Shown: piece after piece, positions 1 through 64,000 of the stretch
Layout: every line of letters starts with the position of its first letter
Numbering within the stretch: the stretch's first letter is position 1
Assembly (NCBI GenBank): GCA_025617745.1
Contig: CM046868.1
Coordinates: 19,286,615-19,350,614, forward strand
Direction of reading: 5' to 3'
DNA length: 64,000 nt
Source of the DNA: Heliocidaris erythrogramma
Taxonomy: Eukaryota > Echinodermata > Echinoidea > Camarodonta > Echinometridae
Position numbers and translations under genes: made by a program
The notes under the pieces: model-generated
Databases searched by the model: none
Seen by the model: only the letters and a program-made list of their open reading frames with translations
Told to the model about the DNA's origin: nothing

Positions 1-236
1 TGATTATGGGTTCACCTATAGGCCTATCCTACATTGTCCTATTGACTAAAACAATCGAAAATTGATAACCCGAAAAAGTAAATGTGTTACCATTATACCC
101 AATTTGTGATAACCAACTGGTATTTTGAAAATTAAATCATGTTTGTATAGTTGAAAATTGTTTGTTTTGAGAATGCTGGATTAAAAGCAATGCTAAAGAT
201 CAAGTGAATGACGGAGGTAAATGCTGAAGGAATGTT

Positions 237-539
237 ATGACGTATACCACACTCAACATCCCACTATTATTAATTTTGGTCGCTGTAGGGATTCAATACT
301 CATTTGGTATTTCATTTACTTCGTCACGATACAACCTCACTTCAGCCAAACAAATATGGGCTCATGACGAATTCAATGAAGAAAATTGTAGACGGAAGGA
401 CATGAATCAATTAAAAACAATGTCGAAAACAGGCAAAAAGAAAGGCATTCCGCAACTCAAGAAATCTCAAAATATTTCAAATTCAGATATAAATCGTTTA
501 ATAATTAAGAAGAACAAGTGCGCATCAATGGCATCATGA
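237..539 (+). CDS. Possible small secreted or precursor protein (100 aa, uncertain)
   Basis: I do not recognise this product. The frame begins with a plausible signal peptide: a short polar start, then a hydrophobic core (IPLLLILVAVGI) and a likely cleavage after SFG. The rest is hydrophilic and basic, with two cysteines and clusters such as GKKKG and IIKKNK that resemble dibasic processing sites. It could be a single-exon peptide precursor, the first exon of a larger gene, or chance. Codon use is AT-rich like the flank and no promoter or poly(A) signal is evident. Confidence 0.25.
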   Translation: MTYTTLNIPLLLILVAVGIQYSFGISFTSSRYNLTSAKQIWAHDEFNEENCRRKDMNQLKTMSKTGKKKGIPQLKKSQNISNSDINRLIIKKNKCASMAS

Positions 540-570
540 TGCAATGTATCAAACTATAGAGAGGCAGTAT

Positions 571-746
571 ATGGGTGTTGCAAGAAAGTTACAATCAATT
601 GCAAATTGTAAAGCAAATTAGAACAACCATTCTGAATGGTTCAGGGTCTGCCTATTCAAGAAGATGCGCTTGCAACAATGATTTTGATTGGTCAGTACCG
701 ATCAGTTGCAACTTGCAATCAATCGCAACTTTCTTGCAACACCCCA
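571..746. mobile_element. Small inverted-repeat element (MITE)
   Basis: About 176 bp with imperfect terminal inverted repeats. The left end atgggtgttgcaagaaagtt is matched by the reverse complement of the right end (atggggtgttgcaagaaagt), and similarity continues through the adjoining aattgca words. Target duplication not resolved. Confidence 0.6.
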
Positions 747-1366
747 TAGTGTATAGATAGGCGGTATTTCTACAAATTATGTTGACATAATATCGTAAAC
801 ATATATGTACATTGTACTTCCAAAAGGTGTTGCATATAGGTCCTATGTTTAATATAAGAAATACTAAAATCGATGAGCAACATGTAGTTATGGACAAAAT
901 TTCCCAAATTATCTGTTGGCAAGATTCGCAAAAGCTATTATCAAATCATATTGTAACTAACAGGAAGTTAGACTGAGATGAAAGAATGAATGTCAGTAAT
1001 AAAAATATACCCCTTCTACGACCTAACTGAATATACACTTGAAGAAATATAAACTAAAATGTGTATTGCAGTATTTCATTTCATATTTTAAAGCCACGGT
1101 TTACAATTTTGGCTTCCAAATTGGTTTTGCACAAAATCAGGGGCTTTGCTCCTTTTTTTTTCTTTCAGAAGCCAGAACCACATAGATCATGAGCTCAATT
1201 TTACTAGATTTATGTGGAATGACAATAGTTATTTCACTTCATTAGATTTATATATAATACATCGGCATATCACATAATTGTACAAGATTATTTTTTCCTT
1301 GAATGAAACTAACATTAACATTTTTATTTCATTTTTATACCGCCTTCGCCGCATTTCCAGTATATA

Positions 1367-1854
1367 CCGTGCGTCTAAAAAAAACTTTACACTTTTAAAA
1401 TGGCTGCCAAATAAAAAATATATGTTTCTGGTGGGAAAGGTTTAAATGTATGGAAAGCTCATAGACTCAACTCTCATATGACACCGAAAATAATTCATGC
1501 TTGGGTGAGCACTGCTCACTTTTGTAAAGGGTATGGAAATTAATTAGGTTGTGCAGGAATTGGGCCTTCCAATTTGTGAGAGGAAGGTCCTTTGGAGCTT
1601 ACGGAATTGTGGATGATATGAAAAATTTATGATCAATTGTGATGACTTTGGGTTTGCTGAGTGAAATTCGTGGTTTATGGGATTAACATTTTATGCATGA
1701 GTGAACAGGGTTTGCATTTATTATTGTAGCATTGTAACTTTCCCTGGTAGACTCAGTGGTGTGTTCATGGGAGTCAGGATGGGGTGATGGTACATGGTGC
1801 AGGGGAGGTCATAGATGGGATAAGGGTCAAGAGGACATGTATACCCCTCCCCCT

Positions 1855-1888
<34 letters not shown>

Positions 1889-2465
1889 TCCTGGGTGTGC
1901 TTGTGCATATCTTGACAATTCATATTCGTTGGTCTCCACTCCAAAATATCCAAACCACCTTCCCTTCTCCCGAATTCTACCTACATTTCCCAAATTGGAC
2001 TGGTTGCTATTACCCATTGACACCTGAAGTCAATCACAATCTATCAGTCAATCAATCAATACCGTAAATTATACAATCAACATTTAAAAAAACATAAAAT
2101 TCACTCAGCAAACCCCAACTGATCGCAATTGATCATGAATTTATCATATCACCCTCAGTTTTGTAAGCCCCCAAAGGACTCACCTCTCACAAATTGGAAG
2201 GCTAATTCCTGCGCAACCTAATTTTCATACCCTTTACAAAAGTGAGCAGTGCTCAACCAAACATAAATTTCCTCCCAGAATCATATATTTTTTATTTGGC
2301 AGCCATTTCAAAAGTGTAAATTATTTTCGGACTTTTGGGGGTCATTGGAAAGTTGAGTCCATGAGCTATCCATACATATAAACCTTTTCCCCCCAGAATC
2401 ATATATTTTTTTAATTTGGCACTTGTTAGCCATTTCAAAAGTGTAAATTTTTTTTAGACGCACAG
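1367..2465. mobile_element. Foldback element with TA target, Tc1/mariner-like
   Basis: Roughly 1.1 kb. The ends are CCGTGCGTCTAAAA and, in reverse complement, CTGTGCGTCTAAAA, each flanked by TA. Inverted arms run about 300 bp (1367-1670 against 2095-2465). The right arm carries its outermost segment twice: ggcagccatttcaaaagtgt near 2299 and a longer variant near 2428. A CT run and GC-rich middle (1845-1890) sit in the loop. No transposase is visible, so it is non-autonomous. Confidence 0.7.
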
Positions 2466-3801
2466 TAGAAATAAGATACGGGGTACGAGCGTTGAATCTG
2501 TCGCCATCTACGATCAAAATTTCTGTTTCCATGCCATCGATCGCATACAACAAATTTTATTTTGGACTGCCGTACAAAAAAGCATCATTTCTATCAAATA
2601 AAATTTATTCGTTTCGTAATATTTTTTTAAAATGTATAATGATTTAGAATAATTCGCAAAATAAAGTTCAATTCATCGTTGGGTAAGTAAAATATTACCT
2701 TCCTTCATTTTCAAGCTGTTATTCTTCCTTTAGTTTAGCTTTCACTTACTATATGGGCCCATTCATTCAGTTTTGTGTAAGTTAACGTGAGAGCTTGTCC
2801 TAGCAGACTTGCTGATAATTATTCACAGTGATGTAATCATGATGTAATAATGATTATTGAACATGGTGAATAATATTATTAATAAGAAATTCATCTCAGT
2901 TAAATCTATTACAAATCTACTTCAAAATAATTTTGTAGCACCTTGATTTTGAAAGCTTTATACTTTTTATAGAAATTCCGTAGAATGAGAATGTTATTTA
3001 TTTTTACTGGAGATGAACTTGGATTGTTGGAACTGAAAAGTCTGAATATATTAGAGATGAGAGGCGTAGTGCCTGCGTTCAGTATCTTCCCTAGGTATCC
3101 CCCTACGTATTAATATTATATTTATAATTATTTATTGATATAGACAGAAAAATCCGTCTGTTTACTTTGGAGGAGTTTTATAACATTTTTTTACTTTCGA
3201 GGCTCTCCTCCAAGGAGTTTATTAGAGTTTATTTATTTATTTAGAGTTTATTTATTCATTTGTCTTTCTTCCAACAGTAAGTAACAAGAAAAATAACATT
3301 AACACTTTCTTTCAAACAATGATATAAATAACAACAGTAACACTAGGCTTTACAAGTAGGCTATACTAAAAAAAAACATAAATATATGACAGAGTACATG
3401 TACCTGTGTAATGATAACAAAGATAACAATATTTTGAGAAAGGCAAACGAGGAGACCTTAATGAAGCATAGCTTGTAAGACAAGGTCCCTCATGAATAAA
3501 AAGTAATGTATATATATATTTTGGAAAGAAAAAATATATATATATATTGAAGAAAACAGAAAATTGTAGCAAGAAATACACAATACGAAAAAAAAGGATA
3601 AACAAGGGTGGCTATATACAATGGGGGCAAGGATTCCGCGAAGCCAGACATACTCTCAGCAGAGCATATCCCCGAACGAAATAGACTGTCCAGAGTCCAG
3701 GCCCAGGGAGCTCCAACCTGGGCCTGGGACTTAATGTATCAAACATTCACTGTTGCATTACTCCAGTAGTAAAAAACAGAACAAATTGCTCTTAAACTTA
3801 A

Positions 3802-4527
3802 CCCTAATAGGACCGGGGGGGTTTCGCGTAATATGTTCGCATCGCGATAGGCAGTCACCACGCTGTTTCACTACTTTTTTCTTTCAAGTCTTGCGCAACT
3901 TTTGAGACCAAATTTGTGATGTCCCCGCGTGCGGTTCCGGAGTTACGCAACATTTCGTAAGTGCATGTCAGACCCAAAATTGCTCAAAAACGTGATTTTG
4001 TGTACAAATCCAATGCAAATTGTGTTTCCAGCTAAAATTCATAAATGTTTCATTATTTTTACTTTTACTGTTTAAAAACAATTAATTTTATGTTGTTTAT
4101 GATTAAAATAGTGTCGTCGACGAATTCCATCGAAAAAACAATAAAAAACAAAAAGTCGAAAAACAAAGAAATACATAAGAAATTAAAAAAACAATAAAAT
4201 ACATAAGAAAAAAAGGATTTTACCGAATTTTTTTTTTGGTTTATTTGATCAGAATCTGACAAAGAGTCTATACAAAAAATTAGCAGTTTTGGGGCTTTAT
4301 TTAATTAATTAGAGCAAACCATTAATTTTATGCATAAATTAGCATAATTAATTAGTTGTGACATTTTTCGGAGAAATTGACTATACAGTTTTGTAGATTA
4401 CGTGGTCGGCGACGTGTGTGCCGATTTTCGTTGCGAATGCGCGGTGGACGGCTGAGATCTTAGGGGGGGCGGAATCAGCCCCCCCCCCGGCTGTGAGATG
4501 GGTCTAAATAACCCGGCTCTATTAGGG
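3802..4527. mobile_element. piggyBac-like non-autonomous element (TTAA target)
   Basis: 726 bp bounded by TTAA on both sides (3798-3801 and 4528-4531). The left end CCCTAATAGGACCGGG and the reverse complement of the right end CCCTAATAGAGCCGGG are terminal inverted repeats starting with the CCC...GGG ends typical of piggyBac. No transposase coding is seen. Confidence 0.7.
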
Positions 4528-4531
4528 TTAA

Positions 4532-4802
4532 AGGGATACTCAACCACAGATTGTGGAGGTCTTTATGCCGCGAGAGGACACGCGTGATCGTTACCTGATC
4601 ATGCCGTTGCCCCGCGGGAGCAAACTTCGCCGCGCAACATGCACGCTCCGCTTGAGCTCGAGCGAGATTCGGTTGGCTTCGTGCAGTCCGAAATGTAATC
4701 CCAGTAGTCCAACGGACGCGTTTGACGCACATTCTCTGTGTACGAGTGAATGGGGATTACACAATCCTGACTTTCCCCACAGCCGCCTAGAGGCGTATCC
4801 CT
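4532..4802. mobile_element. GC-rich TTAA-flanked MITE abutting the previous element
   Basis: 271 bp with ends AGGGATAC / GTATCCCT, flanked by TTAA (4528-4531 and 4803-4806). It is far richer in GC and CpG than the flanks. The left TTAA is the same four bases that close the piggyBac-like element. Confidence 0.55.
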
Positions 4803-5173
4803 TTAACAAGATCTAATTTTCTTAAGTTTGCTAGATTACCTCACCTGATTTAGGGACTTTCAACTCTATTATAGGGGTCTATGCTACAAATTTTTTGAGG
4901 TTTCAGAGTTGAAAGTTAATTTTTAAATAATTCATGTATGAATGATCTGGCATGGATCATAGCCTGCTAACACACATAAAAGCTATTGAAGCCTATTGTG
5001 GAGTACAAGGTTATCGTCAGTTAAGCTTGTACATGTACTATAAGTGTGTAGACTCTATCCTTTTCTGTCTTTGTCCCTTTGACACTATTTTTTTTTTAAA
5101 TAGAATATTGGGAGTTTTGATTCATTGATTGACTTAGTTGTCGAAATGGGATCCTAGTTTGAATAATGGAAAG

Positions 5174-5185
5174 AATGGCGCCATT
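5174..5185. promoter_or_regulatory. Palindrome AATGGCGCCATT just upstream of the CFAP206 start
   Basis: A perfect 12-bp palindrome about 45 bp before the CFAP206 ATG. It contains an E2F-like TGGCGCCA core and two overlapping ATGG/CCAT (YY1-like) half sites. Position suggests a core promoter or 5' UTR site. I see no RFX X-box in the 130 bp upstream of this start. Function is inferred from position only. Confidence 0.3.
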
Positions 5186-5227
5186 TTTCTTCTTTCTTCA
5201 ACGCCCTAGATCAACGGAAGAAGAATC

Positions 5228-8200
5228 ATGTCAAGAGCTCAGGCAGAGAGTGTCATCAAGAATATCATCCGAGAGATCGCCCAAGAATGTGCCAGCAAAG
5301 GGCAAGCTGTCTCGGAAACCTTGGTGGCTTTCATGGTAAAGGCCGTAGTCTTAGACCCTTCCAATGAATTCAATGTTGACCGAACTCTGACCAAAGATGA
5401 TGTCCAGCGGCTAATAAAGGTGAGCATATTTCTTTTTAAGAAATCTGCGATTTGACCCTTGGTTACAGAATTTCTTAATTGTAGAATAGAGAAGAAAATC
5501 AGAGTATAGATGCACATCCTTCCAGTTATTGCAACATGATTTTCTGTGCATTATAGGAATTGTTGTTGCAAAGTATAAAAGGAAGTTAAGAAGCTTTCCC
5601 TGTGCACCTCATTGAATAAAACCATTTAAATTCACTTGGATGTATTTTCCCCTGTCATTATGTTAATCTATTGTCTATGTTCTCTGTTCTATTCACTGTT
5701 CACTAGATCTGTGTAGACAGACTCCTTGATTCCAGGTCCTCTGCCCTGGATACTGTCAAGATGCAGGTCTACTTTGACATGAACTACACTTCAAGGGGTG
5801 AGTCCAGTAGTTGATGTTTTGATAAGCTAGTCAAGTTTGGTGGACTTTAACCCCTTCTCTGCAACCAAGATTATGAAGAAAATGAACTTTGTTTTATTGC
5901 AGAATTCATAATTTGTCTTGGGCATAACTATATGATGCTTTTCTTGTTTCTGTTGAAAGAAGAAGAAAACCTCACTTTCTTGATTCCAAGGTCATACGTG
6001 TACATCATCAAAATTCTTGGGCCGGATTTGCCATCCATGCAACAGAAGTGGTTTCAAAGTGTAGTGTCGTTCATACTTTTTTGTGGCATGATTGTAGTGT
6101 ACAGACTATTGATCATCGTTGAACTTCAAAATCACTTATCCTTTTTTGTGTATGCAAGCATTATACATACTGTCCTTTATTATCTTTCCAGCAGCTTAGT
6201 ATCGCTAGTATCTTGCTATTCATGATCTAAAAATCAGAGAAATCTGACGAAAAGTTTTGGCGTCTTAACAAACTTGTTCATGGGTTTTAAATAGTACCTT
6301 TAAACAATCTTTGATTATACCAAAGTTTGACCTTATTACCCTTGCATGTTTTATAAACTATGATATATTGATTAATTATTAGGCGACTTCCTCGAGGAGC
6401 ACAGACGGGTCCTGGAACAGAGACTGACCCCGGTCATCCGTGAGATCACAGACAGTAGGGCCAGGACCAGGGATGAGCTTGAGAGTCTATATAGGAAGAT
6501 AGTCTCTGCTGTTCTTCTGCGATCTGGACTTGGTTCTCCGACAGATATAGCTGTGGTCAGAGAGGCTACAGGTAATGGCATACTGTCCTTTGGATAGGTT
6601 GTTAAATGTACTACTACTGCCACTACTTCTACATTCACCCCTCATTACATAGTTGTATATTTCATTGGTCATAGATGTAATTTTTATTGGTATGAGTATG
6701 TAAATGTAAGAAATATTTTTATGTAAGCTTGAATTGTGATTGACACTAATATTTGCATGCAGCTACTTGAGACATTTACGAGGAGGTCCATACTTGTATC
6801 CATATTGTGTATATGAATGTATATAGATCAATATTTTTATACTCATTAGAATAATTTTTTAGCATTTTCTCCTACGCCCCAGGGCCCCCTCCCCCTCTTT
6901 ACTGCTATATTTAATTTATTATGTATACCGTACCCCCGCCAAATGAAGTTTGAAGGGCGTAAATAGGAATCGGTCCGGTGCAAATCTTGCACATCGAACT
7001 ACTTCCGCATTTTTCGAGAAATGCTCGTGAAATTCACCACACACATTGGTCTTGGGATGAAGATGTGCAAGACATATTTTTTTAGTGTCTGAAACTGCGT
7101 TGCAATGGTAACGCATATATGGCAATAAATCAGTGGGAAATCTTGCGGATCAAACTACTTCCTCAGTTTTCGAGCAGTGCTCATGAATTCGGCACACACA
7201 TTGGTCTTGTGGTCAAGATGTGCAAGACATATTTTTTGAATGTGTCGGAAAATAGTTGCCATGGTAACAGCATGGTAACATCATATTATGGCAATAAATC
7301 AGTGGGAAATCTTGCGGATCGAACTACTTGCTCATTTTTTGAGCAATGCTCATGAAATTTGGCACACACGTTCGCCTTGGGATGAAGCTGTGCAAGACAT
7401 ATTTTTGGAATGTGTCGGAAACTGCGTTGCCATGGTAACAATATATTATGGCAATAAATCGGGGAAAATATTGCAGATCAACCACTTCCTCATTTTTAAA
7501 GCATTGCTCATGAAACTAGGCACACACATTGTTCTTGTGGTAAAGATGTTCAAGACATATTGTTTCAACGCGTGGCAAACCATGGTAACGGCATATGGCA
7601 ATAAAAGGGGAAAATATTGCAGATCAACCACTTCCTCATTTTTGGAGCAATGCTCAGGAAATTTGAAACAAACATTGGGGTAGGGGTATTAATCACCTTC
7701 AGTGATATTTTATGCCTCCGCCCACCGAAGGTGGTGCCGGAGACATTATGTTTTGGGGTTGTCCGTCCGTCCGTCTGTCCCGCTTTCTCGTTCGCGCGAT
7801 AACTCAAGAACCACATGAGGTATGAACTTCTGACTTGGTGCTAGTATGTATCACCATAGGAAGATGATTTGGTTAGATTTTGGGGTACGTAGGTCAAAGG
7901 TCAAATGTCATAGAGGTCATTTCTGAAATTGCAGGTTTTAGCCTTGTTAACGTGATATCTCAATAACAATTGGATATCTATTAACTTCAAACATGGAACT
8001 AGTATGCATCACCATAGTGAGACGAACTGATTAGATTTTTGTTCACGTAGGTAAAAGGTGACAGGCCATAGAGGTCATTACACAGGTGTATGTGAAATTA
8101 ATGTTTTTTTACCTTTGTTATCACCATATCTCAACTATTTTGTATTCATGACTAGGAGGAGACAAAGTGATCAGACTTTTGGGTTATAAGGTGTAAGGTC

Positions 8201-11200
8201 AAATGTCAAAGAGGTCAATTAACATGTAATTCGAGGCTTTTTATTGTGGTTATTACAATATTTCAAGAACAGTTTGAGCCATCAATTGAATTTAGGCGGA
8301 GACATATAGGAGAGGCAGTCGCAATCATCTTGTTTTTCTTGTTTTGTTTGCCACATTTTGTGTTTTTTCAAAACAATATGGAATACAGTATAGTTCATGG
8401 CATATAACTTGTCCTAGTTTATCACACAATAAATATCCTCAATAAGCCATGCCTAGTACTGTCAAACCAGAAACTCTCGCGTGCATTTAATGTTCGCGAA
8501 TTTTACGAGTGGTTCAGAACTGCGAAAGTTTCCTGTTGCAGAAATCATTGAATCATAATTGACAGTAAATATTTGCAAATCCTGAAAGTTTCTTGCCGTG
8601 AAAATGGCTGCTGTTTACAATTTCTGGTGTTACAGTAATCTATTAACATAAGAAAATCATCACAGGACAATTAAATATTATTATTTTTTGTATCTTTTGA
8701 AACTACAGCCGCTCTCCAGAGTGTGTTCCCACAGACAGAGCTTGGAACGTTCATGTCTCTTGTGAAACGAGATAAAGAGCGTCAACTGATTGAACTGACT
8801 CACATTGTAACTGGTATTCGTCTCTTCAACAAGGAGTGTGGCAAGGGAGGAGAGGGCATCGATGATTGTGAGTTACTTGCAATGTTTTTTTTTAATCTGT
8901 CAGATACCACTTAATTAACACACACATTTTTCTTTGATTTCAGCCTCAGACATCTCTGGTTTAGTATTTAACTTGTTAAAGTACTCTTGTCTATTATGTG
9001 AAGAAAGAGAGGACGCATCAGATACCAAGAATTTATGTTGTTATGTTGTTTCTTCCCTTGGTAGGGGGAGGGGGAACTATGAAATATGATGGCAACAAAT
9101 ATGTAATTTTTTATACTTGATTTGTATTTAGGTTAATGATGAGAATACTACGACTGTTACTACTAATAATAATTGTTACTTTTAAAGCACTTGTCCAGTG
9201 AACTGCTCAGACCATAAAATGTGCATATGTATGTACAAACAATAAGCATAAGTGGTATTCTTAGCTAAAATATAAGTAAATGTACAAATATCAGATCAGA
9301 CCTTGGCTATATCCTAACTGCAGCTTAATAGATACTGTGAATCAGTGCTATTTGTCAAATTCAATTGCTAGGGATAACGTGTTTTGTCAAGTGTTCTGAC
9401 ATCGTTCCTCGTTTCTTTCTTTCAGTGCCGGCTATTTTGAATGAGGCTGTTCCAGCAACCACTCAGAATGTAGATACAGCCATCCAGAGAGGCTGTGGTA
9501 CTGCATTCAAGTATACAGGTGAGAATGTGGTGCTATTTCCATCGTTAATGTCTCATAAACCATTTTACCACTTTATCAGGATTCATTAAAATGGTCAAAT
9601 ATAACATTTTTCTCATAATTATTCACTTTTGCTTACATTTCTCTCATACTGTATGAACCTGTTATAATTTCTGTGATGACAGTCATGTATATGGTGTTTT
9701 GCATGATGTACATGTGGAACACATTAAAAATATGTATTTTGCTATATGATAGTAAATTCTGTATGAATTGAAAATTAAAGTTTGACAGAAGCCAATTACA
9801 TGTAGTTTAAGCCCTGCCAAAAGGGATTAATCAGCAATAACAACAAGAAGTTGGGTCAATAATTCTTGATAACAAACCTTATTTAATTGTATGTATGGTT
9901 TTGACTAACTGCATTTCAAGAAAAATATCCCTGAACAGTTCCTATTTTGCTGTACATAATGGTGGATTAATTTCTGTTCTTTACAGCCCTGATTGAGCGC
10001 ATGATGAATGGAGAAGTGACAGATGGTCCATCGATCCAGGCATTGAGGGATGCTCTTATCAATGTCAGGCAACATGAAGCCTTCTTGAGGATCATCTTGG
10101 TGAGTGTGAACCTTCAACCTGTCCAATGAATTTCATTTATGAAACAATGCTATGAGGAGGAGGAGGAGGTGGATGATGATGATGATGATAATTAAGCCCG
10201 AGTCATATTGATTATCTTGTAAACCGGGGATCGACGGCTTTGCTCCGGTCGAACACTGATGCACCGATCAATTGATGGACGGTAAAATTGAGGACAATTT
10301 TGTGCTCTGGCGCGATGGTGTATGTCCCAAGCAACATCGCTCGTGTTATGTATGGCGCTCTCGCGGCCTATGCACCGGTCTGTGATCCGCTGTTCGCCAT
10401 CATTGCCGCGGCTTTCACTTTGCCCAATGCCCATTTCACTAAATCATCTTTTCACAATATTATGCATCTAGGAATAACAACTTACACGATACTTAAACAT
10501 CCCATTATTTATCTTGACAACGTCATGACTTATTGCTCACTCACAACCACATTAATATTATGTCTCTTCTGATTGTCTAATCTCATCAATTCGCGCTCTC
10601 GTATCACACATACGTATATACAGTAGTACTTTAGCGATCACATGATTCAAAGTTAAGGGAAGTCCAGTCTAAATATAACTTGGTTTTGTTAGGAGCAGAA
10701 AAATCAGACCTACAGATCAAAAAAGTTTGAGGAAAATTGGACAACTAATAAGAAAGTTATGAATATTTTGTGATGGGTTTGTGATGTCACTGGTAGACAA
10801 CTCAATATTCACATAAATTGAACCAAATACATCAATAGTAATATGTTTTTGTATGTATAAACATTTACAAAATATTTCATGAACTTCAAAATATTGATAT
10901 TTGTTTTCAAAATATTACATTTCCATAAAAACTCATCTTTTATGTATATTGTATAAATATTCATATTTTCATGATTTTTACAGAAAATTATTTATTCTGT
11001 ATTAATGTATACATGCAAAAACATATTACTATAAATATAAGTTGGTTCAAGTCATGAGGAAATCACATTCTTGGACAAAAATTTAAATTTGTATTATGAA
11101 TATGAACAAAATAGTTGGTGAGTTGTGTACCCATGACATGACAGATTCATGACTGAGTTGCCAATTTGTGTAGTGATTTTCATTGTTTCTCCAGTTTTTC

Positions 11201-14200
11201 ATGCCACTAAAAAATTCATATCTTTCTTATTAGTTGTCCGATTTTCCTCAAACCTTTTTTGATCTGTTGGTCAGATTTTTCTGATTCTATCAAAACCAAG
11301 TAATTTTTGGACCGGACTTCCCCTTTAATTAAGAGGCGATGAGCTACAGCTGTGATCGTATGCATGTAAAATACATGTACAGCACTGCAATGCATATCGC
11401 ATGTGCTGCATCTCAACTCTCTGCACTTGACTCGACGCAAGACTACGGCCAGTGGCGGGATCGTCAAATGCCAGTCACGTCCCGTCGCCTCCCAGCTGGC
11501 AGAAGACGAGCACTCAATTTCCTTGCTTGATTGATGTATTACCTGCAAAACTCACAAAAGAGATTAAAAGACCATGTTAGAATTTTCTTGAATACATGAT
11601 AATAATTGTGTAAGACAGTAAGACTAAGAACAAAGGATTTGTGTACCGGTACTTCTTTTCTTTGTATTATATCATTTTCATAAATTTCATTGATGCGCCA
11701 ATCTCGTCAAAACAGCACGGCGCTCAATAGCCACGATCGAGAGCCGGTTTACAAATCGATTTAACTCCGGCTTAATGATAATGATTTTTACTGTTATGAC
11801 GATAATGATAATGTTAGTGGCTTCTTGCATAAGCATTCATGTCTTGTGCTTCTGGCACTCCAAAACTATTACCCCAGATACAGCTAAGTGGTCAGGTAGG
11901 TAGTAGTCCTGCCGAAGGTATCACCTGGGTTGAGAATGGCAAGCATATATTAATATCTTTCTTCAGGTTGTTAGTGAAACTTATGCTTACACCACTCCAA
12001 AACTTCCAGAGAAGAAAGAATTTTGAGTGAAAAACAAAAATAAGTATGATTGCAGAGGGTGATAAATGATGAGGAATAATTCACATATTGTACATCATGT
12101 ACTTTTTATGAAATACGTATAAAGACACTGAGGAATATGTCAATTTTAATACTTGTTGCCAATTTGCAGAATGATGTGATCAGCTGTGCCCAGCAGGTTG
12201 AAATGTTAGAGGCCCAGTTAGGGGCAAGACTGGAACAGCTCCAGGCTACGGTCCAGTCCAAGACAGCAGTACCAACAGCTCAGGTCTATGTAAGTACAGC
12301 TCTTAACTATCACACTTTCTTGTAGTACAAAGTTCTAGTCTCAAATTCTATTCAAAGGAAATGAAAAATGTGGTCTTTATAGAAAAGTGGTCTCTGTATT
12401 CAAGTGATTGCTTAAGCAGTTATTTGTATATTGATTTGTACACAGAGAATACATACTCAATTTAAAGCCATATGGTTATAATGGTTTAAACTTAACTCCC
12501 AAAACCCTGCAACTAATTATCATGTGAGTACATGTACAGTCAAACCTGCTTTAGCGACCACCTGTCTATAAAGACCATAATCTTTGTTTCCCTTGCAAAG
12601 TGTTTCTAATTGAAACATGTATTAAAGGAACCTGTACATAAAGACCACCTGCTCATAAGGTCCGCTTTTCTTGTCTCCTTTGAGTGGTCTTTATAGACAG
12701 GTTTCACTGTAAATTCAAAATTTCAATTTATTTTTTTATTCAAATTTAGCCCCAGTTTATCAACCTGGCCCATATCTGGAGTGGTTTCCAGGACGAGATG
12801 GTACTCCTGAGTGTACTGAGTAACATTCTAGCCAGCTTGGAACCCTATAATAAGGTAAACAAAAGCTTTGCATGTAGAAAAACAGATTATACATGTATGA
12901 AATCCCAAGGATTTCCTGTACATCCTTCATGAGTGAGTGAGTGAATGACATCTTAAAAATTAGCGTACCTACTACAAGAGAAAGAAGGTCTGTTTAGGAA
13001 AACTTGGTGAACTCATGGCCAGTTTGTTTACACAGGCCAAGTTACATTCTTCCATGCTTGTCTACAATATTGTGAAGAGACGAAAATTCTGATTTGAAAA
13101 ACATGTTACTGCGTGGCTAGTCTGTTCTACATATTACATCCTTAGTATCATACAAGTAACATATAGTGCCCTGGCTTGCCTATTTAAAAAGGGACAAAAT
13201 GTCTTAGAAAAAACATGGTACTCCATGCCCCATATGTTCTGACCATGAGTAACATCCTGAGTACGGTAACATCCTGAGTAGCATCTTGACCTACATGCCT
13301 AGAGGTGATAGAGACGGACATTAAATTACAAAAAAAAACGATGGTACTGGATGCCCAGTATAATATATGATCTACACATGCAATCTTATTAACATTGTGG
13401 CCTATGCTGTCCCGTAATGTGAATATAGAGACAAATTGTCTGATTTGAAAAACACGGTACTGCATGGATGCAAGTATGGTCTACGCAAATGTCCTGAGTT
13501 AACTCCTGCCATTGGCTTACAACGTGATCTGTAGAGACAAATGCTCTTATAAGAAAAAAAAAGGATATAGACTGCCCCCCCCCCCCCATATGCTGCATTG
13601 TGTGAATTTCTTTTCTAGGCGGGAAATGTACAATGTAGCTCCATATATGTCATGAATAAAAGCTTGGCTAGCTCAGAGAAGAACAACAAAACTAATAAAC
13701 AAAAAGTTCTGTATAAAAGGGAAAAAGAAGACATGTATGACACATCAGTTGGCCCAAACTGCTCCAGCAAGGATAATTTAGCCGTTAACATATATGTGGT
13801 TTACAGCATATGTTATTTATGGAGTATGATGTATTTGGGCAATTTTTGCAGAACCATCGCGAGATCTTCACCCCTGATATGCTGGCTCCTTTCCTTGAAG
13901 GCACCAAGGTCAGAACTGATGAAGACAGAATCAAAGAGGTAAGATAGTGTGAACGCAAGTCTTAAAGTAAGATACACCAATATGCCTCAGTGCAAGTATC
14001 AAATTGGTACCATTGGTAGCTGAAGGCCCATTCACATATGAAGAGGTGATCTGCTTTAACACACAGATCAGTGAGTACTTGTAGGGGCCATCGTTGTATG
14101 GAGTTGATATGGTTTTACCCTCGAAGTAGAAGAAGAAACAGACATTGTAATTTAATGATATCTGTGGCGTTAGAAAAAAAAGGTCATACACTGTACTGTC

Positions 14201-17200
14201 TGTCTGTAGGACTAATTTTTATCTCATAATTACTGTATTTTCCTTCTCCTATGCTCAGACATTGGGTAAAGACAACCGAGTCAGTCCGTCAGACTTCAAG
14301 TATGTCGACTGGTTGTTTCCAGAGACGACCAAGAACTTTGAAAGGCTCCCTCTCCAGTACAAGGTAATCTCTTCCTCTTTTTTTTTTACAAGAGTTTATT
14401 TTAATGGGTAGCCTATCCTGAATATTAGTTGGTTTTATTAAATGGAAAATGAGAGAAACAGATCAGTGAAATTTTGAGGAAAATTCAGTAAAAAAAAATT
14501 TATTTTCAAATTTGTAATCGGTCAAATGCAAATGGGCAACTATGTGAGGTACATGTACCTTTTACTGAAATTGTAATAAATTTCAATTTTTCCAAAGAAA
14601 ATATTTTATCAAACCTGTGCTCTAGTTAATATTGGATGCTGGATTTTGTACACCCCCTCTATGAAAGAATATACTACTTCATCAACAATCATGCAAATGG
14701 AATTTCATGGAATTTTAATTTCTTTACAGGCGCAGCCCTACGCCGCAATTAACTCCTCGTAAAGTCGTAATAGCTTTTGAATTCCTAACGGCTACCGAGG
14801 CCCTGTGCTGAGAGAGGAGCAAAAATGCTCGAAAAATTCACCTTCTTGTATCGCCCTTGTTTGGGCCATAAAAATCATGAAAATTCAAGAGTATATAGGA
14901 AATGATGATATTATGCTGCATATCAATTTTCACTGAAAACGGTTGAGTATTTTTTGAGATACGAGTATATTTCTGTTTCAGAGTACGGTCAAAAGAGGTT
15001 TTGTTTTTTTCATGTCACAAGTCTGGGCCGAAATGAATATGCAAACATTGACGTAATGCTAGACTTTAAACTCCAGTCTAACTCCCTGCGCAGTTGTAGT
15101 TTTGTGTAAAACTGCCATAAAAAATCATGAAAAAAAATGGAAACGTACAGCTATCATCAAACGATTTTGCCTCTTTGCGCATGCGCTCACCCGACATCAT
15201 CCATTTGCCTCAGCTCGCGCTCACGTCGATCAGCTGTTTCCTGGGCCCTGTTTCATAAAACTTGTCAAGTTGCGATAACTGTTATAAGCTACTGAAATCC
15301 TTGCATTTGATTGGCCGAGAGCAAATTTGTCTGTAAAAGTCACTGGCAAGACACTTGGTGAAACGCCCCTGTTTACGCCTAGCCTGTACACTGCCCATAG
15401 ACGCTGTCGCTTCCCGGCCTAGCTAGCTAGCTAGCAGTACAGTCTGTACGTAGCAGGTAGGTTCCGTGATAGATTTTTATATAACTGGGGGGGGGGGGAA
15501 TGCTACAGTCCAATCCGGTGAGTTGTACAGTTGCAGCAATCCAACTTATTTTATTATTACCCTGATTGATTTCTTAATAATTATATTAGCTCTATGTCGT
15601 TCTTTTGCCCAGTATCGGACTTTACTTCAGCATGTTTTATTGCTACAGTCCAACACACTGAGTCGAGTGTAAAATATCCTGCACGTACATGTACATAGTA
15701 CACTAGAGTGGAAACCATCCTGCATGCACCGCTATACGTGGGACTACATTTCAACTTCCGCAAAGAACGGTCAAAGGTTCATGAATGACATTGCCTTCAA
15801 TTTTTTTTCCCGACACAACCGTTCGACAGATAATTATGAAAAGATATTTGGAGGATCCCAACCTCAATATACTTTGATTTTTCATATCTGAAAGTTTGGA
15901 TCTTGCGCAATGCAGCAAATATGAAAAATACTGCGACATTTTCAGACTAAAAAAAGAAAAGAATTGGATCCTCATTTCTCTAAGTTTTCACAAACTAAAA
16001 AATGATTTGACTATGAGTGATATAATTACAAGTTAGAACAACTCTTATTTTGGAATTTGACGTTTAGTTCATTTCATTTCATTTGGTCGTTTCTAGGGCG
16101 AGATTTCACATTTTAGCTGAGAATCTTTGAATCGGTTTTACGTAAACAAATTGTTTATTTTATGCAAATTAGGCAGGACGGAGTGAAAGCTTTCGGGTGG
16201 CTAATTGCAGTGTAGGGCCGCGACTGTTTAAGTGACTTGTAGCTTCTAAACATACTTTCCCAAATTTGCCAATTTTTTTCTTTGCAGGGTTACTGTGGCT
16301 GGGCTTTGGTGATGTTTGATCGTCTTCTACTACCTGGTAACCCAGACATAGGAGTGCTGAGATACCAGGATCGTTATTATGTCTTCTCGTCCAAGCAGGC
16401 AGCTTATGAGTTTGCTAGTGATCCACAGAGATACATTGCTTATGTGGCTGAGTGTGCAAAGAAATCTCCTCAGCTGATACAGCTCCTTGAGCTCCATGCT
16501 CAGTTTGCAACCATCACTCCTTACACTCAGGTATACTTACATGTCATTCAGTTTAAAGATAAAGTTGAGTTCTAGTCATGTGATTACTTTGTGAAAGAAA
16601 CTGTCTCAAAGCCATTGGGAAAGGTTGATCATGTCTACATAAGAATTAGTGTATAGCGTAACGTTTTGGAATCATCAAAATGATAAGAATTTGACACAAT
16701 CTCACTGAAAAGCATATACACTGCACACATAAATGGGTATATGGGACTGCACACACATGTGCCATGAATGTTCGGCCCGTACACTTCGGCTATCTCTCGT
16801 TATATTTCGATTATGATGGCATTTGAAGAAAAAATCGACATTTTTACTATGATTTTCTTCCAAACTGACATAAAAGGAATGAGAAAGCTCACAAATTAAT
16901 TTTCACCTTCCCAGAAATCAACCTTCTCTTTAAAGATAATCTTCTGTTCTGGTAATGATGAAAAAATAATTTTTACAGAATTAAACAAAACTTACACTGT
17001 ATCTTCAAGAATATAAATATATATGCCACACGATTTTGGTGGAATGTGTATAATATAGCTTTTGACCAAAAAAAGATGAGGAAAGCAAGGTAATAGAATA
17101 GTCCCAACCCATGTGCGTAAAGTGATCTAATATGTTCTTAATGTTGTTTGTGCCTGTCAGTAAATGTGATTTCTGACATGTTTTTGGTAAGAGTTTATAT

Positions 17201-19739
17201 TTTGTTGGTCCAGAAAACCATTGCAAATATTCAGAATTACTTTTATCCAGTTTTTTCTTGAAAAGCACTTCTTATTCCAGAACTTGTACTGAGCTGAAAG
17301 ATCAATTACTACTCTCTCATCAATCCTTACTGCTGCGCAGTATATGGAAGGGGTAATGAGATTTTGTACTGATAAAATCCAGACGTAAGCCTATATGTGA
17401 CTTGCGTCATGAGACTTTATCTGGTCATTGTCAGTCTCCTATACTATACTATACTATATTATACTATAATATACTATACTATATTATACTATAATATACT
17501 ATACTATACTATAATATACTATACTGTGCTGTACTATACTATACTATACTGTGCTATACTATACTGTACTATACTATACCATACTGTACTATACTATACC
17601 ATACTGTGCTATACTATACTATACTATGATATATGATACTTTACTATACTATAACATAATTTTTTCCTCCTCTAGGGCAAGGACCAGGGTCAGATGATAG
17701 AGAAACCAATCACCAAGTGTGACATGGGAGTTCAGACAGAGGTCCATCCCATTGAGTCCAACATTGTCAAGTCCTATGAGTGGAATGAATGGGAGCTGAG
17801 GCGCAAGGCAATCAAACTGGTGGGTAGTAATAACAGTTTTTGGCTTAAAGATAAAGTTGAGTTCTGGTCATGAGATCACATTGTGAAAGAAATTGTCCCA
17901 AAGCAGTTTGGAAAGGTTTGGGAATCATCAGTATGATAAGAAATTGACGCAATATCGCTGAAAGCGCATGCACTGCACACATAAATGGGTATATGGGACT
18001 TGACACACATGTGGCATGAATGTTTGGCCCAAACATTTCAGCTATTTCTGGTCATATTGCGAATATTAGGGCAATTGAAGAGCAATCCTTTTCAGGAGAC
18101 ATTTCTACTATGATGTTTTTCCAAACTGACATAAAAGGAATGGGGAAAGCTCACAAATTATTTTTCCCCTTTCACATGCAGAACTTAACCTTCTCTTTAA
18201 CTGCAGATTATCCCACACAATATTATAGGGTAACATTCGAGTTAGGGTTAGGATCAGGGTTAGGGTTAGGATCAGGTTAGGGTGGGTTTATGATCAGGGT
18301 TGGGATTAGGGTTGTGATTAGCATTAGGGTTTGGATCATAGTTAGGTCTTGTGGTAGGAGTTTGGGTTACTATTGTGTGGTGGAATATTCTGCAGTAGTT
18401 CCACAGTTTCTACCAGGGTTTGATTAAAAATAATGGTGGGGGGGGGGTAAAAGAGCAGAAGATGGGTAAGAGGTTTGACATTTGTTTGCACAGCTTTAAT
18501 ATGATTTTGCTTTATACAAGGGTGCTTTCTTTTTTCAAGTAGGTGAGGGAATTATGTATCCACAACAAATAACACAAAAGACATACATGTATCTTGTGAA
18601 AGTTTGTTATTCAAAGATATTTCTTGTACCAGGATTGAATGAAGGTATTCTTTGAAGGATTAAGAAGGAAAAAGGTAGCATTTTGAAAACTTGTCTTATT
18701 CCTTGCAGGCAAACTTAAGGACAAAAGTGACACACTCGGCCCAGACCAACCTGAGTAACCTGAGACGAGACAATGTGTCACAGGTCTACTTACCAAAGTA
18801 AGTCCCACAAATATGGTATAAAGGATTCACATTTTTGTTTATTTGTACTGCACATGAAATGAGGCTCTTTTAAAATCTTTTCATCTTGTCTTAGCAAGAG
18901 AGAAAGAAAGATCGGTAGCTGCAAGAACAAGTCCACCTCCCGTCCACCACGGACTAGATATTAGATAAAGCAATCTGCATTCAAGTAATACAATTTAGAT
19001 TTTCAAATCAGTACTAAGTATTCAAAGTAAAATCAAAGATATCCTTTACTCATTAGGCAACCCTCATGCTGCATTATGCAATTTCCACTAAAACAATTGC
19101 ATATAGCATACATGACAGAGTACATGACATATAAAAGTAGAATTTTAACCTTTAAAAAAAACAGACGTTATAATCGTGAAAAGGTGAAACGTTTTAGCCC
19201 ATTTTCCTGGAAAAATTATTTTCCCAGATGGGTAAAATAAGGTTCAAATAATACTAAGTATTCAAAGTAAAATCAAAGATATGCTTTACTCATTAGGAAA
19301 CCCTCATGCTGCATTATGCAGTTTCCACTAAAACAAGAATACATGACAGAGTACATGACATATTAAAGTAGAATTTTAACCTTTAAAAAAAACAGACGTT
19401 ATAATCGTGAAAATGTGAAACCTTTTAGCCCACTTTCCTGGAAAAAATTTTTCCCAGATGGGTAAAATAAGGTTCAAATAATTACGTTTTGCTCACAACC
19501 GAGAACTTCTTGTTGTTTGTGCATTGTAAATATGAATAGAATTTGGAATAAAAGAAATTCTGAATAATTTTCAAATTTTATCCGTTTTCTTATCCAGGGA
19601 CCAAACCGTCCAAACCTTGAAAGATGGTTATTCCAACGTGCCTAAGCCACAGACCTTTCTGGCCGGACTTCGGGGAGGTCAGACTAAGACCACAGTCATG
19701 ACCAAGATGGACCTGACACTGGATGTTGATCAGACATAG
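5228..19739 (+). CDS. CFAP206: CFAP206, cilia- and flagella-associated protein 206 (14 exons, 623 aa)
   Basis: Axonemal protein of the CFAP206/FAP206 family, which anchors radial spoke 2 and an inner-arm dynein to the doublet microtubule in motile cilia and sperm flagella. Exons: 5228-5419, 5707-5797, 6383-6571, 8709-8867, 9426-9518, 9987-10099, 12170-12289, 12750-12854, 13852-13938, 14259-14363, 16288-16530, 17676-17819, 18709-18797, 19598-19739. All introns are GT-AG, phases join, and the sum is 624 codons including TAG; I recall the human protein as about 622 aa. The start fits the family N-terminus (AQAESVIKNIIREIAQECA). Recognisable blocks are FMVKAVVLDPSNEFNVDRTL, KMQVYFDMNYTSR, CGKGGEGIDD, VDWLFPETT, RLLLPGNPDIGVLRY, SYEWNEWELRRKAIKLANLR and a C-terminal FLAGLRGG. 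Residues 440-468 look YHS-like without cysteines (inference). Donor 12 is a weaker gtgggt. Most larger introns carry transposon remnants. Confidence 0.97.
6925..7712 (-). mobile_element. X-box tandem-unit repeat element, copy 1
   Basis: In CFAP206 intron 3. About five degenerate units of roughly 160 bp, each with gcaagacatatttttt, tcatgaaatttggcacacac and gttgccatggtaac. Outer ends match copies 2 and 3 in reverse: it opens tacccccgccaaa.gaagtt and closes near ggggtattaatcaccttcag. Perfect X-box palindromes lie at 7255-7268 and 7426-7439, with a one-mismatch site at 7099-7112. Confidence 0.75.
7711..8308. repeat. Tandem-unit repeat with tatgcctccgcc ends, contains a DR1 motif
   Basis: Directly follows the X-box repeat in CFAP206 intron 3. 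Ends tatgcctccgcc and ggcggagacatata are short inverted repeats. Inside are about four decayed units of roughly 150 bp, marked by cgataactcaagaac, tgatatctcaataac and later variants, plus aggtcaaaggtca-like words. 7891-7903 is a perfect direct repeat spaced by one base (AGGTCA A AGGTCA). Confidence 0.6.
8459..8635. mobile_element. Tc1/mariner-like MITE with TA target
   Basis: 177 bp; left end CTGTCAAACCAGAAA, right end in reverse complement CTGTAACACCAGAAA, with TA on both sides (8457-8458, 8636-8637). Sits 73 bp before the exon 4 acceptor of CFAP206. Confidence 0.65.
10191..11776. mobile_element. Inverted-repeat element in CFAP206 intron 6
   Basis: Left end attaagcccgagtcatattg and reverse-complement right end cattaagccggagttaaatc share a run through ttgtaaaccgg. 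About 1.6 kb. The outer arms are GC-rich; the middle is a second element (10652-11333). Flanking tgataa on both sides may be a target duplication but lies in simple sequence. Confidence 0.55.
10652..11333. mobile_element. Nested element with about 130-bp terminal inverted repeats
   Basis: Left arm starts ttaagggaagtccagtc and continues through ttggacaactaataagaaag; the right arm repeats this in reverse (ctttcttattagttgtccg ... ggacttcccctttaa). The central part is AT-rich. Contained inside the 10191-11776 element. Confidence 0.65.
12537..12709 (+). mobile_element. Mariner-like MITE, copy 1
   Basis: 173 bp, palindromic: CAGTCAAACCTG at the left and CAGGTTTCACTG at the right, with TA on both sides. 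Internal words tataaagacc and ggtctttata pair. The same family recurs in the opposite orientation at 46581-46769 and in interrupted form at 40788-41005. Confidence 0.75.
14727..16228. mobile_element. Inverted-repeat element filling CFAP206 intron 10
   Basis: Left end caggcgcagccctacgccgc then aattaactcctcg; the right end in reverse complement reads cagtcgcggccctacactgc then aattagccacccg. About 1.5 kb. Inside are a gggccctgtttcataaaact palindrome (15241-15372) and two copies of tgctacagtccaa. No coding seen. Confidence 0.5.
16548..16938 (+). mobile_element. MITE family with ttaaagataaagttgag ends, copy 1
   Basis: In CFAP206 intron 11. Opens tttaaagataaagttgagtt and closes aaccttctctttaaag, which are inverse of each other. 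Shared internal words with copy 2 include acataaatgggtatatggga and ctgacataaaaggaatg. The duplicated copy lies on the other side of exon 12. Confidence 0.7.
17440..17655. repeat. (TATAC)n microsatellite before CFAP206 exon 12
   Basis: About 210 bp of tactatactata-type repeat with interruptions. It ends within 25 bp of the exon 12 acceptor and pushes against its polypyrimidine tract (tttttcctcctctag). Confidence 0.9.
17845..18207 (+). mobile_element. MITE family with ttaaagataaagttgag ends, copy 2
   Basis: In CFAP206 intron 12, 25 bp after the exon 12 donor. Same orientation and order of words as copy 1, with clear divergence. Closes aacttaaccttctctttaa. Confidence 0.7.
18236..18350 (+). repeat. 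Interstitial telomere-like (TTAGGG) degenerate tract
   Basis: Repeated gttaggg / atcaggg / gttaggatcagg words in CFAP206 intron 12. The unit matches the animal telomere repeat but is imperfect and about 115 bp long, so it is an internal tract, not a chromosome end. Confidence 0.7.
18895..18964 (+). other. Candidate alternative terminal exon of CFAP206
   Basis: Within intron 13 a pyrimidine-rich tract ending in cttgtcttag precedes an open stretch that joins in phase to exon 13 (which ends with two bases of a codon) and adds a basic tail, NKRERKIGSCKNKSTSRPP..., to a TAG at 18962-18964. The stretch is richer in GC than the surrounding intron. If used it would replace the conserved last 47 codons, including the FLAGLRGG block, with about 22 basic residues. 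No good polyadenylation signal follows closely. It could easily be a chance open stretch. Confidence 0.25.
19013..19483. repeat. Tandem duplication of about 240 bp in CFAP206 intron 13
   Basis: The block opening actaagtattcaaagtaaaa recurs 240 bp later and both copies end ccagatgggtaaaataaggt. Copy 2 lacks about 12 bp. High identity suggests a recent duplication. Confidence 0.85.
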
Positions 19740-21006
19740 AGACTTATCCTATGATAACCCCTCCCCCCCCCCCCCCCTATCTCCTGCATTGTACATAATG
19801 CTAGATTGCTTTTCATTTCCTCAAGACAACACACTTTCTAAAAGCACCTTGACTTTGATTTATTTGCCATTGATAAGGGATGAATTGTTAAAGAACTCTT
19901 TAAAGTTGGTATTTTAAGAATGACATGACAGTTATAGTAAGTACTCTGATCTTATAGGACCACTCCACCCTCCTGTTTTCATATTCATATCAATCTATGG
20001 CTTGACAGCTAACATTCCAATGCACCTTGATATGCCAATGATAGACTACTGTTTTTATTTCAAGGGGTGTGATCAATTGGTGTATCTCTTCGAACTAAGA
20101 ACTTTAAACTTGTATTGTAAGAATAGGAATACTGTTGCAGCAGACATTACGGATGTAAAGAAATACCATCAACCCTACCTATTACTCAGCTCTCCAGTTT
20201 TGATTCTTAAAAAGAATATAGAAGGCTTAGCTACATACACTACAAGCTCAGTATTGAACTTTTGAATGTCTATTGAAATGTAAGTCAGGGCACGTGATTA
20301 CATATTTTGAAGAAGAAAACTTACAGATTGACAGCTATGAAGTCAGTGACTTCTCTTCTTCAATGTGAAATGCTACCCATATTTACCGGGACATATTACT
20401 TTTTAAGCAGTCCATTTCTTTTTCATCTTCTGTTTAATGGCAAGAAATTATTATGACAAAGATCTTGGGTCAGAAGTCCATATATGACTTGTGTCATGCG
20501 TACAGAAATCTGCTTGGTAAATTGAATATAAATCATCTATAAAGCAAGAGCAAATTATAAGGGTGTTGAATATATCTACTTACGCCAAACTTCTTATCAT
20601 TCAAAAAGATATTTTCTTCTTGATTGCAGGGAGTATTTTATTTATTTTAATAATTTAATATATTCTGTCAACATCAAAGGTTTCTGCCATCCTGTCAAAA
20701 GACATGTACATAAGACTGTTAATTATTTACTGTTATATCTTAATGTTGGACTATGCTGTCCTTACAAAAAGAATATTATGCCGTCCTGTGAAAAATACTG
20801 GTATGTGTTGATCTACTCGTTTGTCATACCTTTGTATCATATTGTCCTTACACATCCATTATGCCGTCCCATAAAGAATATGCACGTAGATTGTACTATT
20901 TTTCAAATAATTTCATATAACACTATATCCTCATGTCTACATTTTGGTTTTATTCGTAACCAAGGTCTTTATATAAAAAATATGGTTTATGTATATATTT
21001 GTGCAT

Positions 21007-21012
21007 AATAAA
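21007..21012 (+). terminator. Probable CFAP206 polyadenylation signal (AATAAA)
   Basis: Canonical hexamer about 1.27 kb after the CFAP206 stop, followed by a GT-containing stretch (tgagatgagtttg). The intervening 19740-21006 is AT-rich, has no convincing reading frame and would be the 3' UTR. Earlier variant signals may also be used. Confidence 0.4.
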
Positions 21013-21712
21013 TGTAAAAGTGAGATGAGTTTGAAATGACTTTGCAAGTGTAGAATTTTCTAAGGTGAGAAATTAAACACGGTAGAAGTAAACAATTATG
21101 TTTATATCCTTACTTTATCGTTAGAAGACCTTATTTAACCCTTTTGCACTTTCTTCCTTCCTAAGCTTTTCTGTCAGAGCTGCTGATCTTCTCAGCTCCT
21201 CTGTATGGCCTTCCACTAAAAGATTTTGTTTTATTCACATTATTTGAAATTGTCACTTGCCTATCGCTATTCCCTAGTCCCTTCTTTTTGCTCTCTTTAT
21301 TGCTTGACACTATTAACTATATAATTTAAAGGATATAATTTTTTCAACATTGTTCTCATCAACCATTCCTATGCTTTTGTGATCACTTTCTTCAATAATT
21401 TTCTTCTTTTTTTTTTGTTGGTTGCTTTGATCTTCTATTATTTTGAGCTTAACTCACTCATTCATTTTTAGGTAGCAGTCTTTTGATTGCCTTCATTATA
21501 TATATCTCCTATGTTAAAAATTTCTTCGTTTGTCATGGCTATTTATACTCGGGAGAGGTGTGTGTCAAGCAATTTTTTTTTACATCTGTCTGATTTGCTT
21601 GGCCTTGCCATCTACAGCACATCACACCCTATTTTTAAAAACATTTTAGCTGCTTAATTTGTAATGCTTCCCTTTATGTTGTAGCTCTCCCTCCCTCCCT
21701 CCCTCCCTCCCC

Positions 21713-21758
<46 letters not shown>

Positions 21759-22372
21759 TTCTCTATTTCTCTTTCTCAATTTTACCTCGCTCTGATTTGG
21801 ATCTTCCTTCTCAATGGACTACTTTGATCTGGAAAAGCTATGTGTGAGAAAAAAGGTTAAGGGAAAGAAAAACACAGATGAAACAAAATGATTGTGCATG
21901 AGGGGAAAGCAAGGAGAGGAGTGAGTGTGAGAGGAGAACAAGAAACTGAGATTGAGGGAATATGATCACATGTTAATGGAAAAGGGTATGATTTTAAAAT
22001 TATTTTTAAACGAGAGAGAGAAAAAAGTAGTAATATGGAGAAAAGGAATGCAATCACAAATGAGACAAGAGGAGAGAGAGAGAGAGAGTGGAAGAGAAAG
22101 ATATCAGAGGGAGGACAGAATGAGAGGATTGGAAAATAGATGGAGAGAAACAGGAGCACATTTAGAAGAGAAGAAGAAAGAGAGGGGAGATATCCTGATG
22201 ACATGACTGAGGGAGAGTATAAGGAAAAAGGAGCCGAGAAACATGCAGACATACTAAAAGAGGGAAGGAAGACATTAAGACGGCTTTGTACAGGGATATG
22301 AAGGTAACGAAGGGGTTGAGGATAGAGAGAGTTTACAAGAGGGAGAAGGAGAGAGCAGTATCGGAGGTAGAG

Positions 22373-22436
22373 AGAGGCGGCGGAACGTCGGGATCGGACA
22401 ATGAAAGGGGGTGGGGGTCGACGTTCCGCCGCCTCT
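22373..22436. repeat. Perfect 18-bp GC-rich hairpin in GA-rich DNA
   Basis: agaggcggcggaacgtcg (22373-22390) and its exact reverse complement (22419-22436) enclose a 28-base G-rich loop. It interrupts an otherwise purine-rich low-complexity tract. Confidence 0.85.
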
Positions 22437-23826
22437 TGAGGTAGAAAGATAAATCAAAAAGTGTGGACTAGAAATATTAAAGGAGCGATAAAGAGAAATC
22501 AAAGAAGGATGTAGATAGTTGGACTTAAAGAATAGGGAAGACAGGTACAAACAAATAACAACCATTAAAAAAGAAGGAAAACACAATTAAGAGATCGAGG
22601 GGTTTGGGAGAGGACTGTAAACTGTGAGCCAGATTAAATGAAATGAGACAGAAGAGGAGTTAGAAAGAGAAAGAGGGAGTGGAGAGAAAAAGCACACACA
22701 GTTGTTTTCACATATTGTTCTTCGATATTTTCCTTTATCTTGATATTTCACTAATTTCCATTTTATATGCTACATATGTAATTTTCCCTTTTCAACCTCT
22801 TTTCTGTTTATTTTAACTCTCTTCTTTCAGTATGTTTCTGCATTTCTTCTTTTCTTTCTTTCTTCGTTAATTCTTTTTCCTGTTTTTTCTTAATTCTTTT
22901 TTTTTTTAATTCTTTTTTTGGTTTTTTTTTTTTGTTTTGTTCTGCCTTTCGATCTATTGTTCTTTACTATTCTTTCGTATTTTCTCCATTTTATTCCTTT
23001 ATTATCCCCCTATTTCTCCATCCAATTCGGACTAAGCCCGTTTTGGGCAGTGAATATAAAAATGGTATTGCATTTTATTTTCGGGATTTTTTTCGAATAC
23101 TATTTGCTTGTTTAAATACACCATTGTTGGTCACCTGTTCTGCTTATTTTGCATAATGACGGTGAGGGGTGTTCTTTTGTCTGCCGGAGCGGTTGTGGGG
23201 TGCGGTGGGGGGCTGTGTATTTTGTCCGCTCTCTTTTGTTGTCGTGTTCGTAGTGAGGGATACTAGTATTTTGTATTTTATGTAGGTCTGAGTTTCAATG
23301 CTAAATGTATTTTCTTCCTTTGTGTATATTATAAAAGTTATGTCTTAATGTATAAATGATGCACGCACACAATTATGTGCATTTAGAAGCTCCATTTTCT
23401 ACTAACTTAGCCCACAAGTGTTTTCATCTCATTAATTGATAATTATCAAAAATACATGTTCAACCCATCAGTAAGCACAGGTACAACAGCGCCCCTATGT
23501 CTATGCATCAGTTTAATACCTAGGCATGTCCGAAAAAACGGCGCAAAGTACCGCTCCGTATCGGTAAGATTGCATCTATGAAAGGGCTAGGCAAGCGCTC
23601 GTTGGAACTGAGCTGAAGCATGTGGTGTTTTGTTATTTTCTTATTAAGCTTTAAATACAGATTAAATACAGTATTAAATGTTTACTTGATTCTAAATGTA
23701 AATTAAAAGAGAGAAGGAGTCAGAAATACTGAATTTGAATTACATGTATAACGTCATTGGCAACAATAGTCAAATTTGACTGATTGCCGATACCATACAA
23801 CGAAAGAAGAAGAAGAAGAAGGAATT

Positions 23827-23832
23827 CACGTG
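23827..23832. promoter_or_regulatory. Canonical E-box CACGTG in the NOP16 promoter
   Basis: CACGTG lies 36 bp upstream of the NOP16 ATG, inside ttcacgtgttcccg. This is the preferred MYC/MAX site. NOP16 is an established MYC target in mammals, so the site fits MYC control of ribosome-biogenesis genes. A single hexamer is weak evidence alone; position and gene identity raise its value. Confidence 0.5.
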
Positions 23833-23867
23833 TTCCCGAAAACACCTTTAAAATTGCTACATAAATA

Positions 23868-26800
23868 ATGGCGAAAACAAAAGCTGCAAGACAACGACGG
23901 AAATATAACTACTCCGCTAATCGACGGAAAATGTGGAAGAAAAAGAAGAAGCTTCCAGCGATTGAATGGTAAACAATCGTATGATACAATTAGTGTTGGT
24001 CATGTTCCAGCTCCCGTGTGACTGGTCCGATCTGTCAGACACCGTGCCCGATGCCGCCTGGGCGGTGCACTAGCGGCATCGGGGTCTGGTAGGTCGGCAG
24101 TGGTCGGCCTGCCGTTTGTCATGTTTGTGCAGTCAGGCAGTGTCATGAGTGTTGTGTGACCAAGGATAACTCCTTCAGTCCTTGGTGTGTGTGCGTGTGC
24201 GTGTCCGTGTGTAGCCTGGAAGACTTCCTGGAGTGTAAAAAAAATGCTATCGAGAGAGATAGTTGTGACCCACATCAGCAAGCAATGGTCATATTGACCA
24301 TTAGAATCATATATGATGGGGGGACCTAAAGCTACGCACTTTGTTTTCAGCAGCTAAAAGGTCACATAAATCACTGGCTTGTCACCAATTTCATTCCATA
24401 TCCTGATTCTGGATATTCTAAAGTTGATTTGTGGAGAAAATTACGATGGGTGAATGTCAATAATGCACGTTTTCAGGTCGATATCAATGCCGATGTCAAA
24501 TTTTGTTCGTAAAAATGAAGGGGTCCTAAAGCTACGCACATGCAATAAATGAATGCAAATCTTGATATTGAAATTGACTGTGTGTATCGCGTGTGTGTTT
24601 TAGCCTGATTTGAACGCGTTGCATTGCGTGTGTATGTGATTTGTATGGTGCGTAGCTTTAGGACCCGCGTAGCTTTAGGACCCCTTGCCATACATGTGTG
24701 TATACTGGGTATTGGGGATACAGATGTAATTTTGTTTGAAATTGATGTTTTTGTGGGCAAACTGATACTTAAGTATCATTCTTTAGATTTTAAGTTATCA
24801 GTTCGTTAAGATACAAAATGTAGAAAGTTATAAAAACTTACATTTACAGCCCTCTTTTTGGTACTTGTTACCCACACCTCCATACGGATGACGACTGCTC
24901 TCAATAATGTTGCGCACTAGTGAGGCCGCTCTACATGGTTACGCACCGTAGATACGTACGCAGAATGTTACGCACACAAGCTATTCTACGAAGACCTGGA
25001 AGGGCCAAACTGACGACGTAAAAAAATAAAAAATATTACGTACGTACGTACGTAATATTTTTAATTTTTTTACGTCGTCAGTTTGGCCCTTTCAGGTCTT
25101 CGTAGGAGATCGACGAACCCATCGCGCCGGTACTACTACGAGCGCTGAGGGCTCCCTTCATCATAATCGTGAAAAATACAAACTGGATGCTGACGGGACA
25201 GTCTCGATAGCAGTTATCGACAAAAAGGACCCAAAATTTCAGGAAACCCTCTTCAAAGGTCACAAAACAACCTGGTAAGTTTTAATCATCTATTATTCAA
25301 TATAATTCTTTGGATGTAAGTAAACTGCAATATATGATATTCAATTAAATATAGCCAAAAATGCACAGTGATGCAGTTTAGGTATGGGATGTGTGTTGGC
25401 TGCGTTACTACACAGTCGGCAATGGCGTGTACCTATGAGTGTTGTGACCCATGTTATATACAATTTAAGTGCAAACTCAACTCGAGTCAAAGGTCAAGAT
25501 ATGGAGCTCCAACCTGTCCGATCTATTATCTAGTTGTAGACAGGACTACGAGTGCTACGAGCTCCTTGGCTTATCAATCTGGGGGGGTCGTTTCATCAAA
25601 TCAACTCCATGAGGCATGACAGTCATAACTGTTGTCATGGTTGTCGGCGATCTACTGTACTGTACTGGTCTGTCTACAGAAATGTCATGAACCTGACAAA
25701 CTGTTTCACGAAGACATGCTAAACGACAACTCAATGATATCGATACTGGCGAAAAAATATAGGCTTAACTATAGAATACCCTACCAAAACGCTGTATCAA
25801 CGTAGGTTGAGCCTACGGACCTACGTTGTCTCAACGTAGTCCCGTCTGTTTGTTAATAAGTAATGTTTGGGGTGTTACCTACGTTGTGAACTTTCTAAAC
25901 TTTGACCCTTTTGAAATAGAATAAGATTATAAATTATACTCTATTTTTAGGTCATTTATATGAATTATAATTTTAACAATTGTTTATATGTTATTCTAAA
26001 CAAAAGTAATAAATGAATATCTTGAAAATTGGAAAATTCACCTCCGAATTGTCCCTTTCCGTTCCGTAGTAGTTCTCGCGAATGTAAGGTGGTGGCAAAA
26101 CTCAAAAATAAAAAGAAAAAACGTCATGGCCATATATGTTTTATAGTATAGACCTTCATAGTCACGGTCATACTATTAAATCGTCTTCATTATCTCATGA
26201 TATTCACGGCCGTACACACAGATGTGCATGGAAGGTGCCCTCTACAATAATTGTTCAATATTCTACATAAATCATGCTAAATAAAACATATCTTTAAAAC
26301 GTTACAACAAGGCATTTTTATGGCCCATATTGATAACATGGGTACCGGTATATGATGTCTCCTAAAAATACAAAAAAAATATATATAAATCAAGATAATA
26401 CAACGACATTGTTATGGCCCATATTGATAACATGGGTACCGGTATATGATGTCTCCTTCTAAAAATACAAAAGAAATATATATAAATCAAGATAAGGTAT
26501 ATGATGTCTCGTTCTAAAAATACAAAAGAAATATATATAAATCAAGATAATACAGCGACATTGTCTCGTTCTAAACCCAATTTATATAATTATAACATCA
26601 TTATAGTATTTTTTTTAAATTGTCATATCTATATAAATAATTTTTCCTTTTTGAATCTTGACACCAACTTTCTACCTTTTAAATCAAAGTAGAAATTTTC
26701 TTCTTTAAACACTTGTGGATCGACTACAACGTGAAATATTCAGTCGATTTTACTTGTTAAATAGTCTGAAATATAGCCACAATATAAAACACAATTTTAC

Positions 26801-27381
26801 TTGTTAAATAGTCTGAAATATAGCCAGAATATAAAACACAACGACTTTGAACCTCTCATGTGTTGCCATTTTAAGGATTATTAAGCTTATTCTCCTTTTT
26901 AAAATTCTGGCATTAAATGCAATATGGTCATGCAGCAAAAATGGACACGATGTGTGCAGACATTCTTGCTCTTTCTATTCATGCTTCTGGTATATTTTTT
27001 AGGGTTTTGTATGAAAAGTTACCGAGCCAAACCATCGAATGTAGACTCTGTACTGAAAAGGTTAAACATATGAAATATAATATTTTATTCTTTTTCTTCC
27101 ATGCAAACATAAAATACATAACAACAACAACAAATTAACGATGTGTTAAGTTTAATAAAACTACAAGTACTTGTAAAGATTACATAATGATCATATATAC
27201 TAAACTAGTTATGTTATAGGCATATGGGATAACATCATTAAGTATGTTTTTCAAAGAAATTTTTTCATATCACTTTATTTATTAAAAAAATACGAAATTA
27301 AATATATTTTGTTAATATATAATTAGAGCTCTCTAGTCGGGAAAAACAGAAAAGGAACAGAAAAGCAAAAGAAAGAGAGAG

Positions 27382-27419
<38 letters not shown>

Positions 27420-30400
27420 GGGGTGGTATGATAGGACCGCACACCCTCCCCCTAATTGATGACATTGTTGATTTGTATTTTATGCACCAATTCGGACGTT
27501 TGCCTCAACCCCAGAACCCCCCCCCCCCCCCCATAATTCCATTGCACTCTCCATGCCTGGACCCATTATAAATTATGGCCCTTTTGATCATTAAAAAAAA
27601 TGTTATTCATTCCCGATCCACAGGGGACGTGGACCCGTATTTCATCCCACCCCTCCCAAAAAAGAAGCCTACCTATGTCCTTCTTAGATCTTTAAAACGT
27701 GACAACGAGGCATTTTTATGGCGCATATTGATAACATGGGTACCGGTATATAATGTCTCGTTCTAAAAATACGAAAGAAAAAAAAATATAAATCAAGATA
27801 ATAAAACGACATTGTCTCGTTCTAAACCCAATTTATAGAATGTTATTATAACTTAATGTACTTAAAACAAATCATTATCGTTCTCATGCTAAATGAAAGT
27901 TATCTTAAAATGGTCACCCTGTTACATGCAGTGCAGCATTGCGTCTAAACACAAGTCAGTTGAAAATCAGTCCGGGCGTCGAACCGTACTTTCCGCGTAC
28001 CGTTATCTTTATCTCGAATTTGCTATTAAACGTCAGAGCTTTTGCGCGGGAGGGTTGGCGGGTGGGACCCCCCCCCCCTGCCACCCCCGTAACATAGGGA
28101 GAGAGAGAAAAAAAAAAATCAATAATCGTATCGTGCAGGGGCCTGAGGAGGTGCTTCATTAATTCTTGTTCTTTGAAAGGGGCGGATTCTATACCTCCAT
28201 AACATGCAGACATGGGGAAAAGAAAAGAAATTTAGCTTTTAAGAAGCCGTAGATACACATTTTTTAAATAATTAGAGCAGGGTAAAATAATATCCCCATT
28301 AGCCTTTTTTGTTCCCATCGCTTTTAATCCAGTAAAAAGGAAAGAGTATACAGAAATGAAATTTAGCTTTCGATATTATGATAGGCCCTACATGTACGTG
28401 ATTTAGGAGAGAAAAAATTGTCAGGGCGTTAATTTTACAAGAGGCAGTTATGATTTTTAAAAAAATGCAGTAAATAGAGCGGAAACAGAGACTGTTTTTC
28501 TTTAGCAGAGAGAACGTGAACTCAGCCGAGATTATCATACAAGTGCGTGATTTAGGAGAGAGAGAAAAATCGATAATCATGTGTTAGGCAGATTACATAT
28601 ATATTCGTGCGCGGTAGATGTGGAAGGCAAAAGGCATGCTGACGAAAAGAGGTCACATACCGTTCACACGACCAGAATGATTGACATGTTTACAATAGCG
28701 CGCAAAATGTCGGTTTCACCATCAAAGGGCGGTGGCTTTGCGGAGCGAAAAGAACGCAAGTACAAGTAATTTATGCATTTTGTTTCTCGTCACCTCTGAA
28801 TGTGATAATGTACATTACGAGACGGATGAACATGCATACAAAATCTTGATTTTCAAAACCACTGTCGAGAGGGGGGTGGGGGGTTTGATTTGGAAATGTT
28901 TATATAGCAAGTTTTGTGCAAGCACGAAACAAATCTAAAAAATACAAATAATAAGCCTATCAGATACAAAGTCATGTACATTATTACAGCTTTGTTTCTT
29001 TGGATATTCAAATGTCGATTAGCCAGCATTTAATTTCATGGCGGGGGGTTGAGCGCACGAAGCGTGCTCCTCAAAGGGGGGGGGGGTGTCGGTACCGGGA
29101 GGGGCTTTGACGCTTTTAACGACTCGTAGCACCTTTTTTTAGGAGGAAAGTAGTTGGGCGCCCGGACTGCTTTCCAATTATTTGGACGCAAGACTGCACT
29201 GTACATTTATTTAACTGGGATGGGAGCGGGGAAAGCTCTGACGTTTACCAAATTTGAGAGAAAGATAATAATGGCTCGTAAACATTTTTTTAGGTGGAAA
29301 GTTTAATAGTTCAACGCCCTGACTGCTTTTTAATTATTTGGACGCAATACTCCGGGGCAAGACTGCACTGTATGTAAAAGGGGTGGGTGCAGGGGTGAGC
29401 CCCCCTCTCCTCCCGTACGTGCGAAGCGCAAAAGATGACTGCTCGAAGAACCCTTTTTAAGGCGGAAAGTGGGGTTTGACGCCCGAACTGCTTTTCAATT
29501 ATTTGGATGCAATACTGCACTGTATGTCACAAATTTTGAGAGAAAGATAACGGCTAGTAGCGCCCTTTCATATAGGCTTTTTTCTTTCACTTCCGCCCGT
29601 TTTTGCGTTCTCCCTTTTTTTAAATTTCTTTTTTTAGTTGACGTTTCGTGGGGAGGCCGCCCCCACCACCACTCCCTAGTCACGCGCCTGAAAAAGGGGG
29701 CTTCGCATATTCGAATAATGATAACAGAACCCTCGTCGCTTTCTGTAAGATGTCCGGAACTTCTCAACAAAAAGGAAAGGTCATAAAGTAGTAAAAAGAA
29801 ACAGGGTTAGTAATTCCGAAAAGTTATGTAGGGCTCTATTAAATTTTCGGAATTATGAACCGTAGGAGTAACGAACCCTCTGCATTATGACGTATGGAGG
29901 ACAGTCTGGACACCCCCCCCCCCCCCCCCCCCCCTCTCATAAAATTCTAGTAACGGGCTTGAGTGAGATACAATGTAGGCCCCTATATATGATAACAGAG
30001 AAAAAATGTACGACGATCGTAACGAATACACATGAAGCACTGTTGTGATCAAAGTTTACGTTCTTCAATAATTTATGACTGCATTAAAACATTCATTCTT
30101 GCATTTTCCTTCTTTTATTGTTTATTCCTCTAAAAAGTAAATACCTCAATGTAATATATCACCACACACACAAAAATATCATGATTTAGTAAATTCAAGT
30201 ATAATATATAATTTTGCCGATTTAGATAAACTTCCAATTTTAACTGGTTGGCCTAAAGTGTTCATCCTAGAAAATAGAGAAACTCTATAAAAATGATAAA
30301 CTACTGGCAATTATGATTTGTCAAACTTGCCGCACATCTCACTATTTTAGAAATGTTATATAAACCAAACTCCAAGCAAAGACTTCAAACGGGCGCAACA

Positions 30401-33400
30401 AGTAAAATTTTACAGAAAATAAAGGATATCCCGATCTCAAATTGCGATGTCGTTTTGCTAGGCAACAGATAAAAATGATAATAAAACAATAACTCAGCGT
30501 ACTGAGTATATGATCTATTCAAAATGAAGAATAGGCCGCGAACAAGATGCGGAATCAATAGGTAAATCCGCATTCATTCAGAAACCTATCCACATATATT
30601 CTTGAAAGATTCCGTTCACTGTCTTTATAATTCCTAAACCCTTTTCGGCGTTTCCGCACTTTCGGGAGATGATATTCACGGCCGTACGTACACACAGATG
30701 TGCATGGAAGGTGCCCTCTACAATAATTGTTCAATATTCTACATAAATCATGCTAAATAAAAGATATCTTTAAAACGTTACAACAAGGCATTTTAATGGC
30801 CCATATTGATAACATTGGTACCGGTATATGATGTCTCGTTCTAAAAATACGAAAGAAAAAAAAATATAAATCAAGATAATAAAACGACATTGTCTCGTTC
30901 TAAACCCAATTTATAGAATGTTATTATAACATCATAATAGTAATGTACTTAAAACAAATAATAATCGTTCAAAATTCTATTAACTCATGCTAAATAAAAG
31001 TTATCTTAAAATGGTATGTATCTTCCAACAAGCATTTTTATGGCACATATCAATAACATGGGTACCGGTATATGATATCTCGTTCTAAAATTACAAAAGA
31101 AAGAGATGATATTCACGGCCGCACGTACACACAGATGTGCATGGAAGGTGCCCTCTACAATAATTGTTCAATATTCTACATAAATCATGCTAAATAAAAG
31201 ATATCTTTAAAACGTTACAACAAGGCATTTTTATGGCCCATATTGATAACATGGGTACCGGTATATGATGTCTCGTTCTAAAAATACGAAAGAAAAAAAA
31301 ATATAAATCAAGATAATAAAACGACATTGTCTCGTTCTAAACCCAATTTATAGAATGTTATTATAACATCATAATAGTAATGTACTTAAAACAAATAATA
31401 ATCGTTCAATATTCTATTAACTCATGCTAAATTAAAGTTATCTTAAAATGGTATGTATCTTCCAACAAGCATTTTTATGGCACATATCGATAACATGGGT
31501 ACCGGTACATGATATCTCGTTCTAAAATTACAAAAGAAAAAAAATAAAAACAATAAAACGGCATTGTCTCGTTCAAAACCCAATATATAGGCCTATAAGG
31601 TTATTGTATAACATAATAGTACTTTTAAAAAAAAATATCTAGTAAGAATAAAATTTTATGAAATGCTTGTTTGCTAAATGAAGATATCTTTAAAAGATTA
31701 CAACAACGCGTAGGTTATAATATTACTTACACCCTGCCAACGTAGGTCCGTAGGCTATGATTACTGACATCCTGGCAACGTAGGTCCGTAGGTTATAATA
31801 TTACTGACACCCTGCCAACGTAGGTCCGTATAGGTCCGTAGGCTATGATTACTTATATCCTGACAACGTAGGTGCGTAGGTCCGTAGGCTTTGATATTAC
31901 TTATATCCTCACAACGTAGGTCCGTAGGTCCGTAGGCTTTCATATTACTTACACCTGACAACGTAGGTCCGTAGGTTATAATATTACTGACACCCTGGCA
32001 ACGTAGGTCCGTAGGTCCGTAGGCTTTCATATTACTTACACCTGACAACGTAGGTCCGTAGGTCCGTAGGTTATGATTACTGACACCCTGGCAACGTAGG
32101 TCCGTAGGCTTTGATATTACTTACACCCTGACAACGTAGGTCCGTAGGTCCGTAGGCTATGATTACTTATATCCTGACAACGTAGGTCCGTAGGTCCGTA
32201 GGCTATGATTACTGACACCCTGGCAACGTAGGTCCGTAGGCTTTGATATTACTTATATCCTGACAACGTAGGTCCGTAGGTCCGTAGGCTTTCATATTAC
32301 TTACACCTGACAACGTAGGTCCGTAGGTCCGTAGGTTATAATATTACTGACACCCTGGCCGGCAACGTAGGTCCGTAGGTCCGTAGGCTATGATTACTGA
32401 CACCCTGGCAACGTTGGTCCGTAGGTCCGTAGGTTATAATATTACTGCCACCCTGCCAACGTAGGTCCGTAGGTCCGTAGGCTATGATTACTTATATCCT
32501 GACAACGTAGGTCCGTAGGTCCGTAGGCTATGATTACTGACACCCTGGCAACGTAGGTCCGTAGGCTTTGATATTACTTATATCCTGACAACGTAGGTCC
32601 GTAGGTCCGTAGGCTTTCATATTACTTACACCTGACAACGTAGGTCCGTAGGTTATAATATTACTTATATCCTGACAACGTAGGTCCGTAGGCTATGATT
32701 ACTTATATCCTGACAACGTAGGTCCGTAGGCTATGATTACTGACACCCTGGCAACGTAGGTCCGTAGGTCCGTAGGCTTTGATATTACTTATATCCTGAC
32801 AACGTAGGTCCGTAGGTCCGTAGGCTTTCATATTACACCTGGCAACGTAGGTCCGTAGGTCCGTAGGTTATAATATTACTGACACCCTGCCAACGTAGGT
32901 ACGTAGGTCCGTAGGTCCGTAGGCTATGATTACTTATATCCCAACAACGTAGGTCCGTAGGTCCGTAGGCTCGTAGGCTATGATTACTGACACCCTGGCA
33001 ACGTAGGTCCTTAGGTCCGTAGGTCCGTAGGTTGACCTACGAACCTAAAGTCATCGTGGTAGGGTGTTCTATAGTTGCTCCAAAACATAGTCTTTATCAC
33101 AATCCATCATCATGTCCATTGGAATTATCGTCAATTACCCAAACAGATTATGAGGCTCAGTTTTTCCCAAACTATTCCAATATGGCAAAAATGGCGGTGG
33201 TCTCGACCTCTAAGTTGAGGTTAAAATACAAATATAATCAGCAAAACTTTGAGAAAATACTTCCTTCTACATTTTAGGATGATAGTTAGAATATCTAATT
33301 TCATTCCAGATTCTTCAATAGGATCTGTATCATCTTGATCAAGTGAAATTTTTAGGCTGTTTTTGGCTGGCGATCTTAGCCTGGAAGGCTCTTTGAAGAG

Positions 33401-33955
33401 TAATAACAAAAGAAAGGTGACGCTACTCTTCACCGTGCAGAGCCTGGTACTTAATCTCACTCTGCAATATAGCAGCCATTTTAGAGTCTAAAGAGCCTCT
33501 TGAAAATCACCTTTACCATGAGCCATCTTCTTTTCTTCACCATAGCTTTAGAGTATTAAAACCCCATTTTTGCCCTAGAAACAATTTTGTTTTACAATAA
33601 ACTGTTTAAGGTCATGTGTCACAATGCTAATGCTCGTGTTACAATTTGCATATTGCTTGCAGAATGACTATGCAACACCCACTTTCCAGAAATCTGCGCC
33701 CATATTCATAAAACCTTACTAGGCCTGGTAAGCAACTAGCCATGTGATTGCAGTGATTGCAAGCATATCTGGATATGACCTTTGTGGTATAAGGTAATAC
33801 AAAAACACTCTGTACATTACAGTGGAACTTCATAACAAACTCCTTGGGACCAAGTTATATCAGAGCTAAAATACAATTGAATACAAAGTAGTGGGACTGG
33901 AAAATTACCTTGTTATGACAGTTCCATTGTACAGTGCGCCCCCCCCCCCCCCCCC

Positions 33956-33993
<38 letters not shown>

Positions 33994-36900
33994 AGAAAGA
34001 TAAGTTGAAAAAGTCTCCCAAAATGAATATGTCAAAATATTTGCAGGAAATTTTCATACCTGTGGATAGCTTAGGGTTTCTTCTGTTACATGACACCTAA
34101 AGATCTGGCAATATTTTACACTCCAGTGAGCAAAGACCACTTTTGTGAAAAGGTGCAAAATCCAAACTTGACAAGAATTGGTATTTCTTCTAACTGGTAA
34201 GTGTCATGAAAAGGCTTATAAATATTCATATTTGATCAATGATAAACAATTAAAGAAGAGGTTCTTTTCTCTGTATGTCCTTACGTATCTCATCAATATT
34301 TTCATGCTTCAGTGAGCAATTAACTACTTTATTGAATGTTTTGAAATAATAGATTTGGCAAGGTTTTAATTCAAGCTGTTTTTCTCAGTCAACCATATAG
34401 TTTTGATGGGATGGGAAAACAAAGCCTATTCTTTCAAATATTGCCTTTAATGATCAGAATATGAAAGTTTCTAAGCCTTTTCAAGACTCAACTTTGGTGA
34501 TACCAGACAGAACCAATACAAAAATAATGACTTTTGCTCACTCAAGCGTAACATATCGTTAGATGTTTTGGTGTCATTTGATAGGAGACACCCTAAGATT
34601 TCCATAGGTATGAAAATTTCATGAACATATTTTGAAAATATTTGGGGAGACTTTTCTACTGTCAACTTTTTACGGTTCTCAAATTTGTGAACACCAGTCT
34701 GCACAAAATACCAATTCTTGTCAAGTCTGGATTTTGCACCCTTTCGCAAAAGTCGCTTTTGCTCACTCGTGCTCAAAATATTGCCAGATATTTTGGTGTC
34801 ATTTGATAGAAAAGACCCTAATCTATCCACAGGTATGAAAATTTCCTACAAATATTATGAATTATTATTTAGATGTAGGGTTTTAGAGGCAACATTATTT
34901 TTGCAGGTCCATCGCCATCGTCTAAGAAAGCAAGGATATTGAATCTGAATTTTTACGTGTAAGTGTATGGAGATTACGTCATCAAAAAATATTGGACGGT
35001 TTTACAAAAAATATTGGACGATATGAATATTTTGCCCCACCCAGAAAATTATCATTGGTCAATAAATGATTGTGCGCATGCAGCTAGCGTGACGTCACAA
35101 TGAAATTGCACTGTGTTTGTGACCGTATATGGTTAGGTTGCCCCTGTAAGCCACGCCTATATGACCTGGATATAAATGATTGTGCGCATGCAGCTAGCGT
35201 GACGTCACAATGAAATTGCACTAGACTGTAGATCTACATGTAGACCTACATGTAAATATGTTACTGGTTCTGTGTTCTTGTCATGGAGACGAACTTCCAG
35301 TTTGCACTTATTTATTAATACAAGCTTCGATTGCCATGACAAGATTTCTACAAAATGGGGAGTAGAACCCAGGCTAGATTAAATCTCATTTTACAGTTTC
35401 TTGTGGAGTAGGTCTAGATCTAATCTAGATATAGCCTTTTGACAAGGCCTCGTGACTTGGCTATTTTCCTCGTCATGCTGTGCCTGAGATGAGACTAGCC
35501 GGCGACGAAAAGAATTAGCACGGCCCGGGTGGACGAGCGATCGAGCGACTTTAGTCACGAGGCCTTTTGGAACCTGGGTTTCCATCGTCCGATATGAATT
35601 ATTCACGAGTTGACATATTCGTATGCTAACACGCCTACCGAGGATTATCGACCAATCACAGGGGTATCTGCGGGGCTTGCTTTCCATGATTGATGTACTA
35701 GAAGCTTGCACGGGCCGCGCTAGCTCGAGATGAAGGCGAATTTGCATACCAAATGTATGCTGACGTCATGCGAAGATACGTTTGCTGATTGGCTCCTACC
35801 TATAAGGTAGCAGATCCTCGCTAGGAACAAATGATAACATAAGAAATACAGACCAGGTTCCAAAAGGCCCTCGGACTCACGTCGCTCGATCACGCATTCA
35901 CCGGGCTGGGCGGCTAGTCTTGTTATGCAGCCACTACTAGCTTACTTGCCGAGAAAAATAGCCAAGTCACGAGGGCCTTGCCAAAAGGCTAATCTAAATA
36001 TAGATCTAGACTCTAGTCTATCTAAATAATAATTATAATATTGGATGACCATATTTTGTGGAATACGGGAAAATATTGGTACTCGCTGTGGAAAAATATT
36101 TTCCTGTATCCAACTCAAGGACTTTTTCCAACTGTTAACTTTTGGGGGGATGCACTATATAGTGTTGCAATGTAAATGCTTACACTCAAATTCCAGTACA
36201 ATGTACTTACAAGATTTGAAAAACAGAATGTGAAGACCTGATAAATATATATTTTAATTTTGTTTTTGTTTTAACAGTGACCCCATTAAGAATGCCTGGG
36301 ATAACAAGAAATCAGTGAAGGAGAACATGAGAGCCATGGGACTATCATCAGATCCCAATAAGACACTACCCATTCCAACTGCAAAGGTAAGCTACTTGTA
36401 AACTGCGGTGGGGTTTGCCCAAAACAAATTTAACTCCAATGCCGCGATAAATCTCTACATATAGGACCTATACATGGAGATGTTGCATAAGTTCATATAT
36501 ACTTGTGCATGTTGGAAAGAATTCAAAATGTCTTTTTTTATGTTATTTTAAAGCTTATGTAGTAATAATTTTACTTTTTACATTAGTTGAAATCTCATGC
36601 CATAATAATTCATTCTTCAATAAGATACTTTGTGTTCTTTCATTTAAAGTGTACCAATCTGAATCACCAAAACATATTTTGCTCTGTCTGTTCGGGGTTC
36701 AATGTCACTTTACTTATATATTCAAAATACGAACTTCAAATGTTGATTATATAAAGACATATTGCGAGTTAAAGTACACTCCCAGTTAACATTAAAGTAA
36801 CATGTGATGAGACTGATTGATGTACCTGTACATGCTTGCATAGAAAAAAGGCCCAACTCGAGTTGAGTTCCGTGCATGGGCTATATGTTTTCCTTTATTT

Positions 36901-38361
36901 TCTTCATGCTCCTTAACCGTTAACCCATAGAAGGCCAGGTAAAGTGTTTTGAGGTTGATTTTGTACATTCTAGCTGTACACAAATTATTTTTGTAGGTGA
37001 TTGGTACAGTTTGAGGATATCTATTGATGGATTCCTGTCTACTATTTTGCTTTCAAACTAGTGTATTTCTCCTGGTATTTTTCTTCTCAAAACAACTCAT
37101 CACATGTGACCGTACATGTATATTTGAGAAGAAAAACACTCTGAGAAAATACTTATTACTTGGAGAGTAAAAAAGTGAGATATACTAATTAGTAGAAAAA
37201 AGCCTTTAAAAAATTATAGTGAGTGACTTTAATTATTTTCCATGATAAATGTAGGAGAGACTTGCCCCAGTTAACCTTGATGATACAATGGATGTTGATC
37301 ATAAACCAGCTCGTCCTGCAGGCAAGCAACATGTTATAAAAGGTAAGTGAATTTCATAGATATATATCATACATTTTGGAAAGGAGCATGATAAAAAAAA
37401 AACATGGTCAATGGGATTAGACTTACATATGACTTTTTATATTTTATATCCACCAATTTTTCAATGTTTCATATTTTAAGAATGCAGCTCGTATTATTAA
37501 AATGTGTGAGAAATCTCCATTGTCAAGTTTGGGGAAAATGGGAAGTGTGATTTGAATGTTAATATTTTAGCGGCATGTTATAACTTAGAAATTTTTCAGT
37601 GAAGCCTACAGGTGTAGTGGTTAAAAATGTTTCTGAGAGAAAGTTAAAAAAAAAAAAAATTTTATTTGGGAAATGATATTCTTAGGAATATTTAGAACAA
37701 TGGAAAGATCAAACGCAATGATTACCTTGTAAGCTCTTAGTTGGTGGTTACCATACAACTGTGGTTGGGGGGGGGGGGTTACCAGGTAAATAACTATCAA
37801 ACTTGAATTTTTCTCCTGTTTCCTATTCAGAACTTGAAGCCATAGCTGATATGCCTACTAAGAAGAGGGAGAGAATCTCAGAGCCAATGGTGATGTACTG
37901 CACCTACATGATGGACAAGTATGATACTGACTATAAGGTGAGCAGTGTGCCAATACTTCAAGGGATTTCTACCCTAAGGAGTTTTATTACAAGCCCCAAA
38001 TGAGAGAAACGTATCAGTGAAGAAAAAAATGGGGGTTGGGGGTTGGGGTAGAATGCTATAAATATACAACAAACTGTGCCATTCACTTTATGCTTTCATA
38101 AGTTTTAAATTTATATGACAAAAAATTCAGCATTCCAGAAGTGCTGTTTAGACTGCTTCACGTTTTATCCACAGAAATTTATGTTTCTCTCATTGTCAGG
38201 CAATGGCCAGAGACATTAAGAACTACTACCAGGACACCCCTAAGCAGATCAAGAAGAAGATTGCCTTGTTCAAGAGCTGCAAGGTGCAGTATCAACAGTA
38301 TCTAGCCCAGAAGTCAGGCAAGGATGGACAACCAAACACAGAAGATGTTACCATGAGCTGA
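23868..38361 (+). CDS. NOP16: NOP16, nucleolar protein 16 (5 exons, 188 aa)
   Basis: Nucleolar protein needed for assembly of the 60S ribosomal subunit. Exons: 23868-23968, 36278-36386, 37255-37342, 37831-37937, 38200-38361 (TGA). Phases join exactly; human NOP16 is 178 aa. The first exon gives the very basic N-terminus (MAKTKAARQRRKYNYSANRR, then WKKKKK). Exon 2 carries the conserved core CDPIKNAWDNKKSVKENM and the block MGLSSDPN. Exons 4 and 5 give ELEAIADMP and the family signature KAMARDIKNYYQDTPKQI followed by KKKIALFK. The C-terminus is a hydrophilic tail. Donors are gtaaac, gtaagc, gtaagt, gtgagc. Intron 1 is 12.3 kb and made largely of mobile DNA, striking for a small housekeeping gene. 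An E-box lies just before the start. Confidence 0.95.
24318..24684. repeat. Inverted repeats built on cctaaagctacgcac
   Basis: gggacctaaagctacgcac at 24318-24339 and gggtcctaaagctacgcac at 24520-24539 point one way; 24648-24666 and 24667-24684 are two adjacent copies in reverse. This looks like a MITE (24520-24684) with one duplicated end plus a solitary end. In NOP16 intron 1. Confidence 0.65.
24986..25105. repeat. 120-bp near-perfect palindrome, no loop
   Basis: The two 60-bp halves meet at 25045/25046 in a tacgtacgtacgta core and differ at only two positions. The arms run from ctacgaagacctg outward. No target duplication is evident. It could be an ultra-short MITE or a hairpin precursor. 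Confidence 0.9.
26199..26570 (+). repeat. Internal block of the 7.3-kb element, first partial copies
   Basis: Opens gatattcacggccgtac and contains taacatgggtaccggtatat followed by gatgtctc, here with short local duplications near 26434 and 26495. The same block occurs again at 27690-27890 and twice in tandem at 30671-31540. Confidence 0.8.
27925..29600. repeat. Inverted family of gactgc-tttcaattatttgga units
   Basis: Three direct units around 29128-29205, 29292-29372 and 29455-29527 share ggaaagt, cgcccggactgcttttcaat and gcaagactgcactgta. A reverse copy lies at 27925-27990, followed by a reverse copy of their GC-rich neighbour (gcaaaagctctgacgttt). This suggests a decayed foldback inside the larger element. 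A (GA)n run lies at 27382-27420. Confidence 0.6.
30671..31540 (+). repeat. Two tandem copies of a 437-bp block
   Basis: gatattcacggccgtacgta starts at 30671 and again at 31108. Each copy holds the caaggcattttaatggccc, gtaccggtatatgatgtctc and gacattgtctcgttctaaac words in the same order. Identity is high, suggesting recent duplication or conversion. Confidence 0.85.
31727..33040. repeat. Minisatellite of acgtaggtccgtagg units
   Basis: About 1.3 kb. Higher-order unit of roughly 40-50 bp: acaacgtaggtccgtaggtc plus cgtaggcta, then a spacer of tgattactgacaccctgg or tgattacttatatcctg type. The inner gtaggtcc octamer is itself doubled or tripled. Spacer types alternate in longer blocks, indicating higher-order duplication. 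Confidence 0.95.
33840..34860. mobile_element. Foldback element with tandemly repeated right arm
   Basis: The left arm (about 33995-34200) reads through gtgagcaaagaccacttttg and ggtgcaaaatccaaacttga. It pairs with two inverted copies at 34500-34640 and 34620-34860 (tcaagtctggattttgcacc, cttttgctcactc). A poly-C/poly-A run sits at 33939-33991. In NOP16 intron 1. Confidence 0.6.
35064..35221 (+). repeat. Direct duplication around gcagctagcgtgacgtcaca
   Basis: A 49-bp segment opening aaatgattgtgcgcatgcag occurs at 35064 and 35173 with almost no change. It contains tgacgtca, a palindromic CRE-type site. The 60-bp spacer is unrelated. Confidence 0.85.
35410..36012. mobile_element. Foldback element with about 180-bp arms
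   Basis: Left arm: tagccttttgacaaggcctc then gtgacttggctatttt, later gtcacgaggccttttggaac. The right arm holds the reverse complements in mirrored order (gttccaaaaggccctcg ... aaatagccaagtcacgag, ttgccaaaaggcta). Arms begin near tctagatct words. In NOP16 intron 1, 265 bp before exon 2. Confidence 0.75.
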
Positions 38362-39186
38362 CATGGAAGGGTCATAAATGACTGATGGGAAAGAGACTTG
38401 TCAACAGCAGGTGTGTTTCAAATAAGTTTGCAGGAAGCCACCAACCATTGTCAGTACAGGGTCTGAACTGTTTATAGACTACTATAGATCCTGTCCCATA
38501 ACGGCTCTTTTCTCTTTTACCCAACCATTGTGAAGCTGATATACTGGTAGGCTTGGCTCAAATCATCATGAATTTTGTGAAAGTGTTAAATTTGGGTCTG
38601 TGCATGGAAAACTGGACAGGGAGGCACAGCTTTCATGAATGTCTGATGTGAAGAGTAGGACATAAAACTTTGAGGTTGGGATGAGTATGCAGGTACAAAC
38701 CCTTGTCATTCAAAGTACAGGGTCTATCTCAAATTTAAACTAAACTTTTATTTTTTTATCTATCCCCTGAACTGTAGAGGTTTGTTCGTGACTTTATCTT
38801 TCTCCAGATGATTCAGACTCTGCATAACAAGTTGTAGTAAATTTTGGTGAAGACTACTTGGAAATTTTGTCTGCTTTCCTTCTTGGCTGTGCTACTCAAC
38901 TTACTCAATAGCATTAGGGATGGAGCAGAGCAGAGCACAGTAGATGATAATTAGCTTAATGAATGGACAATAGGGATTATTGAAATTCAGAGCTTGGATG
39001 TTAACAATTGTTATTGAGCCGAGGTTAATTATTTTTAATCAAAAGGAGGGGAGCATGTTCCCTTTAGCTGTAATACTCAATCTGGAGGGAGGGGGTTTGT
39101 TGTACAGAGTTCTCTTGAAGAATTGAGAATGAGAAAATGAGAGTGTAAATACTCAAGATTTTCATAGTGAGGCATATTCCCTTTAA

Positions 39187-39524
39187 TGGGAAGGTTGATT
39201 AATGTCAGTTTTGGAGAACATCATAGAAGAAATGTCCCCTGAAAAGAATTGCTCCTCAAATGCCTTCATATTCAAAATGTGACAAGAAATCGATGAAATG
39301 TTCGGGCCGAACATTCGTGCCTCATATGCATGCAGTCCCATATACCCATTTCTGTCTGCAGTTCATGTGGTTTTCAGCGAGTTCGGGTCAATTTCTTATC
39401 ACTTTGATGATTCCAAGACTATACACCAATTCTTTTGTAGACATGATCAACCTTTCCCAATTGCTTTGAAACAGTTTATATCACAATGTAATCCCTTGAC
39501 CAGAACTCGACTTTATCTTTAAAA
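39187..39524 (-). mobile_element. MITE family with ttaaagataaagttgag ends, copy 3
   Basis: Reverse orientation relative to the copies in CFAP206: begins ctttaatgggaaggttga, holds gtcccatatacccatttctg, ends cgactttatctttaa. Lies in the presumed NOP16 3' UTR. Confidence 0.7.
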
Positions 39525-39943
39525 AAGGTGAAAATGTAATCTACCAGGATGCCATGAAGAATGCTACCTGAAAATGTACAGTGTCTTACCTAGCCTTTAT
39601 GCAAGGCATGTGTAGACTGGGTAATACTAAGATGTCTTTGCAAGTTTGTAGAAGTACATTTACGGAGGCAAAATATTCAACTTTACTTTTGGAGACAAAA
39701 ACTTAAACAGCTGCTTAGTATTTTGAGTCTCTAACGCTACCGATCATCTAAAATCAAAGAAATCTGACAACAGTTTAGGAGGTTACTAAAACTATAGGCT
39801 TTGAGTTGTATTAAACAGTGCTTTCCGACCCAATGATTTGTCCCAGTGTAAATAGCATTTCCCTTGATTACAGAATTACTGGAAGTAGAGTGACCATGTA
39901 CACATGTTGTAATTACATGCAGTGAAAAACATTTATTGCTTCA

Positions 39944-39949
39944 AATAAA
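39944..39949 (+). terminator. Probable NOP16 polyadenylation signal (AATAAA)
   Basis: AATAAA about 1.6 kb after the NOP16 stop. The intervening sequence would be the 3' UTR and includes a MITE copy at 39187-39524. No nearer canonical hexamer was noticed; a shorter 3' end that excludes the MITE is possible with a variant signal. Confidence 0.35.
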
Positions 39950-40054
39950 ATAACATGTCCAGTGCTATATTGGCATTAAAAGTGTACATTATACAGAGAT
40001 GTGAATATATTCATGGAAAATCTAATCTAAACATAAAGATAACAAATGACTACT

Positions 40055-40227
40055 GAGGGGGTGTTTCATAAAGCTGTTCGTAAAGTTACGAATGACTTTA
40101 CGAACGACTGGAACATGTTCTTGGGTGCTATACTAATCAGATTCTCAATCATTTAGCACAAGAACTGATAACCAGTCGTGCGTAAAGTCGTGCGTAACTT
40201 ACGAACAGCTTTATGAAACACCCCCCT
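40055..40227. mobile_element. Palindromic MITE (gggtgtttcataaagctgtt ends)
   Basis: Left gggggtgtttcataaagctg then ttcgtaa; right ttacgaa then cagctttatgaaacaccccc. Subterminal cgtaaagt words also pair. About 173 bp. Confidence 0.8.
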
Positions 40228-40787
40228 GGTACAATATTTAAAGGAACATCCAACTGAAACCCGTAATTTCTTTTTTTCTCTCAGTAAAATTTTCCTCTTG
40301 ACTTTGCTTATGATACAGTATATAAGGGTAACATGTTTTGCCTGTTTTCAATATAAATAAATTAAGAGCTTCAAAATTGGACACCCCGTGGCATAGCAGA
40401 TTTGCCAATTTGAGATTGTCATATTTAGTGATTTCGGGTGATGTCCAACTTTCACAATGTACTTCATTGATTTACTGCTTTTTACTTTTAAAAGTTGTGA
40501 AGATTGGATTTCCCTTTCAAATATGAAGAGTAGTTTCTCTAAGAACCATATTTTCATGAAAAAAAGAATAGTTTATTGGCATCATGTGAGCATCCAAATT
40601 AGTGAATACATGTCCCTATCACCCACACATGCCATCAGTGCATCATAAAGACCATTTATAATTATATTCATTTCATAACAATTTCAATCGTTTAGTCATC
40701 TAATAATAAATACATGACATAATTTACCACTATATCGTTTGTTAAGTTTGTGCTATAAATGTGTTTAGAACAAGAGGATAAGGAAAG

Positions 40788-41005
40788 TACAGTCAACCCT
40801 GTTTTAACCAAGGCATGGTGGCTAAGTGGTAGATCTATCACTATGGTCTTGTAACCACAAGGTTCTGGGTTCAAAACCACTCTGATTCCCAGAAACCTGT
40901 ATCAAAAGAGGCATGTGTATGATGACCACCTGTCCATAAAGGTCTTTTGTGTTTCCCAGGAATGGTGTTTACATAGTTGACAGGCTTGACTCTGCATTTG
41001 ATGTT
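40788..41005 (+). mobile_element. Mariner-like MITE, copy 3, interrupted
   Basis: Begins cagtcaaccctg and ends ggcttgactctg, with gaccacctgtccataaaggt inside, as in the copies at 12537 and 46581. The expected left half is replaced by a tRNA-like segment, suggesting insertion. Confidence 0.55.
40806..40895 (+). repeat. tRNA-like SINE head with A and B boxes
   Basis: A box tggctaagtgg (40819-40829) and B box ggttcaaaacc (40868-40878) at tRNA-like spacing. No acceptor stem closes, so it is not a functional tRNA but a Pol III promoter of SINE type. Confidence 0.5.
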
Positions 41006-41039
41006 CCTGGGAAATGTGTTAAATTATATTTAATAATAA

Positions 41040-41387
41040 TGAGGTGTGGATCAGTGGATACTGGATAAGTCCCCGGACTGTGAACCACGAGGTCCGCAGC
41101 ACTAGCGTCCTTTGGCAAGACGTTAATCTACTTTTGCCACTCTCCACCCAGGTGTTAAGTGGGTACCCGGTAGGATGCGAAAGTTAATGTCGTTTGTTTA
41201 GCAATGTGAGCGTCACTGCCCATTGCTGGAATACTCCCCAGGGAGCGGAGAATGTGCATACATTGTGTGCGCGCTGGCATGCCAGAATCCGATGACCGGG
41301 GTAATAATATCTCCTTTGTAAGCGCCTTGAGCATCCTCTGGGATGGATACGTGCGCAAAATAAATGTAGCTATTATTATTATTAGTG
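41040..41387 (+). repeat. tRNA-derived SINE, near full length
   Basis: A-box-like tggatcagtgg near 41046; a body with cgtcctttggcaagac and actctccacccaggtgt; then ccggggtaataat, aagcgccttgagcatc and a (TTA)n tail. The body and tail match the copy at 48970-49187. Confidence 0.75.
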
Positions 41388-41528
41388 CAGCTATGATACA
41401 AATATACTCTACTGCACTTAATACAAAGTATCATGTTATTACCCCGGCTATAGCCAAACCGCCATGAAAGAGGCATATAAGCATTCGAGGAATTTCTTCT
41501 ACTGGGTACCGGTACTCAATCACCTCAC

Positions 41529-42661
41529 CTGGGGGGTGTTTCACAAAGAGTTAAAGGAGAATTTAACCCTGATTACAAATTTACTTATATTGGAAGGTGT
41601 AATATATTCCTACTTATTGGCCTAAATCATTTTCTAATAAGATATCAGAAAAGGGTATAAATAAAGATATTCCAACACCCGGTATCGTCTCCTACTCATT
41701 TACATGGGGGCTGCCATTTTCTTGCTGATTTGGAGTTGTACATGAACCATTGAGAAATGTTCCAGTCAGAAAGATATTTTGAATCCAAATCCAAAATTGA
41801 TTTTCTTCATTACCTAAAATCCCATATGTGACGGAAAATATAAAGTGGGTGTTTACATGTACATGTATTATAAAAATTAAATCTTTATAATGATACTTTT
41901 AAATTGTCTGGTTTTGCTTAACAAAAATCTATTTTCTTGGGTTTGCCAAACAGAGCAGAACATAATATATGCAGCATGCATTCTGACTTTTCAAGTCCAT
42001 TATCCGAAATCAGGTGAATGCATAGTTTGCCGCTATAGATGCTCAGGGAAGAAGCATCCATAAAATTTGAATTAATTAGCTCCGTCCCATACGTCCAGTA
42101 TCAAGAAAATAGATTTCTATTAAGCGAATATCGATTTTCAACAGAAATATATAAGGAAATCTTCAGTTTAAAAATAAATTGACATATCTATTCTATATTT
42201 TTAATCTCAAATGGGTTTTTCATTTTGAAAAAGGCAATTGAGCATTTGGATTAAGAAAATCTTCTTGTACACATAAACAAAATGGCAGCCCCCATATGCT
42301 GCTAGCAGACGATACATATTGCTAGCAGATGGTAAATTTTGCTCAGAAAAATTTGATTCGTATCGATCTCGTATATTTTGACGCGAAGCCATATAGTCTA
42401 ACAAGTAGGAATAGATAACACCTTTGAACACTATCGTCTTTATTTTTTAACGTAATTCTCCTTTAAGTTTGACTTAAAGTCGCACTTAAATTCCTTGTTG
42501 CGTGCGGTATATAACACATCACCGCATTGGTCAGATTATGCTCAGGGGACGCGTGCTATTTGATAATCTACCAATGAGATTACGCGTTTAATACCGTATG
42601 CGCATTGGCACTTACGCATGACTTTAAGTCAAACTCAACTCTTTGTGAAACACCCCCCAGG
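41529..42661. mobile_element. Outer MITE (ggggggtgtttcacaaagag ends) split by another element
   Basis: Left cctggggggtgtttcacaaa then gagtta; right aactctttgtgaaacacccc then ccagg. Only about 215 bp belong to this element; the rest is an insertion at 41554-42466. Confidence 0.75.
41554..42466. mobile_element. Inner element nested in the MITE
   Basis: Ends aaggagaattt and aattctcctt are inverted repeats, flanked by TTA on each side within the host MITE. About 910 bp, AT-rich, no coding. Confidence 0.6.
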
Positions 42662-42765
42662 TTAATATCTTGCCAACGAACATTAATGCGGTGACAGGGA
42701 TTAGAACCTAATACCTTGAGATCCAGTCCGGGAACTTACCACTAGACCACAAGACCTCTACGAAA
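42662..42765 (-). repeat. SINE head fragment
   Basis: On the minus strand: A box tggtctagtggtaa, B box ggttctaatcc (42698-42708), then cattaatgttcgttggcaag, resembling the SINE body. Truncated. Confidence 0.6.
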
Positions 42766-43959
42766 TCAAAAATGCCCAAGAATATAAAGTCAAGTAGTTT
42801 TCTACCTGTAGCTAATACTAACTTCACATGCATGCATGGCATCAGGATGTAAAATACCACCTTTCCCATCTCTCCTTTCCCAAGTTACAAAAAATACACA
42901 ATCGCAAAAATAACATTGGCATGAATATATGGACGGAGTAAGATATCATTGCAAACAGTAAATACATAATACATGTATATGCTGAATTTTCTATAAATTC
43001 AATGCAAATCAATTTTTCTATATCACAATTCAAGCATATTGAGTATAATACCAAATGATCTTGCACACATCTTGGAATTAGTCAAGCAACTTAGAATAAT
43101 ACTCTTTGGAAAAAATATGTATATAAAAGGAATGCTTCAAATTGATAGCTTTAGCATACTCTTTTATATCTATACTCTTTTATAACTAGAAAGTTTAACA
43201 TCTATCATGGTCATACATTAATACAAATCAATAAAATTTTCCATGTACACACGGTTAATTACGTTCATGATGAAAGTTTAGAGTGAGATGTAAATGCATT
43301 TTATTTTTCAACCAATTTTGATACAATATTGAAGACTTTACCAGAAGTTGACAATGATAATATAAATAATAATAAATCTCAAAAGAAATACGACTGTTTC
43401 ATTATCATTATACCGTTATATAAATTTGAGAAGTTTCAGGAATTTTATCTTTATACTCAACAGTACATAATATGCAACTTTAAGGTGCTTTAGACCAGAT
43501 AAATACTAATATATCTACAAATGAATGTTACAAAATAATCTAATTTATGTTAGGAGGCAATATCTCTTTACCATTCTTTTAGTTCAAATCAAGACAAGAA
43601 TTTTCATTAAAGAATTATTGAATCGCCAAATAAACAGTTATCGAACCCTGCACCAGACAGTGTTCATATATACGATGAATGTAAAAAACAAAATCTTTAG
43701 GAATAGAGAACATGAATCTTGAACAAAAGTCTTAAGAAATAGTGGGGGGGAAGTGTTAATTTATATTTTCATTAAAAAAATTATTTTGCTTTATCTGGGC
43801 TTGAATAGCTGTTAAGTTGGGTAATCAGACAATTTATCATTCTACTTTTTCTATACGGACTTTACTTCTTGCTTTATCATTCAATTCCTTGAAGACATGC
43901 CGTACACAAACTCTACAAGTCCTTCAAATACTATATTTGTGCTGCACTTGTCATTGTAA

Positions 43960-44232
43960 AGCCCGGCGCACACTATACGATCCGACTGGCCAAATCGGCT
44001 TCAAATCTTAGTCGTTCGCAAGATTGGTATGACGTCACTACGATTTGGAATTGAATTCGCTTTTGTTCCTACATTGGGGCTCGAAGTAGCCCGGAATTTC
44101 GATTTTAGTATTCATACTACTATTCAGAACTTTGATCACGAAGATTTTACATGTTTGAAGGTTCATATCAAATGTAATAACAACTTTTCCCAAAATCACA
44201 TCGTAGTCAGATCGTGCAGTGTGCGCCGGGCT
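43960..44232. mobile_element. PIF/Harbinger-like MITE with TAA target
   Basis: 273 bp with perfect 15-bp ends AGCCCGGCGCACACT (inner match extends with differences through acgat.tgact) and TAA on both sides (43957-43959, 44233-44235). Lies 219 bp after the THEG/SPMAP2-like stop, so probably inside its 3' UTR. Confidence 0.75.
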
Positions 44233-44450
44233 TAATTGGTGTTCTAGGTGTCCTATGCAGAAGAAATTAATTTCAAAAGGGAGTACAACTGAGTAGTTTG
44301 TCTATCCTCCATAATGTCCTGGCATGTGTTTGGGATTGCAAAATCTCGCTATAGTCATTGATTTTTTGCTCAAATTCTCTCGGGCACAACACAATTGCAA
44401 GTCCATAAGGGTAGTTTGGAGGTTGGCTATTCCCAAGTGTGCACTGATTT

Positions 44451-47400
44451 TTATCGAACAAGAGGCTGCGCAAGCTCCTCAATTCGCGGTGGACACCGGG
44501 CTTTCTTAGCAGCTTCTCTGACAATAAAAGCATCAGGATTGAATTGCACATGGTCCATGGTAGCACGCATTATTGGTGTGGAGAGCTCATTGGTACGGCT
44601 AGTGGCGGTGGCCCGACGTGCTGCACGCGTGATGGACCACTGAACAGGCCTGTCAGCCTGATAACCGTCGGCTACGTTCTTCGGCTTGGCCAGTTCCAGC
44701 TGGCGAGGAGTTGCGTTTGCTACTTTGGCGACATCCGTCACCTGGTAGTTGATGAAAAAGTAGAGAGCAATATGTTTATCACCTTCAAAGCAATATAAAA
44801 ATGAACCTTTATGCATGGTTTCAGAAGAGAGGATACACATGTATGCAATAGGAACTTTGTATCAATTTTATACCATAAATTTCCATTGCATATGGTATCA
44901 GTGTTTTGACATTCAGAGGAGTTAAATGGATATTTCAATTTTCAAAGTCCATCGTATGGATCATATTTTGAATAAAGGAATGCCATCTTCTATCCTTTTC
45001 ATATACTTGTTGAAGAGGATCAAGTCCTGACTCGGTCCTGACTCGGTCCTGACCCAAAAGCTAATATGAAGGCCAAAGGTGTCAGTATCACTTTGATCTC
45101 AACTTAAAGTTTCTTGACATGCTTTGACAGGAGGGTTGACTGTGGAGGAATTCCATACCAGATATTGGATTCTCCATACTATAAATTGTATGTGCACTAC
45201 TTATTGATGATCAAGATACCTCCCTATGAATGCACTGTATGGTTTTTTAATACATTCCAAAAGCATGGAATATTAGGCTTGACCTTGTGTGCAACCACAA
45301 AAAAGATAAATAAATGTGCATGGCAGATATGGTTCGCTCTGTCTGCTTTATGAAATATACCCTAATTTAAGTCATGGACCTCTTGGACAGTGAATATGAA
45401 AATGGCATTGAGCATGCAATTTGGTTAGATGTGAAAGGTGACTTACTGGCCATTTTGGTTCCCTGAAGGGCCCAGCAGGTCTGCTTTTGGGTCTGGCTAG
45501 CATCTCAACTCGACTTGAAGCCCGAGCGTTCTTTGCACCTGCACTCACAATGGTTTCAATCTGTAGAGATAAAGAAACTAGAAATATCACTGAAGATGAT
45601 GATTAATACCCCCGCCCCGTGACAACAGCCCTTCTTGACTTTTGGTAGAAAACTGAGGAAGTAGTTCGATCCCGCAAGGTGTTTCCGTGATTTTCTGCCA
45701 TAAATATGCCGTTACCATGGCAACGCAGATTCCGACTCATCCGAAAAATATGTCTTGCACATCTTCCCACCAAGACCAATGTGTGTACCAAATTTCATGA
45801 CTTTCGGTCAAAAACTGAGGAAGTAGTTCGATCCGCAATGTGTTTCCTTGATTTTCTGCCATAAATATGCCGTTACCATGGCAACGCAGATTCCGACTCA
45901 TCCGAAAAATATGTCTTGCACATCTTCCCACCAAGACCAATGTGTGTACCAAATTTCATGACTTTCGGTCAAAAACTGAGGAATTAGTTCGATCCGCAAT
46001 GTGTTTCCTTGATTTTCTGCCATAAATATGCCGTTACCATGGCAACGCAGATTCCGACTCATCCGAAAAATATGTCTTGCACATCTTCCCACCAAGACCA
46101 ATGTGTGTACCAAATTTCATGACTTTCGGTCAAAAACTGAGGAAGTAGTTCGATCCGCAAGATTTGCAATGGACCGACCGACCGACCGCCCGCCCGCCCA
46201 ACCATCGACTGATTCCTATATACCCCCTTCAAACTTCGTTTGGCGGGGGTATAAAAAGGAATTACAGAGATCTTGAGCCTGAAACCTAAAAATATTAAAA
46301 AGGAAAGAAATTCTGGTCCACAACTTGTGAATAGAAGGAAATGCCAATGTATAACTTTTCAAAAAAGAGAATTCTTAGAAGGCTCATAGATAAAGTTAAT
46401 ATTACTGGTATTCATTTGCAAGCCACCACAGTCACAATCGCATCTTAACATGAAAAATTAAACCTTCATGAAAATAATGGCTCATACACAGCATGTTCTC
46501 ATACTGTTCTACTTGTAAGACAAACGTGCCAGAGATGTTAATATTTTGTCCATGGTATTGAATGAATTTTAGTGTGATTACAGTGAAACCTGTCTATAAA
46601 GACCACTCAAGGGAGACAAGAAAAGCGGTCTTTATGAGCAGGTGGTTTCTATGTACAGGTTTGTTTAACACATATCAATGAGAAACACTTTTCAGGGGAA
46701 ACAAAAATTGTGGTCTCTATAGACAAGGTGGTCTTTCTATACAGGTGGTCGCTAAAGCAGGTTTGACTGTATCTGAAAAATACCATCAGATCAAGGAAAC
46801 TGATCATCTCTGTCACTGCAGAAACAGATTGCACAGGAATCCCAAAGGAACTTCATACAATTCACAATTCTGTCTGCAGAATTTATACATGTACCTCCCT
46901 TTTTACACTGGTATTTCAAATAATCCAAAGTTCTGAAGAAGTGATGACTATAGAAATCATACACTCTTTGTGCTGGAGATGATCAAATTACTATACAAGT
47001 AAGTTGTGCTACTCACTGTTCTAGGTTCCGCAAACTCTTTGTGTGGGGTCTTGGCTCTGGCAAGGTACTCAAGTCTCTCTTTCTCTGTGGCTTTCTTTGC
47101 AGGTTCACTCACGTACCAGATGGGAGATTTTCTTCCACAGCTGAAGGCATGACTAGGTCTAGAATAGAAACCAGTCAATGGTACATGTTATGAATATATG
47201 AAAGATATTTCATCTGATACATGCTCGTGTGATCTGAAAGGGGGCCGGGCCAATCACCAAAAAAATATTTGCTACATAATATTTGGGTTCCATGCAGATA
47301 TACTATGTTCAAAATATCAGCTCAAATGATAATTTGTTAAGAGAAATGGCAACTTTTTGAAAACTCTAAATGAAGGAAAAAGTGACTTGTGAGCATGTAC

Positions 47401-49153
47401 TTCAAGCATCTCTACGCAGATGTTTGCAAAGAGAACCCAAGAAAAGAAAGGCAATTTATGTTTCTCTCTTTCTTATGTTGCATTTTTCTTCTCTCTCTCT
47501 CTATCTATCACATCAGTCTTTCTCCCATCCTCTCTTCCTCATGGATCTGTTTGGTGGTGGTTAATTTTTCTCTCCCCTCCCATTCCCCTCTATATCTCTC
47601 TTGCTCTCTTCTTTCTACCTGTCTTCTCTTGTCTGCTCTCTGTCTCTACATCTCTTCCACCATTCTGCCTCTCAGCCTCTTTCCCTGCCCCCCCCCCCCC
47701 CACACACAACTCTCGCTGTCTCTCCCCCTCTCTTTTGCTCTCTCTAATCATTCCTCTCTCCCGTCTGTCTCACATTCTGAATTATATTAAAGAATACCTG
47801 TCTTCTTTGAAAGTTGCAGGGGGTCTCTTATAATTTGACAGCGTCTCTACCCTTTCTGTCGGAGATGCTTTCATTGCTAGAGGGCTCACTTCCCATATGA
47901 CTGAGTTTCTCCCGCAGCTGTATACATGGATATTCCTGAAGAAAGAAAGTTAAGAACAAAATGATTTTCGGTATCATTGCATTTGATAACGTCAGAAACC
48001 ATAAATTGATAGTTGAACCTCTTCTGTTATTCATCTCTGCCTACCACGAGGCATATGTTTCAAAATTTATCCATTTGGTTCACATGATAATAAATCATCA
48101 TAAATTGCAATAGTCAACATTTAAGAGTAAATCTTTCAAATGAATTATATCAAAATGAAACAAAAAATATATTGCTAAATCACAATAATTCGAGAGAAAA
48201 TTATCAAGCTTTGATATATGCAAATTAAACAGAATTTTGATGCAGTGTTAGTGCGTAACAAGCAGTTTCTGAAGTAAAAGTTCCTAAAAGTTACTAGACT
48301 ATCTTTAAAAATGAATTATGCACATGAAAAATTAAAAGGCAATGGATATGATGAACAACAATTTGTAATTAATCTCATCCACTGCTTTCTACTTAAATGC
48401 TGTGAACATGGTTGTTCATTATTCAGAGAGAGACAAAATATGAAGAAAAAAAAGTGATGATATAGGATCGATGTAAGAAAAACTAGAATATCACTGAAGA
48501 TGATTAATACCCCGCCCCAATGTGGGTGTCAAATTTCCTGAGCATTGCTCAAAAAATGAGGAAGTGGTTTGATCTGCAATATTTTCCTGTTTTATTGTCA
48601 TATGCCATTACCATGGCAACGCATTTGCCACACATTGAAACAATATGTCTTGCACATCTTTACGAGAACAATGTGTGTGCCTAATTTCATGAGCATTGCT
48701 TGAAAAAGTGAGGAAGTTCTTTAATCCGCAATATTTTCCCCTGATTTATTGCCATAATATGTCGTTACCATGGCAACGCATTTCCCACACATTCCAAAAG
48801 TATGTCTTTGCACATTTTCATCCCAAGACAAATGTGTGTGCCAAATTTCATGAGCATTGCTTGAAAAAATAAGTAGTTCGATCCGCATGATTTCCCACTC
48901 ATTTATTGCCATAATATGCCGTTGCGATGCTGTTACCATGGCAACGCAGTTGCGACACATTCAAAAACTGCACCTTGCACTAACGTCCTTTGGCAAGACA
49001 ATAATCTATATTTGCCAGTCTCCACCCAGGTGTAAATGGGTACCTGATATGCTTGAGCGCTAGTTACTTTGGCGGCTCGGCTATAACCGGGGTAATAATG
49101 TCTAAGCGCCATGAGCTTCACTGCGTGACGGATATGAGCACTATATAAGTTGC

Positions 49154-49186
<33 letters not shown>

Positions 49187-52100
49187 CTACAAGACCAATG
49201 TGTGTGCCGAATTTCATAAGCATTGCTCGAAAAATGAGGAAGTAGTTCGATCCACAAGATTTCCCACTGATTTATTGCCATAATATGCCATTACCATGGC
49301 AACGCATTTCTGACACATTAAAAATATATGTCTTGCACATCTTCATCCTAAGACCAATGTGTGTGGCGAATTTCATGAGTATTGCTCGAAAAATGAGGAA
49401 GTAGTTTGATGCACAAGATTTGCAACCGACCGACCCTTCAAACTTCGTTTGGCGAGGGTATAACAACTTACTTCTTGCCATCTTTTGTGCTTCTTAAGTT
49501 CTTCTTGGGTGAGGAAAGTTCCTCTGTCCTTGGGGTGGGGCTGGCATTCATCGCCCCTTTGCTGACCGGCCACATGGTGTCCTGGTTACCCCATTCCAGC
49601 TTGGGCCTGCCCCAAATGAAGACAAATTTCAAATTATTCTTTTTTCCCTTAAAATGTGCTATTTCTGCAATTCTTGCTTGCCTGCTGTCCATCCAACCTT
49701 TCATGCTGTCCAATTCAGACATGACTTTCAATGTTAATCTTCTTTCTTACTACGACTTTTTCCAAATAATCCTTGATTTACGCATGTTTTTTTTTTTTTG
49801 TCGTTACACAAACAAAACGTTAAAAAGAATCTATTTTCAGACCTACATGTAGCTAATACACTTTGCCGTAGCTGCTAATTACTTTGTATTGTACATTATG
49901 TAATATATATCATTAGAAAAATCATATGGAATAATTATGGTGACTGATAATGAATAATATCTTTGGTACATGTATATATTCTGTGACATTATAGCCAATA
50001 TATTTCTTTAAATATCATTCATATTTACTACTTGAAAAAACAAACAAAAACCAGGAGTTTGTAAAACTAGACAATTTGAATGAATCTTACCCAAAGCTGG
50101 TTAGCCATATTGCCTTTGAGTTTTTGTGTTCTGACAGGTACATAAATCTGTCCCTGAAATTGAAAAAGAAAAAAGAAGCAATATGTATTAATGTGAGTGC
50201 AGAATATTCTTTTTCACACATACTTTGTAATTTTACTACAAATGTCCATTGCTGCGCAATGCAAATGTATCCCCCGGCACTGGCAGCGATTCGAAGGAGG
50301 GACATAGAACCTCCCCCCTCCCCTCCCTCAAACCAAAGGATGGCGTAGAGATTGCCACCAGTGGCCAGGACTATTGTCAACACTAGGAGCAGCATCACCA
50401 AAACAATGTGTGTAGATTAGAGTATACTGCATCTCTATAGAAAATTCGAAGAAATCTGTCAAGAAATGTGACCTGCAGAGTGCACACAAGATAAAATATG
50501 ACCTTTGACCCTATGAAAGATGGAACATTGGGGGCAGCATCACCAAAAACTGTAGAGGTCTAGAGTAATCTATGATGGACCTCCATACAAAATCTGAAAG
50601 AAATCAGTCAACAAATGTGTGTCCTCCAGAATGCATGCAAGACGGCAACCGAAATGTGACATTTGATCCTATAAAAAGCGGAACACTGGGGCAGCATCAG
50701 CAAACACTATACATGTAGATGTATAGATTTCACTAAAACACACCTCCATATAAAATTTGAAAGAAATCCGTCAAGAAATGTGGCAGTTAGAGTGCACAAA
50801 ATGACCTTTGACCCTCTAAACGAAGGAACAATGAGGGGAGCAGCACCAAAAACTATAGGTGCGTAGACTTTTCCAAGAAACACTTCCATACAAAATTTGA
50901 ACGAAATCTGTCAAGAAATGCAGAAGAGTGCAAGAAATGGACAAATGACCTTTGACCTATAATGGACGGAACAATGAGGGCAGCATCACCAAAAAGTAAA
51001 GATGTGTAGATTATACCAAGTTACATCTCCATGCAAAATTTGAAAGAAATCCAAGAAATGTGGCCTACAGAGTGCACTCATGTCATTCTCCAAAGTATGA
51101 CCTTTGACCCTATAAAAGATGGGACACTGGTGGCAGCATCACCAAAACTATAGGTTTTTAGATTACTCCAAGAGACACCTCCATACAAAGTTTGAAAGAA
51201 ATCCGTTGAGAAATGTGACCGCGAGAGCGCACACAAGCATGGGCGCCAATCCTCACAGGAATTCTATTCAAGTGGGGGGGACACCCCATTGTTGCATCCA
51301 GGTGTGTCCCCCCCCACTTGAATAGAATTCCTGTGAGGATTGGCGCCCATGCACACAAGAATGTGACGCGCTGCTGAATCCAAAGTATCCTCCGGCATTC
51401 TGCTGGGGATTACAGTAATAATAAAAATAAGGGAATATCTTAGGATAACAAAATTTAATAACTAGGAGCCCTTTCACACTCACTTCGTTAGAGCGCTCTA
51501 ACTAAGAACGGTTACTCAGTAGCGGTTCCCAGGTGAGTGTGAATGCTCAAGTGGTCCAGGAAGCGTTCTTCTGGAGCGCTCCAGAAGACCACCTCGCGAG
51601 GTGGTCTTGAGGAACGGTTCTTAGTTAGACCGCTCCAATGTGGCAGTGTGAAAGCAAAGCGATCCTAAAGCGTACTTCAACCGGAAGTGAGTGTGTGTGT
51701 TGCACGGGAAATCTCGTGTGATAAAATGACGATAAAATGACAGAATGATAAAAACAAAGGAAAACAGGGAAAGATAGAAAGATAAAACGATAGAATGAAC
51801 AAAGAAAAACATAAGAAATCTAAAGAAAGAAAAGACGATAGGATGATGAAAACAGAAAAAAAAAGGAAAAAAAGAAGCCTTGGAAAGATATAGAGATAAC
51901 TGCATCAGGCCCGCTTACCTGAGCTGCCATAGCAACAAGACCACTTTGACTCGTTAAGCGATTTGAGACATAAAAAGTACGCGGAGTGTGAAAGCAAACA
52001 AAGCGTTCTTCAAGAACCGTTCCTCTAGAGCGGTCTAACTTGGAGCGGTCCAGCAGGGAGTGTGAAAGGCCTCATATAATCTTACATAAAGAGCTTTCTT

Positions 52101-55100
52101 ATCTTCCAGATACACATGTATTTGAATTGAAAGAGAAAAATATTTCAAAAATATAGGGGGGGCGCAGTATAGTACTAACCTTGGTGCCTCCGAGAGACTG
52201 TCTGAATTCTCCTGGACAGGAGCTGTAGAGAATATAAAATAAACAGAACCAATATATATTCACAAAGTCATAAAACATATTATTGACCAGTGGCGGATCT
52301 ACATAGGGGGAAAACCGGCCCGTGCCCCCTCTTTTGAAACCCAACTGGCATACCTTAAGTACACAATAAAAAAAATCTGTCCCCTTTATTGTGTACTTTT
52401 AACGGCACTGTGCCCCCTCTTTTACAAAATCCTGGATCTGCCCCTGTTATTGACAAGACTGATCAAATGTGCTGTAAATTGTTGTGCTACAGCCTACCAG
52501 TAGACACAATCTCCCTAGCAGAGTAAAATAAACTTGTATATTGATATGTATTATTATTTTCATTATTATCATTTTATTTTTTGGCTGGCACTCTTTGTAG
52601 ATTTACTACATATACATATAGATTTCAGTCATTTTATGTATTTTTTTTTCCACTTTTCTAAAGCTCTTGTGGAGCTTTCCTGAGCAAATAGCTCACCACT
52701 CACATGTATTTTTTCACTGCTCCTTGGTTTTGAAAGTGTGAAATCAAATTGGGTATTTTTAGGAAAACATATTCATATGTCTGAAGAAGAATTATTTAGA
52801 TCATTTAGTGTGATATAGAAGAAGATACCTCTTTAAATTAGACTCTCAGGTGAGTTTGTCCTAATTCACAAGTTCAATTAGAAATTGTGATGATAAATTA
52901 TTGTAAAGAAAACTATTCAATTAATTACAAGTACAGACAAATATAGTCATATGTAAGTGTTTAATTTCATTTCACTCCATTATCATATCTTTCCATTCTT
53001 TCCTTTCCTTTCACTTTTCCAGATTCCTCTAAGCATCCCCATAAGCGGGTTATTTTTCACAAAAGAATAATATCAACAGCCTTCAACTGTGAAGACTCAC
53101 TCACATGTATATCCTTTGACCCAATAACATGTCATACTATCTAACAGACTTTTTTAGCTTTATGAATTTCTAATAAGAATTGGAGGTATAGAAAGAAAGA
53201 AAGAAAGAAAGAAAGAAGCTCATACATGTAGCTCTGACGTAAACGGATATATATGCTAGAAATTATTTGATACATCTCTCGACAATCAAACCACACACCT
53301 TTCAAATATGATGTATCGCTACTTGCAAACCACAAAAGACGAGAAACACATGTCCGGAAAATCTTACAAGCTACTTAGGCGATGAGCCTCTGAGCATTGC
53401 TTCATCGTTACCATGGCAACGGCCTAGAGCCAGGTGCAGTGTGCTGCATCAATCAATACACCACACAAAGAGGAGCGGTCGGAGAGTATTGACTTTCACA
53501 TTGATTAACAAGCTTTGTTCAATGGGACGGCTACACATTGTCTGATTGATGTATCAATGGTAATCAGAGGTGAAAGGCCAGTGCACGTGGTGATTGTTTA
53601 TTGTTGACCATTTCTCCTTGGAAATAAAGGACTTGTAGCTCAATATGAAATAAGATCCACAAACTATAAATTGAATTGATATAGTTATGTACGTATTAAA
53701 AGTATTATAGAAAAGAGCAGTCTAGAGGGGAGGAACATGTCAAGAGGAAATTACATCAGAATTTCTCTCTATTTTTGTTTTTGTTCAACTTAAAATTTCA
53801 AATTTGAAAGAATCAAGTTTTATGCAAAATTACTCCAGGTTAATGTATTATTTTCTTCTCTTTTCTAACTTTTTAAAGCCCAAATTGGTTACAGGTCCCA
53901 GCAAATTTCATTTCTTGAGAGATACATGTAATTTATTCAGTGTTTATTGGTTATTTTTGCCATTTTTAACATTCAATATTTGATAACATGTATTGCATTA
54001 AGCAAATAATGTATCTTGTTTAAATAGCATGTAAATCTGAAGTTGAAAAAGCGTAAAAGTACCATTCAAGAGATATGTGGAGAATTAGTCAAGTATTAAA
54101 TACATGTAGATTAATTTTTGTCAGACTCAGAAAATATTACCAAATGCAAAATTATCTTTAAATATTTTTAACAAACACTTTTATTATAAGTTGTAAAAAA
54201 GTTGTTTAAAAACGTACATCTACAACTACATGTACATTGTAAGTCTGCTCTAGACCATTATATTCATTTATTTTTTACGTTGTTACTATTGACATGACAC
54301 TCTATTTACAGGGCGAGTAAATATTATCACAGTACAATGTACACACAGGGTCAGTAAGAGTCAATTTACTATTCCTATTTATCTATTCATGTCATCTGTG
54401 AAACAACACCCTAATGGAAATAGAAATAGAATGTACAAATTTGGCTGTTAAACTCGGTATCTATTGATAACAAATTTCTATCTCAAGGCCGGTGCTTTTC
54501 TGAATACATGTCGGCAACCTGTACATCTACATGTACATGTACCTGACAGTTTTCAGTCAAGAAAGAAGTACCTTTGATAAATGAATTATTTATATTTTCA
54601 ATAATAGTTATGAATACATAATACAGGCTCAATAAAAATATACAGTATTCAGAAAGTTCTGCATCATTTGAATTCACACAGGTGTCATGCATATAGATCC
54701 CACATGTATTCTGGAGGCCTATAATTACATTAACATTGGAGTTGCATAGCAACAGGGTAATGGAAGTGCATTCATATGGAGATACATGCCATGATCATGT
54801 CAAGCTCAGTACATGTAGGTCCTCAATATACAAAGTGCCTACCATTCAATTTGGAATAGCCCTACATATACATTGCATTTTTTTTTTTAAATTTAAACGG
54901 ATGTATCAGTAAAATCATGCAATTTATCATAATTTACCCTATTCATGTTTTTAAAAAATTGATATACAGAAGACTTTTTATTTTACCCACATCAACTGTC
55001 TGGCCTGCGACGCGATGTACATGTATACTGTACATGCACTACAAATGAGTGGAATTTGAGAATCCATTCCATTTATTTATTTTTTTTAAATAGAACCTCG

Positions 55101-58100
55101 GAAAGGTTTTTGTTTATGTAAATTACACAGGTCAGTGAAAGTGGCTAGCTGTTGTTATGGAAACAATAATTCAACACGGATGCTACTTTAGGTCTAATCA
55201 AACTAAAAAATTAACACAATAAAAGAAATTCATCCTTTTGGAATATACGCGAAAGAAAATTTGAAAATATAATATACGTTTTTTCCTGATCCCCCTCCTC
55301 TACCCAGAGCTATCCAGAAATAGATGTACATGTACAATTACTCACTCATTCTCATCCACTGTCCCCTTACTACAGGACTGAAAATAAATCCTCAAACTCC
55401 TTGCTTCCTCTTTCAAAACAGAGTCTTTCCAAGAATAATGAAAATACTAAAAAGAGATCCTCTTCTAACAGCAGCCGCTACTACAAGTAATCATCAACAC
55501 AACAGAGCACCTACATTGTAGCTAACTGATGACTTACTGGCAAATGAGGGCTCACAGGCATCGCACCGAACAATCATTGATCCTCGTGATCAATTAAACA
55601 TGTTCCATTGACAGCTGTTTCGACACCCCTATCAATGACAAGGAAACTTAACTAAAGCGTTTGCTGTTTTTCCCCCCTGGATGTGAGGTCATTTCAGATG
55701 TCTACATCTACCTTTGAAAAGTGAACTCGGATCAACAAGTTGGTTCTATTGTGTCGATTGTTTCAAGGTTTTATACACTTGATATCGATTGTCCATCTAA
55801 GCTGGAAATCGATCATCACAAACTGATGTAAAGTGATTGCTTAATCAAGAATAAATGACAACATGTACAATTATACAACTAATTTACATGTATATTAAAG
55901 GTTCATTTTGAAAATATGTTTAATATAGGCTACCTCTGGTTAGCATTATGATATTTTCCAAGCAAATACTTTGACAGAAATTGCATCCAAGTACCTTGGT
56001 GAGTTTTTAAATTGCCTAAAGGTGAATTACGGTAACCCTTCTTCTCAAGCTGAGCTGAGCAGAAAAATCAGAAAAAAAATTAGTGAGGTTTTGAGAAAAT
56101 AAAATATCAGAAAAAGAATACAAAATTATAAACTTTTGAAAGTTGAGATTACAAACTAGAGAATATCTCATTGTTTGGCATATGACTCGTATGAAGCTAC
56201 ATGTACACGTACTTCTTTATTTGTTTTGTGCTTGAAATTACTCAAATATTTTCTCAGTTTTTATGATGGAACAGCTTACATGTACATCTATTCCCTTAAG
56301 ATCAGTAACATATTTTTACAAGTCGATCCTTCCATCAGAACTATTTCAAAGTTGCAAAAACCAACATTAATAGAGAATCTCCCACTGATGAACTTATTTC
56401 AAAACATTGCAGATACAGAATTCATTTGAGAGGAACTTAATTACTTTTCATACTTACATACGCAAATGAATTTTGATGATTTTTTTTATTTACTTTAATG
56501 GCCCCTGCCATCAAAATGCAAGTGGATACCTGTTGGTGTGCAGTTCTACATACATCTCATTTTGATATTTAAACTTCTAAATATGTTTCATAGATTTTTG
56601 AATATTTTTTAAAATAATTTTCTACAACTGCTATTAAAGCCCCACCCACTTAAAAAATCCTCCAGACCATTTGCCCCCTTTTAAACATCATCTGTCAATC
56701 ATCAATGAGCTAATAGAAATTTTGCAAGTGAAGTTGGTATTTAACTTTGTCAAAGCTGACACCTATTACAATACAACATACAATAACAACATAGGAGCTG
56801 CTATGTCAGACATGCTGTAGCATCCGCAGGAAAACAAAGGCAATGAGGAGGAATTGTATAAAAGCATTCAATTCTGTTATGAGTGCATGCTGAACTGGCG
56901 GAAGTTACATTCCACTATTCTACATTACAATAGACAAAATTTCTATTAGCTCATTGATGATTGACAAATGATGTTTAAAAGGGGTAAATGGTCTGGAGGA
57001 TTTTTTAAGTGGGTGGGGCTTAGCAGGTTGTAGAAAATTGTTTCAAAAAATATATTAAAATCTATGAAACATATTTAGAAGTTTAAATATCAAAATATGA
57101 GATGTACATGTATGTAGGACTGCACACCAACAGGTATCCACTTGCATTTTGATGGCAGGGGCCCTTTAAATTACTCTTTTGTTACTTTTAATTTTCTCAA
57201 AAGTTTCTTGCTATCTACTTGTGTAAAGATCTAAAAATTACACTACTCCTGAATGATAAAAAAGAACATACATTCATTAGCATGTATGGAATGTGAACAA
57301 ACTATTGAAATGTTGTCGCAGTTAACATCGGCTCACTGGTAGATTATCGTGTTTACATTCATAAATGATGACCTGATTAATGTATTCATTATATACATTC
57401 ATAGAAGAAAAGATGCCTTACAATCAATGAAACATAGATCTGAAGCTCACAAGGTGTACTATAGACACCCCCTCTCTTTTTTGTGTGTCCACTGTCCGCA
57501 AACGAGTATAAAATTGATTTGGGAGCACCGGAGTGTAGTTATCACTGAAAGGAAATTCTTTGCTTCAGTACACCAGAGCATCCCACAGCATGCTCCAGCC
57601 TTTGAAGCCCCACTCATCTTTTGTTGAAATTCAGGAAAAGAGACTTTGAAGAATTCTTTGGAGTGTGTCATTTAGTCAACATTTCTTTCTTTACAGAAGT
57701 AGGAGATGAATAAGAATAGCCCTTTCAGGCTCCCCCCACTTGTCTTTTATTGGCTAGAAAGGAGCACTTCTGTAATATATCCTAGCAACAAGGGCAGGAT
57801 CCAGGATTTTGAAAGGGATGGGGGGGCACAGTTCCGGAAAAAAAAATGACATCCATAAAAATCATCAGACTTTGAAGTTCCTTTGTACTAAAATATTTCT
57901 GACAAACAAAAAAAAGTTTAAATTTGAAAAGGGGGCATATTTTTGTGTTGTGAACTATAGATATGCTTTATAGGTCAAAAAGGGGGTGCTCCCCCCTCCC
58001 CCCTCAATCGGCTAGTGCAAGCAATGACCCAACTGGAAAGCAATTCTCTTCACTACTTATTAATCAAACATTTTTAAAATGGTATTTTGAGATTTATAAA

Positions 58101-61100
58101 ACTGCATGAGCTGATAAAAAGTTAACAAGTACAGTGCACATATGCATAACTTGACAAAGAGGTGATCCTGTTTTAACGTTGAATAATATCAATTTGGGTG
58201 ACAGAAGGACATATAGAATAGAAACTTACTAAATTTTGGAACATACAATACATTGTCAGAATTAATTGAATCATATGACAAAAATATCCAAATTTACTCG
58301 GTGGAAAAATCAGTAATCCTAGCCATTCCAACCGCACTCTGGAGTAATATTTTATTCCTGGCAGGGTGTTGTAAGCGCATTATGTACTTCTGGAATCGAT
58401 GTTTGATTATCCTTTAGGCAAGTCTAAGATAGACAAACCTTTTTTACTAATTTCAATAAGCAAAGAGAGCCTCAGAGCTTCAAATTTATCAAATTCTACA
58501 TCTTAATCAAGTTATTGAAGTTGTTCTTGAGAATACCTTTTCGTTTGGATTTTGCTTTGATTTCTCCTTCTTCTCCATTCTTCATGCAAGATGTTCAAAG
58601 TTATTGTTAAAAAATCATCTAGTTCAATACATTTCACAAGACAGGGAATGCCAATTCTTCAGTCTTATTATCTGACACTTCTAGCGCAAAATGAGTCTAG
58701 TCACAAATGTAAAATAATGATTTACTGAAGAGAATATATTCCTCTTGAGTTACAGTACTTCCCGGTTTCTGAAAAAAGTCGATCTGCAGACCTGTGTGAT
58801 ACTCCACTATGCCTTGAGAGGGATTAAACCATGAAGCTACAATGATTAAACTAAGATGGCAACAGTTGATACAAAACAGAGATGTTTGTATGGCAACGTA
58901 CTGAATGGGTTCTATTTGCAGAAAGACCAGATTTTACGGTCGGTCGGACTGTCCAGTCTTAGTTAGGGCCACATTTATCACAGATAGCTATCCTGTATAA
59001 ATGCAGTCTTTGATACAATTGCTCTCCAGGACGCAACAAGCAAGCATAAGACATTGACATAAAACAAAACACATTGAAAATGCCATGAAGCACATATTTT
59101 CTGTCCCACCCCCCCCCCCCCAAAAAAAAAAAATTAAATTAAATTTTAAAACAAATGGCCTGGGGTGGTATCCTGAGATTTAGTTTAGTGAAAAGATGTT
59201 GTCATAACAAATTTTAAATTGCAACATTTCATTGGTGTTTGCTCAGATGAATTCCGCGTACGCAGCCACTTTTGTGCAGTCATTAACCAATGATGTGCTA
59301 TACACGTACATTTTGTTATGACAATTAAAATTATTTCACTAACCTATGAATGCTTTACAGAAGAACTTTTGAATACTGGTATATATCGTTGTGTGGCTGG
59401 CTGCAGAAGGGCGTTAGCAAAGTGCATGCCACAGAGAAAATTTCTGCTAACTTTTTTTATGGTGTATTGCTCTATATATGTACATGTATGTATGTTATAC
59501 CATTCTTTTTTAACATGAGAGGGATTTCTCTCTCTACACTATTGACTAATAAAAAAGTGAAAATATATTTTAAGTTACAGGTATTGTTATGCTAATGGCT
59601 TCTTCTTAATAAAGGGCCCCTGCAACCAAATGCAACCCAAAATGCAAGATTTTGCCGTTGATGTGCAAGGATGCATACAACTAATATTTTGTTATTCAAA
59701 CATCTAAATATGTTTCATAGATTTTTAAATATTTTTTGAAATATTTTTGCCAACCTCCTAAGCTCCACCGTAAAAAAAGCTCCAGATCTCATTCCTGCAA
59801 TGACATTATCTGTCAATCATCAGTCAGCTACACTAACATTCTACAATAGACAGTGGAATGTAACTTCCCCCAGCTCAGCACATGCTCACAATAGAATTGC
59901 AAGCTTTTGAACAAAACCTCCTCAGTACCATTCTTTTCCTGGTGATCCTACAGCATGTCTGACATAGCAACTACTATGTTGACATTGTATGGTATATAAG
60001 AACAGATGGTCATCTCTGGCAAAGCTATACCACTGTCTCTCCTTAGCTCACTAATGATTGACAGGTGATGTCACTGCAGGAATGAGATCTGGAGCATTTT
60101 TTTAGGGTGGAGCTTAGCATGTTTGAGAAATGATTTTAAAAAATATTTAAAAATCTATGAAACATATTTAGATGTTTGAATAACAAAATATGAGTTGTAT
60201 GCATCCCTGCACATTAACAGAAATCAACTTGCATTTGGGTTGCCGTGGACCTTTAAAGCAACAGTGCATGTTCGCGTTTAGCAGAACGGTGCATGATTGA
60301 AAATCTGAAGGTGATAGATTCCCAACTTATCTACCGGTATTTGATATCAAACTTGAAATTAAAGGCTGGAGGTTTTGTTTTGTTTTTTACCTCTAAAGAT
60401 CACACAAGGTAGCCAGTATATCAAAACTTTCATTGCAAGGAAGATAGAAATATGTCTTTTTGTTCAACCTGCAACTGTCCTTTACTAGATTGAAAAATAG
60501 AGAAGGAAAGAAATGTGAGACTCCCAATCGTTAGTGGCTACATGAAAATTAAACCATATATTGCAGGCATAGCCTGGATCATTACTGTAAACATGTGATC
60601 GTCTTGTCAGTCTTGTAATATAGCGTTTTGTCAGTGCTCCATGCACTGATCGACTGTAGAAAAATAAAAATCAGCCCAAATGTTACAGACACATTTCAAT
60701 TCAGCCAAATCAAGGTAACAGCAAGATAGCATTCATACAATTTATTTATGTTAGATCTAGTTCTAACGTTTGATTTAGTCTAAGTCGTTGAATGGCCTTG
60801 TCCGAAAAAAATCTTATGCTTTTTCTCTTTCCTGAAATGATTTGATAACCAATGTTGGATCTAACGTCTAAGTAACAGTTGCCTAGCCTAGTTCTATTTC
60901 ACATTTGTTATTGATAAACTTCAGACACTTTCAATTTCTGGATTACATACATTTACAAGGCATTATCATGACAAAGATTCTCTATCAATCTATAAGTAAG
61001 CATCAATGATATCAAGTTGACGTGTAGAAAACCGCATGCATTCATTCACAAGACATGATTGACAAACCACAGCACAAGGATATGCGCACCCCATAGATAC

Positions 61101-61240
61101 CCCCGCCGCCGAGCCCGAGGAAGGGTCAGGGCGAGGAAGGTACTGGGGGAACCGATGTGTGTAATACACCTGTTGCATGAAATCCACCTGCACCCGGCGT
61201 AGGCGCTTCATCTCAACTTACCGTATTGAACATCCACCAT
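44451..61240 (-). CDS. SPMAP2-like: THEG/SPMAP2-family sperm microtubule-associated protein (8 exons, 314 aa)
   Basis: Member of the testicular haploid expressed gene (THEG, now SPMAP2/SPMAP2L) family, associated with sperm-tail microtubules. Exons in transcript order: 61240-61222, 52222-52180, 50153-50091, 49606-49472, 47935-47798, 47158-47017, 45560-45447, 44741-44451 (TAA). Phases join throughout and total 315 codons. Eight THEG repeats of the form RxxxLxxPK are centred near residues 23, 68, 115, 161, 197, 231, 267 and 304, for example TPRTEELSSPKKN, KERLEYLARAKTP, SSRVEMLARPK, TPRQLELAKPK, PPRIEELAQP. YSCGRNSVIW and FSCGRKSPIW are paired spacers. Exons 2-8 are secure as a set. Exon 1 (MVDVQY, strong start context, donor gtaagt, correct phase) is tentative across a 9-kb intron; an alternative is 53135-53105. 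Exon 5 has a weak donor (gtattc). Confidence 0.85.
45580..46255 (+). mobile_element. X-box tandem-unit repeat element, copy 2
   Basis: Starts aatatcactgaagatgatga then ttaatacccccgcccc. Three nearly identical 161-bp units follow, then a (gacc)n/(gccc)n patch and the end aacttcgtttggcgggggta. Each unit has one perfect X-box: 45711-45724, 45872-45885, 46033-46046. It starts 20 bp upstream of the exon 7 acceptor, that is, in the intron between exons 6 and 7 of the THEG/SPMAP2-like gene. Confidence 0.85.
46581..46769 (-). mobile_element. Mariner-like MITE, copy 2
   Basis: 189 bp, CAGTGAAACCTG to CAGGTTTGACTG with TA on both sides. Reverse orientation relative to 12537-12709; internal words correspond throughout. 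Confidence 0.75.
47485..47775. repeat. CT-rich low-complexity tract beside exon 5
   Basis: About 290 bp of ctctctctctct-type sequence with a C/CA run near 47690. On the minus strand it is GA-rich and starts about 20 bp after the exon 5 donor. Confidence 0.85.
48482..49464 (+). mobile_element. X-box tandem-unit repeat element, copy 3, split by a SINE
   Basis: Starts gaatatcactgaagatgatt then aataccccgccc; ends aacttcgtttggcgagggta. About five diverged units. Perfect X-boxes at 48764-48777 and 48932-48945; one-mismatch sites at 48607-48620 and 49290-49303. A SINE interrupts it at 48970-49187. Ends 8 bp from the exon 4 splice donor of the THEG/SPMAP2-like gene. Confidence 0.8.
48970..49187 (+). 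repeat. 5'-truncated SINE inserted in the X-box repeat
   Basis: Matches the body and tail of 41040-41387 (aacgtcctttggcaagac, cagtctccacccaggtgt, aagcgcc.tgagc, then a (ATT)n tail). The tRNA head is missing. Host repeat sequence resumes at caagaccaatgtgtgtgcc. Confidence 0.8.
50375..51360 (+). repeat. Degenerate 150-bp tandem array carrying DR1 motifs
   Basis: About six units, each with gcagcatcaccaaaa, acctccatacaaaatttga, aagaaatc.gtcaagaaatg and tatgacctttgaccctat. Perfect or near-perfect DR1 sites (tgacctttgaccc) lie at 50499-50511, 50802-50814, 50946-50958 and 51098-51110. In the intron between exons 2 and 3 of the THEG/SPMAP2-like gene. The last unit is broken by a hAT-like MITE. Confidence 0.8.
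51238..51351. mobile_element. 114-bp palindromic MITE with 8-bp target duplication (hAT-like)
   Basis: Arms of about 49 bp start catgggcgccaatcctcaca and enclose a 15-base loop. Flanked by CACACAAG on both sides (51230-51237, 51352-51359), a clean 8-bp duplication as made by hAT-type transposases. Confidence 0.85.
51466..52072. mobile_element. Inverted-repeat element with gcctttcacact ends
   Basis: Left gagccctttcacactcactt, right reverse complement gaggcctttcacactccctg. Subterminal agagcg.tctaact.agaacgg words occur several times in both orientations. About 0.6 kb; class not determined. Confidence 0.65.
52288..52446. mobile_element. 159-bp hAT-like MITE with TTATTGAC target duplication
   Basis: Ends CAGTGGCGGATC and, in reverse complement, CAGGGGCAGATCC; flanked by TTATTGAC on both sides (52280-52287, 52447-52454). 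An internal palindrome aagtacacaata/tattgtgtactt is perfect. Starts about 65 bp upstream of the exon 2 acceptor. Confidence 0.85.
53105..53135 (-). other. Alternative first coding exon candidate for the THEG/SPMAP2-like gene
   Basis: Minus-strand ATG followed by 31 bases (MTCYWVKGYT) and a good donor, gtgagt. It leaves one base, so it joins exon 2 at 52222 in the right phase. It lies about 0.9 kb from exon 2 and about 270 bp downstream of the X-box at 53407-53420, so it would suit a promoter there. No homology decides between this and the exon at 61240-61222. Confidence 0.3.
53136..56496. other. THEG/SPMAP2-like intron 1, first part
   Basis: Apart from an (AAAG)n run at 53187-53217 and the X-box at 53407-53420, this is AT-rich DNA with frequent acatgtac words and no recognised element or exon. 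Confidence 0.5.
53407..53420. promoter_or_regulatory. Perfect RFX X-box palindrome (GTTACCATGGCAAC)
   Basis: Matches the X-box consensus GTNRCC-N2-RGYAAC at every defined position. It lies inside intron 1, 1.2 kb upstream of exon 2 of the THEG/SPMAP2-like gene. RFX factors drive ciliary and sperm-flagellar genes through this site. Unlike the other X-boxes in the window it is not inside a recognisable copy of the tandem-unit repeat family, although gagcattgct just before it is also a word of that repeat. Confidence 0.5.
56497..57168. mobile_element. Foldback element with about 245-bp arms, copy 1
   Basis: Left arm ggcccctgccatcaaaatgc then aagtggatacctg; right arm is its close reverse complement. 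Arms include atatgtttcatagattttt, ccacccacttaaaaaatcct and gtcaatcatcaatgagcta. Related to the element at 59613-60258. Confidence 0.85.
57169..59612. other. THEG/SPMAP2-like intron 1, middle part
   Basis: 57785-58020 is a decayed element with hAT-like wording (ggcaggatccaggattttga ... cccctcaatcggct). A C10/A12 run lies at 59107-59132. Otherwise nothing recognised. Confidence 0.45.
59613..60258. mobile_element. Foldback element, copy 2, related to 56497-57168
   Basis: Left aaagggcccctgcaaccaaa, right in reverse complement aaaggtccacggcaacccaa. The aacatctaaatatgtttcat and agctccagatctcattcctg words pair across the element and parallel copy 1. More diverged outside the arms. Confidence 0.8.
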
Positions 61241-61680
61241 TTTTACACCTTCTTGTCGATGACTATCTTAAAAATTCGACATATCAACTTCAGCGGTTCC
61301 TCTTCTTGGAATATGACACCAAGTTAGCGAATACAATGATTTTCTATGATTTAAAACAATATTGTAAAGTGAAGTTCTGGTCTAGTCTAAAATTAAATGT
61401 ATAAAAATACACAAACTCGCGTGGTACGGATACGTCGCGTCACGTAGTAACGGGCCTTGGATACAATATGCAAATCAAGCTGATCTGAGAGAAGGGGCGG
61501 TAACGCTCAACAGATGATCATTTAATTATCAGTGAAAGGCGAAACATATAGGACTAGACTATAGGAGGGCAGGCATTGCATTAAAAAAAAGAACTGGACT
61601 GCCTTTTATGGAATGATTGTTAAAATATTTTGTATATACCTCCTTTTTAGTCTATGAAATATAATTTTAATAGCTTTATT

Positions 61681-61723
61681 TTCTTCTTCTTCTTCTTCTT
61701 CTTCTTCTTCTTCTTCTTCTTCT

Positions 61724-61770
<47 letters not shown>

Positions 61771-61845
61771 TTCTTCTTCTTCTTCTTCTTCTTCTTCTTC
61801 TTCTTCTTCTTCTTCTTCTTCTTCTTCTTCTTCTTCTTCTTCCTC
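61681..61845. repeat. (TTC)n microsatellite
   Basis: About 165 bp of cttctt repeats with two interruptions, roughly 440 bp upstream of the THEG/SPMAP2-like exon 1. Confidence 0.95.
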
Positions 61846-63392
61846 GGCTTTCTTTGGCTTAATACTCTTCTTAAGTTCTTTAGTTCTGCAAGACTTAAAC
61901 GGTAAGTATTTTTTTCTTTTTGTTTTGTTTTGTTTGTTTTTTGAAAATTATTGAAAGTTGCCCATTTGACTTATGCTAGTGACTTGATGATTATTGTCAC
62001 TAAAAGTTTCTTATCATTAAGCCTGATTTTTGTTGCTCGAACTTTGTCATATTACTTTTGACTCGGTATAGACAAGATATCTGTGGTATGGGGAACTGTA
62101 GTCCTATATAGTGACAATTTTGTTAACCGTTAACCTGTATTCTAATTGGGAAAGGTTGACATCATGCAGATGTCATTGTTTAATTTTAAAAAATCCTCAT
62201 ATCATCACGGTTAATCAGTCTATAAAAGATCTAGTCCTGTGCGCAGTAAAAACATAACTGAGAGCTCAGCTATTATGCATGAGGCAATGATCCATGCACA
62301 GCTTTCTACCCCTCTCTGTTGTTCTTGACTCTCCATCTGTCTTTTTCTTTAGCTCAATGTCTCTCTTTTCCTCCGTCTCACTTCTAAAATGCATTATGTA
62401 AACATACAATTCACTTTTTTACTAGTATATAGGGCAAAAATTTTTACGATTAAGCGAGCTTTCTTTAAGGCCCTTCCACTAAGACTTGTACAGATTTAAC
62501 GTCCTTCTGGCTCCAAACAGACGTCTTGCAAACGATTTCTGTTGTTGTACATTACATTGTACATCCTTGTGAACAAATAACATTCTATACAATCAAGAGC
62601 AAAACGAAAGAAAAACCCTATAGGCTTGAAGTTGAGATTTCTTTCAAAAGTTGAACCTTTGCAAATGCTGCTTATACACTTTATCCTATATTGGGGGGGG
62701 GGGGGGCGCAATATTTAGCAAGAGTCGTATGAAACTACATATACATGATATAGCGAGCAAAGCAATTACATCTTCATCTTTTCAAATTTTGATGCCTTTA
62801 AGCTATTTAAGCAGTGGCGTATCCAGGGGGGGCGCAACAGGCGCGCGCCCCCCTATTGGCCGTCGTAAAAAAAAAAAAAAAATAGCCAAAAAAAAAAATC
62901 CTCATACCAATTGAAAATATTGTTCATTAAATAGGCTTCAAAATTGGTCACATATATAGAACTGCCAAGTAGTAAGTTTTTAACGTATTAATACTTTTTT
63001 TGGAGTAAAATACGTCCGTACGTTTTTCTGTGCGAAAATCCGTTTTTTGAAAATTCCGAGTATGGTTGTTCGAACTTACACTACGTAGATACCGTACAAC
63101 TACCTTATCTTGCCTATGTGCACTGTTTGTGCTAACATGTACAGTGTATACGAAGCATGGTGTGAGAACAAACAAAGTACATTGACAAGATAACGTACTG
63201 TGCAGTGAATCCATGTTTATGCATGATGGCAGTGCACGATTGTGCTATCGCGAGATAAGGAAATCACAGCCCCTAATAACCGGCATTTGTCCTCTGAGAA
63301 CTGATTCTAAATTTTGCAAATGAGTCCAAATGGAATATCATCGCTATTTTTCATGATTCAAGTGAGAGATAATGTCTAATTTGTTGAAATAT

Positions 63393-63449
63393 TCTCTTGA
63401 AAAAAATCCCTGCTGGAAAGTGAATTCCAGCAGGGATTTTTTCAAGAGA
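63393..63449. repeat. 57-bp hairpin
   Basis: tctcttgaaaaaaatccctg then ctggaa pairs with ttccag then cagggattttttcaagaga around a loop of about 7 bases. Stem about 25 bp with at most one bulge. Confidence 0.85.
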
Positions 63450-64000
63450 CTATGATCAAGGTACAAGGATAAAGGTGCCAAGTCTTCCAGCACCAGCGGC
63501 CTAGATAATTGGTAGTTTGGTGGGTACAGTGCGTGCATATCGTGAATCGTTCTTCATGACCAGGCTTTCGTGGCTTGTTTTCTACTCTTCCCGGCCCCCC
63601 CCCCCCCCCCCCCACTCAGTATTATTTAGGGTACGCGTATGCTTGTTCCCTCCCTTTGAAAGCACCCCCTATCTCAGGGCTGCCAAAATTTCTGAACCCC
63701 CCTGTCGCGGGCTCTGCGCGGGCTTTTCCTGCTTTGGAGACCCCCGTAAATTCAGAACACTGCTCAATGTACCCCCCTATCTCAGGTGAGCTCTCATTCC
63801 AACCCCATATCTCAGGACAGACACCAACCCCCTCCCAAGTAAGCTGTCATTACAATACCTTGGAAGAGATGGTGGCCAGTGTTTCTACTTTTCAAAATGA
63901 AATAATCCTGGCTGAATGAGCTATCAAAACTAGCAGGAATTTCAGGAATTTGATCCTGGGATTTGATCGATTTTTCAAGATATTTCATAACCCCCCTTTT

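Follow-up and report, generated by a model that had tools for sequence, protein, structure and literature searches.

Helentron-type HINE elements with a putative RFX X-box in their core monomers in a sea urchin genome

The window studied here, i.e., the whole stretch of 64,000 nucleotides at C16:19286615-19350614 of the 1.06-Gb assembly, contains three arrays of ~160-bp units which, judged by their anatomy, are copies of one family (A) of HINEs, the non-autonomous Helentrons. Most probably, family A has been dispersed by rolling-circle movement with Helentron proteins, and the X-box in the monomers of family A and of a second core family (B) scatters putative RFX sites by chance. The original prediction was of an intronic element that could spread RFX sites to ciliary genes. 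Of this, the mobile family and the scattered putative X-boxes stand, while no special tie to ciliary genes emerges from the spread of the elements, the decay of the X-box columns or the mixed set of neighbouring genes.

Results

The 14-mer GTTACCATGGCAAC occurs seven times perfectly and three times with one mismatch in the three arrays, which are the counts originally predicted. Allowing up to three mismatches gave 35 matches in the window, far above the shuffled sequences (mean 4.84, sd 2.43, largest 11; 100 shuffles). The three arrays were likewise recovered, with slightly shifted bounds. Copy 1 (~6924-7711, + strand) has a one-mismatch site at 7099 and perfect sites at 7255 and 7426, all on the − strand, and a further unit at 7512-7657 with the broken site GTTACCATGGTTTG. 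Copy 2 (~45575-46253, − strand) has some three units (97% matches) and, at 45711-45724, 45872-45885 and 46033-46046, X-boxes without a mismatch, and copy 3 (~48480-49462, − strand) has perfect sites at 48764 and 48932 and one-mismatch sites at 48607 and 49290, all of them found on the + strand by pattern search. Consecutive X-boxes are 156-171 bp apart, except for 358 bp where an unrelated insert breaks copy 3 at ~49014-49184. This insert has a tail of ATT repeats and is possibly a tRNA-derived SINE. An eighth perfect X-box at 53407-53420 (+ strand) lies outside all three arrays. The restricted X-box form has 24 matches in the window, both strands counted.

The RFX consensus is given as RYYNYY N1-3 RRNRAC or GYTRYY N1-3 RRHRAC in PMC2375033, and GTTACC AT GGCAAC matches both forms. 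GTTACCATGGCAAC therefore reads as a textbook two-half-site X-box and is treated here as a putative RFX site.

HINEs are defined by subterminal inverted repeats (subTIRs), an inverted repeat (IR), a microsatellite, central repeats and a 3' palindrome (PMC7492417; PMC4067079), and family A is called a HINE because all of these are present. In element orientation, the copies start 5' with TATACCCCCGCC-AAACGAAGTTTG-AAGGGGGTATA or a decayed form, followed by a GGTC-type microsatellite, which is present in copies 2 and 3 and reduced to a short remnant in copy 1, and then by the tandem units; they finish 3' with GGCGGGGGTATTA-ATCAC-CTTCA-GTGATATT or a near form. In copy 2, the 5' subTIR TATACCCCCGCC, the small palindrome AAACGAAGTTT and the IR GGGGGTATA lie at 46219-46253 (− strand), as seen from sequence and fold, and this end forms a hairpin when folded (z -2.96, with 3 of 200 shuffles equally stable). 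The GGGC/GGTC microsatellite of the left module follows at 46176-46203 (− strand). At the other end of copy 2, the 3' subTIR GGCGGGGGTATTA at 45604-45616 (− strand) contains an 11-bp inverted match to the 5' subTIR, the shared stretch being ATACCCCCGCC in the 5' subTIR and the inverse of it in the 3' subTIR, which agrees with subTIRs of ~11 bp or more. The IR GGGGGTATA stands 14 bp past the subTIR and is complementary to the 5' subTIR. Both the subTIRs and the IR are degraded in copies 1 and 3. The 3' palindrome of copy 2, ATCATCTTCAGTGAT, lies at 45586-45600 (− strand); its 5-bp stem forms in a fold of the 81-nt 3' stretch, yet 179 of 200 shuffles are as stable. In copy 1, the short 3' palindrome characteristic of HINEs is seen as the hairpin ATCAC-CTTCA-GTGAT at 7692-7706 (+ strand), immediately following the 3' subTIR, and it is near-identical in copies 2 and 3. 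The GGTC repeats and the unit length also agree with the microsatellite and the central repeats of ~140-180 bp. Insertion at TT without target-site duplication is a further mark of HINEs, and on this point the copies show no more than T-rich edges.

Genome-wide, the perfect 14-mer occurs 7,065 times and its reversed pattern not once, where simple arithmetic with even base composition gives ~8 occurrences of a random 14-mer per genome. The exact 5' end of 23 bases occurs 1,021 times, again with zero matches to the reversed pattern, and the first 100 of these (among the matches listed) stretch along C1 to 77.6 of 78.5 Mb. Family A is thus widely spread along the listed part of the genome. A tandem two-site pattern had no matches in viral contigs and none in prokaryote genome contigs.

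From 53 clusters in the first 9.34 Mb of C1, 40 loci were chosen for a perfect site, and 37 of these contain core units, of family A in 19 and of family B in 18. In family B, whose core is clearly different from that of A, the same 14-mer recurs in register; this family was discovered through the site, and its ends are undefined. The B profile matches A units with 16-22 bits over most of the length, compared with ~6 bits for a lone X-box, and these matches, with the X-box in register, lend weak support to a common descent of A and B. As the 14-mer is shared exactly by two cores that are only weakly alike elsewhere, it may have been under constraint during the life of the element.

The other three of the 40 loci (L015, L021 and L046) hold a lone perfect site without A or B units, which is above the chance rate of ~8 per genome; the 14-bit match at L046 covers little beyond the site. 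Such lone X-boxes were noted at L015:5001, L021:5001 and L046:512 and, in the window, at 53407 and at 51923, the latter being the X-box-like site GCTGCCATAGCAAC. An 11-bp collinear unit match, TGAGCATTGCT, lies 4 bp off the site at 53407, which is possibly the relic of a deleted unit. Both window sites lie upstream of the 5'-most THEG-like exon recognised (the first exon of the gene was not located). The lone X-boxes are candidates for real RFX sites or for relics.

In a profile scan of the window, A and B units came up in the three arrays alone, save for weak B-profile matches to an array of a further family, C. By the cluster rule used for C1, the window has four perfect-site clusters, whereas over the initial 9.3 Mb of C1 1.4% of the 64-kb windows have at least three and 0.3% at least four. 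The site density of the window is uncommon, but this is weak evidence, and its weight is mostly lost because the window was singled out for these copies.

Conservation of the site was assessed in an unbiased sample of 20 C1 elements picked by their 5' end (entries 20-37, 39 and 40 of the list of 5' ends; entry 38 was skipped as it is <1 kb from 37). In their 68 full units, 38 sites are perfect and 62 fit RYYNYYN2RRNRAC, and at least one perfect site is found in 16 of the 20 elements and at least one consensus X-box in 19. Over the same units, the identity to the consensus is 0.940 for the 14 X-box columns, 0.943 for the rest and 0.949 for the non-CpG rest. Among 148 windows, that of the X-box comes 81st in rank, and in 67% of draws 14 non-CpG columns taken at random are equal or better. 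When position 4, at which the RFX consensus accepts any base, is left out, the remaining 13 columns reach 0.962 against 0.949 for the non-CpG rest, and 34% of the random sets match this. In the end-picked elements of family A, the site is not conserved beyond its surroundings. Samples picked by the site, from which one perfect unit per element was dropped, had ranked it 5/147 and 16/148 in A and 13/145 and 18/145 in B; the unbiased sample consists of family A only. An exceptional conservation of the site was dropped in view of the end-picked rank.

The dispersed copies of family A lose the X-box at about the neutral rate, and as the conservation of its columns does not exceed that of the remaining unit, the copies look like decaying neutral insertions. 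This neutral decay in dispersed copies says nothing against a role of the site in source copies. Substitutions within the X-box are tolerated by the RFX consensus in 26 of 35 cases in A and 5 of 7 in B, where 57% is expected. However, a single A>T variant accounts for 16 of the 35 substitutions in A and, as judged by eye, lies chiefly in the first units of arrays; the tolerated substitutions therefore show no constraint.

All three window copies had been placed in introns of two ciliary genes. For arrays 2 and 3, this is borne out to the extent that they sit between THEG reading frames: THEG repeats are found in four − strand frames within 44454-49746 (one of them just under the Pfam cut-off). 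The frames at 45375-45602 and 46960-47187 flank array 2, and those at 46960-47187 and 49471-49746 flank array 3. The PDB chains 8snb_8A and 8otz_Dn, both from sperm axoneme structures, match the THEG stretch. A FAP206 domain is present at 16243-16572 (+ strand; Pfam). However, the intronic position of array 1 in CFAP206 depends on a first exon at ~5.2 kb which was read by eye and has no Pfam match. A NOP16-like exon is presumably located at 38203 (+ strand), judging from our reading of a motif, and the predicted contrast of two ciliary genes with a NOP16 gene free of copies amounts to three elements in two genes. At window 45545-45580, the 3' end of copy 2 was seen to lie at most ~30 bp from what looks like the acceptor site of a THEG-like exon on the − strand (CTACAG, then ATTGAAACC), and this end may thus provide the polypyrimidine tract of that exon or encroach on it.

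Genes near 20 other C1 loci, of which 19 are independent, were identified by Pfam scans of 101 ORFs (from the 150 longest of 447, at least 70 aa, with most repeat-overlapping ORFs excluded) and of 115 ORFs (from the 150 best of 184 filtered ones, 58-92 aa), scans in which short exons are missed. Except for L022 and the dynein of L016, the translations were read to assign hits to loci. The neighbours include an axonemal dynein closest to DNAH3, FAM194, a peptidase M1, laminin, Med20 and BORCS6, as well as CH-domain and ARM genes; MH1 and TIR domains were also hit but are untied to a locus, and the CH gene (L015) adjoins a lone site and not an array. Weak hits to DUF3915 and Ig_ZP2 were dropped. 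The DNAH3-closest dynein gene appears to be duplicated (L016 and L017, at 1.55 and 1.89 Mb of C1), with apparently the same HINE insertion in both, and was counted once. About ten gene families are found near these loci, one of which is surely axonemal. This is compatible both with chance, dynein genes being large, and with a modest enrichment, and with about ten gene families a ciliary enrichment is neither shown nor excluded.

One contig of the assembly, C26 (14.5 kb; positions 1-3000 were taken as L029), looks bacterial by eye, with frames resembling a PhoR-like histidine kinase and an exopolyphosphatase, and may be a piece of a contaminant or symbiont.

Tandem repeats (TRF) with periods of 100-230 bp were found in 22 rows in 264 kb, 16 of them A or B, a share to be expected given that the loci were picked by the X-box. 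Five of the six other rows carry TGACCTNTGACC, which we presume to be a DR1 nuclear-receptor site, and they belong to family C (window, L018 and L025), family D (L014) and family E (L018). The sixth, L009:1500-4272, has neither the X-box nor the DR1. In the window, the family C core array at 50443-51240 (+ strand) has the DR1 TGACCTTTGACC in place of the X-box, and family C is a distant homologue of B. A neighbouring repeat at 7703-8260 (+ strand), which did not come from TRF and has an approximate right edge, resembles D of L014 (E 2.5e-23), has the DR1 AGGTCAAAGGTCA at 7892 and has a HINE-like end by eye. The DR1-bearing arrays, with units of ~143-157 bp, are then window 50443-51240, L018:43-1017, L025:2-1099, L014:3740-4101, L018:5327-5701 and window 7703-8260.

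In shuffled units of C, D and E, the DR1 appeared in 10, 6 and 3 of 20,000, respectively. Families E and C share 17 bp around the motif, and no similarity was found between family D and A, B or C. Families D and E are 61% alike over 176 bp (E 5e-5) and may be of one origin, so that the families perhaps have two or three origins. These arrays suggest that HINE-type cores may repeatedly carry dimeric factor sites, in a small sample in which the DR1 was noticed after looking, HINE-like ends were recognised for D and E by eye, and families B and C have undefined ends.

Discussion

The explanation that we favour is that a founding monomer would have held or gained an RFX-type site and was then amplified in tandem, giving a HINE core that is a short tandem array of ~161-bp monomers, with GTTACCATGGCAAC in the monomer of A and B. 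Autonomous Helentrons would supply the proteins for movement, presumably by rolling circle, and each insertion would drop one to several putative RFX sites wherever it lands. Most simply, CFAP206 and the THEG-like gene took up these insertions in their introns by chance.

Whether the X-box has a purpose beyond this chance scattering can be weighed against the same data. The site might serve the element itself, in that RFX in the programmes of spermatids or ciliated cells opens the chromatin of the copies or drives their transcription in the male germ line, which would aid mobilisation. The same 14-mer stands in register in two diverged core families, a strict X-box arose in 0 of 20,000 shuffles of either consensus, and a consensus X-box is retained by nearly all end-picked elements. 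In addition, Caenorhabditis Helitrons, whose heat-shock elements are proposed to act in this way, offer a precedent (PMC6927752), and RFX2 binds such motifs in mouse spermiogenesis (PMC4498915). However, family C is a homologue of B without the site, B was found by the site so that its sharing is partly a matter of selection, and the columns are not clearly better kept in dispersed copies, although source copies lie outside that test. We regard this use of the site as less likely than not. It is highly improbable, in contrast, that the copies are RFX-dependent enhancers of ciliary genes retained by selection. The two ciliary genes of the window and the duplicated axonemal dynein (counted once) do hold copies, and in mouse, promoters account for about one third of the RFX2 peaks, the remainder being in introns, exons and intergenic sequence (PMC4498915), yet the X-box columns decay like the others and most of the other recognised neighbours are not known as ciliary.

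The palindrome could also serve the DNA mechanics of the array, e.g., hairpin formation, replication slippage or recombination, with an incidental match to the X-box. This would suit a near-palindromic site within a tandem array, but C, D and E form tandem arrays without it, and the 14-mer equals a known dimer site, spacing included (PMC2375033), which leaves this reading quite unlikely. A broader alternative is that HINE core monomers are portable cassettes for factor sites, with putative RFX sites in A and B and putative DR1 sites in C, D and E. It draws on the DR1 in five of the six non-A/B rows, its rarity in shuffled units, and the fact that the likeness of E and C is confined to the 17 bp around the motif and that none was found between D and C. 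Against it, the motif was picked out post hoc in a small sample, tandem expansion of TTTGACC could produce a DR1, the ends of B and C are undefined and those of D and E were judged by eye, and L009:1500-4272 carries neither motif. As D and E are weakly alike and may have one origin, the probability of this reading is lowered further, and we consider it somewhat unlikely. That such dimeric-site cassettes, at nucleosome-like spacing, would open chromatin in the germ line or in ciliated cells and seed thousands of candidate RFX sites for host genes, ciliary ones included, is an unlikely extension suggested by the motifs and their spacing. Scattering by chance with a mobile HINE family is the reading that we retain.

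Helitron-class elements which spread factor sites are already known, both from Caenorhabditis and from ISX of Drosophila, the latter being a Helitron. The Caenorhabditis Helitrons likewise cluster and spread factor sites, and a selfish origin is proposed for them; binding of HSF-1 and gene induction were shown there (PMC6927752), whereas the RFX site described here is putative and present in nearly every HINE monomer. In ISX, too, a transposon spreads sites of a regulator, in this case the dosage compensation complex, and functional sites are reported for it (PMC4384637). Oyster HINEs with cores of ~160 bp are also known (PMC7492417). Cg_HINE of Crassostrea gigas and Pearl have the same subTIRs of 11-12 bp, IR, GTCY microsatellite and 3' palindrome; they have central arrays of mostly 140-180 bp with few monomers and are dispersed, in some cases within non-coding parts of genes. 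The Results of that study mention no RFX site, and the likeness is one of description and not of monomer sequence. The architecture of our HINEs is also like that of DINE-1 in Drosophila, and sea urchin elements such as Tsp are cited as DINE-1-like in PMC4067079, again a likeness by description.

X-boxes in Helentrons were not found in the open-licence literature on RFX or X-boxes with transposable elements, as judged from the titles and starts of abstracts of the papers listed. Among the papers containing two 13-base pieces or two 14-base palindromic variants of the site, which include the Drosophila cilia papers PMC3414849 and PMC4168999, none is by its title about such repeats.

The thousands of near-ideal RFX sites in this genome offer a natural test of whether a misplaced strong X-box alone recruits RFX and alters expression. 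If it is true that different HINE core families carry different factor sites, this would also suggest why satellite-like monomers of ~160 bp persist in genomes of this kind.
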